This document shows positions 1-64,000 of a DNA stretch of 64,000 nucleotides, piece by piece (position 1 is the first letter of the stretch; each line of letters opens with the position of its first letter). A program made the translations under genes and the position numbers. The stretch is from Hyaloraphidium curvatum (lineage: Eukaryota > Monoblepharomycota > Hyaloraphidiomycetes > Hyaloraphidiales > Hyaloraphidiaceae): NCBI GenBank assembly GCA_025558095.1, contig JAIVFI010000011.1, forward strand, positions 248,001-312,000, written 5' to 3'. The notes beneath the pieces were generated by a model. That model was not told the DNA's origin, ran no database searches, and saw only the letters and a list, made by a program, of their open reading frames with translations.

Positions 1-454
1 CGCGGGCGCCGCCAAAGAGCCACACGAGGTGCGGCCAGAACTCGTCCGGCGAGCGGAACTCTGACCGCGAGGGGTGGCCGGCGAGGTGTGCGGGGGCGTC
101 GTCGGCCTTGCCGGCGCCGCGGGCGACGAGCGCGTAGCCGTGCGGCCACCGTGCGAGCCGCGGGTCGGTGCCGGCGGGGTTGGCGGCGGCCTCGGCGGGC
201 GCGCTGCCCGCCCACGCAGCCATCTTCTCCGGCAGGCCGCCCGCGGCGTCGGCGTCGAGCAGCCGCCGCGGGTCGGCGGCGAAGGCGACGGCGGCCTCCG
301 TCGGCAGGCCGCTCAGCCGCGCCAGGTCCCACAGGGCGGTCCACAGGGCGCCGAGCGCCGCCAGCCAGCGGTCGGTCTCGCGGGCCGGCGGGGGCGAGCC
401 GATGCCGCCGCCCGGCGACCCGTCCGACAGCGGCGGGGGCTCCAGCGTGGCCAT
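1..454 (-). CDS. Clr2-like transcription-silencing protein, N-terminal part (cut by window edge)
   Basis: Reading leftward from an ATG at 452-454, the frame stays open to the window edge (about 151 residues), so only the N-terminus is present. After a Pro/Gly/Ala-rich start there is a segment reading WPHGYALVARG, then a short linker, then HLAGHPSRSEFRSPDEFWP, then HLVWLFGG. The order 'P-x-GY-x-LV ... GHPS-x3-FRSP-x-EF-x-PHL-x-WL' resembles the N-terminal domain of the fungal cryptic loci regulator Clr2, a subunit of the SHREC heterochromatin-silencing complex in fission yeast. The match is from memory of the family pattern and the C-terminal part is missing, so the assignment is tentative. 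It is divergently arranged from the universal stress protein gene. Confidence 0.5.
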   Translation of the reverse strand, partial: MATLEPPPLSDGSPGGGIGSPPPARETDRWLAALGALWTALWDLARLSGLPTEAAVAFAADPRRLLDADAAGGLPEKMAAWAGSAPAEAAANPAGTDPRLARWPHGYALVARGAGKADDAPAHLAGHPSRSEFRSPDEFWPHLVWLFGGAR

Positions 455-1121
455 CGCCGTTCACGGGCGGCGGGGCGTGGGGCGGCGGAGTGGGCGGGGT
501 TCCTGGATAAAATGGGGCGGTCAGAACGGCGGTCCCTCGTCGGCGGGCCGGCGGTCGGCGGAGTGGGCGCGGCTCCAAGCGCCCCCGGTCCCCCGCTCCC
601 GGTGCGTGATTGGCCAGCTTAAACCGTTTTAACCCGTCCGGCACGGGAGGAGGCGGGGAGGCGCCGTCCGCCGGCGGACCCCGAGTCCGATGCGGCCCGG
701 TTGATCAGGAAGCCGCGGCGCCGCGCCCCCCGGCGCCGCCCGCCGCCGCCCGCGCCGCCAAACAACTCACCTGCGTCGTCTCAGCAGAAGACATGCCGCG
801 CCCGGCAGAGGGGCCGCCACCCGCGTCGTCGGGTCGGCTGCGGCGGGCGGTGTGACGCCCTCCCCGCGGCGCCCCCGCTGTCCGCCGGCGGCCCGCGGCG
901 TGCGGAACCGGCTGGACGGAGCGACGGCGCTGGCGATTCGGAGGCCGCCCGCCGCTCCTCCCCGCGCCGTGGGCGGGAATCACTCGAACGTTGGAACCCT
1001 AGAAGATCCGCTAGGCGATCTCGAGCCGATTCGCGCCGAACCAGGATCGCGCAACGCCTCCTACCGAAAACTCTAAGCTCGCACCCGAAGCAACCTTTGC
1101 CTCCCGCCCCTCCTGCCCACG
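455..1121. other. Intergenic, divergent promoter region
   Basis: This stretch lies between two divergent genes and is very GC-rich with C/G-run low complexity. The open frames here look like composition artefacts. I see no RNA gene, repeat or clear core promoter element. Confidence 0.5.
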
Positions 1122-1777
1122 ATGAGCGTGGTCACGGACGAAAAACACCAGCTTGGCCGCACCGACTCGTCCTCCGCCGCACCGGCGCTGCCCGAGGGCG
1201 CCCGGCGGTGGCTTGTCTGCCTCGACGGCTCCGAGCTCTCCGAAAAGGCGTTCTCATATGCCGCAAGCAAGCTGGCCCGGAAAGGAGACCAGCGTGGGTT
1301 CCTACATCCAAATTCCCGACCCCGAGCTCATTTCGGCCCCCATTCAAGTGATCGCGCTCGCGGTGCTCCCCGACTCCAAGGTCGCCGAGGAGTTCCTCTC
1401 GGACGCCGCCACGGGCACGCACCAGCTCGACGACCACATGGAGCAGCTGGTCGCCTCGATGCGCGGGAAATGCGAGGCCGTGCTGGCCTCCTCGTTCGGT
1501 TCCGGATGGAAGGACGAGGTGCGTCACCATTTCCCGTTTCCTTCCTCCCGCCTCACGCGTTTCACCCGGGGAACAGATCGACCTCGTCCTCTCGGTCCGC
1601 GTCGGCGACCCCGGCCCCGTCATCTGCGACGCCGCGGGCGAGTACGGCGCCGACGGCGTGGTCTGCTCCTCCCGCGGGCTGTCGGGGTGGCAGCGGCTGA
1701 TGCTGGGCAGCGTGTCGACGTACCTGGTGCACCACGCGCCGAGGCCGGTGGTGGTGGTGCGGGAGGACATGTCGTGA
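1122..1777 (+). CDS. Universal stress protein (UspA-type) domain protein
   Basis: Three exons join in frame: 1122-1293, 1349-1518 and 1577-1777, with 55- and 58-bp GT-AG introns, giving about 180 residues. The N-terminal strand reads RRWLVCLDGSELSEKAF, the usual USP beta-1 with the conserved Asp-Gly-Ser. The first splice restores the expected GDQLIALAVLPDS strand. The C-terminus reads SSRGLSGWQRLMLGS followed by HHAPRPVVVV, which matches the glycine-rich ATP-binding signature and last strand of the family. It is a single USP domain with a short disordered N-terminus and no signal peptide, so probably cytosolic. USP proteins bind nucleotides and support stress survival; the specific role here is not readable from sequence. 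Confidence 0.88.
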
Positions 1778-2183
1778 TACGGGGGGTGGGATCCGTGGCG
1801 GGGGTCGCGGCGTTGGAGGCGCTCGACCGGCGCCGCCCGATTCGCGGTACGCAGCCGCGGGATGGAACGGACCATTGCCCATGTTGCGATCGGATTGGTT
1901 CCGGGCCCCCGTTTGGAACTTCGGTCACGCCGGCCTGCGGAGGAGCCTGGGCCGACGACAGCTCTAGCTGCGAAACGTCTGTTTTTGGCGCTGGGGCCGC
2001 GGCCACACGGAGCGTGTGGATGGCCGGACCGCAGTGCTTTGCTGAATGGATCCGTTTCTCTGAAAGTATCTGCTAAGTACTTACGTCCGTTCGCGGGGCA
2101 GTCGATCTTGGGGCGGAGTTTCAGCGTCCTCGGCGCGACTGCCTCCCATCAGTTCTTTCCACCGCGGACCAACAGCACACGCG
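1778..2183. other. Intergenic spacer
   Basis: Spacer between two co-oriented genes. No RNA gene, repeat or additional exon was recognised. Confidence 0.5.
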
Positions 2184-3748
2184 ATGGAGGCGCTCAAGCG
2201 CGACGCCGACGCCGCGTCCGTCTCGCTGGACGTGTCAAACGGCGCAGTGCCAGCGGAAACGGGCGACGCGGGCGCCAAGGAGCCCGCGTTCGTCCTCTCG
2301 CCCGCGGAATACCTCGCCGCCGTCCCGCTGTTCCCGAAGCTGCGCGCAACTTTCGCGGGATCGCCGCCGCCGGCGGACCGCGCGAAGGAGCTCCGCGCCG
2401 CCCGGCCGCTGGACCGCGCGGCGCTGCTGGCGGGGCTGTCGGCCGAGCCGGCGCTGCAGTACTTCACGGCGTTTCAACTCTGGCTGAATCCATTCGCGGC
2501 CCGCGTGTTCGAGCGCGGTCTCGCCGTCTTCCTGACGGGAATGTCGGTCATCTCGTCGACCTGGGTCTTTCGGACGGACTACGGCTTCGCGGCGAGGCAG
2601 TTCGCCGTCGGCTTCGCGAGCTGGGTCCTGTTGTTCACCCAGATTACCCTCGTCCATCCGTCGATCAGCACTTTCCGCCGCGCTCTCGAGCCCCTCGGGG
2701 CGAGCCACGGGGACGTTCCGCGCACTCTGGACGCGTACCCCCTCGCGGGACTGGCGAGGTGGAGGGCGCTCTTGGACGACTCCAGCAACGGGAACCCGTC
2801 GAAGCTCCTATCCCACGACCCCCTGGATGACCTGTGTCCCTGCAGCCTTTCCCGGTGCGCGGGAGGTCTGGTCAAGGGCATAGCCATCCTCCGGATCGTC
2901 GAGGCCGCCGTCAAGATCGCACTCCTCGGCACGTTCTGCGTTTTCACGTTCTGGACCCCCTACATCACCTTGGCGAGCAGTTTCTGGGGGACGACGTGGA
3001 CCGCCGTGCTGGGATCGCTGAACGGTGCGAGATTCCGTCAGCACGGCAAAGTGAGCTGACGCCCCACCTCCCCATCCCCAGCGGTCGCCCTGGCATTGTA
3101 CGCCTTCCCAAACTCGATCTGCCGGTTCACGGCGAGCACCACCGCCCTGCGGCTCTCCGAACGCGTGGCACACCGCGCCATGAAGCTCGCGCTCGACGAC
3201 CTCCTGGCGCGCCTGACGACCGGCGCCTCGCGGCCGGAGGCTTCCGTCGCGGGGGAACCCTACGCGGAACTGCACACCGTTTTTACCGCCATCTGGAGGA
3301 CGAGGATATCCAGCTTCCATTTTTCAAGGCTGCAGGTGTTGTCGGCCGGGCTCGCCGCCCTGCTTTCCGTCGTCAACATGGTCCGTTTAATCCCCCCTGT
3401 GGCAGCCAAACCGCGTGCTGACCGCCTCCCGGCCGCCGCCCGCAGATCGTCGGCTCCTGCATCCCATCCATGTTCCTCGGCTACATCCTCTACGCCATCC
3501 TCGCCCAGGTCCTCTTCGACCTCCTCGCCCTCGCCGCCTCCAACGCACAGGTCACCTCCATACGCGACCTGTACCTCGAGGCCCAGCGCGAGATCAGGGA
3601 GCTTCCCCTGCCGCCGGACCCTCAGCGCGCGGCGGACCTCCGACGACACGACGCCGTGGGCTGGGGATCTCTATATCGCTGGACTTTGTGTGCCAGGGCG
3701 GGTGAGGACGCGGTGCGGGGAGGCATGTGGTATCGTTGTATCATCTAG
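2184..3748 (+). CDS. Polytopic membrane protein of unknown function
   Basis: Exons 2184-3024, 3082-3380 and 3446-3748 join in phase (57- and 65-bp introns) and give about 480 residues. Hydrophobic segments are visible around AVFLTGMSVISSTW, FAVGFASWVLLFTQITLV, IALLGTFCVFTFW, the stretch formed across the first splice (WTAVLGSLNG into AVALALYAF), LQVLSAGLAALLSVV, and the stretch formed by the second splice (MFLGYILYAILAQVLFDLLA). This suggests six or more transmembrane helices with a roughly 100-residue acidic cytosolic N-terminus. No transporter or channel signature was recognised. The last 60 residues after the final helix are less convincing, so a further 3' intron or an earlier end is possible. 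Confidence 0.68.
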
Positions 3749-3846
3749 CACATGGCAGTGCGTACATAATCCAGACACAGTCGGTATAGGATATATGCCC
3801 CCTTATTTGCCCGCAATAGTCCGTGCGGTCAGCCACCGGTAGCGGA

Positions 3847-5414
3847 TCAGAGCAGCAGCGCGGCGGCGACGGCGAGCGCCGCCAGCGCAAACACCGCCGG
3901 CCTGGCCTGTGCGCCCGGGGGCGCGGCGCCGAGGTCGATGGTGATCGTCGACCGAATAGAAGTGGTCGAGACGGGTGAGGGGGAAGAGGAGGAAGTCGCC
4001 TGCGTGGTGGCGGAGCTCGTCGCGGGGGTGGTCGCGGCAGAGGTGGTTGCCGCGGAAGTAGCAAAGGTGGTCCTCGTGGTTGCGCTCGAGAGCTCAGTGG
4101 TGCGGGTCGTCGGCGCCGAAGAGAGGGTGGCCGTAGAAGTGCGGAGGGAGGACGTAAAGGTCGAGGTCGCGGTGCGCGAGCTGCTCCGCGTGGTGCGGGT
4201 GGCGGAGGAAAGGCAATCGACCGAGAAGGAGTCGACGTGCAGGACGTAGTCGGGGTTGGGGTCCCTCGACCTACCAAAGAAAGGCGTCAGCAACGAAGTC
4301 GGGCGGCTCGGCACCGGACAACCCACCAGTCGGTCGGCGACCCTGCCCAGTCGGCAGTGCCGGGCGCGCCCTGCCCGCCGTCCCAGATGGAGAAGCTGAT
4401 GCGCGACTCCTCGGTCGGGAACTTGCTCGTCTGGTTCTTCAGCAGCGTCCGCAGCACGCGCCCGTCCGACAGCCACCGGATGTAGTCGGGCTTCCAGTCG
4501 ATCGTCAGCGTGTGCCAGTTGTCGTGGGTCTCGCTGCCCAGATCGTGGATCTGCCCCTGGCCGTAGTCGAGGTCGTTGGCCGCGAACCAGTTGCTGTAGA
4601 CCGAGGTCGGCAGGCGCCCGACGAACTCCCAGTCGATCTCATCGGGCACCGTGATCGACGCCGTCGGGTCGGCCTTGGTGATGAACGAGGTCACCACGCC
4701 GAGGCCCTTGCCCGACTGCACGCGCGCCGTGATGACGCCGTACTTGACCCAGCGGGTGTTGTACACCGTGGCACCGAACCCCTGCACCCGGCCAAACTCG
4801 TTCAGCTTGTCGTCCTTGCGCATCCAGAGCTGCAGCTCGCCGTTGCGGATGGCCGCGTAAGAGGGCGAGAACTGCGAGATCCAGTGCGCGTGATCCGGGT
4901 CGCCGTCCCAGTCCTTGCTCTGCACGAGCATCGAGGGGTCGTCGAAGGTCTCGGAGTAGGTCACGCACGGGTGCCGCTCGTAGCAGGCGCCGGGGAAGGA
5001 GGCTGAGGGGTCGCAGCCGGCGCCGCAGAAGAGGCCGCCGGTGTCGCAGTAGCCCTGGAGGCGGCGCGGAACCGACCGATGCGGTACATTATGAGATCCA
5101 TCGTCGGATCGCCGGGCGAAGCGGGCGGAGGAGTGGGGGTTGTGCGGGGGGATCGGAGGGGGAGCGTTCAGGGACACCCGGCAGAAGGCAATCGGGAGGC
5201 CGCGGGGGGCGGATCAGACGGCAGAGGGGAGGAGGATCGGGAAAGGTCAGCGGAGGCAACTTCGAGCGGGCAGAAGGCGGCGCACCGAGTTGCAGCACGG
5301 CGACGTCGACGGGCACGGCGCGCCGAAGAACTGGCAGGTTGTCTGCTGCCCGCGAACCGACCCGGCGAGAGAAAGCAGGGCCGCACAGGCGGCGAGGAGC
5401 GAGATCCGCTTCAT
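3847..5414 (-). CDS. GH16 Crh-type cell-wall transglycosylase, GPI-anchored
   Basis: Exons (minus strand) 5286-5414, 4327-5054 and 3847-4270 join in frame to about 426 residues. The N-terminus is a clear signal peptide (MKRISLLAACAALLSLAG). A cysteine-rich segment follows (CQFFGAPC...SPCCNS, joined by splicing to GYCDTGGLFCGAGC), like the chitin-binding-type module in Crh1/Utr2 proteins. The GH16 catalytic motif is DEIDWEFVG, with the E-x-D-x-x-E-type acidic residues. A second splice restores a typical SPTDWSRDPNPDYVLHVDS ending. The C-terminal 130 residues are Ser/Thr-rich and end in a hydrophobic ALAALAVAAALLL, a GPI-attachment signal. Known family role: linking chitin to beta-glucan in the cell wall. 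The 231-bp first intron is long for this window. Confidence 0.87.
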
Positions 5415-5602
5415 GGCGGCAGAGGGAGGTGCGGGAAGAGGTGAGGAGTGCTGGGGCAGCTGTGCTGGGTGGGCGCTTGAAATACCGCGTGCGGCCCGGG
5501 CTGAGTCAGCTCCGCCCCGTTTCCCATTCCTGGCGACCTTGCGCCGCAACACATGTGCTCGATCCGGCAACCGATCCGGAACCAGCAATCTATAGCCATA
5601 AT

Positions 5603-7732
5603 TCAGAGCATCACCGCCGGGGCCGCCGACGGCCCGCAGCGATCGCAGCATGCGCGCAGATCCAGCCCCAGCAGGGACGTCGCCTCGGCCGCGCCCGCCG
5701 CCGGCGCCGCCCCCGGCGCGACCCCCAGCTTCTCCTTGAGCGCGTCGATCGTCTCCTTGCGGATCGGCGGCTTCCTGTCCTCCGCCGGCGCGGGCTGCGG
5801 CATCGGCTCCGGCGCCTCCTGCCCCTCCGTAGCGGCATCCACGGCGGGCTTCTCCCCGCCCGCCGCCTCCGCCTCCGCCTCCGCCTCGCCCTCCTTGTGC
5901 GCCGCGTCCACCTCGTGCACCACCTCGTGCACCGCCCACTCGAGCTCCCCCACCCGCACCTTGAGCCCCTCGTTCTCGGCCTTGACCCGCGCCAGCTCCT
6001 CCTGCACCTCGGCGAACCGCTCAAGGAGCAACGGCTCCGACGCCGGGTCGGGCACCTCGGCCGACTTCCGGCCGAAGAACAGGCTGCCCGACCTGCGCGC
6101 CGCGGGGGCGGCGGGCACCGCGGGGCCGAGGCTGGCCTGCACGATGAGCCGCTTGAGTTCCCGGTTGGCGGCCACCTGCTCCTCGAGCCGCTTGGCGAGG
6201 GCGTGGTGTTGCTGCTGCAGGAGGTTGTACTTGTTGGACAGGGTGCGCTGCGAGTCGTCGCCGCCGCCCGTGGGCACGGGGACCGAGGCGGAGGAGGAGA
6301 GGTTGGAGGGGGGCCGGACCACCGGCAGGTCCGGCATGGTGGGGAAGGTAGGCGAGATGGGCGAGGCCACGAGGTTGCGCATCAGCAGCACCCTGTTGGC
6401 CACGGCATCCGCGCGCCGCTGCGCGGGGTCGAACCCGGCCAGCGCGGCCTCCGAGTCGACCGAGGTCCGGCGGCTCCGCTCGGCGTGCAGCTCCCGCTCC
6501 ACATCGTCCCGCTCCCGGATCAGCTCTTCAATGCGCGCCTGCTGCCTGTCCACAACGCCGTGCGCCTCCTCCACGTCCTTGCGCAGCCGCGCGTTGGCGC
6601 CCCGCAGCTGCGCCACGGCGCGCGTCGCGATGCTGTCGGCCAGCACGTCTGCGCCCGTCCGCGCGCCCGTGGGCGTCGACGCCTCGGGCACCGGCTCGGC
6701 CTCGGGCACCGCCGGCGCCGAATGCGCCTTGGTCGTTTCCAGCAGGATCTGTAGCTCCGAGCACCGCCCGCGGAGCTCGGCCACCTGCGCCTCGAGCCCC
6801 TTGCGCACCTTGCCGTGCACCCCCGCCATGTCCCTCAGGAACCCCTCCAGCTCCGCGATCCGCTCCTCCAGCTCCCTCTCCCTAGCCTCGTGCTTTTCCC
6901 GCTCCCGCTTGACGACCTCGGCCTCCTTGGCCCTCAGCTCCTCGAGCAGCCGCACCGAGGCGGCGTTGGCGGCCTCCACCACCCGCGCGCGCTCCCGCCG
7001 CGAGGCCTCGAGGTCCGCGGCGAGCGAGGCGGAGAGCGCCTCGAGGCGGGCGATGCGCTGCGTGGGGTGGTTGGGTTGCGTGGAGGGGTCGGAGGAGGGG
7101 ACGACCGAGACGAGGGAGGAGAAGAAGGAGAAGGGCTGGGAGGGGGCGGCGGGGGGCGGTTCGAGGGCGGCGGGGGCGGCAATTTCACGTGGAGCCGAGT
7201 CGGGAGCAGGGGCCGTCGGTTCCGGTGCCGCGGCGAGGGCGGCCTGCAGGTCCTCTGTTATCTTGGCCACGCGGGCCTCCGAGTCGGGCTCCGTCCGTTC
7301 CACAGGAACAATCTCCAGGGCCGGAGCAACCTCCTCTGCGGGTGCTTCCATCCCATTTGCGCCCGGTGGCACCTCACTAGGAGCAGGATCCGTTTGTTGT
7401 GCCAGAGGTTCGGGCGTTTCCGAGTCTTCCCGTGACACGGGGGCGCCCAGCGCCCCCTGTGCCCCGTTCACCAGCGGCGCCGGCGTGCCCGGCGGCTCCA
7501 GCGCGGCGAGCGGCACCACGCGCGACGAGATCGGCGACACAATCGGCGTGCCGTCGTCGTCGTCGTCGTCCGAGTGCGAAACGCGCGGGCCCAGCGGCGG
7601 GTGCGCCTCGAGCCCGTTGCGCGGCTTCGCGCCGGCCATGAAGTCGCGCAGCTTCTTGCGCGCGGAGCCGAGCCGCGAGGCGTCGAGCGGCAGCGGCGGC
7701 GGCGCGGGGAAGTTGGCTGTTTGGGTCGCCAT
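5603..7732 (-). CDS. Coiled-coil protein of unknown function
   Basis: This is a single open frame of about 709 residues starting at the ATG at 7730-7732 (MATQTANFPAPPPLPL). An ATG 21 codons upstream is also in frame, but its extension looks like untranslated sequence. The first 230 residues are Pro/Ala/Glu-rich and probably disordered. From about residue 230 to 640 there are long heptad stretches rich in Glu, Arg, Leu and Ala (for example LEASRRERARVVEAANAA and VQEELARVKAENEGLKVRV), typical of parallel coiled coils. The last 60 residues include IDALKEKLGVAPG and a CCDRCG near the end. It could be a trafficking tether, cytoskeletal or spindle-pole-type protein; no family was recognised. Confidence 0.72.
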   Translation of the reverse strand: MATQTANFPAPPPLPLDASRLGSARKKLRDFMAGAKPRNGLEAHPPLGPRVSHSDDDDDDGTPIVSPISSRVVPLAALEPPGTPAPLVNGAQGALGAPVSREDSETPEPLAQQTDPAPSEVPPGANGMEAPAEEVAPALEIVPVERTEPDSEARVAKITEDLQAALAAAPEPTAPAPDSAPREIAAPAALEPPPAAPSQPFSFFSSLVSVVPSSDPSTQPNHPTQRIARLEALSASLAADLEASRRERARVVEAANAASVRLLEELRAKEAEVVKREREKHEARERELEERIAELEGFLRDMAGVHGKVRKGLEAQVAELRGRCSELQILLETTKAHSAPAVPEAEPVPEASTPTGARTGADVLADSIATRAVAQLRGANARLRKDVEEAHGVVDRQQARIEELIRERDDVERELHAERSRRTSVDSEAALAGFDPAQRRADAVANRVLLMRNLVASPISPTFPTMPDLPVVRPPSNLSSSASVPVPTGGGDDSQRTLSNKYNLLQQQHHALAKRLEEQVAANRELKRLIVQASLGPAVPAAPAARRSGSLFFGRKSAEVPDPASEPLLLERFAEVQEELARVKAENEGLKVRVGELEWAVHEVVHEVDAAHKEGEAEAEAEAAGGEKPAVDAATEGQEAPEPMPQPAPAEDRKPPIRKETIDALKEKLGVAPGAAPAAGAAEATSLLGLDLRACCDRCGPSAAPAVML

Positions 7733-8020
7733 GAACCGCCGCGCGGGGCCGGCAGGGGCGGCCGCCGAGTGCTGCTCCTCGCGCGGGGTCCGCACTGCCC
7801 GGAGCCGCGCGCCCGATTGCTCCCGGGCCGGCTTCTAGCGGCCCCAGTTGCCTCCTCGCGAGGTGTGCGACGTCGTATACGACGTGTGCCTATCAAAAAC
7901 TCGGCTTTGAACCGCGTCAAGCCACGACGATCCACTTTTCAAGGCTTTGCCTATGTACTGCTCGCGCCTTAGAAACACCGACTTGATTCCCTCGACTCCA
8001 AGCCGCTTCCCACCGCCGAC

Positions 8021-11000
8021 ATGGCGACGGGGCCGGCGCGGCGCGTGGCGCCGCCCGTGCCGGTCCCTCCGCTGCTGCACCCCGGCCACGCCGTGCCCGA
8101 TGCGCCGCGGACGCGCTCGCGGGGCTCCTCCAACGCTCCGCCGCCGCCCGCGCTCCTGGACCAGGATTTCCTCGAAGAGACCAACCGCGTGCTCGTGATT
8201 TCGATGCACCTGCCCGTGACGATCGATCTCGCGTCGTCGGGGGCCCCCGGGCCCGAAACAATGGATCCTGCGGGGTTGGGAGGCACGTTGCGCCGTCGCG
8301 GGGCACGGACTGGCAGCGATGTCCAGGGGGAGAGCTTTTCGACCGAGTTTTCCCCAGCATCGTTTCTGCTCGGGAAGCAGGAACCGCTGTCGGAATCGGT
8401 GGCGTCGCTCGCGCCCCCGTCGCCCCGGCGTCGCTCCGACGGACGGACAGCGCAGACCGACGCAGGCGATTCGCCCTCCGACTCGCCCGCCGAACCGCCG
8501 GCAGACTTTCGCCTCCTCCCCGCGACGGTGGGCAACCATGGCTTGCGGAACGCGGTGGCCTCGGTGCCCCAGCTGCGCTCGCGGTCCCTCTGGGTCGGGG
8601 CGCTTTCCAACGTCTCGACGGAACTGGCATCTGCATCGACGCTGCGCGCCATCTCGGACCGGCTGCTCGCCGAGGCGTCGTCGGTGCCCGTGTTTCTGGA
8701 CGACGAGCAGTACCACGGCGCGTACGAGGTCTTCTGCCGCCAGGTGTTATGGAAGGTCATGCACTACGAGGTGGACGAAGTACCAAAGGGGCAGACTTTC
8801 GACCTCAAATACTGGGAAGCATACGTCGCGGTCAACCGCCTGTTTGCCTCGGTTGTTTCCCGGCTGTACCAGCCCGGCGACGTGCTCTGGGTGAACGACT
8901 ATCACCTTATGCTCCTCCCTTCCATGCTGCGCCAGCTCCTGCCGCAGGCCACCATCGGTTTCTACCTCCAGTACGTTCTGAAGTTGGTCGGTTTCTTGGA
9001 ACCGTCCCGCTGACCTCCTGCGCCAGCATCCCCTTCCCCTCCTCTGAAATCTTCCGGTGCCTGCACGTCCGCAAGCAGGTTCTCGAGGGCATCCTCGGCG
9101 CCGACCTCGTCGGCTTCCAGAACTACTCCTACCTACGCCACTTCCTCGTCAGCGTGAACCGCCTGCTCTCCCTTGACTCGACCCCCCGCGGGATCCAGCT
9201 CCCCGAGACCGTCGTGTCCGTCGGCATCTTCCCCATCGGGATCGACGTCGCGGCGCTGCAGGAGCGCCGGCGGAACCCCGAGGTGGACGAGCACATGGGC
9301 AAGCTACTGCGGCGGCACGCGGGGAGGCGCCTGATCGTCGGCCGCGAGAAGCTGGACAGCACGAAAGGGTACATACAGAAACTCCTGGCGTTCGAGACCT
9401 TCCTCGACCTGAACCCCGAGTTCGTGGGCAAGGTGACGCTGATCCAGGTCGCGGTGCCGGCGCAGTCGGATCCGGACCTGGAGGCGGCGGTCGGCGACTG
9501 CGTTTCGCGGATCCAGGGGCGGTTCGGTTCGATCGGCTATTTGCCCGTGGTTTACCTGAAGAAGGACATTGACTTTTCTATGTATCTGGGCCTCCTCGCC
9601 GCCGCAGACGCGTGCATCATCACCTCGCTCCGGGACGGGCAGAACCTGACTTCGCACGAGTTTGTGGTGATGCAGGAGGCCCGCAAATCCCCCCTGATTC
9701 TTTCCGAATTCGCCGGGGCTTACTCGGGGTTCGGCGCCGCGTTGCGTTGCAATCCGTGGGACCAGCTCCAGGTGGCGGACAAGATCCGGGAGGCGCTGAC
9801 GATGCCCGCGGACGAGAAGGAGGCGCGGTGGGAGGAACTCTACGGCGGCGTGCTGAACGCCTCGGCGCAGTCCTTCGTCACGGGGTTCCTGTCGGAGCTC
9901 AACAGGGTGCACAGGGACGTGCAGAGCAGGTACAGGACCAACATCCCCAAGCTCGACGTTGCGTCCTTCGTCGAAGCTTGGAACGCGGCCAAAGGGATGC
10001 GGCTGCTGTTCATCGATCAAGGCGAGGACGTGCCGTGTCCTCGATTTAGGCGGGCTGACCGTTTCCTCGAACCAGACGGCACGCTGTTCCCCTCCAAGTT
10101 CCTGAAGCCGGTCGGTCCGCAGGCCAGCGGCGTCCGCGATGCGCTCGCGCCCTCCGCCGCCGAAGCGCCCTCGGAATTCTCCCCCGCCCGCCTGGCCGAC
10201 CTCCTCGCCGACCTCCGCGAGTCGGACCGCAACACCGTTTTTGTCATGTCTGGACGTCGCCGCGACCAGATCGACGAGGGCGCGCCGCCGGACGCCTTCG
10301 ACGGTGTCGGCCTGTGCGCCGAGAACGGTTGCTTTTTCCGGTTTCCCGACGAGGAATGGGAGGCGCTCGTGGAACCGGACTCCCTTCACTGGAAGAAGCC
10401 CGTTTTGGACATCATCGGCTACTTCAACGACCGCACTGCGGGCGCGCAGATTCAGGTCCGCGAGGCCAGCATCGTTTGGGACTTTGCCAACGTGGAGCCG
10501 CAGTTTGGCCAGCGCCAGGCCGCAGAGTGCGCCAACCAGATCTCGGGCAACGTTGGCGTCAAGTTCCCCGTGCACTGCCTGATCAAGCGCGGGCGACTGG
10601 AGGTTCTGCCCAACTTCACCGACAAGGGAGCCGTGGTGAAGCGGGTCCTGGAGCGCTACCAGAGCGCCGACCTGGTCCTCATTGTCGGAGACGACATTGC
10701 CGACGAGCCCATGTTCGAGACGGCCGAGGCTTTCATTGGCGCCAACGCGCCTCCCGGGGAAGAGCGCCGGAGGAGCAGCACAACAACGTCAACTGCCCTC
10801 TCCGACATTGCGGAGGACGTCTGGGGGGCCGCGGACATGTCGCCGCAAATGGACGGGATCCCGAGCTCCGCGGGCCGGCGGAGCCCGGCACAGCCCCCGC
10901 CGATAAGGCTCGGCGACGCACACGGCGATTCGGCCATGCTCATGCGCAGGGCAACCCTCTCCTCGTACCTGCGCTTGGTGCCGACGACGTTCATTACCGT

Positions 11001-11121
11001 CACGAACGGCGCCAAGTCGACAAAAGCGCGGTACTTCTGCTCGGGGACGAACGAGGTGTGGGAACTGCTCCGGGCCGCGGTTGCGGCAGACAGGAAAGCC
11101 CAGGAGGAGACGGTCAGCTGA
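8021..11121 (+). CDS. Trehalose-6-phosphate synthase/phosphatase-family protein (Tps2/Tsl1-like), phosphatase motif degenerate
   Basis: Two exons, 8021-8970 and 9027-11121, join through a 56-bp intron that restores the conserved GFYLHIPFPSSEIFR. The product is about 1014 residues: a disordered N-terminus, a GT20 domain (VNDYHLMLLPSMLRQLLP, GREKLDSTKGYIQKLLAFE, LRDGQNLTSHEFVVMQEA) and a C-terminal HAD/TPP-like domain. 'GREKLDSTKG' matches Tps2/Tsl1/Tps3 more than catalytic Tps1, whose motif is 'DRLDYIKG'. The HAD first motif, normally hhhDxDGT, reads MRLLFIDQGEDVPC, so the second Asp and the Gly-Thr are lost. The later GDDIADEPMF motif is kept. This pattern fits a regulatory subunit of the trehalose-synthase complex better than an active phosphatase; that is inference. 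Confidence 0.87.
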
Positions 11122-11227
11122 TCAACGTCAATGTCCTCAAGCTCGGTACATGGCATCAAATCCCCCGCAATGGCGGGGCAAAAGGAAACGCGTCCACCGT
11201 GGCAAAGCACATCTCGATCCTTTCCGC

Positions 11228-12303
11228 CTATCTGCCCTTGTCCGACCGCGCCTTCCATTCCATGAGGGCGGCAAGTTTGTCGCCATAGTCCTTCCGCAGA
11301 TCCGCAAGCTCCTTGTCACGCGCCGCCAGCTGCTTCTCCAGCTCCGCGTTGCGGTCTTGCAGCTTGGTCTGGGACTCGCCAAGAGCCTCGAAGCGGTTCA
11401 TCAGGTCGTTGTATAATGGTCGGAAAGCGGCATTGCTGTTCTGGACTGCCAGGCCTAACCGGTGTCACACAACGGTTCCCGGCGACCGCAGAGCCTCCTA
11501 CCTTGCCACAGCTCTTGCAAACTCGTCCACTCCGCGCCGTCCTTCTGTATCTGCAACGCCGGCTGCCCGGTGGCAGCGATCAGAAGCTTGCTCGTGTTCT
11601 CCTGCATCCGAGAGAGGGCGCTGAGGACGCCCGACTGTTCGTCCACGCGGTCACACAGAACCGTGAACACCTTCAGCAGGTCTTCGTGGATGATCTTCAT
11701 GAGTTGCTCCTTCAATGTTTCCATCTGCTCTTCCGGAAGCGGCTGCGGTGGGCCGTCCTGCATTGCGTCCGCTTTCCGCTTCTTCTGATTTGAGGAGGAT
11801 TCCTCCTGCCGGGGTGCCGCGTCCCTCCTGTTCTTGAGGCCCAGAACGGTGACCTTGAGCTCCTCGACTTCCTTCTTGATGCGGTCGAATTCGACCTTTG
11901 TCGGGATCCCGTGCGCGTTCGTCAGGTCCTCCCTCGTAATGAAGCGGCTCTTTGTCTCCTCGGCTACGGCCTTCCTGATCCGTGCGTCCATCGCGCTCTG
12001 GAACGTGCGTTCGCACTCGACGAAGTGCTCCTTGCGGATCTGCGCCAGCTCTTTCTTGAGCCGTTCGATTTCGGCCGCGACCCTCTTCACCGGCACGTCG
12101 CCCGAATCCGGCGCGACCACGGCCTCCTTCAGCGTCTCGAGATGGCGCTTCAGCTGGCGCTCCATCTCCGTAATCTTCGAAAACTTCATGACCACGGGGA
12201 GCATTTTGACCAGCGAGTCCAGGAACGGGGCGCTTTCGGTGTCCAGCGTTGAAGCCGGCCGCGGGCCCGAGGCCGCGGCTCGGACGCCGTTCGGCTGGGC
12301 CAT
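11228..12303 (-). CDS. Coiled-coil protein of unknown function
   Basis: Exons 11502-12303 and 11228-11454 (47-bp intron, TAG acceptor) give about 342 residues. The N-terminal 25 residues are low complexity. Long amphipathic helices follow (FSKITEMERQLKRHLETLKE; VAAEIERLKKELAQIRKEH), then a basic KKRKAD patch that could be a nuclear localisation signal, then a C-terminal coiled coil (LGESQTKLQDRNAELEKQL) ending MEWKARSDKGR. The overall build resembles small chromatin- or kinetochore-associated coiled-coil proteins, but no family was recognised. It is convergent with the trehalose-synthase-like gene, with about 106 bp between stops. Confidence 0.72.
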
Positions 12304-12519
12304 TTCGGCGCGGCGATGACCTATTGAAGGTCAGAGCCGCGTCGCTGACGATCGTCGAGCCGCGTCGCGGCAAGACCGGGGGACGCGAGGGGCTCGGACC
12401 ACAAGGGGGAGTAAAGCCGACGCGCTTCTCAATCACTTCAGTTGAATCCAGCGAAAAGAGAGGCCGAGCGACCGACACTGCCAAATTTCAGGGTCATTTT
12501 CAATTCTCCATTCTCCGAT

Positions 12520-13656
12520 TCAAGTTGTCCGGCGCAACGCCTCGTCGTACAGCTCTGCCTTGGTCACCCTGCCCCGCTCCACAACCCACTCCCGCAAATC
12601 GTCCACGGCCCGGCGATCGAGGTACAGGAACCTGCCCTCCTGGTCCACGACCCCAAACGCCCCGTCACGGGTGAGCTGCTGCTCAATCCGACGAAGGAGC
12701 TGCGTCAGGTCCTCGTTCTCCAGGAAGGGAAACCGCGCGCGAAGGTCCGCAGGCCAGGTCGTGCCGTTGCGCTGCTCGAGGTCAGAGGACAGAGGGCGGA
12801 GCACATTCAACAGACCAACCATCAGAAAAGCGACAATCTCCGGCTCCGCCCGGGCCATGGTCTCGCGCCTGTCCTCCGCGGCCTTTCGTTCCGCCTCCTT
12901 CCGCGCGGCCTCTGCTTCCTCGCGCTTCTTGCGCTCCTCCTTTTTCCGCCGGTCAATCTCCTCTTCCCTCGCCTTCCGCTGAGCGGCGCGCTCCTTTGCG
13001 GCTTCCAGTTCCTCCTCGAGTTCCTCCTTGTCCGGCAGCGCCTGCCTCTGCTCAAACACGACCCATTCTCGGTAGCTCTTCATCTCCTGCTTCCGCTTCA
13101 GACGCGCTGCCTTTTTCTTGCCGATCCTCTTTGGCAGCGCCGGGTCGTTGGAAGAACCCTCACCGGGGTCGTCGTCGTCGTCAGAAGATGACGCGGCATT
13201 GCCCGAGTCCGCTGCCGCGCCGCCAGGGGCGTAGGTGCCCTCGGAGGAACTGGACGCGTCCGGCACGGCGCGATGTCGAAGCCCAAAGTCCGCATTGGGT
13301 TCCCGGGAGCCATCAGAGGGGCCTGCCGCAGAATCTTCGGCGAAAGTCGGCGCGGCCTCGGTGGAGAGGACCGGCTCGCGTTCGACCAAGGGCTCTGGAG
13401 CAGCCTCTACCGGCGGCGGCGGCGTGGGAATCCGTTCATGCTCCAACTGTTCGAGCTCCTCCCGGCGGCGGCGCTCTTCTCGCCTCCGCCTCCGCTGTTG
13501 GAGGCGATAGCTGTACGCGAGCACTATCCCGAGCAGCCCGAGGACGATCACGAGCGGAAGAAACGCCAGAATCTTGCTCGTCAAAGCTCTCGGCACGAGC
13601 GCCGCGGCATCGTCACCCGAAGGCGGCGGCCGCCTCGCGTTCTGCCTCCGCGACAT
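12520..13656 (-). CDS. DDRGK1: DDRGK domain-containing protein 1 (UFBP1) homologue
   Basis: A single frame of about 378 residues from the ATG at 13654-13656. The frame is open further upstream, but this start places a membrane anchor (ILAFLPLVIVLGLLGIVLAY) near the N-terminus, as in known UFBP1. A charged region and an acidic Ser/Asp run come next. Then follows the long RKAREEEIDRRKKEERKKRE helix typical of DDRGK1 and a C-terminal winged-helix region ending VVDQEGRFLYLDRRAVDDL. That position corresponds to the DDRGK motif, read here as DQEGR. Known role: an ER-membrane adaptor that activates the UFL1 ligase in UFMylation and ER-phagy. The pathway is absent from most Dikarya, so its presence is phylogenetically informative. 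No UFM1, UFL1 or UBA5 gene is in the window. Confidence 0.8.
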   Translation of the reverse strand: MSRRQNARRPPPSGDDAAALVPRALTSKILAFLPLVIVLGLLGIVLAYSYRLQQRRRRREERRRREELEQLEHERIPTPPPPVEAAPEPLVEREPVLSTEAAPTFAEDSAAGPSDGSREPNADFGLRHRAVPDASSSSEGTYAPGGAAADSGNAASSSDDDDDPGEGSSNDPALPKRIGKKKAARLKRKQEMKSYREWVVFEQRQALPDKEELEEELEAAKERAAQRKAREEEIDRRKKEERKKREEAEAARKEAERKAAEDRRETMARAEPEIVAFLMVGLLNVLRPLSSDLEQRNGTTWPADLRARFPFLENEDLTQLLRRIEQQLTRDGAFGVVDQEGRFLYLDRRAVDDLREWVVERGRVTKAELYDEALRRTT

Positions 13657-14014
13657 CGCGACTTCAATTGGGCAAAAGGGCTTGCGCAGAAGCACGGGCT
13701 GGGCCTTTCTGCGGTGTCTCCCCTTGCGGAGCGGCCGACGGGAGGCGACGGCGACTTGGAAATTTGTGTCTCTAATTTGTCTGCGCGCGAATCCGGGGCG
13801 CGGCGCGGGAGGAGGCCGTGCTCGGAGTTCGCGGGCAGTGAACGAGCTGAGCTGAGGGCCCCGCATGCGTCACATCGCCTAGCGCAGAGGGCCCCGAGCG
13901 GAGTTCGCTGTCTTCGACGCGCGCAGTCCGCATTCGGCGGGGAACGGGCCGTCGGCGGCCGCTCGGAACCGGCGGGGCGCGTGCCGCCGAGGACCCCGAA
14001 CGCCGGGGCACGCG
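13657..14014. other. Divergent promoter region between DDRGK1 and DUF1769 genes
   Basis: A 358-bp GC-rich spacer between two divergent genes. Open frames here extend the flanking genes' frames but lack conserved sequence. No RNA gene or repeat was seen. Confidence 0.45.
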
Positions 14015-15472
14015 ATGGTCTTCTTCAAAATCGGCCCGGACAGGCACAGCCTCGTGCCCTACGTGCCGAATCGGGACGACGCTCCGTGCCCGGTCGATTC
14101 GCCGAACTTCACCGGGCAGGTGCTCGTGCGCGTCGCGCGCTACACCTCCAAGGTCGCCCCGGGGCCGCATCACTCCCCATACTTCGCCAAGCGGCAGCGC
14201 AAGTACAGCATAACGTTCACGGGCCGGTTCAAGCCCACGAAACCGACCAATTTCGGCTCGTCGGACCCGCGCTGGACGTCGAACGATGTGTACTGCTGGA
14301 TCGAGATGGAGCGGCCACTGCGGCTTCCGCCCCGCATCATTACCTCCGGAGGCCTTGCCTTCATCCACTTCTTTGACCCGCTCTTTATCACCGACGTGGG
14401 CTTCTGGGCGGTTTTTGGACTCGGCTTGCCGCTAACCTCGCTCCGCACGTCACAGGGCATCTTCAAGCAGGAGCCGTACGCGGGCACTCCTGTCTTTGCA
14501 ACATTCAACCTCATCAGGCTCGATTCGGCTCCTCAGGAGGTGGCGCGGCCGGAAACCTCTGGAGACCTGGACGCCGGCAGCTTGGATGGATCGTTGAAGA
14601 CCACCTCTCCCGTGCCGAGCGAATCTGACGTCTCAGTGGACGAGGTCGAGGCCGAAAAGAGCCGCCAGCTTTCGGAGCAGGCGCTACATGCCGCTGCAGA
14701 CGAGATTGGCGTCAGCACGGAGCAGCTGGTGACCCTGGGCAAGAAGTACAATGACGAAGAGGAGAAAATTGGACTCCAATCGCCGATCATCGACCCGCTG
14801 GGACGGAAACAGGGCGTCTCCACGCCTCAGCTTCTGGAGCTGCCCCCTCCCGCTGCGCCTGCTTCCCCCTTGCCCACCTTCGTCACCTACGAGGACTCGC
14901 CGCCGTCGATGAAGCCGCTGCGCGATGTCTCTAGAGATCCCTCCCCTAGGACTGAAATTCTGGCTCCCAAGCCCGTCCATCGACCGGGACTGGCCACGCC
15001 TCAGAACGGTGCAGCCGACAAGCGCACCCCCTCGGCTCCCAGCGCACCGCCGCGCCCCCCGTCGCCCACACGGACCTTGGCGCTGCCGCCGTGGCCTTAC
15101 TCCGCCGCGCTTTTCGACGTCGCGGAGGACTTGAAGGGCACGATACCCGCTACCATCGACACCGTGAAGAAGCGGCGAAAGTACTTTTCGAACGAGGCCA
15201 CCCGCCGCGCATACCCGTTGGATCCCGACACGGTGTACACTTTCGAGTGGGTTATCCGCGCTTTGGAAGTGATCCGCCGCTGACGCTTTGCTTTTTCCCT
15301 AAACAGAATGTTCGATCAGTACATCGATTTCAACCGGATGACGATCCACGTCGGATTCGAAGTTGGCGGGCGTTCCCTGTTCGGCGAGCACAACAAGATC
15401 AGGATCACGTTCGCCGACTTTTCGCGGCGGCACGTGTTCTTCTGCATCTACTGCGACCCGGAGGACTTTTGA
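14015..15472 (+). CDS. DUF1769 (UPF0590) family protein
   Basis: The main exon 14015-15250 probably joins a short last exon 15320-15472 (69-bp intron), giving about 462 residues. Family-like features are the N-terminal 'F-x-GQVLVRV' strand, the Tyr-Phe ... RQRKYSITFTGRFKP segment, a later 'DVYCWIEMERPL-LPP' segment, and a C-terminal 'DTVYTFEW' spliced to YIDFNRMTIHV. These follow the layout of fungal DUF1769 proteins, whose function is unknown. The middle is a Ser/Pro-rich disordered insert of about 170 residues. A second acceptor 13 bp upstream of the chosen one does not keep frame. The family call is from pattern memory. Confidence 0.65.
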
Positions 15473-15779
15473 CGAGGCCGCGCGCGGGGCGGTGGGCTTG
15501 CGAGGCGTTGGGCTTGCGAGGCGTTAGGCTTTCGAGGCGGTATTGCCTGTGTACAGAGGCTCTTTCTCGGCAGGAAAAGGTAGTGGATGTAATGTAGGAG
15601 GAAAGAGGAGTCAACTCGAATCTCTGGTCGGAGAGAAAGGATGGTTGGGCGATTAGCACGACCCCGTTCTGTGGACGACTTGATGGGTCCCGGCGTCCCG
15701 AATCAGTTCACACCAACTTCGGTCTCCGTCGCGCGTCGGCCAACCGGGTCCATGCCCGGCGTGCGGACGCGGCGGCAAG
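15473..15779. other. Intergenic spacer
   Basis: Contains a short direct repeat (gcttgcgaggcgtt twice, at about 15497-15525) and otherwise nothing recognised. Confidence 0.4.
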
Positions 15780-18700
15780 ATGCTAGGGAATGAGCAAGAC
15801 AGTGCCCTTTCGGAGGAGCAGCTGGCCCGCATCGGTGGGAACACGTCGCGACGGTTGGCGGATTCGGGCACTCGCTCACCCCGAACCTGCCCCTCAGAGG
15901 AGAAACGACGCGTGGCGGAGGAGCGTCTGAAGGCCAAGCGCGGGCCCGCGACGCAGCAGAGCCCGAACGGCGCCATGCCGCCAGCTTCCGGCAGCGAACC
16001 GTCGGCGACCCCGGCCGCCAAGACGGCAGCCACGCCAAAGTCGGGCGGGATGACCAGCGGACTCGTGCAGAAGGCGATTACGAGCTTCTTCAAGACACCT
16101 GCGCCCGGCGCGGTGGCTTCATCGAGCCCGGACAGGCCAAAGTCGGGCAAGAAGACCCAGGCCAAGCTGACGGACAGCTCTTGGGGAGGCCCGCCGTCCT
16201 CGGCTATCAAGCCGAAGGCGGGGCCGAGCGGGGTCAGACCGATGGAGACGAGACCGTCGGCACCGTCGAGCTCCACGGTTCCTCTCTCGGACGACCGCGA
16301 GGTCATGGTCCTCGACGACGAGGTCCCCGAGCCCCGCACGGAACTTCGACCTGCTGCGGCACCGGCATCGCAGGCTCTGGATGACGACGAGGAGGACGAC
16401 ATTGGATTCAGCGCCAAGAAGGTAAAGGCTTCGCCCTTTGCGTCCACTTCGCTCTCTGAACGGTTCAATGGGTTATCAGAGGCGCTTGAAGAGAGCGGTC
16501 ATCGAGTCGAGCGAGGACGAGACGGACCTGAGCATTCGGCGCAATGACGACGTCACGCCGCCCAGCAAAAGAAGCCGGCCGTCCAAGGGTGCGGACGACG
16601 ACAATTATGCGGATGGTTCGGCCGGTTCCGACGCCGAAGAACCCCTGCGCAAGGCCCAGCGGCCAAAGGATACGACCGCTGCCAAGCTGGACCAGTTCCG
16701 GGCTCCGCTCAAGTCGACTCCTGCGTCAGCTTCCCGTCCCGCGCAGACCCCGACGGCGCCGCGGCCGAAGCCCCAACCTACCCCGACAACGGACAAGGGG
16801 AAGGGCAAGGCCAAGGATGGGGACGAGCAACGCTATCCCTGGCTCGCCACTCTTCGAGACGCGCAGCAGCGGCCCGAGAGCGACCCCGACTACGACCCGC
16901 GGACCCTGTACATTCCTGCTGCGGCCTTCAACCGCCTCACTGACTTTGAGAAGCAGTACTGGGAGATAAAGGCCAAGCACGTGGGTTGATTTTGTCTCGC
17001 TTCGATCGTTGCGCTAACTCCGTTTGAACAGTGGGACACCGTGGTCTTCTTCAAGAAGGGCAAGTTCTACGAGCTGTACGAGAAGGATGCGTACATCGGC
17101 CACCAGGAGCTGGATCTAAAGCTCACGGAACGCGTCAACATGGCGATGGCGGGCGTGCCTGAGGCGTCCGTGGACGATTGGGCCGCGAAGCTGCTCGCCA
17201 AGGGTTACCGCGTGGCGAAGGTCGATCAGATGGAAACCAAGGTCGGGAAGCGGATCGAGGACAAGAAGAACGGCGGCAAGAAGGTTTGTTTGCGCATCAG
17301 CAGCACCGATCGACGACTCACGCTCTCTCGCCGAAGGACAAGATCATCAAGCGGGGCCTGTCGTACATTCTCACCAACGGAACCCTCAGCGACCCGTCCC
17401 TCATCGCCGGCGACATGTCTACCTATTGCATGTCGATCAAGGAGGACGTCACGGGTTCCGACGGCGAGCTGAACCCCAAGATCGCCGTCTGCTTCGTCGA
17501 CGCCGCGACCGGCGAGTTCAACTTCGCCAGCCTGCACGACGACGAGAATCGGACGCAGTTCGAGACGCTGATCCTGCAGCTGCGCCCGCGGGAGATCGTC
17601 TTCGAGAAGGTGAGCGCTGGCCAGCACAGTTCGTTGTGGTCTTCTGACGTCAGCTCCGTTCAGTCCAACCTTTCCCCGAGAACCATGCGGATCCTCAAAA
17701 TCCATCTTCCCTCCGCCGACTTCCAGGGGCTTATTTCCGACCGCGAGTTCTGGAGCGCCGAGACGACGCTCCACGAGATCCGAGGCCGCAAGTACCTGTC
17801 TTCAACCGTCTCTGCCGACCAGGACGAAGACGATTTTGACGGGACCGCGCTCGATGAGGGATACGACGACTCGGACTGGCCCGAAGTGGTCAAGGGCGCA
17901 TGCGCCGACCCGCTGCTCTTGTCGGCTTTCGGAGGCCTCATCTGGTACCTTCGCTCCCTCAAGCTCGAGCGGCAGCTGCTTTCGCAAAAGAACTTCGCGA
18001 TGTACGATCCCCTGCGACGGGTCGGCACCCTTATGCTGGATTCGCAGACGCTCATCAACTTGGACGTTCTTTCCAACTCGTTCGATGGATCCGACAAGGG
18101 CACCCTCTTCTCGACCCTCAACTTTTGCCAGACGCCTTTCGGCAAACGATTGTTGAAGAAATGGCTCTGCCATCCGCTCCGGAATCCGGACGACATCAAC
18201 AGCCGCCTGGACGCCGTCGAAGACATCGTCGGAATCGACGGCCTGCTGAACGGGATGGAGCAGCAGTTCCGCCAACTGCCGGACATTGAGCGGACCATCA
18301 GTCGCGTGCACGCCGGAACGTGCAAGCCCAAGGACTTTGTCAACCTTCTGCAATCCCTGGAGGAGGTGTACACGTTCTTCGAGGACATGCGTTCCAAGGC
18401 GGACTCGTTTGCTTCGAAGCGGATGCGGGCGGTCGTCATGGACACCTTTACGGACGCCCTCAAGGCAAAGCTGGACGAAACGAGCGAGTCTTTCGAGCTT
18501 TCCACTGACGACGGTGGGGGTGAGTTTGCTCTGTGCATCTCGTCTTTGCTTTTGTGGTCTGATTTCCGCTCAAGCGGGCGAAATCGTGGCCAAGAGGGAA
18601 TTCGACGCTCATTTTGCGGAGTGCTTGGACCGCGTCGAGGAGATCCGAAAGGAGATGAACGACTACCTCGCGGAGCAGAGGAGGTCTCTCAAGTGCAACA

Positions 18701-20054
18701 TCTCGTTCAAGGACATCGGCAACGAGAAGTTCCAGATGGAGGTCCCGAAGAATGTCAAAGCTCCGGCCAACTGGGATCTCAGGTCGAAGACCCAGGTGAG
18801 ACCAAACCGCGCCCGCGGAAGCTTTCGGAATCTGAACACCCTTTCGTGAGCAGCAAGTAAACCGGTACTGGACCAGGCCGCTCCAGAACATGATCGAGCG
18901 CCTCGAGGACGCTGAAGAGTTTCTGCAGCAGGCCCGGCAGACGGCCAAGCTCCGGCTGTACGAGAAGTTCGACGAGTCGTACCAAGACTACGCCCGCGTG
19001 GTCAAGAGCATCGCGGAGCTGGATTGCTACCTCAGCCTGGCCAAGGCCCGCCTTTGCTTCAATGCGCCTGTGTGCCGGCCCGAGTTTGTGCTGGACCAGG
19101 GGCCTGTCTTCGAGGTCCGGGATCTGCGGCACCCGCAGTTCGCGTCGACCACCGCGGGGCAGGACTTCATCCCGAACGACACCGCCCTGGGTGGCTCCAA
19201 CGGGAACATCATCCTGCTGACGGGCGCCAACATGGCCGGCAAATCGACCCTTCTGCGGCAGATCGGGCTTTGCGTCATCCTTGCGCAGCTTGGCAGCTAC
19301 ATCCCCGCCTCGTCGTGCCGCCTCAGCCCGTGCGACCGGATCTTCACCAGGATCGGGGCGAACGTGAGATGTGGACCCATGTGCTTGGAGGGCTGCGCTA
19401 ACTGGCGACCACCTGCAGGACAACATCATCGCCGGCCTGTCGACCTTCATGGTGGAGCTGAAGGAGACATCCCGAATCCTGAACGAAGCAACTCCGTCTT
19501 CGTTGGTCATTCTCGATGAGTTGGGTCGCGGGACCAGCACGCACGATGGATACGTGGGTGCAGTTGCGCTCCCTCACGCGGCGCCATCTCACCTCGTCGT
19601 TGTGTAGGCGATCGCGCTTTCTGTCCTGCACGATCTCATCTCGAGGATCGGCTGCCTCGGACTCTTCACCACGCACCACTCGATGCTGACGAGCGAGTTC
19701 GCCAAGAGCCCGCTGGTCCGCCGCTGCTACATGTCGTACATCAGCGACGACGACGCGCGGACCGTCTCGTTCCTCTACAAGATGGTCGACGGCGTGACGC
19801 AAAAGTCCTACGGCATGAACGTGGCCTCCATGGCCGGCATACCCCCCGAGATCGTGGACGTCGCGGACACGGTGGCCCGAGAATTCGAGACCGAGCAGCG
19901 CGAACGGCACGGGCGGGCGACGCAGGAGCGCTCCTCGCTGCCCCTGACGGCGCTGGCCGACTTTGCTGCCCTCTTCAGGCGCGACAATGCACCAAGGAAA
20001 CCGGCCTTGGACGTGGCGCTTCGCTGGGCGAACGTCAATGGTGCTTTGGCTTGA
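15780..20054 (+). CDS. MSH6: DNA mismatch repair protein MSH6
   Basis: Nine exons join in phase: 15780-16421, 16480-16980, 17032-17283, 17337-17609, 17664-18519, 18575-18795, 18854-19363, 19419-19553 and 19608-20054 (all introns 51-58 bp), for about 1278 residues. A PCNA-interacting motif QKAITSFF lies at about residues 97-104. The mismatch-binding motif is [15 protein letters not shown], with the Phe-x-Glu mismatch-reading pair. The ATPase has Walker [13 protein letters not shown], Walker [14 protein letters not shown] and the TTHHSML helix. The product partners MSH2 in MutS-alpha, which recognises base mismatches and small loops in nuclear DNA. One intron (17610-17663) is a multiple of three without a stop, but protein continuity supports its removal. 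The start could instead be the ATG at 15975. Confidence 0.93.
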
Positions 20055-20172
20055 TCTGGTCCTCTCTCATGCAAGATACCACTCGTCGATTCCCCATGTC
20101 AAAGAGCTGTACACACTGCTACCCTACCATACCATACCCAGAACCTTAGTGTACAAATCAATGATATCGTCC

Positions 20173-23100
20173 TCACTTGGCGGTGCTGCGCTGACGTTCG
20201 TGTGCGTCCCAGTTGACAGCCAAACCCGTCTCGGTCTGCTGCTGCGAAGGGGCCCCGAGCAGGTTCTGCAGGTCCGCGAGCGACTTTTCCAGCCTCTGCG
20301 CCGCGGTCTCGCTCTCGGGCGGGAGTCTCTGCTGCACGTCCGCGGCCATCGATGCGCCGTTGGGGCCGACCAGTTGGGTGAGCGTCCTCGCCCCGAGCAT
20401 GTCCATCACCTCGCGCGGTATCACCGCGGGGCCCGCGTCCCCGGAAGGCGCATCCGGCACCCCGGAAGCGTAGTGCTGGACCGCCGCCGGTGGTGGTGCA
20501 GACGAGAATGAGTTGCTGCTGGCGACGGCCGATCCGGAAGATGTGACGGCCCGCTTGGAAGTCTTTTTCGGGAGTGGCTGCCTCGCGGGCGTATCCTCGG
20601 GCAGCCGCATGTTCGCGAGGGTCTGCTCGCCGAGGCCGGCGAACGCTGCCTGCGGGACGGCGGCGGAAGGCTGCCTCATGTGCTGCTCGTTGCCGACGGG
20701 GATCGCCGAGGGGGTCGGCGAACGCACGTGGTCCTTGCCGCCCGTCGACAGGTACTGGCTGCCCGACGCACCGACGGGGCCGACGGCAGGCGACGTCGAG
20801 TGTGTAGAAATTGCACCGGATGCGTTCCTGCTGCGCTCCTGCTGCGGCATGGCCCACGGATCCTTGAGCTGCGACGGCGAGCGCTTGTGGCCCTGGCCTG
20901 CCGAGGCCGGAGAAAGCATTGGCGAGCCGTTGGTGGTCGGCAACGCCACCGTCATCGGCGGCAGCGGGCTCGTCACCATCCTCGAGCGCTGCTGCGCGCC
21001 CTGCGTCGGCTGCAGGTACTCGGATCGCTGGCGCCCGTGGTCCTTCACGGGATCGAGGTACGGGCTCGCCTGCTTGGCCGGCGGTTGCGCCGAAGGCGAC
21101 CTCGCATGATCCTTGGTTCCTGGCGGTTGCACCGAAGGCGACCCCATGTGATCCCTCGCCGCATGCGAATCCACGGCCGGCACGAGGTTCGCCAGCGTCT
21201 CCGCCCCGAGCCCCTGGAGGGCCCCATGCGGCAGCTCGTCCGCCAGCCGCGGGTCGAAGATGTGGTCGTCCGATTCGGCGCGCGACACGTCGCCCCCGGG
21301 CATGAGCATGCCCGCCAACGTCGCCTCCCCGAGCCCGGCGAGAGCGTTGACGGGCAGGCTCGGCGGCGTGGGCTCCCGTCCCCTGGCCCCCGCGCCGGCG
21401 GGACCGAGAAGCCCGGCCAGCGTCGCATCCCCGAGCCCGGCGAGCACGCCCTTGGGCAGATCCTCCGCATGCTCCCCGATCTCGCCGCTGCGCACGGGTG
21501 CAACCATTCCCGCCAGCGTCGCGGCCCCAAGGCCGTCGAGCGCACCCGCAGGAAGCTGCGACGGCCTGGCGGCCTCCTGGTGCGCCTGCCCCACCGTGGG
21601 CGCCACCAACCCCGCCAGCGTCGCCGCCCCCAGCCCCTCCAGCGCGCCCGTAGGGAGCTGCGCCTGCGACGCCTTGGCACCCTCGTGCACCTGGCTGCCC
21701 GTCGGCGCCAGCATCCCCGCCAGCGTGGCGTCGCCCAGCCCCGCGAGCGCGCCGCCGGGAGGCCCGCCCGCCGGCGGCGCAACCTCGGCCATCTCCTGCT
21801 TCGCCGGCACCGCGGCCGCGGCCGCGGCGCCGCCCTCGGGCCCGTGCGGCCTGTCCCCCCTGGACCCCATCGATCCCACCGAATCCTCGTCCGAGTGCCA
21901 GACGAAGCCCTCCTCGTCCGGCTCCGGCTTCTTGGCGGGGGTCGGCTTGCGCCGCACCGCGAGCGCAATCCCCGCCCCGATCAGGCCCGCAGCCGCCACG
22001 CCGCCGACGGCGATCCCGATGATCGCGCCGGTGCTCAGCCCCCCCGACGGCTGCGGCGCGGGGGTCGGCTCGGTGCCCGTCGGTGTGGGAACGGTGCCCG
22101 TTGCGGTAGGCGACATGGCAAGACGGAAGGGGTACTCGGTCCGGCCGTCCTGGGAAAGGAGGGTATCGGGCATGCCGACCTCGAAGTCCGCGCGGCGTGC
22201 CAGGCGCGCGACCGCGGTGCGGTACGCCCGCACGAGGCGTCGTCGGCGGCCGCCGGGGGTGACGCCCTCGTAGACGGCCATGAAGCGGGCGTAGAAGGTG
22301 AAGCCCAGGTTGTCCGAGGTTTCGCGGGTGGTGACGAAGTAGCCCTCGAGGGAGGGGCCCATGTTGGGCGTCAGCGCGATCCGCAGCGTCGCATTGTCCA
22401 GCTTCCTGACGTTGAGGCCCGTCGCGGTGCCCAGCCGGCGGAGGTAGTTGGGCGTGCCGAAGCCGTCGTTGCCCTTGCCCAGGGTTTCGTTGAAGCCCGG
22501 CGTCGCCGGGTCGCGGGTTTCGTTGACGCTGCCGAGCTTGGCCACGGTCAGCTCCACGAGCTTGAGGTCGTGCACGTCCACGATGGTCGACGTCGCATTG
22601 GCGACAAACAACACCTCGTCGCCGAAGAAGTACGTGTCCCTGTCGTCGCCCGGCAGCGCCCCGGGCCCGCCGGCCGACTTCATCTCCACCGAGAGCGTGC
22701 CCGTGGCCTCTGCCAGCGCGCCGAACTCGCACACATTGATCCCCGCGCCGCCATCGGTCCCCGCCGTCTGGATGCTGGTGCCGGCCTGCTGGATCGCGCT
22801 CCGGCAATCGGACACGGCGAAGCCCTGCTCGGGCCTGCCGGCCTGCGGGAGGAAGCACTCGCTGCGGAATTCCCAGGCGTAGACGCCGCCGATGTCCGCC
22901 ACGGCACCCGGCCCGGCACACACGCTCGCGGGGAGGGTGAAAACGGCGCGGCCAGACTGCCAGCACTGCGTGTCGGTCGTGTTGACAGGCAGGCCCGAGG
23001 CGTTGTTGGCGGGGGGGTTGGCCATGCACGCGGCGGGCACTGTGAAGACGGGGTCGAGCGCGGTGACCTTGGGGAGGTCGCGCATGGCGGTGGTGTTGGG

Positions 23101-23987
23101 CGCGGCGACGGAGGTGAAGACCAGGTTGAAGGGCCAGCGGGTGTAGACCTGGTAGTCGAGGGCGACGGTGATGGTGGCGTCCTGCTGGAAGGCGACGTTG
23201 AAGCCCGTCACGCGCAGGTTGCGGATGCCCGACTCCGCGGCCAGCGAGGTGTTGGTGGAGATGTTGACCTCGCGGGGCAGGTTGTAGACCACGGGGTACG
23301 AAACGGACGAGTTGCGCGGCCGCCCGTCGAAGTAGTCCGTCCACGCCACGTAGATTGTGTTGACGTAGGTGTCGTAGTTTGCGGAGCTGTTTGAGATGCG
23401 CCAGCCGCAGCCGGCGACCTCCTGCCACGAGCCGAACAGCGAGTCCGCGACCGGCATGGCGGGGCTGCCCGGTGCGCCCGAGCCGCAGGCGGTGAGGTTG
23501 ACGGCGCGCGCACGGGTGGAGCACAGCGTGGCGTTTGCCGCGGCGCCTGGGGTGGTCGAGTTGCCCACCCGGATCGTCAGCGTTCTAAGGAGGGGCGGCA
23601 ATGGGAATTAGTGGAACTGGGACACGCCAGCCGAAGAGCCCACCGGTTAAAGACGAACGGCGTAGCGGCCTGCACCATCACGGCCGCCTTGACCAGGTTG
23701 CCCGAGTTCGGGTCGCGGTACGAGTCGGCGAGGGCCACGCGGGGCGTGCTGCCCGCCGAGCCGGGCGCGACCCACGGGCACTCGCACGGCCGCTCCGTCA
23801 GCGCGGCGCCCGGCGCGGCAACCGCCGGCGGCAGCTGAGACGCGCACGCCGGCGGCTGCGCGGCCGCGGGGGAGACGCAGAGGGCGAGCGCCGCCAGCGC
23901 GGACAGCACGGCGACCGCCGCTCCCGCCAGGCGCCGCCGCCGCCGGCCCGACCCGCCCGTGTACGTATCAAGTCCGAGGGTCCGCAT
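20173..23987 (-). CDS. Large single-pass surface protein with repeat-bearing cytoplasmic tail
   Basis: Exons 23644-23987 and 20173-23584 (59-bp intron) give about 1251 residues. The start was placed at the ATG at 23985-23987, before a basic stretch and a hydrophobic signal peptide (LAGAAVAVLSALAALALCV). The roughly 600-residue ectodomain is rich in Asn-x-Ser/Thr sites and paired cysteines. A single transmembrane helix reads TGAIIGIAVGGVAAAGLIGA and is followed by a basic stop-transfer sequence. The roughly 550-residue tail contains eight copies of an 'AL-x-GLG-x2-TLA-x-M/L-x-x-P' unit and Ser/Pro/Gln-rich linkers. No enzymatic domain was recognised. It may be an adhesin or wall sensor; that is inference from topology only. 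Confidence 0.78.
20375..21770 (-). repeat. Eight copies of a GLG-x-x-TLA protein repeat encoded in the surface-protein tail
   Basis: Six copies lie in near-tandem between about 21185 and 21765, spaced roughly 32-45 residues apart: GALAGLGDATLAGML, GALEGLGAATLAGLV, GALDGLGAATLAGMV, GVLAGLGDATLAGLL, NALAGLGEATLAGML and GALQGLGAETLANLV. Two more diverged copies are near 20600-20640 (AAFAGLGEQTLANMR) and 20375-20420 (EVMDMLGARTLTQLV). Each unit looks like a short amphipathic helix. Confidence 0.8.
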
Positions 23988-24608
23988 CGCTAGGCACAAG
24001 TCCGGAACGGCGCCGGCCCGCGATGGGTGGAGAAAAGAGGGAGGTTCATATGAGTGACGATTTGTCAGGACCGAGGTGGGACGCCCAGTGCCCTACCCAG
24101 CCTCCGCTCCGCCACGGGGCTTCAAAGGACCGACGCCGAGGCAAACCTCAATTCGACGGCCGGAACTGCTAGTACATCCGATCCTCTGATCGGACTTGGA
24201 TGGGATGATGGCTCCCGATGGTCTGGCAGGGAGAAAGCAGACGGCAGACCGGATGGCTTCCACGGACCAGATGCGGTCCACCAGGGTGCTGAGGTGTGAA
24301 ACATGTTTGTAACGGCAACCCCACGGCAGCTTGAAAGCCGCGGATGGTGGTCTGCTTCGCCAACTGCAATGTGATCAAGGTCCCAGGCTTTCTTCCTCCT
24401 CCACACGGCCGATCCGCCCGAATCGGACCGACGGTGCGCCGCAGCTACTGTATTTCCGATACATGCGCATCTTCAGGGCCAGGAACTGATCCATTACTGG
24501 GGAAGTGCCCGTGATCTGCGCCGATGATTGGCGACGCCACGAGGCCGCACTCACCGCGAGACAGAAAACGGTCTGTTCCACCACCCGGCTTCCCGCCCAC
24601 ACTCAGCG
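23988..24608. other. Intergenic, divergent promoter region
   Basis: A 621-bp spacer of lower GC than its surroundings between divergent genes. No coding exon, RNA gene or repeat was recognised. Confidence 0.5.
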
Positions 24609-27600
24609 ATGGTCAAAAAGAAGCTCGGCGGCGGCGCGGTCGCCGGGCTCAAGAAGGCGCCCAAGAAGCCCGCGGACGAGGCGCCGCCCGCGGAGGAGGA
24701 CGACGCGCCCGCCGCTCCGCCGCCGCGCAACGTGTTCGCGGCGCTCGAGGACGGCGGGTCGGCGTCGGACGGCAGCGATGCGGAGGCCGCGCCGGCAAAG
24801 GGCGGCAAGGGCGCCAGGGGGAAGCCCGGGAAGGCCGAACCCGCGCCGTCGGACTCGGAATCCGCGCCGGAAGACAAGCCGGCAAAGGGCAAGCAGGCCG
24901 CAAAGGGCGGCAAGAAGAAGCAGCCCGCCGCCTCCTCGGGATCCGGCTCGGACGTGCCCTCGCCGCCGCCGTCGTCGGCGCGGAAGCCCAAGCCCGCCCC
25001 GCCCGCGGAGGAGGAGCACGAGCCGCCGGTGCCGGTGAAGCTCCCCGCCAAGCCGCAAAAGACGCACGGCTCGCTGGCCGCGCGGCGGCTGGCCACGGAG
25101 AACTTCGATTCGTCGGCGTCGGAGCGGGCGTCGGAGGACGACGAGACCAAGCGGACGCCGGTGGACGTCGAGTTCCCGGGGTGGAAGAAGGAGGACCGCA
25201 AGGCGACGGAGAAGAAGCTCAAGGCCAGGGTGGCCAAGGGTGGGCCGAGGATGGACACGCCGGAGCCGCAGAACAGGAAGCTGGACCTGGACGACGAGTC
25301 CGAGGGGAGCGGCAGCGACGAGGGCTCGGCGAAGGGCAAGGGAGGGAAGGGCGCATCGGCGAAAAAGGCGCCGTCCAAGCCCGTGAACGCTTTCGCGGCG
25401 CTCGGCGGCGGCTCGGACGACGAGGAGCCGGAGGAGGAGGTCGATCTGGGCAAGAAGAAGGCGAAGCCTTCGAAATCAAAGGGCGCCAAAGCCAAGGCCG
25501 CGCCCGCCAGCGAGGACGAGGCGCCGCCCGCCAAGGGCTCGAAGGCCGGCGCCTCCAAGACCTCGGCAAAGAAGCCCGCCGCATTCGTCTCGGACGACGA
25601 GGGCGACGCCATGTTCCGCAAGCCGGCGGCGGCGCCGGCGTCCAAGAAGGACAAGAAGAAGGGCAAGAAGGGCGCCGCCGACTCGGACGACGAGCTCGCC
25701 GAGGGCCTCAAGTCGGTCAGCCTCGCCGGCCAGACCACCTCGACCAGCTACGGCCCCGGCCTCACCCGCGCGCTGGGCCGCGGCGTGGAGGGCGAGGTCC
25801 GCGCCGACGGCTCGTTCGCCGCGTCGACGGACTACCTGACTGTGACGGGCACGTCGGTCTCGGACGAGACGAGCAAGGACATCATGATCGACCAGTTCTC
25901 CATGGCCGCGTACGGGCAGACCATGGTCAAGGACACGACGCTCAAGCTGATCTACGGCCGGCGGTACGGCCTGATCGGTCCCAACGGATGCGGTGGGTTG
26001 TTTCCCCTTGTTGTGCGGCGCGGCGGGCTGACTTCTGGCCCGCGCAGGCAAATCCACGCTCCTCCGCATGCTCGCGCGCCGGGAAGTCCCCATCCAGAAC
26101 TCGATCGACATCTACCTCCTCGAGAACGAGTTCGCCCCGACCGACATGACAGCCATCGAGGCCGTCGTCGACATCGTCAAGACGGAGAAGGAGGCACTCG
26201 AAAACGAGCAGGAGGAGTTGCTGGGGCAGCCCAACGGGCACGAGGACCCGAGGTTCGAGGCGATCACGGAGAGGATCAACGACCTGGACATCGAGACGGC
26301 GGAGCGGAGGGCCAAGGGTGGGTTCGCTGCTTGTGTTGATCGTTGCAGAGGCTAACCCGGTTTGCAGAGGTGCTCGCGGGTCTCGGATTCACCCCCCAGA
26401 TGCAGCTCATGACGACCAAGGAGTTTTCGGGCGGGTGGCGGATGCGCATCTCGCTCGCCCGGGCGCTCTTTGTCAAGCCCACCCTCCTGCTCTTGGACGA
26501 ACCCACCAACCACCTCGGTCAGCTCCACAGCGTCCGCACCCGGAAACGGAACTGACAATCGTCTTATGCAGATCTCGGTGCCTGCGTGTGGCTGGAAGAG
26601 TACATGAAGAAGTACAAGCACACGATCCTCTTTGTCTCGCACTCCCAGGACTTCCTCAACGGCATCTGCACCGACATCATGCACATGCACAACCGCAAGC
26701 TCGACTACTACACCGGCGACTACGACGGCTTCGTCCACGCGCGCGGGGAGAAGGACGAGTACCTGAAGAAGCGCGCCAAGGCCGAGGAGAAGCAGGTCAA
26801 GAAGATGCAGGACACGGTGGCCAAGCTGGGCCAGAAGGTGGCCAAGCAGGCCAAGCAGAAGGAAAAGGCGATGCAGAAGAAGAGCGAGAAGATCGCGGAC
26901 CTCAAGGACGAGCTCGTGGTGGAGAAGGACCTCAAGATCAGGTTCAACGACTGCGGCCGCGGCATCCCGCCGCCGGTCCTGCAGTTCCGCGACGTCTCGT
27001 TCGGATACCCCGGCCGCGACGTGCTCTTCAAGAACGTCACCCTCGGATTCGATCTTGACTCGCGGGTGGCGCTCGTCGGGCCCAACGGCGCGGGCAAGTC
27101 CACGCTGCTGAAGCTCATGGTCGGGCAAGGTGCGTTGCATTTTGCCGTGCCACGGGATCCGTTCTGACGGACTTTGTTGCAGTGCAACCGACGACCGGGG
27201 AGGTCAAGAAGCATCACCACCTCCGGATAGCCCGCTTCCACCAGCACCTGACGGACCAGCTGGACCTGCAGGCGACCCCGGTCGGCTTCCTCGTGAACGC
27301 GTTCCGCGACGAGGAAGGCACGGCCATCTACAAGGACCAGGACATGCGCAACATTCTGGGCCGGTTCGGGTTGACGGGCAAGAGCCAGGTGCAGCAGATG
27401 TTCCAGCTCAGCGACGGCCAGAGGCGGCGCGTCATCTTTGCCTGGCTCGCGCTCACGACGCCGCATATGCTGCTGCTCGACGAGCCGACAAACCACCTTG
27501 GTGGGTAACCTGAGGCGTTTGCTCGACTCGCGGCTGACCTCGGTGCCTCCCCGCCAGACTTGGGTCAGTTCTTCGAGTCCTCTATTGGCCGCATCGGACG

Positions 27601-27942
27601 TTGGTTGACACTTTTCCTTCTTTCTAGAAACCATCGATGCGCTGGCAGAGGCGATCAACGAGTTTGACGGCGGTGTTGTCCTGGTATCCCACGACTTCCG
27701 GCTGATCGATCAGGTTCGTTGGCCCGAGTGCCGCCTCGCGTCCCTCCTGCTGACACATGGCATCAGGTCGCCAAGGAAATCTGGATCGTTGAAGACGGTG
27801 GATGCGAGGAATGGCAAGGGGACATCCACGAGGTGAGTACCCGGCCGTCTGCTGCGGTGCACCGCCGGTCGCGTGACCTCCTTATCTTTCGCAGTACAAG
27901 GACTTTCTTCGGGAAAACCTCGGGGCCGTGCCCGATGACTGA
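24609..27942 (+). CDS. ARB1: ABC-F ATPase, ARB1/ABCF2 homologue with long acidic N-terminal extension
   Basis: Nine exons join in phase: 24609-25992, 26048-26317, 26368-26517, 26572-27129, 27183-27500, 27558-27563, 27628-27713, 27767-27832 and 27895-27942, for about 961 residues. Two ABC modules are present. The first has [17 protein letters not shown], signature [15 protein letters not shown] and [11 protein letters not shown]. The second has [25 protein letters not shown] and the late [12 protein letters not shown]. There are no transmembrane segments. The core and linker ([27 protein letters not shown]) match ARB1/ABCF2, which acts in ribosome biogenesis. Unusually, about 400 Lys/Asp/Ser/Ala-rich residues precede the core, more like ABCF1, and the conserved HLDLETIDAL motif is encoded partly by a 6-nt exon. 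Confidence 0.92.
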
Positions 27943-28117
27943 GCATCAGTGCTGTAATGATCAGGAATACCAATGCTTGCTTCCCGTCGTCATTTTAACG
28001 ACCGAAATGAGTTGCGTGATGCGTGATCGCGGGCTTGGGCGATCAACGGAGCCCTGCGACACCGCTCATCCCCACCCCCGGCGGCGCTGCCACTGGAAAT
28101 GGGATAGCGCGTTAGAG

Positions 28118-28733
28118 ATGGCCAGCGACTCGAAAGCAGGGGCTCCTGCCCACCAGGCCGCTCCCGCGGCGCACACCCTCCACGGACATCCGAGCCAGCA
28201 CCCGCTGAACATGACCGGCCCTCAACCCGTGCGTCGGACATCGCTCCTCGGCAACTCGACCTTCGCCTCGCTTTTTGCGAAGTCTCACCCTGTGCCACCG
28301 AGCACGCATGCCCGTGAGCATCGTTCCCGGTGACCAGACGCCGGAGATTAGTCACTGAACGCCGTGTCCCCCAGCGCCGTTCCAGCACCAGGAGAGGCCC
28401 CCTGCGGAAGAAGCGCCGGCCAAGAAGGACCAGCACCATGCTGCGGTCATGCAGACGACGGAGCGGCCGCTGACGCCCATGGGGAGCGCGATTCTGAAGG
28501 GTCGGTCGCCCGAGACGCCTGCGGAGGGCCAGGCTCATTCTTCGTTCCATCTCCAGGCCAATGGGACGTGCCCAGTTTCTGATTCCGTCTGGTCTGTATT
28601 TGGAAGTGTACATGGGGACGCTGTCGCTGTTGCCATCAATCAATTCAAGAAGTCTGTCACAAGGCCATGTAGTCTTCTGCCGTTGGGATCGCTGCCGGCG
28701 GAGGGCAGAACAAGAGACCGTCTGAATTCATGA
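28118..28733 (+). CDS. Small disordered protein of unknown function
   Basis: An ATG at 28118 opens a frame (MASDSKAGAPAHQAAP) rich in His, Pro and Ala. Splicing 28313 to 28375 (61-bp intron) continues in phase into PPFQHQERPPAEEAP, then ERPLTPMGSAILKGRS and EGQAHSSFHLQANG. The compact 'PLTPMGSAILKG' stretch looks like a conserved short motif in an otherwise disordered protein. The frame runs to a stop at 28733, which would overlap the 3' end of the convergent gene on the other strand, so the true end may be earlier. The family was not recognised; about 184 residues if read as given. Confidence 0.45.
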
Positions 28734-30111
28734 TCCTTTGGAAGATGTCGAATCGCTCGCGCAGCTCCCTGTTCTCCTCCTCGGCTTTCGGCTTCCTCTT
28801 CAGCTCGTGCGAGAGCTTTCGCATTTCCGCTTCCAGCTTCTCCGACAACCGGAGGACGTCGGCGACGGATGATTCAGATGGCACTGGCACACCAACATCC
28901 GGTGGTGCTGCGCGTCCTTGTCCGATGGGCGAGCTCTGCGAGGCCTTGCCGTCCGAAGCCCGCGACGGAGGTTTCCGTTTCGGCGCCGTCGGTGCGGAAG
29001 CATCAAACGCCGGCGGACCGAAAGCAATCTCTCCCGCCTTGAACATCCGATACGAAAGCTTGAGCAGCTTGTCCAGAAGCTCGTTCTCGCGGTCCAAGTG
29101 CCTCAGCTGCACGGCCTCCCGGTGCAGGGCCAGCATTTCTTCATCCATAGAGCGCAACTTATCAATAGCTCCGCGGAGCAGCGGTTGCATGTCATCCTCT
29201 CGGAGCTGATTGCTGATGGCGCCCCTCACTGCGCGACCCATCTTTCCAGCGAGCGAAAGCCTCTTCTTGTGGCCGGGCTTGAACGCGGATGGCGGCGCAC
29301 GACCGTTCTTCCGGTCGAACTCTTGCTCCTTCTGCTTCTCTGCCAGAATGAGACTCTGGAATTGGTTGTCGCTTGGCCAGAGGAAAAGAGCAGGATTTGC
29401 CAGATAGCGAGAAGCCATCTCCCTGGCCCGGCCCATGCGTTCCGCGTACCTGAATGGCACACTAGTCAGTTAAACCATCCCAGTGCTGTGGCAGGAACAT
29501 GCTTACTTCTCTTCTAGGTACGGATCCGCTGGCGGATGGGAGTTCTCGCCGAAGACGTATTTGACGTCGCTCGCCTGGCAACGTGACCGAAAATCAGCAA
29601 CGCTGAAATCTCGCGAGGCCAAACGACGAGCTCACATCGAACTTCGCGTACGCGCCGTCGTCGAAGCTGCGTACAAACGAGCATATGCAGGCGTAGCCGG
29701 GGGCTGCTTGGCAGCATCCCCGCTGCTTCTGCAGCTCCAACTTGACATCCGCCGGCACGGAGTCTTCGGAAACGACCTGAGGGACGTGCCACATGAGCAT
29801 GCGCACCTCCGCTCCCAGAGCAACGTGTGACGCACCAAGACAGGCCACCTGCACGTCCAAAGGCAACAAACGCGGGAGAGAGCGTTGGTGAGACCCTGGT
29901 TCATTCCATTCACAATTCATTCACGACGAAGTACCATATGTCTTCGTCGAAGTTGACCTGCCGGGAGATGTGAGGAAAGACGAAGGGGACGAGGGGATCG
30001 ACGTGCCTCCAAGATTTCCGGCCCCTGAAACGCGCCTCCATCGCCCTTGCGTGACGCGTCAATCTCCAAAGCAGCCCTTTTCCGCTTCGCGCCAGCCGGT
30101 CCTGAGGCCAT
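28657..30111 (-). CDS. Uncharacterised protein with C-terminal coiled coil
   Basis: Exons 28657-29449, 29507-29574, 29636-29848 and 29925-29957 join in phase. A first exon probably starts at the ATG at 30109-30111 (MASGPAGAKRKRAALEIDA), but its donor is uncertain. The joined product reads VACLGASHVALGAEVRMLMW, a cysteine-containing middle (KQRGCCQAAPGYACICSF), VKYVFGENSHPPADPYLEEK, then ASRYLANPALFLWPSDNQFQ and a long charged C-terminus with coiled-coil stretches (SEKLEAEMRKLSHELKR). The splice-consistent alternation supports a real gene. I do not recognise the family. It is divergent from APC5, with about 61 bp between start codons. Confidence 0.6.
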
Positions 30112-30172
30112 TCCGCCTCGCAGTGTGTTCAAGCAGTCAGTCGCGGAGGCCTATCAACCATCACCTGCGCCG

Positions 30173-32959
30173 ATGGAGCCCCACGCGCTCCCTAGTCCGC
30201 CTCAGGCGTCTCCCCTTCCTCCGGTGGTCGATGTATTGGACGCGCACATGGACGAGGATGGCGATGGGGACGGAGACTTCCGCGACTCGCTGTTGCCCGG
30301 GGGCCCGTCGTCCCGCTTCGTGGAGCCTCTCCCCGCGAGCCGCTACGTGACGCCCAACAAAGTCTGCTTATTGGCACTGATCGATTCGTGGTGCAAGAGG
30401 TCTGAGGCGTACGGGACTGCTGGGTCGGACGCGCTGCTTGCCTTCGTGACCTGGAGCATCGAGGAGAGGAAGCGGACCTTGGGCGAACCTACTTTCGGCG
30501 ACCTCTGTCGGAGAACTAGGCTCCTTCCCGACGATCTTGGCGAGCTTATTGTGGCGGATCTGATCGAACACGTCGGTGAGGGCCAAGCGCGCAACGACCT
30601 TGCCAGTGACGCTTTCCGCGCTAGACCGCTGGTATCGACAGCCTCGATGCCTTCTTGGATTTCTTTGCCGCTGCTTCTCGCCTACTTGGACCAGTGGATC
30701 CGACCTCCTCAGTTCGAAAGATCGATGGAACCTCCGTGCTGGGCGTATTCCTGCGGCAATGCTGTCTGGACTTCAACACCATGGCCTTTGATAGGGTCGT
30801 TTCCTTCTACGAGTCGTTCCGACACTACGTGATGGAACCCGGGGGCGAATGGCAAGAAGGAGTGACGAACGGTGTCGCTGAGCAGATGGAGGGACTGTCG
30901 TTCCATCGTGCCGCACCGGCAACGCCGGGCAGATCGAACCGGCTCTCAGGGGAACGTCTTCCTACTCCTTCGGCAACGAATCGAGAGTTACTGGGAATTG
31001 TTTCTGACCACGACCTCCACAACTGGATACAGGGGCAGATCAGTCGTATTGAGAGTGGGTCCGGAAAGCCTGCCTTCCATTTCCTTCATCGAGCGTGTTC
31101 CTCCAACAGTCATGGCTGGTCGGCCACTGCCACTTTCCGTGCGCTCGGCACTCCGGAAGCTGCAGTCCCAAATGGCGGACCTTGACGAATACAACTGCCT
31201 CCTTTTCGTCGACGCCATGGAGCGCGGGGAGTACGTCGTGGCGGTCGACAGTTTGCGCCGATTCTTCGACCGGACCATCCTGCTTGATGCTCCGGTGGAT
31301 TCCGAGGACGTTTCACCGAAAGAGCCACAGCCGCGTTACCAATACGCACTCCTTCACCTTGCCTCGGTGCACGCGGCATTTGGCTACACCAACGAGGCCA
31401 TCACCGCGTTACTGGAATGCCAGGACATTGCGCGGGAGAACCACGACGCGGCTTGCTTGAAGTTTTGCCGGCTTTGGATGCAGAACCTACAGTCTCAAGG
31501 CGACCGATCGGGGACTGGCCGGAATGCCATCCTTGGCACCCTCGCAGAATCGTCCAGAAAGGGCGGACTCTCCTACCTGCAGGCGTTGGCCGAACTGACA
31601 ATCGCCAGGCAGGCGCTGCAGGAGGTATGCTCGTGCTATGTACGCCGCTCTCCCACTGTGTTTGATTTGGCTTGCAGGGCAAGCCGCCTGGCTCTTTCTT
31701 TGCGGCCTATACGCGCGCAAATGCCATTATCAGTCGGCCAGAGCGGCGCCTCGAGTCTCCGGAGGACGGCGAGCTCCTCCGATCCCTGCGCGCACCCGCG
31801 CAGCTTCTCCTCGTAACGGCTTACCGGCGCTATGGATTCGCAAACCTCGCGCGGACGCTGGATGCCATGTCGAACGAGCTCAAAGAGAGCTGCGACGCTG
31901 CAACGTGGTCCAGGATCGTGGCGGACCGTGCGCAGGACCTCGTGTCTTTCTCGGGCAAATGGAAAGAGGCAGACAGGCTTGTGCATGGCCAGATGGGGGA
32001 GGCAAAGGGTCACTTTGTCGCCGAAGCGGAGTTGAGGCAGTTCTGGGATCTTGTGTGCTTTGAACGCTCGCTGCGGAGGTGCGTCGTCACCCATTTTGTC
32101 TGGGCTCGGCTTGACCCGCGGAGGGCTGCAGAAAGGAGGCTTCGAAGCTCTCTCTTCTCCGGGCGCAACTGCTTTCCTCGTCAGGCCAGCGATCTGGAGA
32201 GCCCGAAGATCCCGACAGGGTTCTTGAAGTGCAGATGGTCGTCGCGGAGTACCTTCTCTCCATCGACAAGGTCCCCGAGGTATGTTCAACGGTGTGGACA
32301 CTTCGCACCGAGGCCAACGATTGGATTCCAGGCCTTCTCATTGCTGTGCGAAACGCTTTCGCACCCGGCCTGTACTGGCCCTTCAAGTGTCGCCTTCCTC
32401 CTCAAGCTTGCCGACCTCCACGTGACTCGCTCCTCCTCGCCGCTCACGGCCCTCCCCCTCATCTTGCGCAGCCTCACATTGAGCTCGCAGTTCCACATGG
32501 CATCGGACCAGCTCATCGCAGCCCTGAAGCTTGCAGGCATCCTCCTCAATTTCCAGGGGCTTTCGCAGCGCAGCCTGCGGCTCTGCGAACAGGCAATACC
32601 GACGGTGCTCGCAGATGGTACTCTAGTCGCGCGAGGGGAGGCGTGGGTGACGCATGCGCGGTGCCTGATCGCGTGCGCGGGCGACTTGCTCGACTCCGAG
32701 CAGCAAGACCGCCGGACGGAGCTGCTGGAAAGCGCAATCGAGTCCTTGGATCATGCAAGAGAAGGTATGTCGTGGCGCTGCGGCGACGGATCGCGAGCTG
32801 ACGCGGTGACCTCCAGCCTACGAGGCCTTCGAGGCAGTCGACGGCGTACAGACGGCCCTGTACTACAAGAGCCGGGTGTTTGACATCCTCGGTCGGACGG
32901 AAGAGCGCAATGCAGCTGCCGCACAGTTCATGGCCACGACGGCCACGACGCGATCTTAA
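30173..32959 (+). CDS. APC5: Anaphase-promoting complex subunit 5 (APC5)
   Basis: Seven exons: 30173-30571, 30625-31054, 31110-31624, 31678-32078, 32132-32279, 32332-32764 and 32817-32959 (introns about 52-55 bp), about 822 residues. The N-terminus carries the TPNKVCLLALIDSW segment typical of Apc5. The middle reads LLFVDAMERGEYVVAVDSLR followed by FFD and then LLHLASVHAAFGYTNEAITA and IARENHDAACLKF, the conserved ANAPC5 domain and first TPR. Later TPR-like helices include ALKLAGILLNFQGLSQRSLR and ALYYKSRVFDILGR. Known role: scaffold subunit of the APC/C ubiquitin ligase that drives mitotic exit. The first donor (GTCGGT) is weak, so that junction is the least certain. Confidence 0.87.
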
Positions 32960-32998
32960 AGCGAACAGGGTCAGGCGGGAGATCCGAATCTATGTGAA

Positions 32999-33672
32999 TC
33001 ACAGGGTGTTCTTCCGCGACATCGAGCTGCCGCGCTGGCTCTTGAGCCAATCGTCCAGCTCCTGCACCTTCCTGGCCGCCTCTCGCTGCTTCTCCCACTC
33101 GAGGGACCCCGGCTCGGCATAGGAGCCCCGCAGCTTCTCGTACTCCTCCCCTGTCGTCAGCATCTTCCACGGCTTGCTCCAAAGAAGGGGCCGACTGCGG
33201 AATGGATTAGCAGGTGCCCCTCGCGACACTCTTCGCTTTCGCTCACCCGAGGAAGGTGGCGTACTGGGTCAGGGTGAGAGCAAAGTAGGCGAAGCAGAAT
33301 CCCATGACCGCGGCAACCGTGCCGGTCCCAATGAAGAACCAGCTGGCGTAGTTCTGGGCGAGATCGCTGTTTCAGCGCCGCGCGGCGGGGCCCATCGGAA
33401 AGATTGCCAACCTGGAACAGAATGGAGTACTTTTCGCGCGGCGTCTGCGGACCCGCGGGTGCTGGTGCAGGCTTAGGAAACGCTTTGAGCCCTCCGGTTG
33501 GGGCGGAGACCGGGGTCGCAGGGGATGCAGGCGGGGGCGCGGTGGGAGTGGGTGCCTTTGCCGGAGCCGGAGGCGCGGGAGCGGGGACCGGTGCCGCCGC
33601 AGGAACGGCAGGTTTCGCTGCCGGCGGTGCGGCAGCAGCCGCAGGCGGCGCAGCCGGCGATGGAGTGGCCAT
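32999..33672 (-). CDS. Small protein with one transmembrane helix and charged C-terminus
   Basis: Exons 33431-33672, 33247-33366 and 32999-33194 join in phase (64- and 52-bp introns), about 185 residues. The first 75 residues are almost entirely Ala/Pro (low complexity). A membrane segment follows (NYASWFFIGTGTVAAVMGFC then FAYFALTLTQYATF), then RPLLWSKPWKMLTTGEEYEK and a helical charged tail (EWEKQREAARKVQELDDWLK). This layout could suit a mitochondrial inner-membrane or ER tail-facing protein, but no family was recognised. It is convergent with APC5, 39 bp apart. Confidence 0.55.
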
Positions 33673-33847
33673 GGGGCGCGTCCGACTTATTTGGGGCCCG
33701 CTGTCCGATCGCGGACGTGCATGGACCCTGGATGACGCGCGATCGGAGCGCCGGGGCGCACCCGTCCTCCACTGCTGGAGAGCAGTTCGATCATTCCTTT
33801 CGCTTCTGTCTATTACATTCCTTTTCAGATCGTGTGATTTTCGCCTC

Positions 33848-36787
33848 TCAAAGTTCCGCGCCCTCTTCCAGGGACTTGAGCTCCTCCTCCAGCACACTCA
33901 TCCTCTGCTCAAAGATTTCAACGTCCCAGTCCGCCTGCGACAGCTCGAAGCGCGACTGCCGTAGCCTCTCTTCCGCCTGCAGAACCTGGTTCAGCAGGCG
34001 GTGGTATTGGGTATTCAATTGCACCAGCTGCAGCGGGGCAGTCAGCACGGGCGATCGATCGCCACGAGTAGCAGGTCCCACCTCGGCCTCCTCTTTGTGC
34101 GCCCACGACGGGAAGTACACGTCCCGCACGAGCCTCTCCAGATCCTTGATGTTGGACGGCGGGGGAGGCAGGGGGAACGGGGGCAGGATGCCGCGCGGCG
34201 GGCCCTGGGGCGGGGGCCGCACGGGGGGCCCCGACGGCGTGCCGGGCCTGGCGCCGGCAAACTGCTGCGCTCCGGGGAACGCGGTGCCGGCGCTGCGCGG
34301 GGTCGGCGACGGCCTCGCTTCCTCCTCCGCGGGGGTATTGTTCTGCGGCGTCGGGATCCGGAGGGGGGCGGGGTTCGTGGGGTTCGGAGGGGGCGGTTGC
34401 TGGGGCGGCGGAGGGAGGGATTGCGACTGCGGGGCCGGGGGCACGGCCTGCGGCGGCGGCCGTTCCGGTAGCGGCGCCGACACCGTCTGCGCCGGTGCGG
34501 GCTTGCCGGCCATACGAAACACGCTGTTGTACGGCTGGTCCTTTGCCGCGCCGGAAAGCTCGATGGGCACGAAACCCCCTGACGATCCGCGTCCGGAATC
34601 GGCGACGGGCGCGGGAAGCGCCCCCGATCGGCGGCCGTAGTAGTCCGGGGCCGTCGTGGGCCTCCATCCCTCCTTGGGCCTCTCGGGCGCCTCGGCATCC
34701 TGCATCACAACGTCCTCGTGCGGCCTCGGCGGCGGCGGCGGCTCGCGCGGGAGCGGGGCCGGGGCGTCGAAAGGTCGTGCGGGGGGAGAGGTCAGCGGAC
34801 CGTCGCGGGGCGGGCCGTCGCGCGGCGGCGCGTCGCGGTGGTGCCGATCGTAGCCCGGTCCCGGGAAGAACGGCGGGCCGCGACCGGGTCCGTTGGGACC
34901 GTAGCCGAAATCGCCCCTGGGAGGGAACTCCCGCTCGCCGCCCGGTGGCGGGCCGCGGAAGGGATACTCCCGGTCGGGAGGCGGGTAGAATCCTTCTCGC
35001 GGGGGATAGCCGCCCATCCGGCCGCGGTCGCCCGGGAAACCGGGGCGATCGGGGTAGAAGGGCCGCGGGGGAAACTCCCGGTCGCGCTCGTCCCTGAACT
35101 CGCGGCTTTCCGGGGCCCGTTCGCGCGGATCCCGCTCGCGCTCCCACTCGCCGCGCCCGGGAGGGCGTTGCGGATACCCTCCCGGATACGGTTCTCGCGG
35201 GCGATCGCGCTCGCCCGGGGGCCTCTCGCGGTCCGGCCTGGCTTCCCACTCGCGGCCCCGCTCCCCGTCTCTGCTCGAACCTGCGCCTTTGTAGTAGTAG
35301 TCGAAGTAGTACTCGTACCGCCTGCGGTACTCGGGGTCTTCGCGGCTGCTGCAACTCTCGAGGGCGTACACGTCGGCCCAGTGCGCAGCGTAGCGCTCGC
35401 GCTCCGGGTCGCGCCGTTCCCTTTCGCGCGACGACGGAACATCGCGTTCCCGGGAAGGCAGCGTGTCCGGCCTCGGCGGCCCGGCCCAGTCCCTCTCCCG
35501 GGGTCGCTCCTTGTCCCACGCACCGGGCTCGTCGCGATCCCGCGCGCGCTCGCCGTCGAACCTGCCTTCCTCCCTCGACGACGATCCCGGAGCACGGTAG
35601 TCCCTCGCGTCGTCCTTGTGCGGCGGGGTGCGGCGGACGTCGGGAGGCGTGCGGCGGGCGTCGGGCTGCGGTTCGTCCCTGGGCGGTTCGCGCGGCCTGT
35701 CCCTCTCCCTGTCGCGATCTCGGACGGCACTCCAGTCCTTTGGCCTCTCTGGCGGCACCTCGTCTCGCAGAGGCGGCGCGAGCCGCGGTTCGCGGCTCGG
35801 CGGTTCCGCGGGAAGTTCGGTGCTCGCGCTCTTTGCCGGCGTCGCCTCGGGGCGGCGCTGCTGGAAGGGCAGCGGCCTCCGCGGGCGACCTTCGTCGTCG
35901 TCGTTGCCGAGAGGAATCATGTTTGCACCCGTGACCTTGCGCGCCTGGTTGCCGCCGCCGCGCTTGCCGCCTCGGGCTTGCCCGCCGGGGGACCTGCCAA
36001 AGTCGGGCTGCGCAGCGTTCTGCTTCTTCTGGCCCCCATCGGACACCTTGGGCCGCGGAGGAAGCTGGTTGTTGGCGTCGCCCTGGGATCCCTGCTGGTT
36101 CTGCGACCCGCCCTGCTGCTGGCGCCTGTTCTCGCCCTTGCGGCCGCCTCCCCTGCCCGGCGTCCCCGCGTTTTCGGATCCCGGCGGACGGTACGAGTCG
36201 CTGTCGAAGGGTCTGCGTCCGCGTTCGCCCTTGCCCTCTGGCGAGGGGCGGTGGCGGCCCCGCGGCGATGCGCTACGTCCTGAGCGGGGTTGGCGGCCCC
36301 CGCGGTCGCTTGCGCGGCCGCCGCGCGCTGCTTTCTCGCCCGACGGCGGCGACGGGTCAGACTCGTCGCCGATCTCGCCCTCCTCCGGCTCGGTCTCGTC
36401 GTTTGCGGCCGGGGCGTCGGCCTCGGCGGCCGGCAGCCCGTTCGGCGCATCGGGGCCGCCCGCGCCGCCCGCGCCTTCTTCAGCCGGCCCGGGGCCCGCG
36501 ACGTCCGCGGCATTCAGCTCCGCGTCCGCGCCGCCCGCGCCCGCCGTGCCCGCGTCGCCCGCAGCGCGCGGCGATCCGAGCGACGCGTCGGCCGGCCTCC
36601 CGCCCGGCTCCCCCGCCGCGCCCGCGTCCCCTCCCGGCGCCCCCGCGGGCGCCGCCGCGTCGATCATCTGCGCGTCGCCATCGGCCGGCCGGTGCGGCTG
36701 CGCGGCGTCGGCGCCGTCCGCCGGCTCCTCCTGCGAAAGGTCAGGACTCCTCCGTGGGGCGCGCCCCGGCCCGCCGCCCACCTCCAT
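33848..36787 (-). CDS. Low-complexity Arg/Pro/Glu/Asp-rich protein, possibly RNA-associated
   Basis: An uninterrupted frame of about 979 residues starting at the ATG at 36785-36787. The first 250 residues are Ala/Gly/Asp-rich. The centre is dense in RERDRPREPPRDE-like and RGG/FPPR-type segments with many Tyr (a 'REFPPRGDFGYGPNGPGRG' stretch), followed by Pro-rich sequence. The last 110 residues are ordered: IKDLERLVRDVYFPSWAHKE, then QLNTQYHRLLNQVLQAEERL and a terminal coiled coil (EIFEQRMSVLEEELKSLEE). Such composition is common in RNA-processing and condensate-forming proteins. No catalytic domain was recognised, so a molecular role cannot be assigned. Confidence 0.62.
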   Translation of the reverse strand: MEVGGGPGRAPRRSPDLSQEEPADGADAAQPHRPADGDAQMIDAAAPAGAPGGDAGAAGEPGGRPADASLGSPRAAGDAGTAGAGGADAELNAADVAGPGPAEEGAGGAGGPDAPNGLPAAEADAPAANDETEPEEGEIGDESDPSPPSGEKAARGGRASDRGGRQPRSGRSASPRGRHRPSPEGKGERGRRPFDSDSYRPPGSENAGTPGRGGGRKGENRRQQQGGSQNQQGSQGDANNQLPPRPKVSDGGQKKQNAAQPDFGRSPGGQARGGKRGGGNQARKVTGANMIPLGNDDDEGRPRRPLPFQQRRPEATPAKSASTELPAEPPSREPRLAPPLRDEVPPERPKDWSAVRDRDRERDRPREPPRDEPQPDARRTPPDVRRTPPHKDDARDYRAPGSSSREEGRFDGERARDRDEPGAWDKERPRERDWAGPPRPDTLPSRERDVPSSRERERRDPERERYAAHWADVYALESCSSREDPEYRRRYEYYFDYYYKGAGSSRDGERGREWEARPDRERPPGERDRPREPYPGGYPQRPPGRGEWERERDPRERAPESREFRDERDREFPPRPFYPDRPGFPGDRGRMGGYPPREGFYPPPDREYPFRGPPPGGEREFPPRGDFGYGPNGPGRGPPFFPGPGYDRHHRDAPPRDGPPRDGPLTSPPARPFDAPAPLPREPPPPPRPHEDVVMQDAEAPERPKEGWRPTTAPDYYGRRSGALPAPVADSGRGSSGGFVPIELSGAAKDQPYNSVFRMAGKPAPAQTVSAPLPERPPPQAVPPAPQSQSLPPPPQQPPPPNPTNPAPLRIPTPQNNTPAEEEARPSPTPRSAGTAFPGAQQFAGARPGTPSGPPVRPPPQGPPRGILPPFPLPPPPSNIKDLERLVRDVYFPSWAHKEEAEVGPATRGDRSPVLTAPLQLVQLNTQYHRLLNQVLQAEERLRQSRFELSQADWDVEIFEQRMSVLEEELKSLEEGAEL

Positions 36788-37049
36788 TGCCTCCGCGCGA
36801 CGCCGCGGTCCTTACGCTCTATTCCCCGATCCTGAACGGCCCGCGAATCGGGTCGCCATCGGGCCCTCGCCGTTTTCTGTCGGCCTGTCAAAGCCGTTGG
36901 TGCGCGGATTTCCTGCACAATAAACGTCAAACCGTAGTTTCACACACAGGAGTCGCCGCGTGCGAATTTGCAACCGCTAGAGCACAGTCTCCATCGCAAA
37001 AGGCGCGTGGTGCCTCCTGCGTCGCATCGGGGAACGGCACGGCCAAAAC

Positions 37050-38080
37050 ATGCTTCTGAGCGGGCCAGAAACCGCGGTTCGGCTCAAGCAGACCGGCAAG
37101 CTTGGCCCGGACGAGATTGCTGCTGTACTCGCAATTCACCGAACGACGTATTTCCGTTGGATCCGCCGATGTGGGGCTCAGACCGTTCCGGACCATCCCC
37201 GCAAGGCCTTCCGCAAGGTGTCCGAGGAAATGGTCCGGCACGTAGTTGACGAGGCCAAAGCTCGCGTCCGCGTGACGCAAAGGGAGCTCGCTGCTGACCT
37301 GGCGGAAAAGTTTGGCGTTTTGGTGTCGCAGCAGCATATCTCGCGGCTGCTGAAGGCCAACAGGGTCACGAGGAAGAAGCTCACCATTAAGAGCGCCGAA
37401 GCCCTGAAACAACCCGAGCGGCACCGCATGTTCCACGAGAGGGTCACTTCCTTTGATTTGGGGCGCCTAGGTGCCTTGGACGAGTCCTCATTCCAACTCA
37501 ACGATCCGGGGCGCTTCGGCTACTCGGAGAAGGGGACTCCCGCCGTCGTATACCTGCCAGGGAACCGGGGCCCCAAGGTGACCCTTTGCCTCGCCATCTC
37601 ACCCACTTCGCGACCCGGTAATCACACTGGAAACGTGATCTCGTACCAGATCTACAGCGGCAACATGAACACCGAGAGGTTCTGTGCTTTTCTCAAGACT
37701 ATTCGCGCCGGGGCTTGTGGGTCCGAGTCCCTGGGCGTTATCCTGGACAATGCGGGTTTCCACGGCTCTCCTCTGCGGGCAAGGAAGACCACGGACGGCA
37801 CGGCAATAATAAAGAACCTCTCGGGCAAGTCGTTCCTTGCGGTCCAGGCCGTAGCAAAGGCCAACAATCTGAGCCTCATCTACCTGCGACCGAGATCGCC
37901 GGAATTTAACCCGACCGAGTACGTGTTTGCCACGATCAAGAACCTCGTGAGGCGGGACTGCCCCAGGACGGTGCCGGATCTCGTCCGGTCCATCGAGAGG
38001 GCCATTCAAATCGTCGGCCACGGCGATCTGATGGCGACGTTCCGGCACTGCTTGAAGCTAAGCGAGGCTGAGTTTGTGCG
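37050..38080 (+). other. DDE transposase domain within the fusion gene
   Basis: About 340 residues. A homeodomain-like HTH (AVRLKQTGKLGPDEIAAVLA) is followed by a second DNA-binding helix set (VTQRELAADLAEKFGVLVSQ). The RNase-H-fold acidic triad maps to codons at 37479, 37746 and 37917. The spacing between the second Asp and the Glu is about 56 residues, longer than the usual 34-36 of the superfamily, because of an insert rich in Lys and Gly before the last motif. The triad is intact on sequence, so catalysis is possible. Confidence 0.8.
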
Positions 38081-41000
38081 CATCGCGGAATCCGCGTCCG
38101 CCGGCAAATGTGTGGCGCGGAAGGTCACACTACAAGGTCAGATCTCTGCCTTTGCTTCTCCGGCTCCTCAGACGTGCCCTTCCGCGATGGAGGGCGCAGC
38201 AGCGACCCAGACCGAAGCAAACGCGGCCGAGCGGCTCGCTGAAGAGGTGGACTGCCATGACGGTTGCGCATCGGGCATGCAGACCGCGCTGACTCACGAC
38301 AACGCCCACTCCGAGCAGGCTCGCAACCTCGGCGTCGCCCACATCAACCCGCACCAAAAGCACACTTTGCTGACCCTGAGGGAAGTTCTCCACGTCGATG
38401 GTTCGGCGAGGGAATTCTTTGGGCCGTGGAACGACTTCACGGACTCCGCTCAAAGGACCGCGGGCTTCGACGCTGCGGACGTCCTCGGGGGCCTCTCCAA
38501 CCTCGGTGAAGCTCCTTTTGAGTTCATCTGTCAGCGGGTGGCATCGGGTCGGGGGTACAAGCTGGAGCGCGAGCTTTTCGTCGCGCGCCTCCGGAACATC
38601 GTCGCCCGGCGGCGCCGGGTCGCCCCCAGTCTGATCGGACCAGACGCACCGGCACCTCCCTTTTTCCGCCCCGCGGACGATGGCGCGGATCTGGGACCGC
38701 CGTCAGCCCCCGACGTCTCCATCTCCCAGCTGGATAACCTCGCCCGCTATGCCGACGTCCCACCGGAACTTAACGTCTCGTTCAAGAAAGCCAGCCGCGC
38801 CGCGTTGAAACAGCTGTTTCCGCTCTCAGCCCTTGCAAACGACACCGTGCTGGACGAGAGGTTCGCCATCCTCCTATCGGGCCTTGTACGAAACGGTCGT
38901 GGACCAGAATGGCTACGTGCGCTCGCTGTTTCTCTCTGGGGACAGCTCGGCCCGGCCGGGAGGGCACGCATGGACAGCTTCGAAACATCCGAGACAGCAC
39001 GTCGTGCTCTGCATTATGTTCACCAGCCCATTTCGAAGGTCTGTCGGTTGGAGTACCTCGAACGCGCGGCTTCGACCGAGTCTTTGCCAAGGAACCTTAG
39101 GCAGATACTGGAGGAAGCGTGCCGCACGCTGAAGGACCAGCAGGGCCGCTCGCTTTTTGATGCGTCGCCCGGCCTGGAGTACTTCCTTGCTTCGCTCTCC
39201 CTCCCGCAGCGATGCAAGATAGTCATGGCGGCGCGTTTGCCGGATAGTGTGGCGAGTCGCAATGCGGAAGGGCGCAAGAGATTCTTCGATTGGGCGGTGT
39301 GGAACCCGATGGCGGCCAACGAGGAGGCCCTCGCCATCGAGAATCCGGGTTCCGTTCCCGTGCTGGTGTGCAATCTCCTGTCGAGCAGCCCCGCAATCCC
39401 AAACTGATTTTTGCCCCGGCAGCTGCTTTCGTTCCCGGGCCTTTTCCAGATGAGCCCGGGCGTACCTGGACTGGATGCAGAGGGCGATAAGCTGCTGGCA
39501 ACCCTGTTCCTGAAGGCGGAGCAGCTCGGGTGGGAACACTCTTCCATGGTGACGCTGCGGCTGATGGAGTCGGGGCCCAAGATGCGCGATTTTACCCTGG
39601 ACTTGTGCGGTATGCCCGCGCTGGTGCGCGGTAGCAACCCCGAAGCACGGCAGGAGGCCGCGCGCACCGCGCTCGACGCCAAGCTCCACTTCCTCGCGGA
39701 ATCCGTTGGACTGCTGGACTTCGGCCGTATCCAGAAGCGGGATTGTCCGCTCTGTTCCTTCAGTGTGCAGGTGGAAGGCGAAGTCCCGGCGAAGGCTGGG
39801 CGGCGGCGCAAGGTCGCGGCGTCGGGGATGGTGGCTGACGGAGCTGCGCGGGAGCGTGTCTATGACGCCGAGCTTCGGCTCCTCCACCACGTCAAGGGTG
39901 CGCACCTCACCTGCAGAGCGTGCCCGGGGAAGGGACATCAGTTCGACCTCGAGAGTGAGTTCCGGCAGCATGTCGAGGAGAACCACCGTGGGGCGTGAGT
40001 TGCACCGCGCTTTCCATGCATGCCTGGGACCGATGCGAAGCTGACCGCCGCCGCGGACAGTTTGGTCGCCCCAAGGAATCTCACCACGTCGTTCGGCCAG
40101 TTCATTGCCAACGCACACTACATTGTCCCGTTCGCGTCGACAAACCTCAAAGCCAACATTCCTACGGGCCTCGGCGGCTCGTCCTGCCCTTTCTGTTTCG
40201 CCGGTGGCGGGAGGCACCGGCAGGAGTGCTCTCCGAAGCGGCGGTGGGTCGCGCTCAACGGCTTCCTCGCACTTGGCGACCCCCAGCACGAGCGATACAA
40301 GACGATGACGGAGCTGGCCGTCGAGTGGTTCCCGGCGGCCGAGGTGTGCCACCCATGGGCGCGGGGCCCGTACGAGCAAGTCGGGCCCCTCATCACCAAG
40401 GCCTGCACCCTCGCCGCCATCTTGTTCAAGATCATCTGGACCAAGATCTTGTTGCAGATCCACAACAAAGAGCTCCCGGACCAAGACGGATCCGTCACGC
40501 AGGACATGCTCGCCAGCTTTCCCCCGTCTTACGTCGCAAAGATTGCCATCCACGCCGTGCTTGGTGCCGGCCAGATGTCCGCCGCTGTTGGAACCCGCCG
40601 CGCGGGAAAGCAGAAGTCGGCCGGGCTCGGTGCTGGGGCGAGATACTCGGGCCATTCGGGTGCGCCAGGAGTGGAGCAGCTTGTGGACGGCGGTCCGGAC
40701 CTCGGAGCCAACGACGACGATCGAGACGAGGTGCTCGAGGACGTTGACTTCGAGGACGATGACGACGCGATGGCCGAGGACCAGGCCGGCGCCAAGATCT
40801 TGGCCGACTTCTTGCACGGCGAGCTGGATCAGATTGAGGACGAGGACTTGGTTACGGCTGAGGACACCCCCGATCTCTCGCAGGTTGCTGATCAGGGCGC
40901 ACCGTCCGTTCTCACCGTCGCGGAGCACAACGCAGCGGCAAAGCTTGTCCGCAAGGCGGCCGTTGCTGCGTTTGCAGAGGCGCGGGAACTTGTGGGCGAG

Positions 41001-44000
41001 ACGTACGAAAAGCTCAGGCCGCTTTTCGTGCAGGGACCTTTGCTCCGCTATGCCGAGCAGGTCGCTTTCAACCGAGCTCGAAGCGTGCCGCAGCGGCTGC
41101 TGACTGCGCTCAAGGTTCTCATCCGTCGCTTCCTACGCGGGGAGGTGAACGCGGGCGTCGGCCGGAGGCGGATTGGCCCAATCCTCAGCTACGCTCTGGC
41201 AAAGCTCGGATATGGGGACGACGACTTCTCCAATTTCCCGTTCGAAAGCGCATTTGGCTGTGGTCTTGCCGAGGCCACGGAGCTCAGGGTCGGGCTGGGG
41301 AGGCTTTTCCGGCCGTTCAGAGGCTTGCAGCTGAACCGGATCGTTGACCTCCGGGATTCAAAACAGAAGCCGCCGGTGCCGGCAACCGTTTCGCAGCGGA
41401 GGGTTATCGCTCGGGTCCTGCAGGACAAGCAGGCGGGCAACCCCGTGGCGGCCGCGGTGCGAACCGTGAACCTGCCGAAGGGCAAGCCGCGCGGAAAGGT
41501 CGACGCGGAAACGGAGGCGGTGCGCAGCTACCTCCAGAACATTTGGGAGACGCTGCCGCGGGCCTCACCTGCGGAGAAGGCTGACTTGCGAAAGGTGGAG
41601 CTGCAGGAGCTGAGGGACTGGGTGGTTGCAAACCGTCTACAGCTTCGGAGCATCCCCTTCCGCTACCCGGCCGTGACCACGGCAACGATTCGGTCGACAG
41701 AGCAGAAACCCAAGTTCTGGGTCCCCGAGCACGCCGAGGACATGAACGAGGCGGCGGCGGCGGCATTGGTGGGGCAGAACCGGCCCCACTGGGAAAGCGA
41801 GAAGCTTCTGGTGGCGCGGATGAGCGAGTATGACCTCGACAAGTGTCGTTCATCCACGAACCCCGCGGACGAAGCCTTCGGCTTCCAGATGTGCTTCATC
41901 GCCCTGCACGAGCTCGAAAAGCAGGACGAGGCGCTGAAGAAGAGGGCCGCGTCCGCGGCTGCTGCACTGCCGGAACCTGGAACGGCGCGGAGGACGAGCA
42001 CCGCCAGGGACCCCGATTCAACCCCAACTTTCCCAACCATTTCAACTGCTCCGGTCAAGGACAGGGAGGCTTCGAACAAGACCAGGAGGGCCCGCAACAC
42101 GTGGCGGCCGCACCGCGTCGAGAAGCGGCATTACAGCAAGAATGGCTCCCCGAAGCGATGGCACGGGTTCGTCGTGAGCTTCCGTAAGCGCCGACCGCAG
42201 CCGGGGCCCGAGGGACTCGCCAAGAAGGAGACCATGGAGACGAAGCGGCGGGAGCGCAAGGCGGCCGCCGCCGCCGCGATGGCGGGGCTTGGCGCCGCCC
42301 AGACCGGCAAGGAAAAGGCAGCCTCGTGGGCGCGGCGGAAGCTTCGGGCTGCGGTCGCCGAAATCAGCTTGTCCCCCGTGACCGTCTACATCTCGGCCTC
42401 GGATCTGCCCGAGTTTTTGTCCAAGCTGGGCGTGGAGGTCGCGCCTGGCATCGACACCTCGCGCGTTGACTCGGACTACCTATTGGGCCACCTGCTCAAC
42501 GGCGGCAACCAACTCGTCAACGAGGACCGGCTCTTCCGCCTCCGTCAGCAGGGCAAAGTCTCGGCAAGGGGCCATGCCGCCGCCACGCAGCCCATCTATC
42601 GTCGCACCGCGGACGTTCTGAGGTACTCCGGCGTCCGGGGCATCTATCATTGCGGCAGCACCCTGGGCATTCTTAACGAAGAAGTCTCCTTCGTGGAAAA
42701 GGTCTCGTTCCAGCAGTCGCAGCAGCAGGAGCGGCAAAACACGACACAGGACGTCGAGCCGCCAAAGCGCGCAGCGCATTCGCCAGCAGCCGCGCCGGCT
42801 CCTCCTGTTCAAACTCGGCCCACCGTCTCCGTTCCCGCCGCAGCTCATGTGCCCGCCGGTCTTGCTGCTTTCGAAGTGGATGTTTCGTTCCCTCGCGATG
42901 TTCCGATGGATCCCTACCCGCCGCTCTACACCGGTCCATGGCTGCCAAACGGCGATCCGGACCCGCCGTGCGACATGGCTGTCTTCGATGGTGGGCATTT
43001 TGCTCAGTGACGCACGGGTTCGGAGGCTGATCGGATCCTCACTTTTCCAGGCCAGAATCGGATTTGGCATGGGGGCATGGTCTACTACCTGCAGGCGACG
43101 GCCCAAGGGGACGAATCGGTCCCGATGGATTGGGAGCCCTCTTATTGTGCCAGCAGCAACCTTAACTTCACCACCATGCCTTCCGAGCCTCCGGCGGACT
43201 GCGGCATCCCCGCCGCGGTCCCGCCGGAACCCCCGCCCTTTTTCTCCTTCGTCGAACCACCAGCCTCGACTTCTCTCCCTGCCTCCATTCCCCCGGAACC
43301 GCCCCCGCATTGGGTGCACGACCCGTGCTCGTGCTGTCAAGATGCCGCCTGCAAGGCCGTGGACTGTGCGCCCAACGTGTTCGCGCCCCTGAGCTCGGGG
43401 CACAACGACCCTCCCTGCGCGACTGTCTCGCCCGGTGACTCGGTGCCCGAGACTTCTGTGCATCCATGCGCGGCCCTTCCTTTCCCCGACTTCTCGCCGC
43501 CACTTCCTTCCCCCTTCCTTTCTTGCTTCCCTCCCGAAGTCGTCGTTTGCGCGGTCGAACCGTCGCCGCCGACGGTAACGGTCGAGGGCAAGTTCGCTGC
43601 CCCCGTACCTCCTCAGCTGGCCCCGACCCCGGTTCCGCTCCCGCCGCGTTCTGCCGAGCCGTTGCCGCGGCCCCCGGTCGACTTCAAGACTGGCATTCCC
43701 GTCTACTACCTCAGCCGCCCTGACCATGTGTCCGTGCTGGCACCCAATCTCCTGCACATGCCGACGCAGGCGGAAATGTTCGAGCGGGCCGAGCGCGGCG
43801 AGCCAGTGGAGGGCGGGGTCGTCGACGTGGATCCGAATCGCTGGTTTCTGGCTGTTGCCAACCGCCGCGTCGACGTGCGGCTCGTTGCCAAGAGCCTGAA
43901 CCCCGGGCCGAACGGACGCTACGACTTCGCCAACAGTCATCTGCCGGGGACAACGGAGCGCATCACCGTGACCAATGCCGACGGCACCAAGTCGCACTAC

Positions 44001-45422
44001 GTGCCGAAGCGGGCGAACCCGTCCAAGGCCGACGGTTCCGTCAGCTTCGGGAGGATCGTCGGCTTCCACCTAGAGCACTCCTGCTCCGATACTAAGCGGA
44101 TCGCAAGGTCTTTCGGTCCGTCGCCGCCTGCCGCTGGAGCCTGCAGACACCACCCGCTCTGGGAGCCCAAGATCTCGGAGTTCAAGCCGCCGGCGCCCGA
44201 TTCGCGCCCCAACGACGCTGCAAAGGCGGAGAAGCACGCTCGGCGCAACGTCGAACTGTTCCCGACCCCTGGCGGCTGCACGGACGAGTTTGGTGCCAAG
44301 CTGTGGGGCGAGGTCGCTGGTGCCGGCCGTGCGGGGACCCCGGCGCTGCCGGAGCTCATCCTCGGTGTTCCGGCCAAGCTCGACCGCCGCCTGTGCGGCT
44401 ACGACAAGGCGGCCGCGCGTCTGAATGCCACCAAGCGGACCACCATGCTGGACGTCAACGATTGCGAGGGCAACCCTGTGCAGAAGTCTCTCCACGATTT
44501 CGAGCGCGACCTGCCCTCTCAACGCACGACAAACAGTGCAGCCTTCTCGGACTACACGAGGGCGCTGCTGCCACAACTCGACCGCATCCTGGACGTCTAC
44601 TGTTCCGGAGAACGGAGGTGGGCAAGCCAATCCCTGTGGCAACGACTTCGCTCACGCATCCTGCAGCCTGGATCGTGTGCGCACGATTCGCCGGCGCCGC
44701 GAGGTCCTCAGCTGGATCTGTCGCGACATGTGTCGCAACCCGTATTCGGGCAAGTACGATCCACAGACGACCATCGCATACGGCGCCGCGCGATTCGGCC
44801 ATGCGAGCAAGGGCGGCCCGGCCTCCCGGATCGTTCGCTTCAGGGCGGAGCTGGCCAAGGCCGGGATCATGGTCTTGGTCAACGAGTACCTCACGTCCCA
44901 GATGTGCAGCTGGTGCGGCAGCCGCCGTGATCATCCGACTCGCCTGACGTCCTTTCCAGCTGCAAGACCACCTATGTCGTCGGAATCCGGAACCCCGGCT
45001 CCAAGGGCGAGGTGCGCGGGGTGAAATACTGTCTCCTCTGCCGCCGCTTCTGGATGCGCGACGTGAACAGTGTGCACTCCATGGAGCACCTCTTCTGGTT
45101 CGGCCTCATCACCGGAGGGGAGCGCCCCTGGCCGTTCAGGCCGGACACCAGGAAGCCGAAGCCGCAGCCCAAGCTCCGAGCTGGGACTGGTGCAGCGCCG
45201 CGCAAGTCCGCGGGTGAGCGCGCTCGCATTCGCGACGGTCATCCCGAGCGTCATCCCGAGCTGATCCGGGAGCTCCAGGTGCCGCCACAGGCCGCAAGCG
45301 TACGGCCGCAAGCGCCGCGAATGGGTCGGTCAAGAAGCTCAAGCCGGCAAGCTGACCTGGCCGCGGAAACAGTTACAAGTTGGCGTGCCATGCACCGCGT
45401 GGGCGCCATTGCATTTGCTTGA
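37050..45422 (+). CDS. IS630/Tc1-mariner-type transposase fused to a Fanzor (TnpB-like) nuclease
   Basis: Six segments join in phase through canonical GT-AG introns: 37050-39365, 39423-39994, 40061-42990, 43051-44617, 44667-44912 and 44960-45422 (introns 57, 66, 60, 49 and 47 bp), about 2697 residues. Residues 1-340 are a transposase: HTH and winged-helix region, then acidic residues in GALDESSF (D144), VILDNAGFH (D233) and RPRSPEFNPTEYVF (E290). Next come about 430 unassigned residues, Cys/His zinc-binding-like clusters and about 900 residues without recognised homology. The C-terminus is Fanzor-like: VVDVDPNRW (RuvC I), GAARFGHASKGGPASRIVRF, VNEYLTSQMCS (Glu and zinc ribbon), CLLC, and WMRDVNS (RuvC III). 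The segments starting near 39411 and 43051 lack good ATGs of their own, which favours one transcript. Two or three separate genes remain possible. Confidence 0.7.
39738..39991 (+). other. Zinc-finger-like Cys/His clusters in the fusion gene
   Basis: A CPLCSF pair is followed after an insert by HHVKGAH, then CRACPGKGHQF and HVEENH. This gives two C2H2-like units, one of them interrupted by a basic linker. A further CPFCFAGGGRHRQEC cluster follows after the next intron (around 40185-40230). These look like nucleic-acid-binding modules sitting between the transposase and nuclease parts. Confidence 0.5.
43790..45130 (+). other. Fanzor / TnpB-like RuvC nuclease domain
   Basis: Order of motifs: GGVVDVDPNRWFLAVANRR with the RuvC-I Asp at codon 43830; a helical region (LLPQLDRILDVYCSG); TIA-YGAARFGHASKGGPA; the Fanzor-typical VNEYLTSQ with Glu at codon 44884 just before the zinc ribbon; Cys pairs at about 44905-44912 (split by an intron) and at 45030-45041; and WMRDVNSVHSM with the RuvC-III Asp at codon 45060. 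The Glu placed next to the 'TS-x-x-C' segment fits the rearranged catalytic site described for Fanzors. All three predicted catalytic acids are present. Confidence 0.78.
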
Positions 45423-45486
45423 TCGAGGTGGAGTCCGTCAGGGACCGCCTTTTATTCGCAGGCTCGATGATGAACATTGCTGCTAG

Positions 45487-45504
45487 GCCGCAAAGGATTG
45501 CGGC
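45487..45504. repeat. Perfect 7-bp hairpin downstream of the Fanzor gene
   Basis: gccgcaa - agga - ttgcggc forms a 7-bp stem with a 4-nt loop, 65 bp after the Fanzor stop codon. It lies where the guide (omega) RNA of Fanzor/TnpB systems usually maps, downstream of the nuclease frame. It could equally be a 3' UTR or transcription-end structure. Confidence 0.45.
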
Positions 45505-45577
45505 ACAGGGGGAACAGTAGCAGTTTCTGAGAGTGTAGCTACGTACGTACGCGTTCGCGCTCGTTCACAGGACAGCA

Positions 45578-46011
45578 ATGCCGCGGGTGCGCTTCCCGTG
45601 GCGATCACTAGGCTTGCCGCCATCCCTTCCGTGCACCGCCCCGCGTCTGCCGGCCGCGATGCCGCGCTGGGCGTCGACGCTGGCACCGGCCCGGTTCCCC
45701 CTCCTCCCGTGGGTTTGACAGGCAAATATGCCCCATCAAGCACCATCGATTGACGATATTCGTTGCTAAGCATCCCCCCGACGACCCTCCGTCCTCCCAC
45801 CGCCCCCTTGGGCGGCCCCCTCGCGCTCCGCCCGGGGCTCTTCACGCCGCCGATGCAGGCGCGCCACACGACGCGGGGCAACACGTACCAACCGAACTGT
45901 CTGAAGCGGCGGCGCCAACACGGATTTTTGCGCAGGATGCGCACCACCACGGGGAGGAAGATCCTGCTGCGGAGGTCGCTGAAGGGGCGGAAGCGGCTGT
46001 CGCCGGCATGA
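45578..46011 (+). CDS. MRPL34: Mitochondrial ribosomal protein bL34m
   Basis: Exons 45578-45708 and 45771-46011 join in phase (62-bp intron), about 123 residues. The first exon encodes an Arg/Pro/Ala-rich presequence ([18 protein letters not shown] and on) suited to mitochondrial import. The C-terminal 45 residues are the diagnostic L34 core, [19 protein letters not shown] then [17 protein letters not shown]. It is a component of the mitochondrial large subunit. The second exon has no ATG of its own near the core start, which supports the two-exon model. Confidence 0.88.
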
Positions 46012-46203
46012 GCCGGACTGGAGTGTCGAGCACGGACGGCGGAGGCGGATGGCTGTGAAGGATCAGCGGGCTTGTTCGCGGAAGGGGGAATCGGATGTCA
46101 GATCAGCTTTTTTTCACTTGTGCTCTTTCGGCTTGCACATTCTCACATTTCCACTTCACACACGAAGCACAAGAGGCACCTTCAGAAAAGGAACAAAAGC
46201 GAC

Positions 46204-47541
46204 CTAAAGCTTGCCCAACTTCGCACTTCCGCCCTGCGGCACGATCTTGACGTTGGGCACCAGGCCCATCGACCGCATCTCGGCGATCTGGTCCGAGAGC
46301 ATCCGCTCGGTGTCCCGCCAGCCGGTCCAGCCGAACGACTTGGCCTTGTTCATGCCTGCGGCGCGGTCAGCGTCGCAACGTTTCCCGAGGCAAACGAAAA
46401 CCCACTGGCGAGGCTGCCAAAGAGGATGGTCTGGTCGACAAAGTCCAGCGGCGCGTAGGTCCACCCCTTGGGGTCCAGCTTGGGGTCCTGCTCGCAGAGC
46501 AGCTTCCACGCGTACTCGGCCTTGCTGGTCTTGGAGTCCGCGGCCGGGTAGGGCGCGGCCATCTCCTTCTCGATCGAGAAGCGCCGCCACGACACGGCCT
46601 TGACGTCCTTGGGCACGTCGCGGACTTGGAGCCCGGGAAATCAGCCCATGCAATCGCAACGCAGCACCGCAAAGGCACCCACACTGGTCCTCGGGCACGA
46701 CCGCCCCAAACTCCTCGGCCACGACCGGCCAGATCAGCGCCCAGTTGAACAGGTCGCCGTTGGTCATGTTGAGCATCTCCCCCCTGCACTTCGGCTCGCG
46801 CATCGCCCACAGGTTGAACTCGGCCAGGAGCTTCACGTCCGTGGCGTCCTGCCAGGCCTCGTACGCGACGGCGGATCCGGGGAACACCATGGGCTCGCCG
46901 AGCACGGCTTTGCAAGAGGCGTAGACCGCGAGAGCGACGCCAAAGTTCATGGCGGCCTGCGAGGCGGCGCCGAAGATGATCGAGGGCGCGGTGACGGTCC
47001 ACTTGCCCTCCCACCGCTTGCCACGGGAGAAGGATTTCAGGAACTCCATTTGGGGCGTGTAAAAGTACTTATTCCATCTGGCGTTCGGTCCAGCGCAGCG
47101 ATCTTCCCTCCACGGTCTTTTGCTCGCGGTGCCACCGTAGACGCCCAATCCGATCTGCAGGAGGACGAATTCGAGGCTGCAGACGGCGTCCGCGGCACGG
47201 AGCGAGCGCCGGAACATGTCCGCGTTCTTGCCGTTCATCGCCGGCGTCCCGTCGTCCATGTACGCCATGTAAAGCACGTGCGTGGCGTCCTTCCCCCTGG
47301 GATCCTTGCGCAGCTCTTCGATCGCCCGGTTCTCCCCGTCCTCGAGCAGGAGGTCGACCGAGACCCAAGACAGCCTCGCCCTCTTGTCGCCCAGAGACGC
47401 AAAGAACTTTTCGTTCGGCGGCCGCCTCGACAGGCCGATCACGTGCGGGACCTCGCTCTCGGGCAGGGAGAGCAGGAGGCTGATCTGGGCCGTGCCCGAG
47501 ATACCGTTGGCCCCGACCACGATGGGAATCATCGGCGGCAT
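46204..47541 (-). CDS. PRISE-type NAD(P)H-dependent short-chain reductase
   Basis: Exons 46683-47541, 46406-46624 and 46204-46355 (58- and 50-bp introns) give about 409 residues. The N-terminus is a Rossmann fold with the dinucleotide motif VVGANGISGTAQISLLL. Next come GLSRRPPNEKFF, a DLL strand, and HVLYMAYMDD. Later segments VFPGSAVAYEAWQDATDVKL, NMTNGDLFNWALIWPVVAEE and a C-terminal NKAKSFGWTGWRDT match the PRISE (progesterone 5-beta-reductase/iridoid synthase-like) group common in fungi. It probably reduces an enone-type carbonyl substrate in the cytosol; the substrate is unknown. Confidence 0.83.
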   Translation of the reverse strand: MPPMIPIVVGANGISGTAQISLLLSLPESEVPHVIGLSRRPPNEKFFASLGDKRARLSWVSVDLLLEDGENRAIEELRKDPRGKDATHVLYMAYMDDGTPAMNGKNADMFRRSLRAADAVCSLEFVLLQIGLGVYGGTASKRPWREDRCAGPNARWNKYFYTPQMEFLKSFSRGKRWEGKWTVTAPSIIFGAASQAAMNFGVALAVYASCKAVLGEPMVFPGSAVAYEAWQDATDVKLLAEFNLWAMREPKCRGEMLNMTNGDLFNWALIWPVVAEEFGAVVPEDQCGCLCGAALRLHGLISRAPSPRRAQGRQGRVVAALLDREGDGRALPGRGLQDQQGRVRVEAALRAGPQAGPQGVDLRAAGLCRPDHPLWQPRQWVFVCLGKRCDADRAAGMNKAKSFGWTGWRDTERMLSDQIAEMRSMGLVPNVKIVPQGGSAKLGKL

Positions 47542-47867
47542 TGGGAATACCGCTGATTCAGTACCCGGAGCTCGCGCTCTAGCTCGCCGAGTTAGACTAT
47601 GACGTCTATCGCTGTAGCCTTTTGGCGCCGAAGGAGGGCCTCAAGATGCAGCGGTCTGTCGCCCGGGAGACACAGTTGTCCGACGCGCAACTCCTGCCGC
47701 TGCGTGACACGGGATCGAACGCCGCCAATACGATGCAGCAGAGAGTGCGCCGAAGGTTCCGCAGAGCCGCAATCAAGGTGGCCAACTGGTAGTGTCTTCG
47801 AGTAGGTGATGGGGGACGCGCAGCGAGTCCGACGCGGGCGGGCCGCGACCCCTTGCCACGCGCAGAC
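47542..47867. other. Intergenic, divergent promoter region
   Basis: A 326-bp spacer between divergent genes. It includes a T-loop-like sequence near 47711 that does not form a tRNA. Nothing else was recognised. Confidence 0.45.
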
Positions 47868-49031
47868 ATGCAGGCGTCGGCAGGGCAGCTTGCTGTCGCC
47901 GCGCTTGTGACGCTTTTATCCTTGTTCGCGCTGTGGCAGCTTCTCGTGTCGTTCCCGCCCCTTGAGACCGGGACCCGCTACAGCATTGCGACCGGGACGC
48001 GGGGCACGCGACCGCGGCGGTATCTGGTCTCGCTCTCGCTGTACGGGCGGTTCTCCAACGGCCGCCTCGCCTTTGGGGCGCTCGACTTCCTGGCCCGGCA
48101 GCTCGGGCGGACATTGGTGCTCCCCAAATGGGACCTCGGGATCGGGGACGCGAGCCCGTCGTCCTTCTACGACGTGGCGCACATGCGGCGCTGCGGCCTC
48201 GACGTCGTCGAGCTCGAGGACGTCGAAGAGGAACTGAATCGGACGGCGGGGCTCGTCATTCACCTGCAGCACCATGCGAGCGATAGGGAGGACTTCCGGA
48301 CCGGTAGCCGTCGGGGTTGGCAATGGCCGAACGGGACGGACTGCGATTTCGGGGTGAACTGCGACCACCGCGGCGGTTGGGCCCAGGCCGTGTCCCTGGT
48401 GCAATCTGGGCGGTGGCAGCACATCGTTGCGGTCCTGTCGCGCGAGCCGTTCGCCAGCCTTCCCGCGGTCTTTGTCGGGGCCACCTTCCTGGACGACCGG
48501 TACTTTCCCCTGGGGTTTCCGTGCCCCTTGATGCCCTTGGCTCCCTACCTGGATCTCGCGAAAGCGGTCGTCAAGGCGGCCTTCGGCGGGTCGGACTGGT
48601 TGGGCGTGCACGCCCGGCGGACGGACTTTGAAGGCCTGCTCGGCCAGCCGAACGCGTCGGACGTGGCCGACTTTGTCCGCGGCGTGATGCGCCGGACCAA
48701 TGCCACGCGGCTGTACCTCGCAACGGACGCCGAGGGAAAGGATCGGGAGGACCTGATCCGCCTGCTGCCCAAGCCCGTGACGCTGGATTCTGCCCTGGCA
48801 AAGGGCGACGTCCGGATCCCGCCGGAAGTCTTCAAGCAGAACGTTCCGGAGGAGTCGGTCTACGACTTTGTGGACAAGCTGGTGCTGTCGTTTGCGCCGC
48901 ACCTGCTGTACGACAACCGATCCACCTATTCGCTGGACACGAGAGGACTGCGTGCCATGTGGGGCATCGACGGCCGCGAAGAAGTGTTTCCCTGGAACAT
49001 CTTCCGAATAAATCCGGGCCTGCTCGGTTGA
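47868..49031 (+). CDS. GDP-fucose protein O-fucosyltransferase-like type II membrane protein
   Basis: A single exon of about 387 residues from the ATG at 47868. An N-terminal anchor (LAVAALVTLLSLFALWQLLV) predicts a Golgi/ER type II protein. The luminal domain starts with YLVSLSLYGRFSNGRLAFG, has LVLPKWDLG, and contains GVHARRTDFEGLL. The last resembles the O-FucT 'H-x-R-R-x-D-F' motif that binds GDP-fucose. It then has LYLATDAEGKDREDL and a C-terminal SVYDFVDKLVLSFAPHLLY. Two N-glycosylation sequons are visible. Protein O-fucosylation is rare in Dikarya but occurs in early-diverging fungi. Acceptor specificity is not predictable. Confidence 0.74.
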   Translation: MQASAGQLAVAALVTLLSLFALWQLLVSFPPLETGTRYSIATGTRGTRPRRYLVSLSLYGRFSNGRLAFGALDFLARQLGRTLVLPKWDLGIGDASPSSFYDVAHMRRCGLDVVELEDVEEELNRTAGLVIHLQHHASDREDFRTGSRRGWQWPNGTDCDFGVNCDHRGGWAQAVSLVQSGRWQHIVAVLSREPFASLPAVFVGATFLDDRYFPLGFPCPLMPLAPYLDLAKAVVKAAFGGSDWLGVHARRTDFEGLLGQPNASDVADFVRGVMRRTNATRLYLATDAEGKDREDLIRLLPKPVTLDSALAKGDVRIPPEVFKQNVPEESVYDFVDKLVLSFAPHLLYDNRSTYSLDTRGLRAMWGIDGREEVFPWNIFRINPGLLG

Positions 49032-49417
49032 TCCGAATGATAATTGAAAATGTACGTCGATCGCTGGCGGGGAAGCTGAGGATGATCGACTTCCTCAACT
49101 GACCTCACCGCGTGTCGGTCCGGTCTCTCCTCTGCTGCCTCCTCATGGAACTCAATTCGTGCCAGCAGGAAGTTCTGCTCGCCATGAAGGGAGATGAACG
49201 ACCGGCTGCGAGTTGGTGCGGGCGACTGGCGCGAGGGAGTGGTCTGGGATACATCCGTGCCGCGAACCTACGTGGACTGCCGCGTGCTCGATTTGCTCAG
49301 CGGGAGGACGCCGCGTGAAGCACCGAAAAGCTTGACGTGTGATTGCTTTATTCAAAGGCTGGAGGGGGCCGCGGTATGGTCGCAGCCGGACTTGGCTCAA
49401 TGGCCACTTCGAGACCT
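49032..49417. other. Intergenic spacer
   Basis: A 386-bp convergent spacer. No RNA gene, repeat or exon was recognised. Confidence 0.45.
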
Positions 49418-52400
49418 TCACATGGCCAGCTTCTTGTAGTCGACCAGCTCCCTCCGTTCCAGGCGGATCCACTTGTTTTTGTCCTCCGCAGGAGGCTTTG
49501 ATCCCGCGGCGTAGAAGCACGTGAGCTCGACGCCGCGCGGATTCGGCTGCCGGTTGCGCTCCTCCGTCGTCTGGGGCCGCTTCATCGTGGCCGACATGAT
49601 TCCGAGCTGGACGTCTGCATAGTCGCGGATCCTGTTCGGCACCGACTGGGCGAACGAGGTTGAAGCGGAGGCGTCGGCCTTGGCGATCGCTGCCTGTTCA
49701 GGCGTCTTGCCCTTTTGCTCTCGATCGACCGTGCCGTACTGCGCCTTGATCTGGAGCACTCTCTTGCCGATCACGCGCGTCAGGGCTGCCGAGTGCGGGT
49801 CGTGTGGCGTTGCGAGGGCCTCCCGAGCGGCGAGCGCCTCGAGCTGCCGCGCGGTCACGACCAACGGGAGCGCCTGCCCGTCGAGCAGCTGCCGCGCGCA
49901 GCGGATCCAGAGGTTGTTTTTCGCCACCGCGAGCGCCTGCTCCTCGGTGATGTCGGGCGAAGAGTACTTGTCGTAGCCCTCGAAGGCCTTGAACGACTTT
50001 TCGCGCGGCGCAGGCTTGCCGCTCTTCGACTTCTTCTTCGGCGGCGCCTTCGGCGGCTTCGACGTGCTTTTCCTGGGCTTCCTGACCTTGGCTGCCGACG
50101 CAGGTTGACCGAGGATCGTCTGCGCGAGCTTGGGTTTCGAAGAAGCGCCGACAGGCCCACCGGATCTTGAGCCCGAAGAGGAAGCTGCAGGTGAAGCGAT
50201 CGGCGTTTTCTGCGGCGCCGCAGCCAGGCGCGAGGAGGAGCGGGTCGCCATCTTCGGCGCGGAGGCCGCGACGCGTGCCGACCGGCTGCGGCGAGGGAGA
50301 TCGCTCCCCTGCGATGCTTCGATCGCCGATTCCTCGAGCACCGCTGCCGGCGCCTCGCTCGTCTGCGGAACACCTGCGTCGAACGGGGCACCGAACTCGT
50401 CGTCTGTCTCGGAGCCGGCGTCGGTGAAGTCGCAGCGGTCGACATCTTCGGCTCCAGCAATTCGGGGCACCTCCAGATCGAACCCAGCACCCTCTTTCTC
50501 GGACGGCGCTCCGAAGTCGTCATCGGTCTCGGATCCGGCATCGGTGAACTCGCAGCCGTCGGTGTCCCCCGTGCCGGTGACATCGGCCGCAGCCCGATCG
50601 AACGCAACGCGGAGGATCGCGGTCTCCGCGAGGCTTTCGGCGTCCGCGAGGCTGCTCGCTTCCCCTGCGGTGCTTGAGGCGTATCCGAATCCGCCTGCGT
50701 CGGCCAGGCTCGTCGAATCGGCCCAGCTCGCACCGTCGTCGAGGCTTTCGACGTCGCCTGCCGCTTCACTCGTCTGCTGCTCTTGTTCGGACCCGTCGGG
50801 TGCTTCGGCATCGTCGGCGGCGCTGGCTGCGTTTTCGGCCTCCCATGCGGCCAAGTCCGCGGCATCCTTCGCGAGGATCTCGGCCAGACGGCGCTGCATC
50901 GTCTTGCACTTGTACTTGGTGTGCAGCGGGTGCTTCGAGTGCTTCCCGGAGAGCTCCTTGGAGATGTCCTCGACGTCCTCCTTCCGCACGCACGAGCCGC
51001 AGCACACCATGGCTTCAGCGTGATGCTAACGTACGAATGGTGCCTGGCGAGCGCGAGGAGTTCATCGTAGGAAAGGGTGAGCAGCTCCTCCGCGCTGATG
51101 TTGCCCTCGACGAAGTGCTTGACGATCTTGTATCCCTCCAGGTCTCCCATCTCCTTCTTTGCGCGACGCTCGCGCAGGCGGTCCTTTTCGCGGCTGCTGA
51201 GCGAATCGAAGTGCGGGATCTCCTGCGCCAGCTTGCGGCTGAGGAAGGTCGCGAACGCCTTGTCGGCGATCGCCTGGCGCTCTGCAGCCGCCTTCACCTC
51301 GTCGTCGGACATCAGGCAGACTTGTGGCGCCTCGGGATCCGCGGCAGCCGGAGAAGCCGCAGCGGCGGCGGTCGCCACCTGCTCCTCGCCGGAAGGACCG
51401 TCGGACGGAACCGGAAGTCCGAGGACGTTCCGGCTGTCGATGGACTTGAGCTTCTTGGCGACCCGAGGATCGAGCTCGGCGGCATCGAGCTGCGACCGGT
51501 ACTCGGACACCTTGCGCTTGAGGGAGGCCGGCTCTGGCGTGGGATGGCATCAGCTTCCGTGTAGCCGGGCTCCAACGACGTCGAATCCCACCCTTGCCCT
51601 TGCTCTTGCTCGCGTTTCCGTCGCCCGATCGCTCCCTTTCCCTGTCCATCGCGGACTTGACGGCGGCGATCTTTTCGCGGAAACTTTCGGCGAGCGGATC
51701 GAGGATCTTTTCCTTGACGTAGACGTACGTCTCCTTGAGGTCGAGCTGCTCGGGCGGGAGGCCTTCGAGGTATTTGTGCGCCACGACCAAGGCCGTCTTC
51801 TTGGCGTCGTGGAGGTCGTTGAGCGCCATGGTCACGGCGTCATTGTGGCGGTTGAATGCTCCGAAATCGCAGCGGGTGACGGCCAAGGCAAACACCTCGT
51901 CCGAGAGCCGGATGACCCAGGACATTGCCAACGAGTCGAGGAAGGGCCCCGGGGGCTTGGTGATGGTCGTCAGCGGCCCGTGATCGCCCGCGAAGCACAA
52001 GATCCGCTTCTTCTTTTCGAGCGCGAGATTCTTGATCTGCTCTTCGTATGCCATGAGCTCCTCGCGGGAGAGCTCGGCGGCCCGCTTCTTGAAGTCGGCT
52101 GACTCGAAGTCCCAGAACAAGTTCGCTAGATCTGTGTTTTCGCGGGCAATATGGAAGGCTGCAGACTTCGAGATCGTCGCTTCCCGCTCCAGATCGACGA
52201 CGTGCAGCTCTTTCGCTTGCTTCACGAGCCGAGGAGCAGCACTTCCGACCGCGAGGACGAGGGGGAGCTCCACTCCTTCGTGCTTCCACTCGCGCAGCTG
52301 CTCGTGCCGCAGGACCCCGAAACACGAGCGGTTCAGGATCGGGTCCGGGCCGTCGGAGTACAGAATCTTGCCCAGCGCGATGTTGGCGATCTCGATCAGG

Positions 52401-52849
52401 GATCTCTCACGGGGGTCGAAGATTTGAACAGCGAGGGCTTTGTACTCGGGGGCCGGCTTGGCGGGATGGAGAACAGTCAGAAGACGCGAACAAACCCGTC
52501 GCAGCGAGCGTACCCTTTTCGATCGCTTCTTCCAGATAATCCTGCTTCGTTTGGTCCCGGCCCTCCATGTCCTGGCTCGTGTCGCCGACGTAGTCCGCGC
52601 CCCGTCCCAGTCGTAACAGCGCTCCTTCAGCAGCCGGTAGTAAACGAGGCATTCGTCGCCTTTGCCGGGCTCGAACACGCCCTCGACGACGATTTCGGGG
52701 GGAGAGGAGGCGAAGTTGACGCGCAGACGGGTTCGCGAGTGGGCGATATCGAACGCCTCGCGGAAGATGCCGGTCCGAAACCCGTTCCTGCGCTCGTAGT
52801 CCTTGATGCGCTGCTGTAGGCGTGAATCATCGTAGGGATTCGACCCCAT
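49418..52849 (-). CDS. Unrecognised large protein (accessory gene; exon model uncertain)
   Basis: Three minus-strand segments look coding. From the ATG at 52847-52849, one starts NPYDDSRLQQRIKDYERRNG and includes VEGVFEPGKGDECLVYYRLL, KKRILCFAGDHGPLTTITKP and CDFGAFNRHNDAVTMALNDL. It splices at 51592/51533 (58 bp) in phase into EYRSQLDAAELDPRVAKKLK. A last segment from about 51025 to 49418 has a Cys-rich start (MVCCGSCVRKEDVEDIS), an acidic repeat-like middle with two similar DAGSETDDxFGAP units, a basic KPRKSTSKPPKAPPKKKSKS stretch, and an ordered C-terminus (GVELTCFYAAGSKPPAEDKN). An intron 51026-51111 would join it in phase. Around 52550-52615 a better-looking frame (DYVGDTSQDMEG) is out of register, suggesting a frameshift. 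No family recognised. Confidence 0.45.
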
Positions 52850-53336
52850 CCTGCCCCTGATTGGGGTCAGAATTCTGCGAGAAAGAGAAGGAGGCGCCGA
52901 TCACGCCGAAGGCGTCGGACAGGGCGATCGGCGAACCTTTCCGGATTGAACCTCATGATCTCTTGAGAAAGACATTTGATTTTGCTTTCCAGATGCTTAC
53001 AGATGTTCTGTTGAACTAAGCTTCGCGTGACGGCCACGGGACTCCGGACAAGTACGATCATCGACGCTCTCCTAATCGATTCAAATGGATGGATGATCGG
53101 TACGACGAAGAAAGGTGCTGGATGAGCGCTACGACGAATCGGATCCCGTGTAGCTGAGGAAGGCTCACCTCAACTTGTCGATGTGTTGGAAAGCCGCCAG
53201 ATCAGAAGACCAAAGGTAGGCAAAGCCGCCAGATTTCGAATCAAGTCAGCATAAGTTGGTCGCATGGTCGTGACGCTGACTTGGCACAAGACTAGGGAGC
53301 TTCGGAACGCTTTAAACAGGGCCTGGGGCAACAGGG
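52850..53336. other. Non-coding spacer in accessory region
   Basis: A 487-bp AT-richer stretch. A near-repeat ('ggatgatcggtacgacgaa' at about 53091-53109 and 'ggatgagcgctacgacgaa' at about 53120-53138) is visible. No gene was recognised. Confidence 0.4.
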
Positions 53337-53909
53337 ATGCCAAAGAGACAAAATGAACACCTCCGACGCGACCTCCGACGCGGAGACGTGGCCCCCGGAT
53401 CTCCTCAGACACTGCCGCGAGAGCCATCTGCTTGGTCGAGTCGAAAGAAGCCGAAGAATAAGGGCCTGAAGTCCGAGCGACGTCACCGCTGCCACTTCCA
53501 CGTGCGGATCGCCGTTGCAGGCCCAGAGGACTCCAACGTGGGGAAAAGAGGGCCACTTTCGAGCAAACACGTTGTTCTAGCTATTATTGACGAAACTCGG
53601 CGGCCTTTGAACCTGATTCAGACTTCACGTGTTCAGTCGGTGGCCTTCTTTCCAATGGCGACACGGTTTCCAGCTCCATGTTCCGTGTCCAGACGGCGAG
53701 GCCGTCGTAAAAGAAAGCCAAGCAAGTTTGTCAAGGTAGGCAAGCCGGCAGTCGCAGGCCCTGTGAAGTTCCGGGCGGGATTCGGCGTGCCCGTGCAGGA
53801 ACCGCAGTCCGCGAGCCAGCTTTCAACGAAGCCGCAGCCAAACACCGTGAAAGACGTAGCGTCCGATGCTCAACGGCCACAGACTGAAGGTGGCCGTCCC
53901 GAACTTTGA
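53337..53909 (+). CDS. Hypothetical basic protein (weak)
   Basis: An ATG-initiated frame of 190 residues, rich in Arg, Lys and Pro (SRRRGRRKRKPSKFVKVGKP). It has no recognised domain and no splice support. It may be spurious or a remnant, and is listed because it is the longest ATG frame in this stretch. The following 400 bp to the tRNA contain nothing else I can support. Confidence 0.22.
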   Translation: MPKRQNEHLRRDLRRGDVAPGSPQTLPREPSAWSSRKKPKNKGLKSERRHRCHFHVRIAVAGPEDSNVGKRGPLSSKHVVLAIIDETRRPLNLIQTSRVQSVAFFPMATRFPAPCSVSRRRGRRKRKPSKFVKVGKPAVAGPVKFRAGFGVPVQEPQSASQLSTKPQPNTVKDVASDAQRPQTEGGRPEL

Positions 53910-54294
53910 CGCCGGTGACCTTGGATCCGACTCCACGGTGTGTGCCGGAACCGCCCGCCAGCGCCGACAGTGCCGTGGAACAGTAGCCGAGCGGCATGAC
54001 CATGACCATGTCGTGCTGTCCTGGCCTGCCTCAAGGCCGGGTTCTTCCAGCGTCCGCTCGAAGGAGACATCGTGCGTCGCCCTCGCTGCCTCCGTTAACG
54101 CCTCGTGCGACCTTCGCCCGCCGCGAACAACTCTGCCACCCCTGAAAGACCGAAACGGCTACGGTCAGATTTCATCAGATACAATTCTCTCAGGAGCATC
54201 CTTGAAAGATGGCGGCGACCGGCGGTCGAAAAAGGGGGCGCGGGCGAAGCCCGCGGCCCCCCGCCGCGGAGCGAGCACCGCCGCTCCAAGCTCG

Positions 54295-54298
54295 AAAA
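54295..54298 (-). terminator. RNA polymerase III terminator (T4) after tRNA-Gly
   Basis: A TTTT run on the transcript strand, 10 nt beyond the tRNA 3' end, the usual Pol III stop signal. Confidence 0.6.
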
Positions 54299-54308
54299 GA
54301 GAGCCTCT

Positions 54309-54400
54309 TGCGTCAGCCGGGAATCGAACCCGGGGCCAACCCAGACAACTCTCCCTTCGGAGGATGGCAAGGGCAGATTTTACCACTAAACCACTGACGC
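54309..54400 (-). tRNA. tRNA-Gly (GCC) with an intron
   Basis: The transcript strand begins GCGTCAG and ends CTGACGC plus a discriminator A, a 7-bp acceptor stem. The D-arm/A-box region reads TGGTTTAGTGGTAAAAT, the classic eukaryotic glycine tRNA sequence, and the T-arm/B-box is CCGGGTTCGATTCCCGG. The anticodon loop reads TTGCCA, giving anticodon GCC, followed by an extra segment of about 21 nt one base 3' of the anticodon, where tRNA introns sit. One end of the anticodon stem is mismatched in my fold, so the exact intron limits are uncertain. Confidence 0.85.
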
Positions 54401-54416
54401 CGCTTAGATATGAACA

Positions 54417-54811
54417 CTACGAAAGGAGAACACTCTCAAGCTTCTTCTGTTTTCGCGAGCCCTGGAAGTCGGGATGGTAGTTGAGATTGGCATCGTCCGC
54501 GGCGGGATCAAACTGGGCGTGCTTCGAGCCCCCAGGCAACCACTCATCCATCAGCTCAGCAGGGGTGCGGTGACCTTTGGTGCGCATCCGGTGGTTGTTC
54601 CAATCGCCCGCGAACTTGTCCAACATGCGCTGGATCCGCGGAAGGAACACAGTGTGCAATGCCTGGGCATTAACGGGATCACTCACGTCCAAGAGGTTGT
54701 CTGCCGTGAGATCTGCAAAGACCGGAGTGATCGCGTCGGTGATCTTCGCGCCCATGTGTCTCGCCACATCCTTTCGACTTTAACGTGGTGGGTCAACTTC
54801 CCCACACCCCG
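54417..54811 (-). pseudogene. Fragment of a fungal integrase-core (DDE-type) transposase
   Basis: The minus-strand frame reads DPVNAQALHTVFLPRIQRML then DWNNHRMRTKGHRTPAELMD. This matches the C-terminal end of the integrase-core proteins that are abundant in fungal genomes ('LH..FL..I...L..F...WN.H.MRT...RTP.EL'). Just upstream, in a different frame, is THHVKVERMWRDTW, corresponding to the 'N-x-R-IERLWRDV' segment. The two parts are separated by a frameshift near 54750, and the catalytic region upstream is absent, so this is a dead fragment. Confidence 0.6.
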
Positions 54812-55002
54812 CGGCTCCCTGCACGCCTGGCGGACCCGCAGGCCTCTGCCAAACCCTCGGAGCCGCCGAATCTCGACCTTTTCTCTCGCTTGCCGGGCGT
54901 AGAGCTCCGTCCGAACATTTGGGAAGTCGCGAACCGCGAACCGCACCCCACCCCCCGCCGATCGTGCGCGCAGCGGCCAAGGCGCCGCAGCTCCTTCGCG
55001 CA

Positions 55003-56710
55003 ATGTTGGACAGGGAGGACGCAGCGATTGCGGGGGCGCAAACTGGGATTGGAAGCGGGAACACGAGCGGGGACGGCGACGGTTCTGCCGGTACCCCGCC
55101 TGCCACTTCTCGCAAGAGGCGCGGGCGCCCGCCCAAGCACGGCGGTGCGTCGGCAACGAACGGCGATGGCACCTCGTCGGGGGGCCCGCCCAGGAAGCGG
55201 CGCGCAGAGGAGCCCGCGGACCCGTTCTGCAAGGTCGGCGCGTTCGGATACCACTACTGCGAGGATTGGCGGGAGATCGACAAGCAGAACGCGCAGGCGG
55301 TCGTGGACGAGCTGCATGAGGCTGCTGGCGAGGCGGGACCCGACGCGGAGAACAGATTGGCAGCCGCAAGGGCTCAGCTCGACATGGCGAAGGGCGGGCC
55401 GGGGACGGCCGAACGGGACCACGAGCTGGAGAAGGAATGGTGGCAGTTCTGCGAGTTCTTTGCTCAGAGAGGCAAGACCTTGCCGAAGCTCGGCGTTGCC
55501 GGTCCTTTGCCGAAGCATGTCATGGTTTTCTTCTCGTGGGTGGTCGAGCCTCTCAAACCGACATTCTCCTGATGCCTTGCCGCTGCAGAGAGTGCTACAG
55601 CGCGGCGGTGAACAACCCCACCGAGACTGTGAAGGATTTGGGTGTCTCCTCTTTCCGCACAGCGCGGTTTGGGTTGTCATTTGTGAGTATCACTTGAACT
55701 TTTGCTTTCTCCGATCTGACTCCATATTCCTTCCCAGGCTTGCCAGAAGGGCGGTCACATGGACGTTATCAACGTCGATGAGAAGCTCCACCGCTTTTTG
55801 GCCGACATGGAGAACCGGCTTACCACCGCCAAGCCGGAAGTCGAAGCAGGCCGAGCAGTTCGACTTTTTCTCCGACTTCGACACGCTTCGCGAGTGGAGC
55901 CTTGCGAAAGGCACGCTCGCGGCACTTCGTGCTTGGGTGCTTGGGTGCTTTTCCTGCTGAGGGTCGCGCTCTTCTTCGGGTGAGTGAGCGGTGTGCTGGT
56001 TGTGCTGCCGGTCGCGCCCTTCATTCTAACCACTGGGCCCGCGACAGGCGGCTGGATCCCACCAGGCTCGATGTCTCCGACGTTGCCGTCCCCATCGGGC
56101 CCCTGAAGGACGGAAGCCGCGGTCCTCTCATCGACGAGGACGGTATGGCGTGTCGCGGTACCTCTGGATTTACCTGTACAAGTCCAAGGGCGCCAAAGGC
56201 CCGGTCATCTTCAAGCTCAAGCGCAACTACCGCGACTTCAAGCTCTGCCCGGTCTACTGGCTAATGCTCTACCTTACCTTCAGCAAGGTCGAGTCGGGGC
56301 CGCTGTTCCCGAAGCTCTCCTCGGGCGGTGCGCCCTTGACCGAGCGGCTCTCTGCCGACGACGTGAGCAAGATCTTCAGCGAGGTACCGTCGTGCCCGTT
56401 TCCCTTCGAGTATGCTAACCACGATGGCCTGCAGATGATCAACGGCGCCTTCCCCGACGACAAGCGCAACTTCACCACCCATTCCCCCCGCCGATCGATG
56501 GCCAAGCTGGCTGTCATCCTCCTGGCACAAGAGCACGAGATCAAGGCGGCCGGACGATGGACGTCGGAGGTCTACAAGCCCTACATCGGCCTGGGGAAGA
56601 TGCAGCTCGAGGACTACGTTCTCGAGTCAGTTGGTGACTCGGACGTCTTCAAGAACATCTGGGCACGGTGGAGGTGGTCGTGCCCGCGCCACCTGGGTAA
56701 CGCAGCGTAG
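55003..56710 (+). pseudogene. Crypton-type tyrosine recombinase, frameshifted
   Basis: Coding-like segments run from the ATG at 55003 to a stop at 56708-56710. The N-terminus has an AT-hook (SRKRRGRPPKHGG). In-phase introns can be placed (for example 55686-55738 with GTGAGT). The C-terminal part (from about 56150) has the tyrosine recombinase motifs THSPRRSMAKLAVILLAQEH and GRWTSEVYKPYIG, with the His-x-x-Arg and the Tyr nucleophile. Frame changes occur near 55845, at an exact 8-bp tandem duplication (gcttgggt at 55931-55946), and near 56145. Cryptons are fungal DNA transposons moved by such recombinases. The breaks indicate an inactive copy. Confidence 0.68.
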
Positions 56711-57153
56711 GTCGCCGCAAGGGCGATGATCGGGGAGCCGGGTGAGCGTTGGAATGGGGTGGAGTTGGAGCGCGAGGTAGAATTACGGAGTGCAACAACC
56801 ATGTATTACAAACAGAGCTGTCTTTTCAAGATTTTCACCGATGAAGGAGTCGATTTCCCCCAACGTGGGGGCGGTGAGGGCGCCTCGCAGCGCCTGATTG
56901 GCGGACGAGTGAGTTGATTGTTTACGTCCGTACAGACACAACCCCGATTGCGGCCGGCCCCCTCGCTTGGCGATGTTCGTCGCGATGCCGAAGCGGAGCT
57001 GGCGCCGCTGGACCGGATGCACGCGCCGCGCGCGCCGCAGCGGCGGAACAAGTTTGTCGAGCACTCGATCGACACATTCGATAGGCATAAAGGTTGCGTG
57101 ATTCTCTCTCTTCCGGTCTCTATTGCACGCGCTGACGGTCGGATTCCTTCCCA
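56711..57153. other. Spacer between the Crypton remnant and the trehalose phosphorylase-like fragment
   Basis: A 443-bp stretch with no recognised gene, RNA or repeat. Confidence 0.4.
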
Positions 57154-58295
57154 CTAGTTCATAATGGGCTCGCGCACCTCGTTGGCCCCAGCGTGCCAGT
57201 CGTAGGCCGCGATAGCGAGCAGGAGCGCGTCGGCAAGGTTGGACTTGACCAGCTGTGACGCGGCGCGGTACATGGTGACCTGCTCCGAGGTAAAGACGAT
57301 CTTGCGGAACCTCGACGGGGTGTTGATCGGCGCGTGGTAGGTCCACTCGCCGTCCTCCTCCCACCAAGCCGACATCAAGAGCTCGACCAGGGCCCTCGTG
57401 TTGGCCTTCTTCTCGACGGAAGATCTGCCGCCGATGTTGAATTGGGTGGCGAGGGTGCGTGTGTTCGAGTACCGAGCTTGAGCCCCTTTTGCCTTCAGGA
57501 CGACGGGACGAGTTTCTTGATGTGCGGGAGCATGCAGAGCACTGTCGGGGACTGTCAGCTTCGAAAGGGAAATGGCGTCAACGAGGGAAGGCGTGCCTTG
57601 CGGATCGTCGAGGACGACGACGTCGGTCTCCATGAGCTCGCTGCGGAAGTACTTCTCAAAGTTGGTGCGACCCCAGCGCTCGTAAAAATCCTTATCTTGC
57701 TGCGTCAGCCGCTCGTGGCTCACCCCCTGGACCGTGTTGTGGAAGCGACGCTTCATGATGTCGTAGACCTTGGGATCAGGTTTCATCTGGAGACACGATT
57801 GCTCAGAGGCAGCCAATCCAGGGCGCACATCAGCGCGTGCCGCATGAGGGCCACGTCGCCGCCCTGCGCCGTCGAGTTGAACCAGGCGATCCTGATCTTA
57901 GCCGCACGGACCTCCTTGGCCATTCGAATGAGCGACGACCAAGTCTCGGGGGAGGACAGGTGCTCGTAGTCCTGCAGGTCCACTAGGTGGATCCTGAAAG
58001 CGGCGAATAAGATCTTGTTCAGGTTCGTAGTCGCCCCCGCTCACCTGGAGTTCAAGTCGACTTGTACAGAGTGCGTCGGCGTGAGCTGGATGCGCGGGAT
58101 GTGTCCGATGGCCGATGCGGTGACGCTGCGGACGAGGTGATCAGCTGCGGATTCTAAGCAGAGTCAAGCTAGAGCCCACAATGTCAGCATCTTGCGGCAG
58201 GCGCTAGCGGCCCGCTCCTCCACAGTCTCTCCCTGCGTCTGAGCAACGATCGGGAGCACGTCGAGTTCCCTCCACAGCAAGCTCGGCAGCCGCAT
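57154..58295 (-). pseudogene. Truncated trehalose phosphorylase (Ccg-9-type) like gene
   Basis: Successive minus-strand segments follow the order of fungal GT4 trehalose phosphorylase: LPSLLWRELDVLPIVAQTQG, then HLVDLQDYEHLSSPETWSSL, IAWFNSTAQGGDVALMRHAL, then PDPKVYDIMKRRFHNTVQGV and ETDVVVLDDPQ. The first two splices (for example a 52-bp intron with GTGAGC) are in phase. After DDPQ the conserved continuation (MLPHIKKLVP) is in another frame and could be reached by a GC-AG intron, but a stop follows shortly. The second half of the GT-B fold, including the nucleotide/phosphate-binding end, is missing. The terminal 100 residues of the long frame (PSRFRKIVFTSEQVTMYRAA) were not recognised. Confidence 0.5.
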
Positions 58296-58645
58296 GGGGT
58301 AGTTGCAACCGCCCGCATGTCGACGACCTGTAGATCGCTCATCCTGCCAGGCTTCGACAGCGCGAGATGGTTGGAGTGCGTTGAGAAAGGATGAGCTCGG
58401 AGAGAGAAACCGCAGGCAAAAGTGTGGCCGGAGGCGAGCGAGTAGTGGTGCAGCCACGACAGGATGTGCGAAGTGGTTTGTGCGAGAAGAGACGAGAACG
58501 ACGGGGCCGGATGAAGCGAGCCGTCCGAGTTGTCGTGTCGTGCCCGACGCCGGTGAGGGGAACTAGCTCGACAAGGTAATCGATCGCAAAGTTGTATACA
58601 TGTTTACGCCGAATTGCGAGTTCTTCCAGCTCCATCACATCCACC
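58296..58645. other. Spacer with no supported gene
   Basis: A 350-bp stretch upstream of the trehalose phosphorylase-like fragment. Minus-strand frames continue a little into it but lose similarity. No other feature was seen. Confidence 0.35.
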
Positions 58646-58923
58646 ATGGCAGGGCCGCACCCGGACTCCGCACCTCCGGGACATCCTCAGCCGGCTCAGC
58701 CTGCCGCCGGGGCGAGTGGGGCCTCGCAGAGCGAAGCAGCGCCGTACGCCGGCCCCACCGTGTGTCCCCACGCCTCCCTCGCCCCGCCTTGCGTGAGTTT
58801 CGAGGACGACAAGGATCCTTTGCGGCTTTTCATATGCTCCACTACCAGTACAACGCTGCCGATTTCGACGACGACGTCGACGACGAGGAGGACGAAGTCG
58901 GCACCGGGAACGGGGCGAACTGA
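58646..58923 (+). CDS. Short Cys/His-motif family member (copy 1)
   Basis: Exons 58646-58792 and 58849-58923 (56-bp GTGAGT intron) give about 73 residues. The N-terminus is Pro/Ala-rich. The splice produces VCPHASLAPPCYNAADFDD, which matches the terminal motif of the two neighbouring genes (CPHAAFGSPCY and CNHVLYGAPCF), and an acidic tail ends the protein. It lacks the upstream domain of its relatives, so it may be a truncated duplicate or the last exons of a longer gene. Confidence 0.5.
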
Positions 58924-59229
58924 GGATTTCCGGGAGGTTCGCGCTGACGCCAAGCGAACCCCTCCGATTGCTCACGACGTTCCAGCTATATAGATCTTCG
59001 ATTCAATGAGCTCCAGTCAACTCGGTCCTGTGCTGTCCCGCGCGTCGCGTGGACGCAATCGGATTGATACCACTTCTTTTGGGCAGCGAAGGAGTCGATT
59101 CTTCTACAAGCCTCCATTTTTCTACAGGCCCGTGCTCGTCCTCGGACGACGGTAAAGATCGCCCCGTTTCCTGTCCGAGGTGCGGCCCGTTCTGATCTGC
59201 GCGTCCCCTTCGATGCCTGTGCCCCGCTC
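58924..59229. other. Spacer between copies 1 and 2 of the Cys/His-motif family
   Basis: A 306-bp stretch between the convergent 3' ends. Nothing was recognised. Confidence 0.35.
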
Positions 59230-60000
59230 CTACTCGGTCGCCCGCTGATACAGGAACGCGGCATCGACGACGACGGCAGGGCCAGTCGGGTAGTGGCCGT
59301 AGCATGGGCTCCCGAACGCCGCATGGGGGCACCTCGTGTGTCCGGTGTACGTGTCCTTCTCGGCCTCAGGGATGAGCGATCCATCGGCCTTGCGCCACAT
59401 GGATGCGAATAAGGCGCACGTCTTGCGGCTCTCGTTTGCCTCCGGGCGCTCCGCCGTGAGCAGCTCGACGTTGGCACCAGCGTTGCGATCTGGGATCAAG
59501 CGCTTGTCCCTCTCGCCCCGGTGCGATGCTTCCACCCCAACCGGGAAGGGAGCGCCATCGAGCTCGTAGTAGCGCAGGAGTATATGGCTTAGATTGAACT
59601 TCGTGGAGAGCTTCATCTCCTCCTTTTAGTAGTCGCGGTATTCTTTGTAGATCGTCTCTGTGCCAAGCAGATTGCGGACCTGTCCCGGGTAGGGTTTCGA
59701 CTTGAAGCCCGTCGGATCGCCCTTCTTCTTGTACGAGAAGTTCATTTGAGGGGGATTCGACGACAGGTTCGTGACGAAGACTTTGCGGTTTGGCCAGCGA
59801 ACACCGCCTATTCCTCCTCCCGTTGAGACGGTAACCATCCGGTCCTCCCGTAGGAAGCCCTTGTCGATCATGTCGTATACCATCTCCTTGATGGCCGTGG
59901 GTGAGAAGATGTTCGCGGGGCACTGGGCTCGGGAGGCGCCTCCATCGTCTAAGTACTCGTTCCCGGGGTAGCCGACGGCGGAGAGGAGTGCGAGGTTCAT
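59230..60000 (-). CDS. Cys/His-motif family protein (copy 2), function unknown
   Basis: Exons 59680-60000 and 59230-59622 join through a 57-bp GT-AG intron. The intron removes an in-frame TAA at 59626-59628 and brings PYPGQ next to EEMKLSTKFNLSH. The join is supported by the neighbouring gene, which reads VYSGEKLKLAMQLSH at the same place. The product is about 237 residues. The C-terminal block KTCALFASMWRKADGSLIPE followed by CPHAAFGSPCY is shared with the divergent copy 3 (LCRNFVTMWTKPNGQLI ... CNHVLYGAPCF). The conserved Cys/His spacing suggests metal binding. No known family was recognised. Confidence 0.62.
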
Positions 60001-60190
60001 AGCTAGGCTATCCTCCTGTGTGCGTCAGAGATAGAAGGGTGCGCCGACGCGGGGAGACGTCGCGAGGCCAGGAGGCGCTTTCGAGCTGGGACTACGATAA
60101 TCACCGGCCCTTCCTCAGAACTCCACCTGAATTGCGGAACACCGTGCTCCGCCCGTTTGGCCCCCAAAGCGCAAAAAGCCGCACTACACC

Positions 60191-63100
60191 ATGTCTGATT
60201 TCGACCTGGGAACCGTGGCCGTCGGGGGCTACACTGGTCGGCCTGTGGACCACCTACCCGACGATTCAAACCGCTGGGCCAATTATCTCTCGACGGGGAG
60301 CCTGGCGGAGCTCGAAAAGCAGTTGCAGGCCAATGGGACGTTCAGACACCTGGACTTGGTCCTGCAGACCGGCGGAGGACGTCTGGTGAACGGGAAGCTA
60401 GAGCGTTGGCCGGACGTCGTCAACCCATTGGTCGTTGCCGCGGATTGTCGCGAAGGAGACGGAGCCGCCAGCTGCAAAATCAGGTGGAACTCCAACATTG
60501 GAAGACAGCTCTCCGCGGCGCGCCGGGCAGCTGGAATGAGCGAGATCGAGGTTGACGGCTTCGTGAACGTCCCGTTCAACCACATCGCCTACCGTTGCGT
60601 CTACAGCGGCGAGAAACTGAAGCTGGCGATGCAGCTCTCGCACCTCACACCATGCTACGACAATCTACTCGTCGAAGAGTTCAACCTTCCCGTGGATTCT
60701 CAGATCATGGTCGCGGTGCAGGAGCTGCCCGAGTTCAACATGTCTCGACATCTCTGCCGAAACTTCGTTACCATGTGGACGAAGCCTAACGGGCAACTGA
60801 TAACCGCCGCTGAGGTGCAGACCTTCACGGACCTTTCGCTGTGCAACCATGTGCTCTACGGCGCGCCCTGCTTCCGGCAACCTCCTCACGTCCTCCCCGT
60901 AAAACCGATCCCTCGGCCGCTTAGTGTGGATACCCGAGGCGTGCGAGCGGCCCTTCTGACGAGCCCGGAACGAGCAGCCGTAGAAACGGCGAAGAGAAAG
61001 TCGCGCAAGGCACTTACTTTGGAGGATCTGAGGAAAATCGTGACGGACGTGGCGCGCAAGGGGAGCGACCAGGGGAACGGGGTGACGGAGAAGAACAACC
61101 AACCAGATCAGAATCTGTCGTGAGTTTCCTCTTCATCTCGAGCTCTGCACGATGCCACTGACGCACGACAAGACTGGTACCGCAGCTGCCGGCCCCTCAG
61201 CTCCAGGAGCCCGTGGAAACATCTGGGTCCGCAAAGCGGAAGCTGCTTTTCGCGGACGACAACGGAAGTGATGGCGACACGGAGAATCTGTGAGCATTCT
61301 ATTCACACCCGAGCTTCTGCCCCTGCTAACCGGCGCAAAGGCCTGCGCTCCAGCGGCCCGGCAAGAAGGCCATCGTCGTCGGCAGCGACCCCTCGCAGCT
61401 GACCTTTGGCCAGCACCGAGGAACCGTACGCATCCCATCCGACGGTGTACGGTAATTCAATCCGCTGACATCCGCGAATTCAGTCGCCCCGCACAGGGAC
61501 CAGAACGACGGCCTCGAAGGGCTGTCGATGTCCTTCTCGCACTCGTCATACGGCGTCAACAGCATCCTCTACTTCCCCGAGCTCAGGGCGTGCGTGCATT
61601 TGCCCGATTGATTGTCCCTTTTGCTGACCGCCATTCGCCGCCAGGTACGCCGTCGTCCCCCCTGGCGGATTCGTCCTCTTCCAAGGCCGGTTCTTCCACA
61701 TCCCAATGTGGGAGCTGGACGAGAAGATCTGGGGCGGGAAGAAGCGCACGCAGAAGCTTTTCCGCTCTACTTTCATCTCGTACCGTCAGCAGACCTTCCT
61801 GGAGAAGCACAAGGTGCTGCGCGGTTCCGCGCTCCACTATGGATGGTGAGTTACCGCGATGCATCCGCAGTTTACGATGCTCATCACCGGGCCGATGCCA
61901 CCCAGGACGGTCCCCATGGACTCCATGCTGCCGTCGCAGACGATGCTCCGCTTCGAAGCAGCCTTCCGCTCGGCCTGGGAGGAGGTCAACATGGGTAACT
62001 GGGACGAGGCAGTCTTTGACGTGCCCGGAATCCTAAGCCACGTCGCCCTGAAGGGCGCGGTCCTGCCCGACCCCGAAGTGTCGCTCAACATCGACCCCAA
62101 GACCAGGGAGCCGGAGCCCGTGCGCTGGGTGCCGCCCAAGAAGACTTACATTCGCTTTGCCGAGCCGGGTAAGGTTCCCAAAGGACCTGTCCCGTTCGGC
62201 AAGCGGGCCGAGGACCTGATGGTGGTGTACGCGCCGCGGTCCAAGACGATCGAGGACCGCGATGCGGACCTGCTCAAGGCCGCGGTGGAGAGCGACTGCA
62301 CGTGGGTGCAAGGTGCGGTCCTGCAGGACATCAAGAACACCAGGAACAAGTCGCTCGGTGAGTCGGCGCATTCCCCGTTCTCGTGCTCGGCGGAAAGGCT
62401 CACCTCGCGCGCGCGCGCTCGGTCCAGAGTCACTCGACCCCAAGTACTACGAGCGGCTTGCGATCGCGACGGAGACTCTCCGGCTCTATGCGCCGGGCGC
62501 GGTCAGCTGCCAGAAGATCCGTGATCAGGAGCAGGTTCGTGCGAGGCGGACTCTGTGGGGCGGTCGTCACCTCACCCTTCCTTGCCGCGACCAGGTCACG
62601 CACACGAAATTGGCCGGAGACGTGCTCTTCAAGGCCGTTTTGGGCCAGAGCATGTTTGAAGACGACGCCGAGCCGAACGACGGGCCGCTGGAAGCCGCGG
62701 CGGCGCGCGGATCGGAGCCGGTTGAGGCCGCGGCGCCCGGGGGAGCCGCGGCCTCGGACGGACTCGATGCGGGCACCGGCGACGACCAGCGGGACGAGGA
62801 GATGCAGGAACGCGACGCCGAATGCGGCGGCGAGGCGTGCGAGGGTGCCGGCGGGGAGACGGCGGGAGCGGGTGATGCGGAGGATCGTGGGGATGTGGCT
62901 CGAGTTGGAGTGGCTGAGGACGCGCGCTCCGACGGCAACTCGGAAGATGCGCATGACGCCGGCGCCCGCGAGCAGGAAGCCGGCGCCATCGACGTGGAAT
63001 CGGACGCCGGGGAGCAGGGCGGCGCGCGTTCGGATGCCGAGGAGCCGGGCGCGGGTGCGGAGGGCGCCGAGGACGCCGACGACGCCGCCACCGAGGGCGG

Positions 63101-64000
63101 CGGCGCCGAGGACATTGAAGCCGGCGCCGTCACGGACGACGACGGCGCGGAGGACGAGGATGACGAGGAGGACGCAGAGGACGACGACGATGCCGACCAG
63201 GCGTCCGAGTTCGACCCCGCGCAGGACTCGGAGGAGGACGAGCCGCTGGACCCGGACGGAGCCGACAAGGACTTGGCATCGGAGGACGGGGACGCTCGGG
63301 ACGGAGCCGCGCCGGACTCGGGCGCCCCTGAGGGTGCGGCGGGCGCGTCGGGCAAATCGCCGCAGCCGCCTGCCCCCGCCATGGACCCCAAGCTCGCCAA
63401 GAAGCAGCTGGCCAAGGATGCCAGGGACAGGAACCAGGCCCAGCTGGGAATGGTACCGCTGATCAACGCCGAGGCCGCCCAGGACGTGTGCGTGACCATC
63501 AGCGACCAGCTGTACCCCTCGCCCGACGCGGAGGAGCAGATGAAGTTGCTCCGGCGGACCGAGCACCCTGGAAGCTCTTCCATCCCTCGATTGGCCGCTG
63601 GCCAGGGGACAGAGCAAGACCCCGTGCTGCTTTTGAGGGACCTCGCGGAGATCGCCCGCCAAGCCCGTCGCACGTCAACTGCACTGACGTCGAACGCCGC
63701 GATCGGGCACCTCCTGCGCGCATACGTTGTCTGTGTCCTCGCGCACATGTACGACCTCGTGGACCAACTCGCGGAGGTCATCGTGAAGCACGATGGCTCC
63801 ACGATTCTCGATGCGACGAGCATCACGTCGGGAGACTTCTCTGGTCACGATCTCGTCGTGCTGGCCGAGCAGACGCGGTCGGCCATTGCGCGCATCGATG
63901 CATCGGAAGACTTTGAGCAGCACCTGAACAAGCTCCACCGGACGTTCCCGCTGCTCTTCTCTGTCCCCGCCCACCAGGAGGCCAAGGCTGCGGAGACGTT
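60191..64000 (+). CDS. Cys/His-motif family protein (copy 3) spliced to a 2OG-Fe(II)-oxygenase-like domain; runs off the edge
   Basis: Exons 60191-61119, 61173-61289, 61341-61444, 61484-61589, 61645-61845, 61906-62357, 62428-62534 and 62595 to the edge join in phase (introns 39-70 bp). Residues 1-310 are the Cys/His family domain. Downstream is VGSDPSQLTFGQHRGTV, APHRDQNDGLEGLSMSFSHS, NSILYFPELRAYAVVPPGGF, VLFQGRFFHIPMWELD and RSTFISYRQQTFL. This is the strand order of a double-stranded beta-helix dioxygenase, with His-x-Asp, a distal His and an Arg for 2-oxoglutarate. A roughly 230-residue Asp/Glu/Ala run follows, then helical sequence. The join at 61119/61173 has no alternative ATG downstream. 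The 39-bp intron is short and less certain. Confidence 0.55.

Follow-up and report, generated by a model that had tools for sequence, protein, structure and literature searches.

A predicted transposase-Fanzor fusion gene in an IS630/Tc1-mariner-type transposon of Hyaloraphidium curvatum

A stretch of 64,000 nucleotides from Hyaloraphidium curvatum (contig JAIVFI010000011.1, positions 248,001 to 312,000 of the forward strand; this whole stretch is called the window below) holds a repeated element, element A, that is probably an autonomous cut-and-paste transposon of the IS630/Tc1-mariner type, whose one fused transposase-middle-Fanzor protein would also provide for site choice and homing. The only recognisable gene of A is predicted to have six exons and to encode a single protein of about 2,700 residues, laid out as an IS630-type DDE transposase, a middle region of about 1,300 residues with two putative zinc-binding motifs, and a Fanzor-like RuvC nuclease. 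That transposase and Fanzor are joined in one gene, as an earlier note on this DNA had proposed, is well supported at the level of sequence, because the introns of A are common to a second family, B, and because the middle region of two further families, C and D, also leads into the Fanzor part.

The element and its copies

The coordinates first given for this region, 37050..45422, contain one gene, while the element itself continues beyond them on both sides (Table 1). DNA searches of the window's own assembly (31.9 Mb in 55 contigs) with three parts of the region led to the same ten places. The nine further copies are 99.66-99.92% identical to the window copy over the aligned stretches, and they have 22 nt near the left end that are missing from the window copy. 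The full open frame is intact in seven of the ten copies, or in frame in eight if L016, which has a 171-bp in-frame deletion within the proline-rich linker, is counted; L010 has a 1-nt deletion at window position 40196, and L017 has both a 5' deletion and a premature stop. Substitutions among the copies (L017 excluded) show a weak bias, with 19 of 52 synonymous against an expected 27% (P 0.09). No solo right ends of A were found in addition to the ten full copies, these counts being lower bounds. Element A appears to have been active recently, with copies that are young and mostly intact.

Family B comprises five copies (L018-L022), 99.76-99.98% identical to L018. An assembly artefact is ruled out by the presence of ten A copies on eight contigs and five B copies on five contigs. 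The terminal inverted repeats of both elements are short and imperfect, reading TAG...CTA for A (TAGTTTCACAC / TAGCTACACTC) and TAG...CCA in B (TAGTCGCACACAT / TGGCTACACACAT), and the left end reads TCG, not TAG, in six of the ten A copies. None of the 14 element loci examined contained a tRNA gene; one tRNA gene lies elsewhere in the window.

Table 1. Positions of element A, its predicted gene and associated features in the window
Feature	Position	Strand	Remarks
Target-site motif place	36903..36911	+	Host sequence, 32 bp upstream of A; CGCGGATTT
Target-site duplication, left copy	36933..36934	.	CG
Element A, whole	36935..45541	+	About 8.6 kb; from flank comparison between copies
Exon 1	37050..39365	+	HTH and DDE_3/IS630 transposase (aa 1-345), extension (aa 346-772)
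Intron 1	39366..39422	+	57 nt; contains the stop 39405-39407; common to B
Exon 2	39423..39994	+	C-x2-C...H-x4-H zinc-finger-like segment at about 39906-39988 (motif reading)
Intron 2	39995..40060	+	66 nt; common to B
Exon 3	40061..42990	+	Middle region; N-terminal Fanzor block at about 42306-42764 by eye
C-x2-C-x6-H-x3-C motif, exon 3	40185-40229		Equal spacing in B; motif reading
Intron 3	42991..43050	+	60 nt; critical junction; matched in codon and phase by a 52-nt GT-AG stretch of B
Exon 4	43051..44617	+	Proline-rich linker; RuvC-I (Asp2200 at 43830-43832, motif DPNR)
Intron 4	44618..44666	+	49 nt; common to B
Exon 5	44667..44912	+	RuvC-II, Glu2535 at 44884-44886
Intron 5	44913..44959	+	47 nt; within zinc-ribbon CxxC; common to B
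Exon 6	44960..45422	+	Remaining zinc ribbon; RuvC-III (Asp2578 at 45060-45062)
3' hairpin	45425..45451	+	GAGGUGG..UCC, loop GGACCGCCUU; candidate omega-RNA or 3'-end signal
Target-site duplication, right copy	45542-45543	.	CG

The gene model

Five introns bounded by GT and AG and keeping phase had been proposed for this gene, and once they are removed, 37050-45422 indeed reads as one frame of 2,697 codons whose only stop is the terminal one. No splice-site hexamer differs between the ten A copies. The stop at 39405-39407, which the earlier note had named as an example of a stop between the domains, falls inside intron 1, an intron that B also has. Were intron 1 retained, A would yield a transposase-only protein of 785 residues and B a comparable one (its stop, at 3058, lies within its own intron 1, 3019-3077), so that the fusion need not be the sole product; retention of this intron could possibly act as a switch.

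Domains of the predicted protein

By profile comparison, the N-terminus of A is an IS630-type DDE transposase, as had been supposed. It scored 123 bits against the NCBIfam IS630 model (NF033545, curated cut-off 100) and 56 bits against Pfam DDE_3 (PF13358, cut-off 28.6), and motif reading gives D144, D233 and E290 as its acidic residues. In the middle region, motif reading finds a C2H2-like segment and a C-x2-C-x6-H-x3-C motif, the spacing of which is kept between A and B, and no Pfam family matched this region in the two window frames that were searched.

The C-terminal third of A is predicted to be a Fanzor-like RuvC nuclease that keeps most of the Fanzor fingerprint. A Fanzor had been expected in the last 450 residues; the Fanzor part looks larger than this, covering about residues 1640-2620. 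The RuvC residues D, E and D, the four zinc-ribbon cysteines and the RD-N-S residues are invariant across families A-D, and identity to B in the RuvC region is 57% for A and 33% for both C and D. Against the zinc-ribbon profile PF07282 (cut-off 26.3), C and D pass with 32.1 and 31.2 bits; A reaches 20 bits, under the cut-off, and is homologous to C and D there. Six residues lie between Glu2535 and the first zinc-ribbon cysteine (Glu2535-YLTSQM-Cys), and an alternative RuvC-II glutamate in the form ExxxxxxCxxC is described as a Fanzor fingerprint in a section of PMC10711439. RuvC-I reads DPNR in all four families, with the D and P of the DPG published for Fanzors (PMC10711439) kept and N in place of G. 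The Fanzor pattern D-X(125,275)-[TS][TS]-XX-C4-X(5,50)-RD, as it stands in an excerpt of PMC3627910, has all its parts in A, but with 337 residues between D and TS.

When a profile of the four families was compared with the PDB, seven matches were returned, including LaTranC (E 0.0013 and 0.0016), the Fanzor1 of Guillardia theta (E 0.0015), Cas12g (0.048) and TnpB-like L79 (0.1); the two lowest, a MYND protein (E 0.31) and RadB (E 1.3), were judged unrelated. The PDB search with A alone gave no match. Database homologues were found neither for the full-length A protein at E <= 0.001 (7,995 candidates scored) nor for the Fanzor frame of C at E <= 0.01 (8,000 scored), and searches of viral contigs with the Fanzor alignment and exon 1 as queries confirmed no relatives.

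An N-terminal Fanzor block can also be read by eye in A before intron 3. In a tblastn comparison with C, this block gave a weak match (A 1673-1812, E 0.035).

Insertion sites and target motif

The dinucleotides flanking the element match in nine of the ten A copies and vary from copy to copy (CG, GC, TG, AT, CC, TG, AC, CC and AG, with the right end of L017 taken 2 nt shorter for this comparison), L011 being the unmatched one. In B they match directly in three of the five copies, and in the other two the left end is taken to include some additional bases. Matched and variable dinucleotides point to a 2-bp duplication in which the sequence is free and the TA rule of Tc1/mariner elements does not apply; a TA target-site duplication of the IS630/Tc1-mariner kind was found in neither A nor B.

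Most insertions lie downstream of a family-specific motif, 32 bp away in A or 28 bp away in B, and in a fixed orientation. In the left flanks of A, a pattern resembling AAGGG[G/A/C][T/C]T stands in register at about -32 in seven of ten copies, the exceptions being the window copy, in which CGCGGATTT has only GGATTT in common with this consensus, L012, where the motif is 4 nt away, and L011, which has no motif. The left flanks of B contain CG[T/C]CGATC in all five copies, at -28 in three, at -25 in one and at -13 in one. None of 5000 shuffles was as good as the A motif, which reaches 8.92 bits (shuffle maximum 3.61, sd 0.41), and the B motif has P 0.0012 by shuffling; the right flanks gave P 0.07 and 0.17 in the same test. 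It is this family-specific motif at a mostly fixed distance, together with 2-bp duplications of free sequence, that is new here. A TnpB-type homing model would predict conserved host bases touching the left end of the element. No host bases adjoining the left end are conserved among the flanks, which counts against ordinary TAM-dependent homing.

Placement by the zinc-binding middle region, or by a host factor, would most simply account for the fixed distance. A rather doubtful but possible alternative is that host chromatin decides, a protein with no part in the choice of target inserting the element next to a transcription factor site and upstream of a gene. Not more than 60 bp downstream of 5 of the 15 insertions, a frame of 200 or more codons opens with an ATG; among random window positions the share is 8% (control stretches of 700 nt, observed stretches of 740 nt), so that promoter-proximal insertion is possible. 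The genome likewise contains 80 occurrences of the 11-mer of the B motif and 5 of its reversed control, an enrichment that may be compositional since this control contains CTAG. Against a role for chromatin alone, the A 10-mer, AAGGGGTTTC, is not enriched (42 occurrences against 47 for its reversed control), and the motifs differ between the two families.

The 3' end and guide searches

From the stop codon on, a block of about 36 nt is 92% identical between A and B and can fold in both into a common hairpin with a variable loop and a T run. The A hairpin formed in both stretches that were folded, and that of B formed in the 117-nt stretch and not in the 51-nt one. The hairpin is a candidate only, because shuffled 3' sequences fold almost equally well (z -0.7 to -1.8).

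The earlier note had envisaged that the fusion couples excision or integration to guided cleavage, and here searches for a guide that fits the target motif yielded negative or weak results. Scanning the flank profile against the element established no guide. When motif matrices (8 of 10 copies for A, L011 and L012 being left out, and 5 of 5 for B) were scanned over the whole element, shuffles matched as well in 6 of 20 cases for the plus strand of A and in 4 of 20 for the minus strand of B. With right flanks taken as guides for the other copies, 5 of 220 comparisons reached at least 10 of 12 matches, which is within the range of shuffles. A coupling of guided cutting to insertion is thus unproven, since no RNA guide was found that explains the motif.

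These results also bear on a fused gene in which the Fanzor takes part in target choice, that is, an RNA-guided or Fanzor-positioned transposase and a eukaryotic counterpart of CRISPR-associated transposons (CASTs), which is considered unlikely. Such a protein would direct its own insertion single-handedly, in that the Fanzor part, either with a short guide from the element or jointly with the zinc-finger middle region, would recognise the motif and bring the tethered IS630 transposase to it. The element would then be inserted in one orientation 28-32 bp downstream, and the TA requirement of the superfamily would become dispensable. The motif, its mostly fixed spacing and the fixed orientation at 15 insertions are what such targeting would produce, and each family has a weak look-alike of its own motif in its non-coding 3' end, on the plus strand in A (6 of 300 shuffles as good) and on the minus strand in B (10 of 300). 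However, these look-alikes lie on opposite strands, neither is significant given six region/strand tests per family, that of B sits in sequence common to A, and the right flanks fit the targets no better than shuffles do. The RuvC residues of the fusion are intact, unlike those of the Cas12k of CASTs, which is nuclease-dead.

Conservation of the fused gene

At the DNA level, A and B (L018) are 65% identical in the transposase and 71% identical in the zinc-ribbon region, and a search with the middle region of A as query gave no match in family B. The B protein, with its introns modelled, has 2,623 residues, and a single HSP aligns it to residues 1-2621 of A at 38.7% identity; the final 76-77 residues of A are not conserved in B. 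Introns 1, 3, 4 and 5 of A fall in the same alignment column and phase as introns of the B model, and intron 2 has the same phase at a position three columns off. The B model has two introns more than A. Its introns were chosen by fit to the alignment or by splice consensus among frame-keeping GT-AG candidates, of which there were three for intron 1, three for intron 4, two for intron 5 and at least 10 and 15 for the two additional introns; intron 2 offered one choice only, and intron 3 was placed by eye. In unspliced tblastn comparisons of A with B, the alignments break at introns 1 and 5 and meet stops at introns 2 and 4.

Between A and B, dN rises from 0.28 in the transposase and 0.44 in the RuvC region to 0.64 in the N-terminal Fanzor block, 0.71 in the middle region and 0.77 in the transposase extension. 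Values of dS are near saturation, at 1.13-1.67 in five segments of 224-837 codons, and reach 2.62 in a sixth segment, a 12-codon tail; in the proline-rich linker dS is saturated and not measurable. In all six segments with measurable dS, dN/dS is below 1, and this, with the protein conservation, rules out chance open frames in GC-rich DNA.

The junction at intron 3 lies within the proline-rich linker; in A, a stop (43008-43010) and an ATG (43077) are found here. Conserved residues adjoin this intron on both sides in A (LPNGDPDPPCDMAVFDG before, QNRIWHGGMVYY after) and adjoin the 52-nt GT-AG stretch of B in the same way (LPHGAPDPPPGMAVVD before, AHGWLHAGGTVFF after). The linker around the intron is poorly conserved, and the B reading needs a further intron here, the one picked from 15 candidates. 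Family C has an open frame of 2,050 codons that covers the middle region and the Fanzor part once a single 48-nt GT-AG intron is removed, and family D, in a frame of 980 codons from the middle region to past RuvC-I, is uninterrupted where C has this intron. Over the transposase segments, C and D are 33-59% identical to A. The evidence for the junction of transposase and middle region comes from A and B only. In three other loci (E, F and G), no Fanzor was found within the 8.7-9.5 kb examined.

A reading with two or more genes, in which the transposase stops at 39407 or 43010 and the Fanzor is a gene of its own that begins at ATG 43077, is highly improbable. In its favour, open frames do stop at those two places, the first ATG of the next frame is 43077, and the Mariner element PGv-1 is described in an excerpt of PMC3627910 as having its transposase, an endonuclease and its Fanzor1 as three proteins. 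Against it, GT-AG introns of B at the same places and phases remove those stops, conserved residues stand on both sides of intron 3, no intron separates middle region and Fanzor part in D, ATG 43077 corresponds to Thr in B, and part of the N-terminal Fanzor block, read by eye and weakly matched in C, precedes the junction.

A model for the fused transposon

In the preferred reading, an autonomous cut-and-paste transposon with one fused protein, the transposase part would excise and insert the element. Either the zinc-finger middle region or a host factor that binds there would pick the site and keep the transposase at a fixed distance from the motif. The Fanzor part would be active as a nuclease and take its guide RNA from the element's 3' end, where the conserved hairpin may mark the place of this RNA. 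By cutting the emptied donor site or the sister copy, the Fanzor might cause the element to be copied back, as has been proposed for TnpB. Fusion would bring both activities to the same DNA.

Relation to known systems

Fanzors accompany many transposases, and to our knowledge no role that they play for these transposases has been established. A predicted transposase and Fanzor in one polypeptide, encoded by young and mostly intact copies, would make that role testable. In a fusion the nuclease is bound to work at the sites of the transposase, and the target motif at a mostly fixed distance would serve as an immediate readout. If the fusion does direct insertion, it would be a naturally occurring, single-chain parallel to the Cas-transposase fusions made by engineering.

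CASTs, which are bacterial, are Tn7-like systems of several proteins; spacers program their targets, and they insert in a single orientation, a fixed distance away from the recognised site. Like them, element A is inserted in one orientation at a mostly fixed distance from a site, and a protein of the TnpB lineage is part of the system. Unlike them, A appears to have one protein, with an IS630 transposase and an intact RuvC triad, and the guide searches were negative or weak. With IS630 (NF033545) the element shares an HTH and a DDE transposase scoring over the curated cut-off, and it differs in a duplication that is not TA, in having 56 residues between the second D and the E, and in more than 2,300 additional residues.

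No report of a natural transposase-Fanzor fusion was found in the literature surveyed by title and opening of the abstract. The words 'fusion' and 'fused' are absent from the excerpts considered of PMC3627910 and PMC10432273; 'fused' appears three times in PMC10711439, where the occurrences examined concern protein tags. Two Fanzor1-carrying Mariner elements with TA duplications, PGv-1 and PUl-1, appear in an excerpt of Bao and Jurka (2013; PMC3627910). As in these, a Tc1/mariner-type transposase and a Fanzor1 are found within one element with terminal inverted repeats; by comparison with what is given there, A has one spliced gene, a large middle region, free 2-bp duplications and a target motif. 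The Spu-1 element of Spizellomyces punctatus, with SpuFz1, is presented in an excerpt of PMC10432273 as a 2.1-kb single-ORF element without a transposase, with a demonstrated omega-RNA. Element A resembles it in a RuvC/zinc-ribbon nuclease and in the non-coding stretch with which the element ends on its 3' side, and differs from it, as far as that excerpt describes it, in carrying a transposase and in having a hairpin that is a candidate for an omega-RNA.

Relatives of the element A transposase

IS630-type transposases with 42–46% identity to that of element A, the mobile element whose single predicted gene joins such a transposase to a Fanzor-like nuclease, were found at three further loci, L038, L039 and L040, representing families E, F and G; that of family E lies within an 822-aa frame. 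No Fanzor was found in the 8.7–9.5 kb examined at these loci, and it is possible that the three families are relatives of A that either never acquired the nuclease or lost it. At the right flank of L010, another A copy (G000:C15 near 545100), the element is followed, 12 bp further on, by the start codon (ATG) of a frame whose beginning resembles that of the transposase of E (MKNGLEIPVPNICSFFGINRS...); here one transposon is inserted at the start of another. Relatives also occur elsewhere: P0001 is a 457-aa transposase with 68 member sequences (source ENA) and 43% identity to A exon 1 over half its length.

Other features

The core of a hairpin in A, AAAGGATTG, is the top plus-strand match to A's own target motif across the whole element; equally good matches arose in 6 of 300 shuffles in the region test and 6 of 20 in the whole-element test. 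Retention of intron 1 would yield a transposase-only protein in A (window 39366–39422) and in the second family, B (L018:3019–3077), alike. Intron 1 of both may be a splice switch. A separate Fanzor-like protein, of a type different from A's, is encoded at locus L034; it scores 34.9 bits against PF07282, above the cut-off, and carries the motifs LGLDVG and EYLSSQRCPRC.

Coordinates of individual features
Feature	Position	Strand	Remark
tRNA-Trp (CCA) gene, 83 nt	window 21170-21252	-	
Hairpin GGCCGCAAAGGATTGCGGC	window 45486-45504		near right end of element A
L034 Fanzor-like protein, other type	G000:C5:336026-336172	-	PF07282 score and motifs
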